Source: Nitrospirota bacterium (lineage in GTDB: Bacteria; Nitrospirota; Thermodesulfovibrionia; Thermodesulfovibrionales; JdFR-88). Taken from it: a stretch of DNA of 8,010 nt. A program made the translations under genes and the position numbers. This document shows positions 1-8,010 of the stretch, piece by piece (the first letter of the stretch is position 1; each line of letters starts with the position of its first letter). The stretch spans positions 1 through 8,010 of the forward strand of contig JAKAGP010000064.1 of assembly GCA_021825785.1 (NCBI GenBank). Reading direction: 5' to 3'. Under the pieces are notes generated by a model. The model did no database searches and was not told the DNA's origin. It was given only the letters and a program-made list of their open reading frames with translations.

Positions 1-566
1 AACGTGCCCGCAAGGCAGCCGGGCCCTTCCAAATGGTTCTTTAAAAAATGGTAGACGTACCATATGCCAAATAGTACACGGCTTTTTTTGTAGTATCGAC
101 TAGCGCTCCCATTTTTTCCGCTTCATTTTTGGCAATTTTGGAAATGCATATTTTCAAAGCTAATCCTTCTTTTTTGCCGTCGCCACGCCGCATACGGCAT
201 GACCTGAGCTCATGATAAAGTCAACATGAACTGTTTGTGTGGCCAATTTCATAGGCAGGCGGATTATGATAAGGGCTGGAGGGGCCTTTTTAATGGCCGA
301 AACCGGAAAGGAGTTTTTTGTTTTTCTTAGCCTGGGGTGTTTATTGAACGTTTTAAAATTGAACACTTTGAACAGGTCAGGATAAAAAATACTTTAAAAA
401 CGTGGGGTTGTAATTTTCAGTCTGAACGAAAAACACAAAATGGGCAGCGAGCGGCAAGCGAGCTAACTATGACAAATCAGAAATTCCTTACATTCGATTC
501 CCGAAGGGAATAAAAAAGGGGACTGATCCTGCCCATATCCGATCCACTTCGCTCCCCCAAAAAATA
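1..566. other. AT-rich spacer without a confident gene
   Basis: This stretch holds no gene I can support. On the minus strand a GTG-started frame of 68 codons (366-160) has no ribosome binding site. A second, overlapping minus frame runs on to a TAA at 41-43, giving a Lys-rich peptide. The two frames are in -1 register and meet at an A-AAA-AAG run (169-175, minus), so they could be one broken or frameshifted small gene, but neither resembles a family I know. Base composition is more AT-rich than the neighbouring genes. No tRNA fold, transposase or phage gene was seen. The left edge (GCCCG 6-10 with CGGGC 20-24) can form only a short hairpin. Confidence 0.5.
497..511. repeat. Short inverted repeat in the spacer
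   Basis: ATTCCC (497-502) and GGGAAT (506-511) are perfect complements around a GAA loop, giving a 6-bp hairpin followed by six A residues. No U-run follows it on either strand in the right place, so it is not a convincing terminator. It could be an operator half-site pair or chance. Confidence 0.25.
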
Positions 567-595
567 TGGCGGACGCACGAAAAAACAGCTATAAT
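567..595 (+). promoter_or_regulatory. Candidate promoter of the M42 peptidase gene
   Basis: A perfect TATAAT lies at 590-595. A poor -35-like hexamer, TGGCGG (567-572), sits 17 bases upstream of it. Transcription would begin near 602, leaving a leader of about 45 bases that contains the GGAGG ribosome binding site at 634-638. The call rests mainly on the -10 box and its placement. Confidence 0.4.
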
Positions 596-646
596 TTTTC
601 CGATTGCCTTCTGCATTGAAATCCTGGTTTCACGGAGGACACATTC

Positions 647-1720
647 ATGATGGATTCATCACTTGAACTTATAAGAGAGCTTACGGAGGCATCCGGGATC
701 TCCGGCTATGAGCGGGAGGTGCGCGATATAATCCGCAGGCATTTAAGCGGCATTGCCGGCATAGAGCAGGACGGGCTTGGCAGCATAGTATGCAGCAGGA
801 AGGGGGACTCCGACAGACCAAGGATCATGCTTGCCGGGCACATGGATGAAGTGGGTTTCATCGTCAAGCTTATAACCGATGAGGGGTTTTTGAGGTTCAG
901 CACTGTTGGCGGGTGGTGGGGGCACGTGATGCTTGCCCAGCGCGTGCTCATAAAAGGCCGCGCGGGAGATGTCATGGGGCTCATAGGTTCAAAGCCGCCC
1001 CACATACTTAACGAGGAAGACCGGAAAAAGCTCCAGGAGCCAAAGGACATGTACATCGATGTGGGGGCCACGTCGGCGGAAGAGGTCAGGTCCCTTGGCA
1101 TCCGCCCCGGAGACCCGGTGATCCCCGTCTGCCCGTTCACCGTGATGGGCACCGGAAAGACCTTCATGGGCAAGGCCTTTGACGACCGCATCGGCTGCGC
1201 CATGATGATAGACGTGATGAAGGGGCTTGTGGGCAAACGCCATCCAAACACATTGTACGCCGCAGGCACCGTCCAGGAGGAAGTGGGCCTCAGGGGAGCG
1301 CGCACCAGTTCCTGGGTGGTGGGGCCCGATGTGGGCATAACAATGGAGATAGCGGTAGCGGGCGACGTACCGGGGATAAAAAAGGAAGAGGCTCAGGCGA
1401 AGCTTGGTAAAGGCCCGGTGATACTGATACAGGACGGCTCAATGATACCTAACCTGAAGCTCAGGGACCTGTTCATCGATACGGCGGAGGAGCTAAGTAT
1501 CCCATATCAACTGGACGTCATGGAGAAGGGAGGCACGGACTCCGGGGCCATACATCTGCACAGAAGCGGGGTGCCGAGCCTGGTTCTGGGCGTGCCTACC
1601 AGGCATATACACAGCCACGCGGGCATCATGCACCGGGAAGACTATCATCACGCCGTACAACTGGTGACGGCCGTCGTCCAGCGGCTTGACGCCGCAACCG
1701 TTTCCGGACTGGTTGAATAG
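647..1720 (+). CDS. M42 family metallopeptidase (FrvX/YsdC-type dinuclear aminopeptidase)
   Basis: The 357-residue product matches the length and motifs of M42 aminopeptidases. These are cytosolic, usually large oligomeric enzymes with two zinc or cobalt ions that remove N-terminal residues from peptides; some relatives were annotated as endoglucanases (CelM). Visible motifs in order are AGHMDEVG (63-70, first metal His65 and Asp67), FDDR (178-181, bridging Asp), QEEVGLRGA (210-218, catalytic Glu211 and metal Glu212), AGDVPG (238-243), GGTDSGA (295-301) and PTRHIHS (317-323, metal His322). The usual Asp ligand before the AGD motif appears to be Glu234. GGAGG at 634-638, 8 bases from the first of two ATG codons, supports this start. 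No signal peptide is present. It seems to be transcribed alone, since the next gene is over 200 bases away. Substrate preference cannot be read from the sequence. The family assignment is firm. Confidence 0.95.
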   Translation: MMDSSLELIRELTEASGISGYEREVRDIIRRHLSGIAGIEQDGLGSIVCSRKGDSDRPRIMLAGHMDEVGFIVKLITDEGFLRFSTVGGWWGHVMLAQRVLIKGRAGDVMGLIGSKPPHILNEEDRKKLQEPKDMYIDVGATSAEEVRSLGIRPGDPVIPVCPFTVMGTGKTFMGKAFDDRIGCAMMIDVMKGLVGKRHPNTLYAAGTVQEEVGLRGARTSSWVVGPDVGITMEIAVAGDVPGIKKEEAQAKLGKGPVILIQDGSMIPNLKLRDLFIDTAEELSIPYQLDVMEKGGTDSGAIHLHRSGVPSLVLGVPTRHIHSHAGIMHREDYHHAVQLVTAVVQRLDAATVSGLVE

Positions 1721-1781
1721 GAGGATGTGATTTTAAATAAAAAATCTAATTCCAATTAATAATTGATTTCATAAAGAACAT

Positions 1782-1811
1782 TTGACATTGACACCGCACG
1801 GGCAATCTATT
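1782..1811 (+). promoter_or_regulatory. Candidate promoter with tandem TTGACA boxes
   Basis: TTGACATTGACA (1782-1793) is two perfect, adjoining -35 consensus hexamers. The best -10-like partner is TCTATT (1806-1811), 18 bases from the first hexamer, which is only a 4/6 match. If used, it would give a leader of over 130 bases for the PCu(A)C lipoprotein. A second candidate lies nearer the gene, so which one is active is open. Confidence 0.3.
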
Positions 1812-1876
1812 AGTCTTTTTCATGCTTTTTAAAAAAAACCCGGTGCCATCCTGATTGCATCTATTTCCCTAAGCCC

Positions 1877-1904
1877 GCCCATTAACCGCCAGCCCACTTA
1901 ACCG
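1877..1904. repeat. Direct repeat GCCCA(C)TTAACCG, possible operator
   Basis: GCCCATTAACCG (1877-1888) is repeated as GCCCACTTAACCG (1892-1904). The shared TTAACCG cores are 16 bases apart start to start. The first core overlaps the -35-like TTAACC of the candidate promoter at 1882-1911. Tandem half-sites with such spacing are common for response regulators, so a regulator site is possible, but no specific regulator can be named. Confidence 0.3.
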
Positions 1905-1911
1905 TTATAAA
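1882..1911 (+). promoter_or_regulatory. Candidate promoter of the PCu(A)C lipoprotein gene
   Basis: TTAACC (1882-1887, 4/6 to TTGACA) and TATAAA (1906-1911, 5/6 to TATAAT) are separated by 18 bases. Transcription would start near 1918, about 35 bases before the ATG at 1953, with the purine-rich ribosome binding site GAGGGGAG between them. A weak 4-bp hairpin (GCCC 1917-1920 with GGGC 1926-1929) would lie at the start of the message. Confidence 0.35.
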
Positions 1912-1952
1912 CGAGCGCCCATGACGGGCAGATGAGGGGAGAAACAAAAAAC

Positions 1953-2444
1953 ATGAAAAAGAGCAAAAGAGAGAAAATGAGCTCAAAAGGCATTGGAGGA
2001 TTTTTAGCCGCCGCATTTACCTTTTTGACAATTGCCATACTTGCGTCGTGCCAGAGCGGCCCGCCCCAGATCAGCATCCAGGGTGCAAGGGCCCAACTTT
2101 CACCGGCGATATACGGAGAGGCCATGGTGACAATGACTATCAACAATACTGGGGGGGCCGACGTGCTCAAAGGCGTCAGCATCGATATCCCCGGTGCCTC
2201 CGCAATGCTCCATATTATGAAGGGAAATCGCATGACGGAGGCCGCAATGGTCAAGATCCCGGGCGGAAAGGCCACTGTGTTCAAGATGGGAGGCAGCCAT
2301 ATCATGTTAGACGGCATGCCAAGGAGCATGGCCGCTGGCTCCGCATTTACCATGACCCTGTTGTTTGAGAAATCGGGCGCAAAACAGCTGCGTCTGAAAC
2401 TTGAAAAGGCCCCCGCAGCGCCCATGGCGATGCCCATGAGCTAA
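1953..2444 (+). CDS. PCu(A)C-type copper-binding lipoprotein
   Basis: This 163-residue protein resembles periplasmic PCu(A)C (formerly DUF461) copper chaperones, which bind Cu(I) and help load copper into cytochrome oxidase. A basic N-terminus and hydrophobic helix (about 14-31) end in the lipobox LASC with Cys33, so it is probably membrane-anchored. The domain spans about 40-152. Met94, His116 and Met118 fit the second half of the family motif (M-x21-H-x-M), followed by MLDGM. The first half is shortened: only Met85 or His87 can supply the first ligand, instead of an H-x10-M spacing. A Met-rich tail (APMAMPMS) ends the protein. An in-frame ATG at 1932 is possible but lies on top of the purine-rich site GAGGGGAG, so I prefer ATG 1953, 12-13 bases after it. 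No SCO, oxidase or copper-efflux gene is adjacent, so the copper role rests on the domain alone. Confidence 0.82.
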   Translation: MKKSKREKMSSKGIGGFLAAAFTFLTIAILASCQSGPPQISIQGARAQLSPAIYGEAMVTMTINNTGGADVLKGVSIDIPGASAMLHIMKGNRMTEAAMVKIPGGKATVFKMGGSHIMLDGMPRSMAAGSAFTMTLLFEKSGAKQLRLKLEKAPAAPMAMPMS

Positions 2445-2484
2445 AGATATTTTTGTTTCTCCGCCGGCAAGACAAGGGGGCAGC

Positions 2485-2550
2485 ATGAAGAATATGAAAG
2501 GTATGTGGTCATCCTTTTTTTCCTTTTCCCGGCCTCATGTTTTAAAATAA
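2485..2550 (+). CDS. Possible 21-residue mini-protein
   Basis: A short frame of 21 codons starts at an ATG preceded by AGGGGG (2475-2480, spacing 4) and ends with TAA just 30 bases before the phosphatase gene. The peptide begins MKNMKGMWSSFF, basic then aromatic, and resembles the first part of a signal peptide cut short. It could be a translated leader coupled to the phosphatase gene, the remnant of a lost exported protein (PCu(A)C genes often neighbour SCO genes, so this is speculation), or a chance frame. The evidence is only the good ribosome binding site and position. Confidence 0.22.
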   Translation: MKNMKGMWSSFFSFSRPHVLK

Positions 2551-2580
2551 GATTCATAAAGAGATCGAAAGGCGGCCGCG

Positions 2581-3165
2581 ATGGCTTATAGAGAGAAACC
2601 GCAGACTGAAAAACCCGCTCCCAAAAAAAAGACAGGCCGGAGGATCTTAACCGCCGTCATTATCATTCTTTTGATGCCGGCCGGTTATTTTCTGCTCATT
2701 TTCGGCAATGGCAATTTTCACGCTGTGACGCCGGGGGAGGCGTACAGGTGCGCCCAGCCCGATTACAACCGGCTTGAATATTACATGAAGACTTACGGGA
2801 TAAGGAGCATTGTCAACCTGCGCGGCAGTAACCCCGGCGACAAGTGGTACCAGGATGAAATAAGGTTCAGCCTGGCCAACGGGATAAAACATTATGACGT
2901 TGCTCTTTCCGCCACCACGGACCCCACAGCCGCACAGATGAGTGAGCTCATGATGATAATACGGAGCGCGCCCAGGCCGGTACTGATACACTGCAAGTCC
3001 GGGGCCGACAGGTCCGGACTGTTTGCCGCGATGTGGAAGGAAGTTGCCGACGGAGAAAACAAATCAGAGGCAGATAAACAGCTTTCGATCCGTTACGGGC
3101 ATATGCCCGTTGGAGGCACAACCGTGATGGACCATGTCTTCCTTTCATGGCAACCGGCCAGATAA
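2581..3165 (+). CDS. Membrane-anchored dual-specificity/tyrosine phosphatase
   Basis: This 194-residue protein belongs to the Cys-based phosphatases, which remove phosphate through a thiol-phosphate intermediate. The P-loop is HCKSGADRSG (137-146), with nucleophile Cys138 and phosphate-binding Arg144. Asp106 lies 32 residues before the Cys, the spacing of the general acid in VHR-type enzymes. The opening FHAVTPGEAYRCAQP (46-60) and IVNLRG (77-82) are typical of bacterial DSP-like proteins. A Lys/Arg-rich N-terminus (14-21) precedes one transmembrane helix (about 22-41), so the catalytic domain should face the periplasm. AAAGG (about 2568-2572) lies 8 bases before the ATG. Its own promoter was not found, and co-transcription with the PCu(A)C gene is plausible (136-base gap). 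The substrate is unknown; protein phosphotyrosine, phosphoinositol or sugar phosphates are all possible. The P-loop lacks the CxAGxGR form of plant glucan phosphatases. Confidence 0.88.
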   Translation: MAYREKPQTEKPAPKKKTGRRILTAVIIILLMPAGYFLLIFGNGNFHAVTPGEAYRCAQPDYNRLEYYMKTYGIRSIVNLRGSNPGDKWYQDEIRFSLANGIKHYDVALSATTDPTAAQMSELMMIIRSAPRPVLIHCKSGADRSGLFAAMWKEVADGENKSEADKQLSIRYGHMPVGGTTVMDHVFLSWQPAR

Positions 3166-3178
3166 AATCTCTGGCCGG
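3154..3178. terminator. Hairpin between convergent genes, possible weak terminator
   Basis: CCGGCCAGA (3154-3162) and TCTGGCCGG (3170-3178) form a perfect 9-bp GC-rich stem with a 7-base loop that contains the TAA stop of the phosphatase gene. It lies between two genes that converge, where a shared terminator is expected. Neither strand has a true U-run directly after the stem (the plus strand continues GAAAATAAATT), so intrinsic termination would be weak or factor-assisted. Confidence 0.4.
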
Positions 3179-3195
3179 GAAAATAAATTAAAAGA

Positions 3196-6100
3196 TCAAA
3201 AAAAGCCGACCTGGGGGCGCGTCTGTACGATGTAATACTGCCCTCCCGAAAAAGCCCCTTCGATGTCCTGGGGCGGGCCCATCGCCTCCTCCACCGCCAT
3301 GCCCAGCCTGGCTATTCCGGTTAACAGTCCGTCCCTGAATTCTTCATCCCATACCAGAGGGGTGTCAGAGTAATCCAGCACCCTTTTTACCGGAGAAGGC
3401 AGAACAAAGCTGTCATAAAGGCCTGCCCCGGCGTACCCCTCAAGGTCCTCCCCGTTGGAATCGGAGCGGAATATGAGGCCGCCGCCGAAAAGTCCCATGC
3501 TTTTGCTTGGAAAAGAAAGGGGCTTTGGCTTCCCTCCATCTTTCCTGCACACGAAATCCAGCGCCCTGCCCGGATAATTTGCGGCCAGGCTTTCTCCCAG
3601 TCCCAGCACGGCTTGGGCAAATACCTCCCCGCGGTCCCCGGAGACCGGGTTTGCGGTATGTATCACAAAACTGTAATCCGCTTTCACCACCTCCTGAATA
3701 AGGACCGACATCACAAGATCCTCATGATTAATGCCGTTCGTAATGCGGCTCAGGTACGCTCTTTCATTCCACTTAGAGGCCCATACGCTCTTTATGCATT
3801 GCCAGGCGTTTTCCCAATCAGAAGGCCAGGGAAGTCCGGCCCCGGTCATAATCTCCTTAAGCGCACTTTCCAGTTCGCCCGGCGGTGTAAGGCCAAGGAC
3901 AACTTCCTTCATGCGGGGAAGTGACCCAATGCCTTCCGCAGGCCCGGCCGCAAGCTCCTGGAGAAGCCTTTCATATTCCAGGGCAGACCGCCTGTTCGCC
4001 TCACCCGAGAGCACCTTGTCAAAAACCCCGAAAGGGAGGGCCGCCGAGCGAGGCATCTTTATCCATGAAGGGAGCCTGTCCCGAACGATCTTCAGGTTGT
4101 TGGACTTATACCCCACTTTTTGGGCGGTGAAGCCCTGCATGGCAATGGCATAGGACGTAAACCGGTGCCTTATCAGCGTGGCATGCGCCTGCCTTGCGCG
4201 CATGGGCGCTTCCTCTTCCCCCGCAGCCTCCCTGAAAGAAACAGCGTTCATTCCGTGCTCCTCAACCATAAGCAGCCGTCCCCTGAAGGATTTCAGTTCT
4301 TCCAGTTCCGGCCCGTCGAAACAAGTGGCAAAGAGCACTCCCGAGTTCCTGGCCCTTATCGCCAGATGTGAAAGGCTGTCCACGATCACGGGCGTCACTA
4401 TGGCCGCGACCCCGCGCGGTATCTCCTCATCTCCCGCCACCGAGTTTGCCGCAACGACCACCGGCCGCAAAAAGTCTTTGCCCTGTATCTCCTTAAGGGC
4501 ATTCACAACAATGACCTCTCCCACGCCTTTGCCCCCGCTTACGACCAGCCAGTCGCCCAGCCCCGCGCTTTTCCTCAACACCGGACCAAGCGCGCTTAAA
4601 AGCGCGGACAGCGCAAATACCGGGCGGCCGCGAAGGACCTCTTCCGTGAACAGATCGACCGTCCACGGCGAGGCATGGAACTCCCTGCCAAGATATGCGG
4701 CCCTGGGCTGAAGCATATCATGGAAATGCCTTGAGGCGGAGCCTATGGCCCTAAGCATACGCTCAACCGCAGCCTCCGCGCGCAAAGACCATTCCATGCC
4801 AGCATCACCCGCATTTTCAAGAAGCCGCCAGAACTTAAGCGATAAAGAGAATTCCTCGCTGGCATGCGAGAGGGAGACATTCTCAAGAGCAAACCCCGTT
4901 GCGCGGACGATCTGTAATTGGGTGAGATGCCCCAGGCTTCGTTCCACGACCTGACGGACGAAACCCTCCAGCGCCATATCCAGGAAGAGGAGGTCCCGGA
5001 CCCTGTGGGCTGGCCCTGAGGCAAAAAGCTCTTTTGAAAGCCGTCTGCGGGCTTCGAGCGCCTTTTCAAGCAAGGCCTCATTATCCTGCGTGCTCTGTTT
5101 TTCCAGGAGGAAATCCAGCAGGGACGACATGACGGCATCCAGAAGATGTTTCGCGTTTAGTACGGCAGTCCCCAGGTCGGCGCCCGAGTGCACTTCCTTA
5201 AGGATGTGAAGGAAGTGCTCAAAATCATTTATAAGGGGGTCCTTCAGATGCGGAATGAAGTCCGGGTCCGTCGTTATTGGCCTTTCATAGCTTCTGATGC
5301 GCTCCCGCGTTATGCCGCCCTGTTCGAGTTTACGGTAAAAACGGTCCAGGTCTCCGCCGGAGCGCAAAAATTCCAGGTAGGCTTCACATATCACAACATC
5401 ATCGGGCGTTGTGTTATTGTGCAGTTTCTGGTGCCACTCTTCCATGAAGTGGCCCGCCATCTCTTTTATGTGGTGCCGGTGCATGATGTTCAGCACCTCG
5501 TCCCGGACGCGCTGCGCGTTGCTGCCCCTGCCCAGGGTAGACATTGCAAGCCTTATTACCTCGCGCTCCGCAGGCCGGGCCCCGGAGAACCTGTCCGCGA
5601 GCTTCATGGTCAGCCGGTCCATGGAGTGCCCAAGCTCACGGGGCTTCGTATTATAATTTCTCTGCCAATCGAGCTGCCGCAGGGCGGAAAAACGAAGCCA
5701 GACGTAGATCAGCCACAGGCATTCGAGGTCGTCCCTTCCGATACGGTCAAGCAATTCATAACACAGGTCAAACCGGTGCATCAGGGTCCAGGACTGCTTT
5801 CCAGTCTCTTTTTCTATTATCTCGCGCGCGATGGAGTCACATGAGGCAAGCGGACCAGGAGGGGCAGGCGAAACTTCCGCGGCGGATATCCCGATACGGT
5901 AATTGCGCCCACGGTTGTTGTCCCAGCGTCCCTCATCGGGAAAGAAAAGCACAAAGTTCAGCCACTTGGCGCCGGGTGTTTTTTCAAACCTGATGATTAC
6001 CCCCCCATTTTTTCCCTCAAGCGGCGTCTGCACCGCGGAGGAACCAAAAATCCGGCTGCCCTCGGGCCAAAGATCCTGCGGGGGTATGCGCCATGGTTCC

Positions 6101-6246
6101 TGGGGGGAATCACTTATCCCCCAATGGAGGACACACTTCTTCGCAGTGTCCCCGCTTAAAGTTATCTCGGTCCTGCCAGAAAGCTCCTGCACCCGGACCG
6201 CTATGAGCACGCCTGAACCGGTCTGTATTTTTTCTTCTCTGTTCAT
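3196..6246 (-). CDS. gwd: Alpha-glucan, water dikinase (GWD) homologue
   Basis: The 1016-residue protein matches plant GWD/R1, which transfers the beta-phosphate of ATP to glucosyl residues of starch and the gamma-phosphate to water. Residues about 10-122 resemble one CBM45 starch-binding module: LHWG (40-43), Trp52, FGSSAVQTP (67-75) and WDNNRGRNYRI (108-118). The helical middle (about 135-540) carries the GWD signature EWHQKLHNNTTPDDVVI (270-286) and RSYERPITTDPDF (318-330). The phosphohistidine domain holds His627 in DSLSHLAIRARN (623-634), followed by FATCFDG. The C-terminal PPDK-like ATP-binding domain (about 705-1016) has NPVSGDRGE (866-874), GLGESLAANYPGRAL (882-896), RSDSNGEDLEG (927-937) and YIVQTRPQ (1005-1012). 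Plant GWD1 is about 1400 residues with two CBM45 modules, so this form is shorter at the N-terminus but catalytically complete. There is no signal peptide, so it is cytosolic. TAAGG lies 6 bases before the ATG; the gene ends in TGA. The water-dikinase family is far likelier than PEP synthase or PPDK. Confidence 0.93.
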   Translation of the reverse strand: MNREEKIQTGSGVLIAVRVQELSGRTEITLSGDTAKKCVLHWGISDSPQEPWRIPPQDLWPEGSRIFGSSAVQTPLEGKNGGVIIRFEKTPGAKWLNFVLFFPDEGRWDNNRGRNYRIGISAAEVSPAPPGPLASCDSIAREIIEKETGKQSWTLMHRFDLCYELLDRIGRDDLECLWLIYVWLRFSALRQLDWQRNYNTKPRELGHSMDRLTMKLADRFSGARPAEREVIRLAMSTLGRGSNAQRVRDEVLNIMHRHHIKEMAGHFMEEWHQKLHNNTTPDDVVICEAYLEFLRSGGDLDRFYRKLEQGGITRERIRSYERPITTDPDFIPHLKDPLINDFEHFLHILKEVHSGADLGTAVLNAKHLLDAVMSSLLDFLLEKQSTQDNEALLEKALEARRRLSKELFASGPAHRVRDLLFLDMALEGFVRQVVERSLGHLTQLQIVRATGFALENVSLSHASEEFSLSLKFWRLLENAGDAGMEWSLRAEAAVERMLRAIGSASRHFHDMLQPRAAYLGREFHASPWTVDLFTEEVLRGRPVFALSALLSALGPVLRKSAGLGDWLVVSGGKGVGEVIVVNALKEIQGKDFLRPVVVAANSVAGDEEIPRGVAAIVTPVIVDSLSHLAIRARNSGVLFATCFDGPELEELKSFRGRLLMVEEHGMNAVSFREAAGEEEAPMRARQAHATLIRHRFTSYAIAMQGFTAQKVGYKSNNLKIVRDRLPSWIKMPRSAALPFGVFDKVLSGEANRRSALEYERLLQELAAGPAEGIGSLPRMKEVVLGLTPPGELESALKEIMTGAGLPWPSDWENAWQCIKSVWASKWNERAYLSRITNGINHEDLVMSVLIQEVVKADYSFVIHTANPVSGDRGEVFAQAVLGLGESLAANYPGRALDFVCRKDGGKPKPLSFPSKSMGLFGGGLIFRSDSNGEDLEGYAGAGLYDSFVLPSPVKRVLDYSDTPLVWDEEFRDGLLTGIARLGMAVEEAMGPPQDIEGAFSGGQYYIVQTRPQVGFF

Positions 6247-6405
6247 GGATGCCTTACCGTCAAATGACCTTTTTATTTTGTTTTTATTTTATGGATGTCT
6301 TATTTATAGTTTACTTGAAAAACCAAAAACCTCTGCGGTTTCCGACGCCCAAAGCAAATCAAAAGGAAGGTTGCGGACTTCTCTATGGGATGTATAATTT
6401 AAAGC
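6247..6405. promoter_or_regulatory. Divergent promoter region between dikinase and Slp genes
   Basis: The two genes start back to back across 159 AT-rich bases. For the minus-strand dikinase the best -10-like box is TATAAA (plus-strand TTTATA around 6303-6308), without a convincing -35. A weak hairpin, AAACC (6327-6331) with GGTTT (6337-6341), lies upstream of that box. The plus-strand promoter is listed separately. No clear operator palindrome was seen. Confidence 0.35.
6371..6398 (+). promoter_or_regulatory. Candidate promoter of the Slp-family gene
   Basis: A perfect TATAAT (6393-6398) is paired with TTGCGG (6371-6376) at 16-base spacing. The -10 box ends only 7 bases before the ATG at 6406. 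Transcription would therefore begin at or next to the start codon, which agrees with the lack of a Shine-Dalgarno sequence there. The position argues either for a leaderless message or for a real promoter further upstream. Confidence 0.4.
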
Positions 6406-7071
6406 ATGAAGAGAATCGCGCTTGCATCATTCGTTTTAATGTTACTTTTGATCCCGGCCTGCACCAGGCCGGTAATAAAAGAGAACCTTCTTGAGGAAGG
6501 TACAAGGGATGTGTCCTTGTCCGCGCTTTCCGCCAACCAGAATTTGTACAGGGGAAAGCTTTTCATTCTTGGGGGCATAATAGCAAACACCACGGTGACG
6601 GATGAAGGCACGGTTATAGAGGCCCTTTATGTGCCGGTGGACGATAAAGGCTATCTTGAAGAGGCGCCGGGCCGCGGAAGATACCTCGCCATCTGGCCTA
6701 AAGCAAGCGGCATACTGGACCCCATGCTCTACAGGCGGAACAGGGAGATAACGGTTGCCGGTACATTCGAGGGGCTACGGAAAGGGAAACTGGGAAAGAC
6801 AACCTACTTATTCCCCGTTTTTGATGCGGTACAGGTATTTCTCTGGAAAGAGGCCCCCTACTATCCCGCTTATTATTACTCTCCATACTACTATGGCCCC
6901 TATTACCCTTATTATTATCCTTATTACTACTCTTACCCTTACTACTATCCTTATTCCTTCGGATTTGGCTTCGAGTTCGGGAACGAATATGAAGAGCACG
7001 AGGAGAATGAATTCCACGGCCGTGAATTCCAGGGGGGGTCAGCACCCTCAAGGTCTTTTGAAAGACGGTAG
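6406..7071 (+). CDS. Slp-family outer membrane lipoprotein with Tyr-rich tail
   Basis: The 221-residue protein starts with a lipoprotein signal (MKRIALASF, hydrophobic to residue 18) and a lipobox ending IPAC, with Cys19 as the lipidated residue. The mature part follows the Slp family (starvation-inducible outer membrane lipoproteins): LYRGKLFILGGII (48-60, the G-K-x-x-x-x-G-G-x-I block), ALYVPVD (73-79), GRGRYLA (89-95), GILDPMLYRR (102-111), ITVAGT (115-120) and YLFPVFDA followed by LW (134-147). After this core, residues 152-183 contain 21 Tyr in 32 positions, then an alternating Phe/Gly stretch (185-192), an acidic segment (193-202) and an Arg-ended tail. Slp proteins sit in the outer membrane; their exact role is not well defined. 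The start is fixed by the signal peptide despite the absence of a ribosome binding site. It is transcribed away from the dikinase gene; no operon partner is clear. Confidence 0.88.
   Translation: MKRIALASFVLMLLLIPACTRPVIKENLLEEGTRDVSLSALSANQNLYRGKLFILGGIIANTTVTDEGTVIEALYVPVDDKGYLEEAPGRGRYLAIWPKASGILDPMLYRRNREITVAGTFEGLRKGKLGKTTYLFPVFDAVQVFLWKEAPYYPAYYYSPYYYGPYYPYYYPYYYSYPYYYPYSFGFGFEFGNEYEEHEENEFHGREFQGGSAPSRSFERR
6859..6954 (+). repeat. Low-complexity TAY-codon tract (Tyr-rich coding repeat)
   Basis: This part of the Slp gene encodes 21 Tyr among 32 residues, in runs of two or three separated by Pro, Ser, Gly or Ala. TAT and TAC codons are mixed, so the pattern is kept at protein level and is not a simple DNA satellite, although near-repeats such as CTTATTATTATCC and CTTACTACTATCC suggest slippage helped build it. 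Confidence 0.8.
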
Positions 7072-7176
7072 GCAAGAAAGAAAATAAAAATAAAAATGAA
7101 AAACGCATTCCGGACCAGCAACTGAAAAAAATTTCCCAAACTTGATTTTTCTCAAATGTAACAGGGGGGCACTTCC

Positions 7177-8010
7177 ATGCACAAAAGATTGCCTTTGACG
7201 GGAGGACTAAGCAGGCGGAGCTTTCTTTCTTCCGGCCTTGTCCTTGCCGCATCATCCGTCCTGCACCTGCCTGAAACCGCTCTGGCGGAGACATTTTCAA
7301 ATGAAACATCTTCAAATGGCGGGGAAGACTTCACATATGACGGCAGCACCTACCCCTGTCCCATCCCCTGGCTGGATAAGAACGGAAGCCACAACCAGCC
7401 GGCCGGTCCCGGCAATGAGCCCTCTCATATATATCACTTCAAAGGCAGGGTGGCCCGGTGCAGTGATTTCGCCGGCATGGGCACTGACAACAAGGGAAAC
7501 CGCCTGGCCTTCGGAAGCCCTACCACTGACAACGGTGTCATGCAGGGCGAATATTTCACGGGAAGGGAGGTACATAAAGGGACTTTCGCCCATTTATGAG
7601 TGACCCTCTTCAAGGGGCAGTTGTCCCACGAAAACCAGGTGCATGACTTCCATCCCCCGGTAGGATTCTGCGGGCTTTACTGGGTGATTCCCATGCCCGA
7701 AGGCGGCCTAAAGTTAAGCGACGGCGGGAAAACGGCGGTCCTCGATCTTAAAGGCGTCAGCGTTATCGACCAACCCACATGGCCCAAATTCCAGGCCAGG
7801 GCAACACCGGCCAGAATGAGCATAAAGATAGTTTGGAAGGCCACCGGTGAGAAGGTCAGCTACAACGACCCGCAAAAACAGTTCCGGGTGTACGGGCACA
7901 AAGCCGTGGCGCAGATGGAGGCGGCGGTGGAGGTGCCCCAGACCGGCTTTTCGTGGAAGTCCGATCCGCTGGAGACATCCAGGGCAAAATTCGCCATCAT
8001 AGGGGAAGAG
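7177..8010 (+). CDS. Tat-exported protein of unknown function, broken by in-frame TGA, runs off the window
   Basis: The frame opens at ATG 7177, 7 bases after AGGGGGG (7163-7169). It begins with a twin-arginine signal, SRRSFLSSG (12-20), a hydrophobic stretch and a likely cleavage site ALA/E (35-38), so the folded product should go to the periplasm. A TGA at 7597-7599 (codon 141) stops it, yet the same frame stays open for the remaining 137 codons to the window end with normal codon use. The joined sequence reads as one protein of at least 278 codons. Visible residues include Cys61, Cys95, His86, His88, His139, then after the TGA His151, His156, His159 and Cys165 in GFCGLYW, which could bind metal. 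I recognise no family. The TGA may be a nonsense mutation (TGG to TGA is one change), a base-call error or selenocysteine. No ribosome binding site supports a separate restart at GTG 7600. Confidence 0.7.
7614..7627 (+). other. Weak stem-loop after the in-frame TGA
   Basis: GGGGC (7614-7618) can pair with GTCCC (7623-7627) with one G-U pair, leaving an AGTT loop 19 bases downstream of the TGA at 7597-7599. This loosely fits what is known of bacterial SECIS elements (short upper stem, G early in the apical loop, loop within a few tens of bases of the UGA). Such a small hairpin is common by chance, and the protein has no Cys beside the UGA position, so this is only a candidate. Confidence 0.12.

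What the first reader, a model, noticed from the sequence alone, without database searches (positions are those of the whole stretch)
3196..6246. Plant-type alpha-glucan, water dikinase in a bacterial gene context
The protein carries the GWD signature EWHQKLHNNTTPDDVVI, the phosphohistidine motif DSLSHLAIRARN with His627 and the C-terminal RSDSNGEDLEG and YIVQTRPQ motifs, so all known catalytic parts are present. GWD is best known from plants and algae, where it phosphorylates starch to allow its breakdown. Its neighbours here (Slp and PCu(A)C lipoproteins, Shine-Dalgarno sites) are bacterial. This implies that phosphorylation of a storage glucan occurs in this bacterium, which to my knowledge is little described.
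Basis: partly seen in the sequence, partly recalled or inferred. Interest (0 to 1): 0.7.

Follow-up and report, generated by a model that had tools for sequence, protein, structure and literature searches.

The report
Bacterial glucan water dikinase gene
A bacterium of the phylum Nitrospirota carries an intact gene for the kind of enzyme that plants use to put phosphate on starch, and in some related bacteria this gene sits among glycogen genes and beside a second enzyme of the same plant pathway, so phosphate marking of stored sugar may not be confined to starch-making eukaryotes.

Summary
Window 3196-6246 (-) encodes a 1016-residue alpha-glucan, water dikinase (GWD): 41% identical to potato GWD, same domain order, catalytic His627, central and ATP-binding motifs present. 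It is not PEP synthase, PPDK or contamination: relatives occur in bacteria labelled as eight phyla. 'Plant-type' is misleading: in my tree bacterial GWDs lie apart from angiosperm GWDs, and 73 of 73 lack the first cysteine of the plant redox switch. The window's neighbours look incidental, but its genome has GlgC, glycogen synthase, GH13 and GH57 genes, and 37 of 79 GWD genes examined lie within 8 kb of GH13, GH57 or glycogen synthase genes. Beyond the finding: some relatives carry, usually next to GWD, a second dikinase that groups with plant phosphoglucan, water dikinase (PWD), with an endonuclease-IV-like TIM barrel in place of the starch-binding domain. That TIM barrel is in 33 of 395 phylum genomes, all 33 among the 40 with GWD. 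Bacterial GWD is mentioned in a 2018 figure legend; I did not find the GWD-PWD-TIM set in ten searches of an open-licence library. Enzyme activity is untested.

The parts
3196..6246 (-). alpha-glucan, water dikinase gene, 1016 aa, ATG start, TGA stop
5893..6237 (-). N-terminal Ig-like domain (PF23166), residues 4-118; one stretch
   Evidence: potato has two matched stretches
4564..5841 (-). helical central domain, residues 136-561, matching the solved potato GWD central domain
   Evidence: 9ha9, E 7.4e-87; helices in the model
5389..5439 (-). GWD signature EWHQKLHNNTTPDDVVI, residues 270-286
   Evidence: WHQKLHNN 99-100% conserved per position among 73 bacterial GWDs
4219..4551 (-). phosphohistidine domain (PF22973), residues 566-676
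4366..4368 (-). catalytic His627, aligned with the SHVSVRARN histidine of potato GWD (reported as His992)
   Evidence: His in 73 of 73 bacterial GWDs; role of His992 from PMC12892837, passages
4321..4335 (-). residues 638-642 (LFATC) at the plant redox motif CFATC; first Cys replaced by Leu638
   Evidence: CFATC and its disulfide from PMC6160744, passages
3208..3813 (-). C-terminal ATP-binding domain (PF01326), residues 812-1013, with RSDSNGEDLEG and YIVQTRPQ
   Evidence: fold match to the ATP domain 5hv6
6252..6256 (-). purine-rich TAAGG upstream of the start codon, possible Shine-Dalgarno
2581..3165 (+). convergent gene for a DSP/PTP-like phosphatase with a hydrophobic N-terminal segment; judged an incidental neighbour

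Best explanation
The gene encodes a working bacterial GWD. ATP is bound by the C-terminal domain, the beta-phosphate goes to His627, and the mobile phosphohistidine domain passes it to a glucosyl residue (most likely C6, as in plants) of the cell's own glycogen-like alpha-glucan, held by the N-terminal Ig-like and central helical domains; AMP and Pi are released. The phosphate opens or solubilises glucan chains for degradation. It lacks the thiol switch of the plant enzyme. Shown: family, domain order, catalytic residues, bacterial origin, gene linkage to alpha-glucan genes in relatives. Inferred from the plant enzyme or from context: activity, C6 position, substrate, which domain binds glucan, physiological role.
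For: Domain architecture and motifs. Tree: the window lies among 35 bacterial GWDs, which with 8 plant GWDs are split by a branch of SH-aLRT 100 from 25 bacterial second dikinases plus 8 plant PWDs. HMM scores: plant GWD on the bacterial GWD model median 1173 bits, on the bacterial PWD-type model 306. Catalytic His in 73 of 73. Context in relatives: within 8 kb of 79 GWD genes, GH13 in 26, PWD-type in 23, GH57 branching enzyme in 13, GT5 in 5; 37 of 79 have at least one GH13/GH57/GT5. The same-family relatives G120 and G319 have the GH13 gene directly downstream. Co-occurrence: canonical GlgP (over 300 bits) in 22 of 40 GWD+ against 0 of 20 GWD- genomes, GH13 ortholog in 25 of 40 against 1 of 20. 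Own genome: GlgC (429.7 bits, cut-off 424.9), GT5 synthase, three GH13 and two GH57 matches.
Against: No alpha-glucan gene was seen in the 9.7 kb and 7.1 kb beside the window's GWD (31 of 79 loci lack any of the glucan set, many of them cut by contig ends). Its genome (76% complete) shows no canonical GlgP, no PWD-type gene and no TIM-barrel partner, and a second GWD copy on contig C6 is reduced to its N-terminus. GWD gene GC is 0.569 against 0.513 and 0.506 in the flanks of the window, which could mean a transferred gene. GT5 is in all 60 genomes and does not discriminate. The 20 GWD- genomes come from few families, so the co-occurrence counts are not independent. No activity data.
Confidence: 0.8

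Rival explanations
1. A dikinase of the GWD family that phosphorylates something other than stored glycogen, for example short malto-oligosaccharides or another glucan.
For: No glucan gene next to the window copy; one N-terminal module where potato has two; potato GWD prefers ordered, crystalline maltodextrin over soluble glucan (PMC13011383, passages), which speaks against soluble glycogen as a good substrate.
Against: Central domain and motifs match the potato enzyme closely; linkage in relatives to branching, debranching-like and synthase genes.
Confidence: 0.12
2. A relic no longer used in this species.
For: Second GWD copy truncated in the same genome; partners not found in a 76% complete assembly.
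Against: Full-length frame, catalytic residues kept, about 71% identity to the genes of four other genome bins (L005, L006, L007, L058).
Confidence: 0.05
3. PEP synthase, PPDK or another PPDK_N phosphotransferase.
For: Best NCBIfam matches are PEP synthase models.
Against: Those scores are 77.3 bits or less against cut-offs of 598 or more; the phosphohistidine domain comes before the ATP domain; the genome's own PPDK (C29, cut by the locus end) scores 10.5 bits or less on the four GWD/PWD models.
Confidence: 0.01
4. Eukaryotic contamination, or a recent transfer from a plant or alga.
For: GWD was reported only from organisms known to accumulate starch (PMC6260743, passages); gene GC is higher than that of its flanks.
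Against: The 19.9 kb that I read of the 47.6 kb contig look bacterial; relatives in many bacterial assemblies including three long or complete records (L028, L039, L054); bacterial GWDs lie on one side of a branch from angiosperm GWD, support 87.
Confidence: 0.02

Closest known systems
Potato/angiosperm alpha-glucan, water dikinase GWD1 (EC 2.7.9.4)
   Same: Domain order, 41% identity, catalytic His, WHQKLHNN and C-terminal motifs.
   Different: One Ig-like N-terminal module instead of two and no DUF7067 match; first cysteine of CFATC absent; 1016 against 1464 residues.
Bacterial GWD genes shown in the GWD tree of PMC6260743 (2018)
   Same: Bacterial members of the GWD family, noted there as possible lateral transfers (figure legend read).
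   Different: The passages that I saw name no taxa, gene context or PWD-type partner of the bacterial genes; the figure itself is not held.
Phosphoglucan, water dikinase PWD (EC 2.7.9.5)
   Same: Same catalytic domains; the bacterial second dikinase of other genomes groups with it.
   Different: The window protein lies on the GWD side of the tree. The bacterial PWD-type proteins scanned (L008, L009) carry a TIM barrel where Arabidopsis PWD has CBM20.
PEP synthase / PPDK / rifampicin phosphotransferase
   Same: ATP-binding PPDK_N domain.
   Different: Domain order and remaining parts; scores far under family cut-offs.

Membership tests
GWD family (EC 2.7.9.4) | Order: N-terminal Ig-like, helical central, phosphohistidine, ATP-binding | tested here: met
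GWD family (EC 2.7.9.4) | Catalytic histidine equivalent to potato His992 | tested here: met
   His627; His in 73 of 73 bacterial GWDs; role of His992 from PMC12892837, passages
GWD family (EC 2.7.9.4) | Groups with plant GWD against PWD | tested here: met
   branch SH-aLRT 100; HMM cross-scores. Quick tree, only angiosperm eukaryotes sampled
GWD family (EC 2.7.9.4) | ATP- and glucan-dependent phosphate transfer to C6 | not testable with these tools
   needs purified protein
Plant-type redox-regulated GWD1 | CFATC cysteine pair beside the catalytic His | tested here: not met
   Leu638 at the first position; Cys there in 0 of 73 bacterial GWDs (L 62, V 5, F 5, P 1); second Cys in 73 of 73
Plant-type redox-regulated GWD1 | Two N-terminal Ig-like modules | tested here: not met
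   one stretch in the window protein; two in potato and in the longer bacterial form L054
PWD (EC 2.7.9.5), for the window protein | Placement with plant PWD | tested here: not met
PWD, for the bacterial second dikinase (not in the window) | Placement with plant PWD and its motifs | tested here: met
   (branch 100; 25 bacterial rows); plant PWD scores median 881 on its model against 245 on the bacterial GWD model; NKLHR.AGPEDL in the 7-row consensus and mostly LSHL.VRARQ as in the Arabidopsis sequence
PWD, for the bacterial second dikinase (not in the window) | N-terminal CBM20 as in the Arabidopsis enzyme | tested here: not met
   AP_endonuc_2 TIM barrel instead in the two scanned (L008, L009)
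PWD, for the bacterial second dikinase (not in the window) | Needs glucan pre-phosphorylated by GWD | not testable with these tools
   consistent: among 60 genomes, PWD-type in 12, all 12 with GWD
PEP synthase / PPDK | Score over curated family cut-off; ATP domain ahead of the phosphohistidine domain | tested here: not met
   77.3 bits against 883; reversed order

The most novel reading that the evidence does not exclude
Bacteria of several phyla run a complete phosphoglucan cycle of their own: GWD marks glycogen-like glucan (C6), a true PWD adds a second mark (C3), and an endonuclease-IV-like three-metal TIM barrel, encoded beside GWD or fused to PWD, removes the phosphate in place of the plant phosphatases SEX4/LSF2. 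The GWD/PWD pair of plants would then be one branch of a system shared with bacteria.
Probability: 0.35. Interest if true: 0.88.

Novelty: new variant of a known kind. Interest (0 to 1): 0.62.

Why it matters
In the passages I read, GWD is treated as an enzyme of starch-accumulating eukaryotes, proposed to have arisen with the primary plastid (PMC6260743), and the enzyme that phosphorylates glycogen is called unknown (PMC13011383). A broad bacterial GWD family, tied in many relatives to glycogen genes and in some paired with a PWD-type enzyme, makes two questions testable: where the plant pair came from, and whether a bacterial glycogen is deliberately phosphorylated. The smaller bacterial enzymes without the cysteine switch may also be easier to solve as full structures; a 2026 review says that GWD1 and PWD1 structures have yet to be determined (PMC12892837).

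Tried and rejected
Convergent phosphatase as functional partner (kinase-phosphatase pair): rejected. In 16 genomes searched, homologs occur in GWD- genomes G093 and G235, are absent from GWD+ G120 and G319, and lie on other contigs than GWD in G146, G387, G393 and G323. Its hydrophobic segment behind basic residues suggests a domain outside the cytoplasm (topology rule recalled). SEX4-like DSPc in general: over the cut-off in 4 of 40 GWD+ and 0 of 20 GWD-; at E 0.001 in 14 of 40 and 3 of 20; so no general partner. The four over the cut-off (G154, G164, G174, G198) are all PWD-positive; not followed up.

Direction of transfer between bacteria and plants: unresolved. Only angiosperm eukaryotes were in the tree, support for bacterial GWD and PWD as single sides is 87 and 71, and the program warned that long branches meet; the tree is a quick one without bootstrap.

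Whole-fold search of the window model: the ATP domain was found (5hv6); weak hits to plant isoamylase (E 5e-3, aligned part not shown); the potato GWD central domain is not among the 50 rows shown. The neighbour C2 of about 350 residues gave no Pfam or NCBIfam match and only weak PDB matches.

Rows dropped: genome G063 (22 bits, under cut-off, TGA inside). The tree used 35 of 69 full bacterial GWDs, 25 second dikinases over 800 aa, and 8 each of the 120 plant hits listed. The 79 genes include fragments and one gene in two pieces (L059). A first regex found the His motif in only 63 of 79; the alignment has His in 73 of 73 proteins over 780 aa. The locus scan and the genome draws are samples, not censuses; one search scored at most 6 first-look candidates per genome.
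Full report
What is there. The minus-strand ORF 3196-6246 codes for 1016 residues from ATG to TGA. Pfam gives Ig_N_CWD1 (4-118), GWD1_pHisD (566-676) and PPDK_N (two stretches, best 812-886), all over their curated cut-offs. The protein aligns with full-length potato GWD at 41% identity, 728 bits, and residues 136-561 match the potato GWD central domain in the PDB (9ha9, E 7.4e-87). In a model built from 26 sequences (mean pLDDT 85.1) His627 is the first residue of a helix.

It is a GWD and not a PEP synthase or PPDK. NCBIfam's best model is PEP synthase at 77.3 bits against a cut-off of 883, best through the ATP domain, and the phosphohistidine domain precedes the ATP domain. In a 76-row quick tree (931 columns) 35 bacterial GWDs including the window and 8 plant GWDs are separated from 25 bacterial second dikinases and 8 plant PWDs by a branch with SH-aLRT 100. 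Profile scores agree: plant GWD scores a median of 1173 bits on the bacterial GWD model and 306 on the bacterial PWD-type model; plant PWD scores 245 and 881. The genome's own PPDK (contig C29, end cut off) scores 10.5 or less on these models.

It is bacterial, and widespread. The window lies on a 47.6 kb contig of a 2.2 Mb, 76% complete assembly. Relatives of 69-73% identity occur in other assemblies, those with names being Nitrospirota. Of 395 genomes drawn from the phylum, 41 have a match to the phosphohistidine-domain family at E 0.001 and 40 are over the cut-off; all 40 proved to hold a GWD-type gene. Among 62 loci of named genomes the labels give Nitrospirota 31, Myxococcota 7, Thermodesulfobacteriota 6, Pseudomonadota 5, Verrucomicrobiota 4, Planctomycetota 3, Nitrospinota 2, Acidobacteriota 1, unknown 3; most are metagenome bins. 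The protein search found 1420 relatives among 7997 scored candidates and listed 120. The gene's GC (0.569) is above that of its flanks in the window (0.513, 0.506), which leaves room for an old transfer.

Differences from the plant enzyme. The potato regulatory disulfide is in the CFATC motif (PMC6160744, passages). In 73 bacterial GWDs over 780 aa the first position is never Cys (L 62, V 5, F 5, P 1) while the second is Cys in all 73; the catalytic His is kept in all 73. The window protein has one Ig-like module; potato GWD and the longer bacterial form L054 have two.

Context. The window's own neighbours are an M42 peptidase, PCuAC, a DSP/PTP-like phosphatase with a hydrophobic N-terminal segment, Slp and a possible Tat-signal protein; they give no functional hint, and the phosphatase does not travel with GWD. 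In relatives the picture is different. Around 79 distinct GWD genes, fragments included, counting genes within 8 kb, there is a GH13 protein in 26, a PWD-type dikinase in 23, a TIM-barrel protein in 16, an unassigned protein (C2) in 14, a GT4 in 13, a GH57 branching enzyme in 13, other GH57 in 8 and 5, and a GT5 glycogen synthase in 5; 37 of 79 have at least one GH13, GH57 or GT5 gene, and 31 have none of the glucan set, the window among them. In the same family, G120 and G319 have the GH13 gene directly downstream of the window's ortholog, and G387 of the same genus has a GWD end, TIM and GH13 in a row. Longer proteins that begin like C2 and end like the GH13 protein occur (L124, L126, L137; likeness to C2 seen by eye).

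Co-occurrence. In 40 GWD+ and 20 GWD- genomes, the latter from the same order, canonical glycogen phosphorylase (over 300 bits) is in 22 of 40 and 0 of 20, and the GH13 ortholog (over 200 bits) in 25 of 40, one of them in pieces, and 1 of 20, G263. GT5 is in all 60 and so says nothing. Fisher tests give about 1e-5 each, but genomes are related and these are not independent draws. The window's genome has GlgC over its cut-off, a GT5 synthase, GH13 and GH57 matches and the GH13 ortholog on contig C6. It shows no canonical GlgP, PWD or TIM.

The second dikinase is a bacterial PWD by sequence. It usually follows GWD directly, mostly carries P-H/L-LSHL-A/G-VRARQ at the phosphohistidine and NKLHR-x-AGPEDL in the centre, like Arabidopsis PWD, and scores with plant PWD as above. 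It was found in 12 of 40 GWD+ and 0 of 20 GWD- genomes, and in named loci labelled as six phyla. That all 12 have GWD fits the plant rule that PWD acts on glucan already phosphorylated by GWD (PMC12892837, passages). Where Arabidopsis PWD has CBM20, the two bacterial proteins scanned have an AP_endonuc_2 TIM barrel.

The TIM barrel is a strict companion of GWD in this sample. Alone or fused to PWD it is in 33 of 395 phylum genomes at E 1e-30, and all 33 are among the 40 GWD genomes. A hypergeometric calculation gives 1e-41, again without allowing for kinship; in families f2 and f4 GWD and TIM differ together between genomes (G241 against G004 and G104; G164 against G032 and G101). Seven GWD genomes, the window's among them, show no TIM. 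In L020 and L048 it is a separate gene between GWD and a PWD without it. Nine residues (H72, H106, E137, D170, H173, H199, D210, H212, E246 in L039) are invariant in 14 of 14 lone TIM proteins and, in their own numbering, in 7 of 7 fused ones. I recall the metal ligands of E. coli endonuclease IV as H69, H109, E145, D179, H182, H216, D229, H231, E261; the alignment to another solved endonuclease 4 (5zhz) pairs eight of the nine with identical residues, and the ninth lies beyond its end. This favours a phosphoesterase, and the phosphate-removing role is my proposal; fold comparison alone cannot tell it from sugar epimerases.

What is in print. I ran 10 paper searches (one search failed) and looked into eight papers, by passages only: PMC3578206, PMC8703398, PMC13011383, PMC9870897, PMC12892837, PMC6260743, PMC7147346, PMC6160744. 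The one statement on bacterial GWD that I saw is in PMC6260743: its Fig. [quoted passage not shown] PMC8703398 derives red algal GWD and PWD from the eukaryotic host. I saw nothing on bacterial PWD or the TIM partner; other listed papers were not opened and the library holds open-licence papers only, so this is weak evidence of absence. JGI's automatic names already call many of these proteins alpha-glucan,water dikinase.

Verdict. The finding is right in substance: an intact bacterial GWD. As a single gene it is a new member of a known, thinly described bacterial branch. The larger pattern (GWD with PWD and a probably three-metal TIM barrel among glycogen genes, in several phyla) is a variant that I did not find described, and it gives concrete tests. 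Activity and physiological role remain inferred.

Noticed in passing
L008:11029-14457 and similar genes (L009, L054, L126, L137); not in the window: Second dikinase, usually next to GWD, that groups with plant PWD and carries an N-terminal endonuclease-IV-like TIM barrel instead of CBM20.
   Followed up: yes
L039:11565-12371, L028:11047-11868 and others: Stand-alone TIM-barrel protein with nine invariant H/E/D residues; the family is in 33 of 395 phylum genomes, all of them with GWD.
   Followed up: partly
L154:7944-8516 (own genome, contig C6): Second GWD copy reduced to about 165 N-terminal residues, directly before the GH13 gene; truncation or assembly fault.
   Followed up: partly
L124:4716-7061, L126:12952-15318, L137:12853-15201: A protein of about 350 residues without Pfam or NCBIfam match (C2), often between PWD and GH13 and apparently fused to the GH13 protein in these loci; function unknown.
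   Followed up: partly
window 7177-8010 (+): A frame with a weak Tat-signal match (7177-7599) ends with TGA and the same frame goes on at once from 7600; one gene split by an in-frame TGA, or two genes.
   Followed up: no
window 3568 and 7716: The window differs from the held genome G000 at two bases; the GWD protein is unchanged (100% identity).
   Followed up: partly
L008:16888-17724: Basic, lysine-rich protein with a DUF4912 match; its cluster recurs near GWD in 5 of 79 loci.
   Followed up: no
L105, L107, L109, L112: A second GWD type, about 50% identical to the window protein, each with the GH13 gene beside it.
   Followed up: partly
genomes G154, G164, G174, G198: The only 4 of 60 genomes with a DSPc phosphatase over the Pfam cut-off are all among the 12 with a PWD-type gene; chance or a SEX4-like link.
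   Followed up: no
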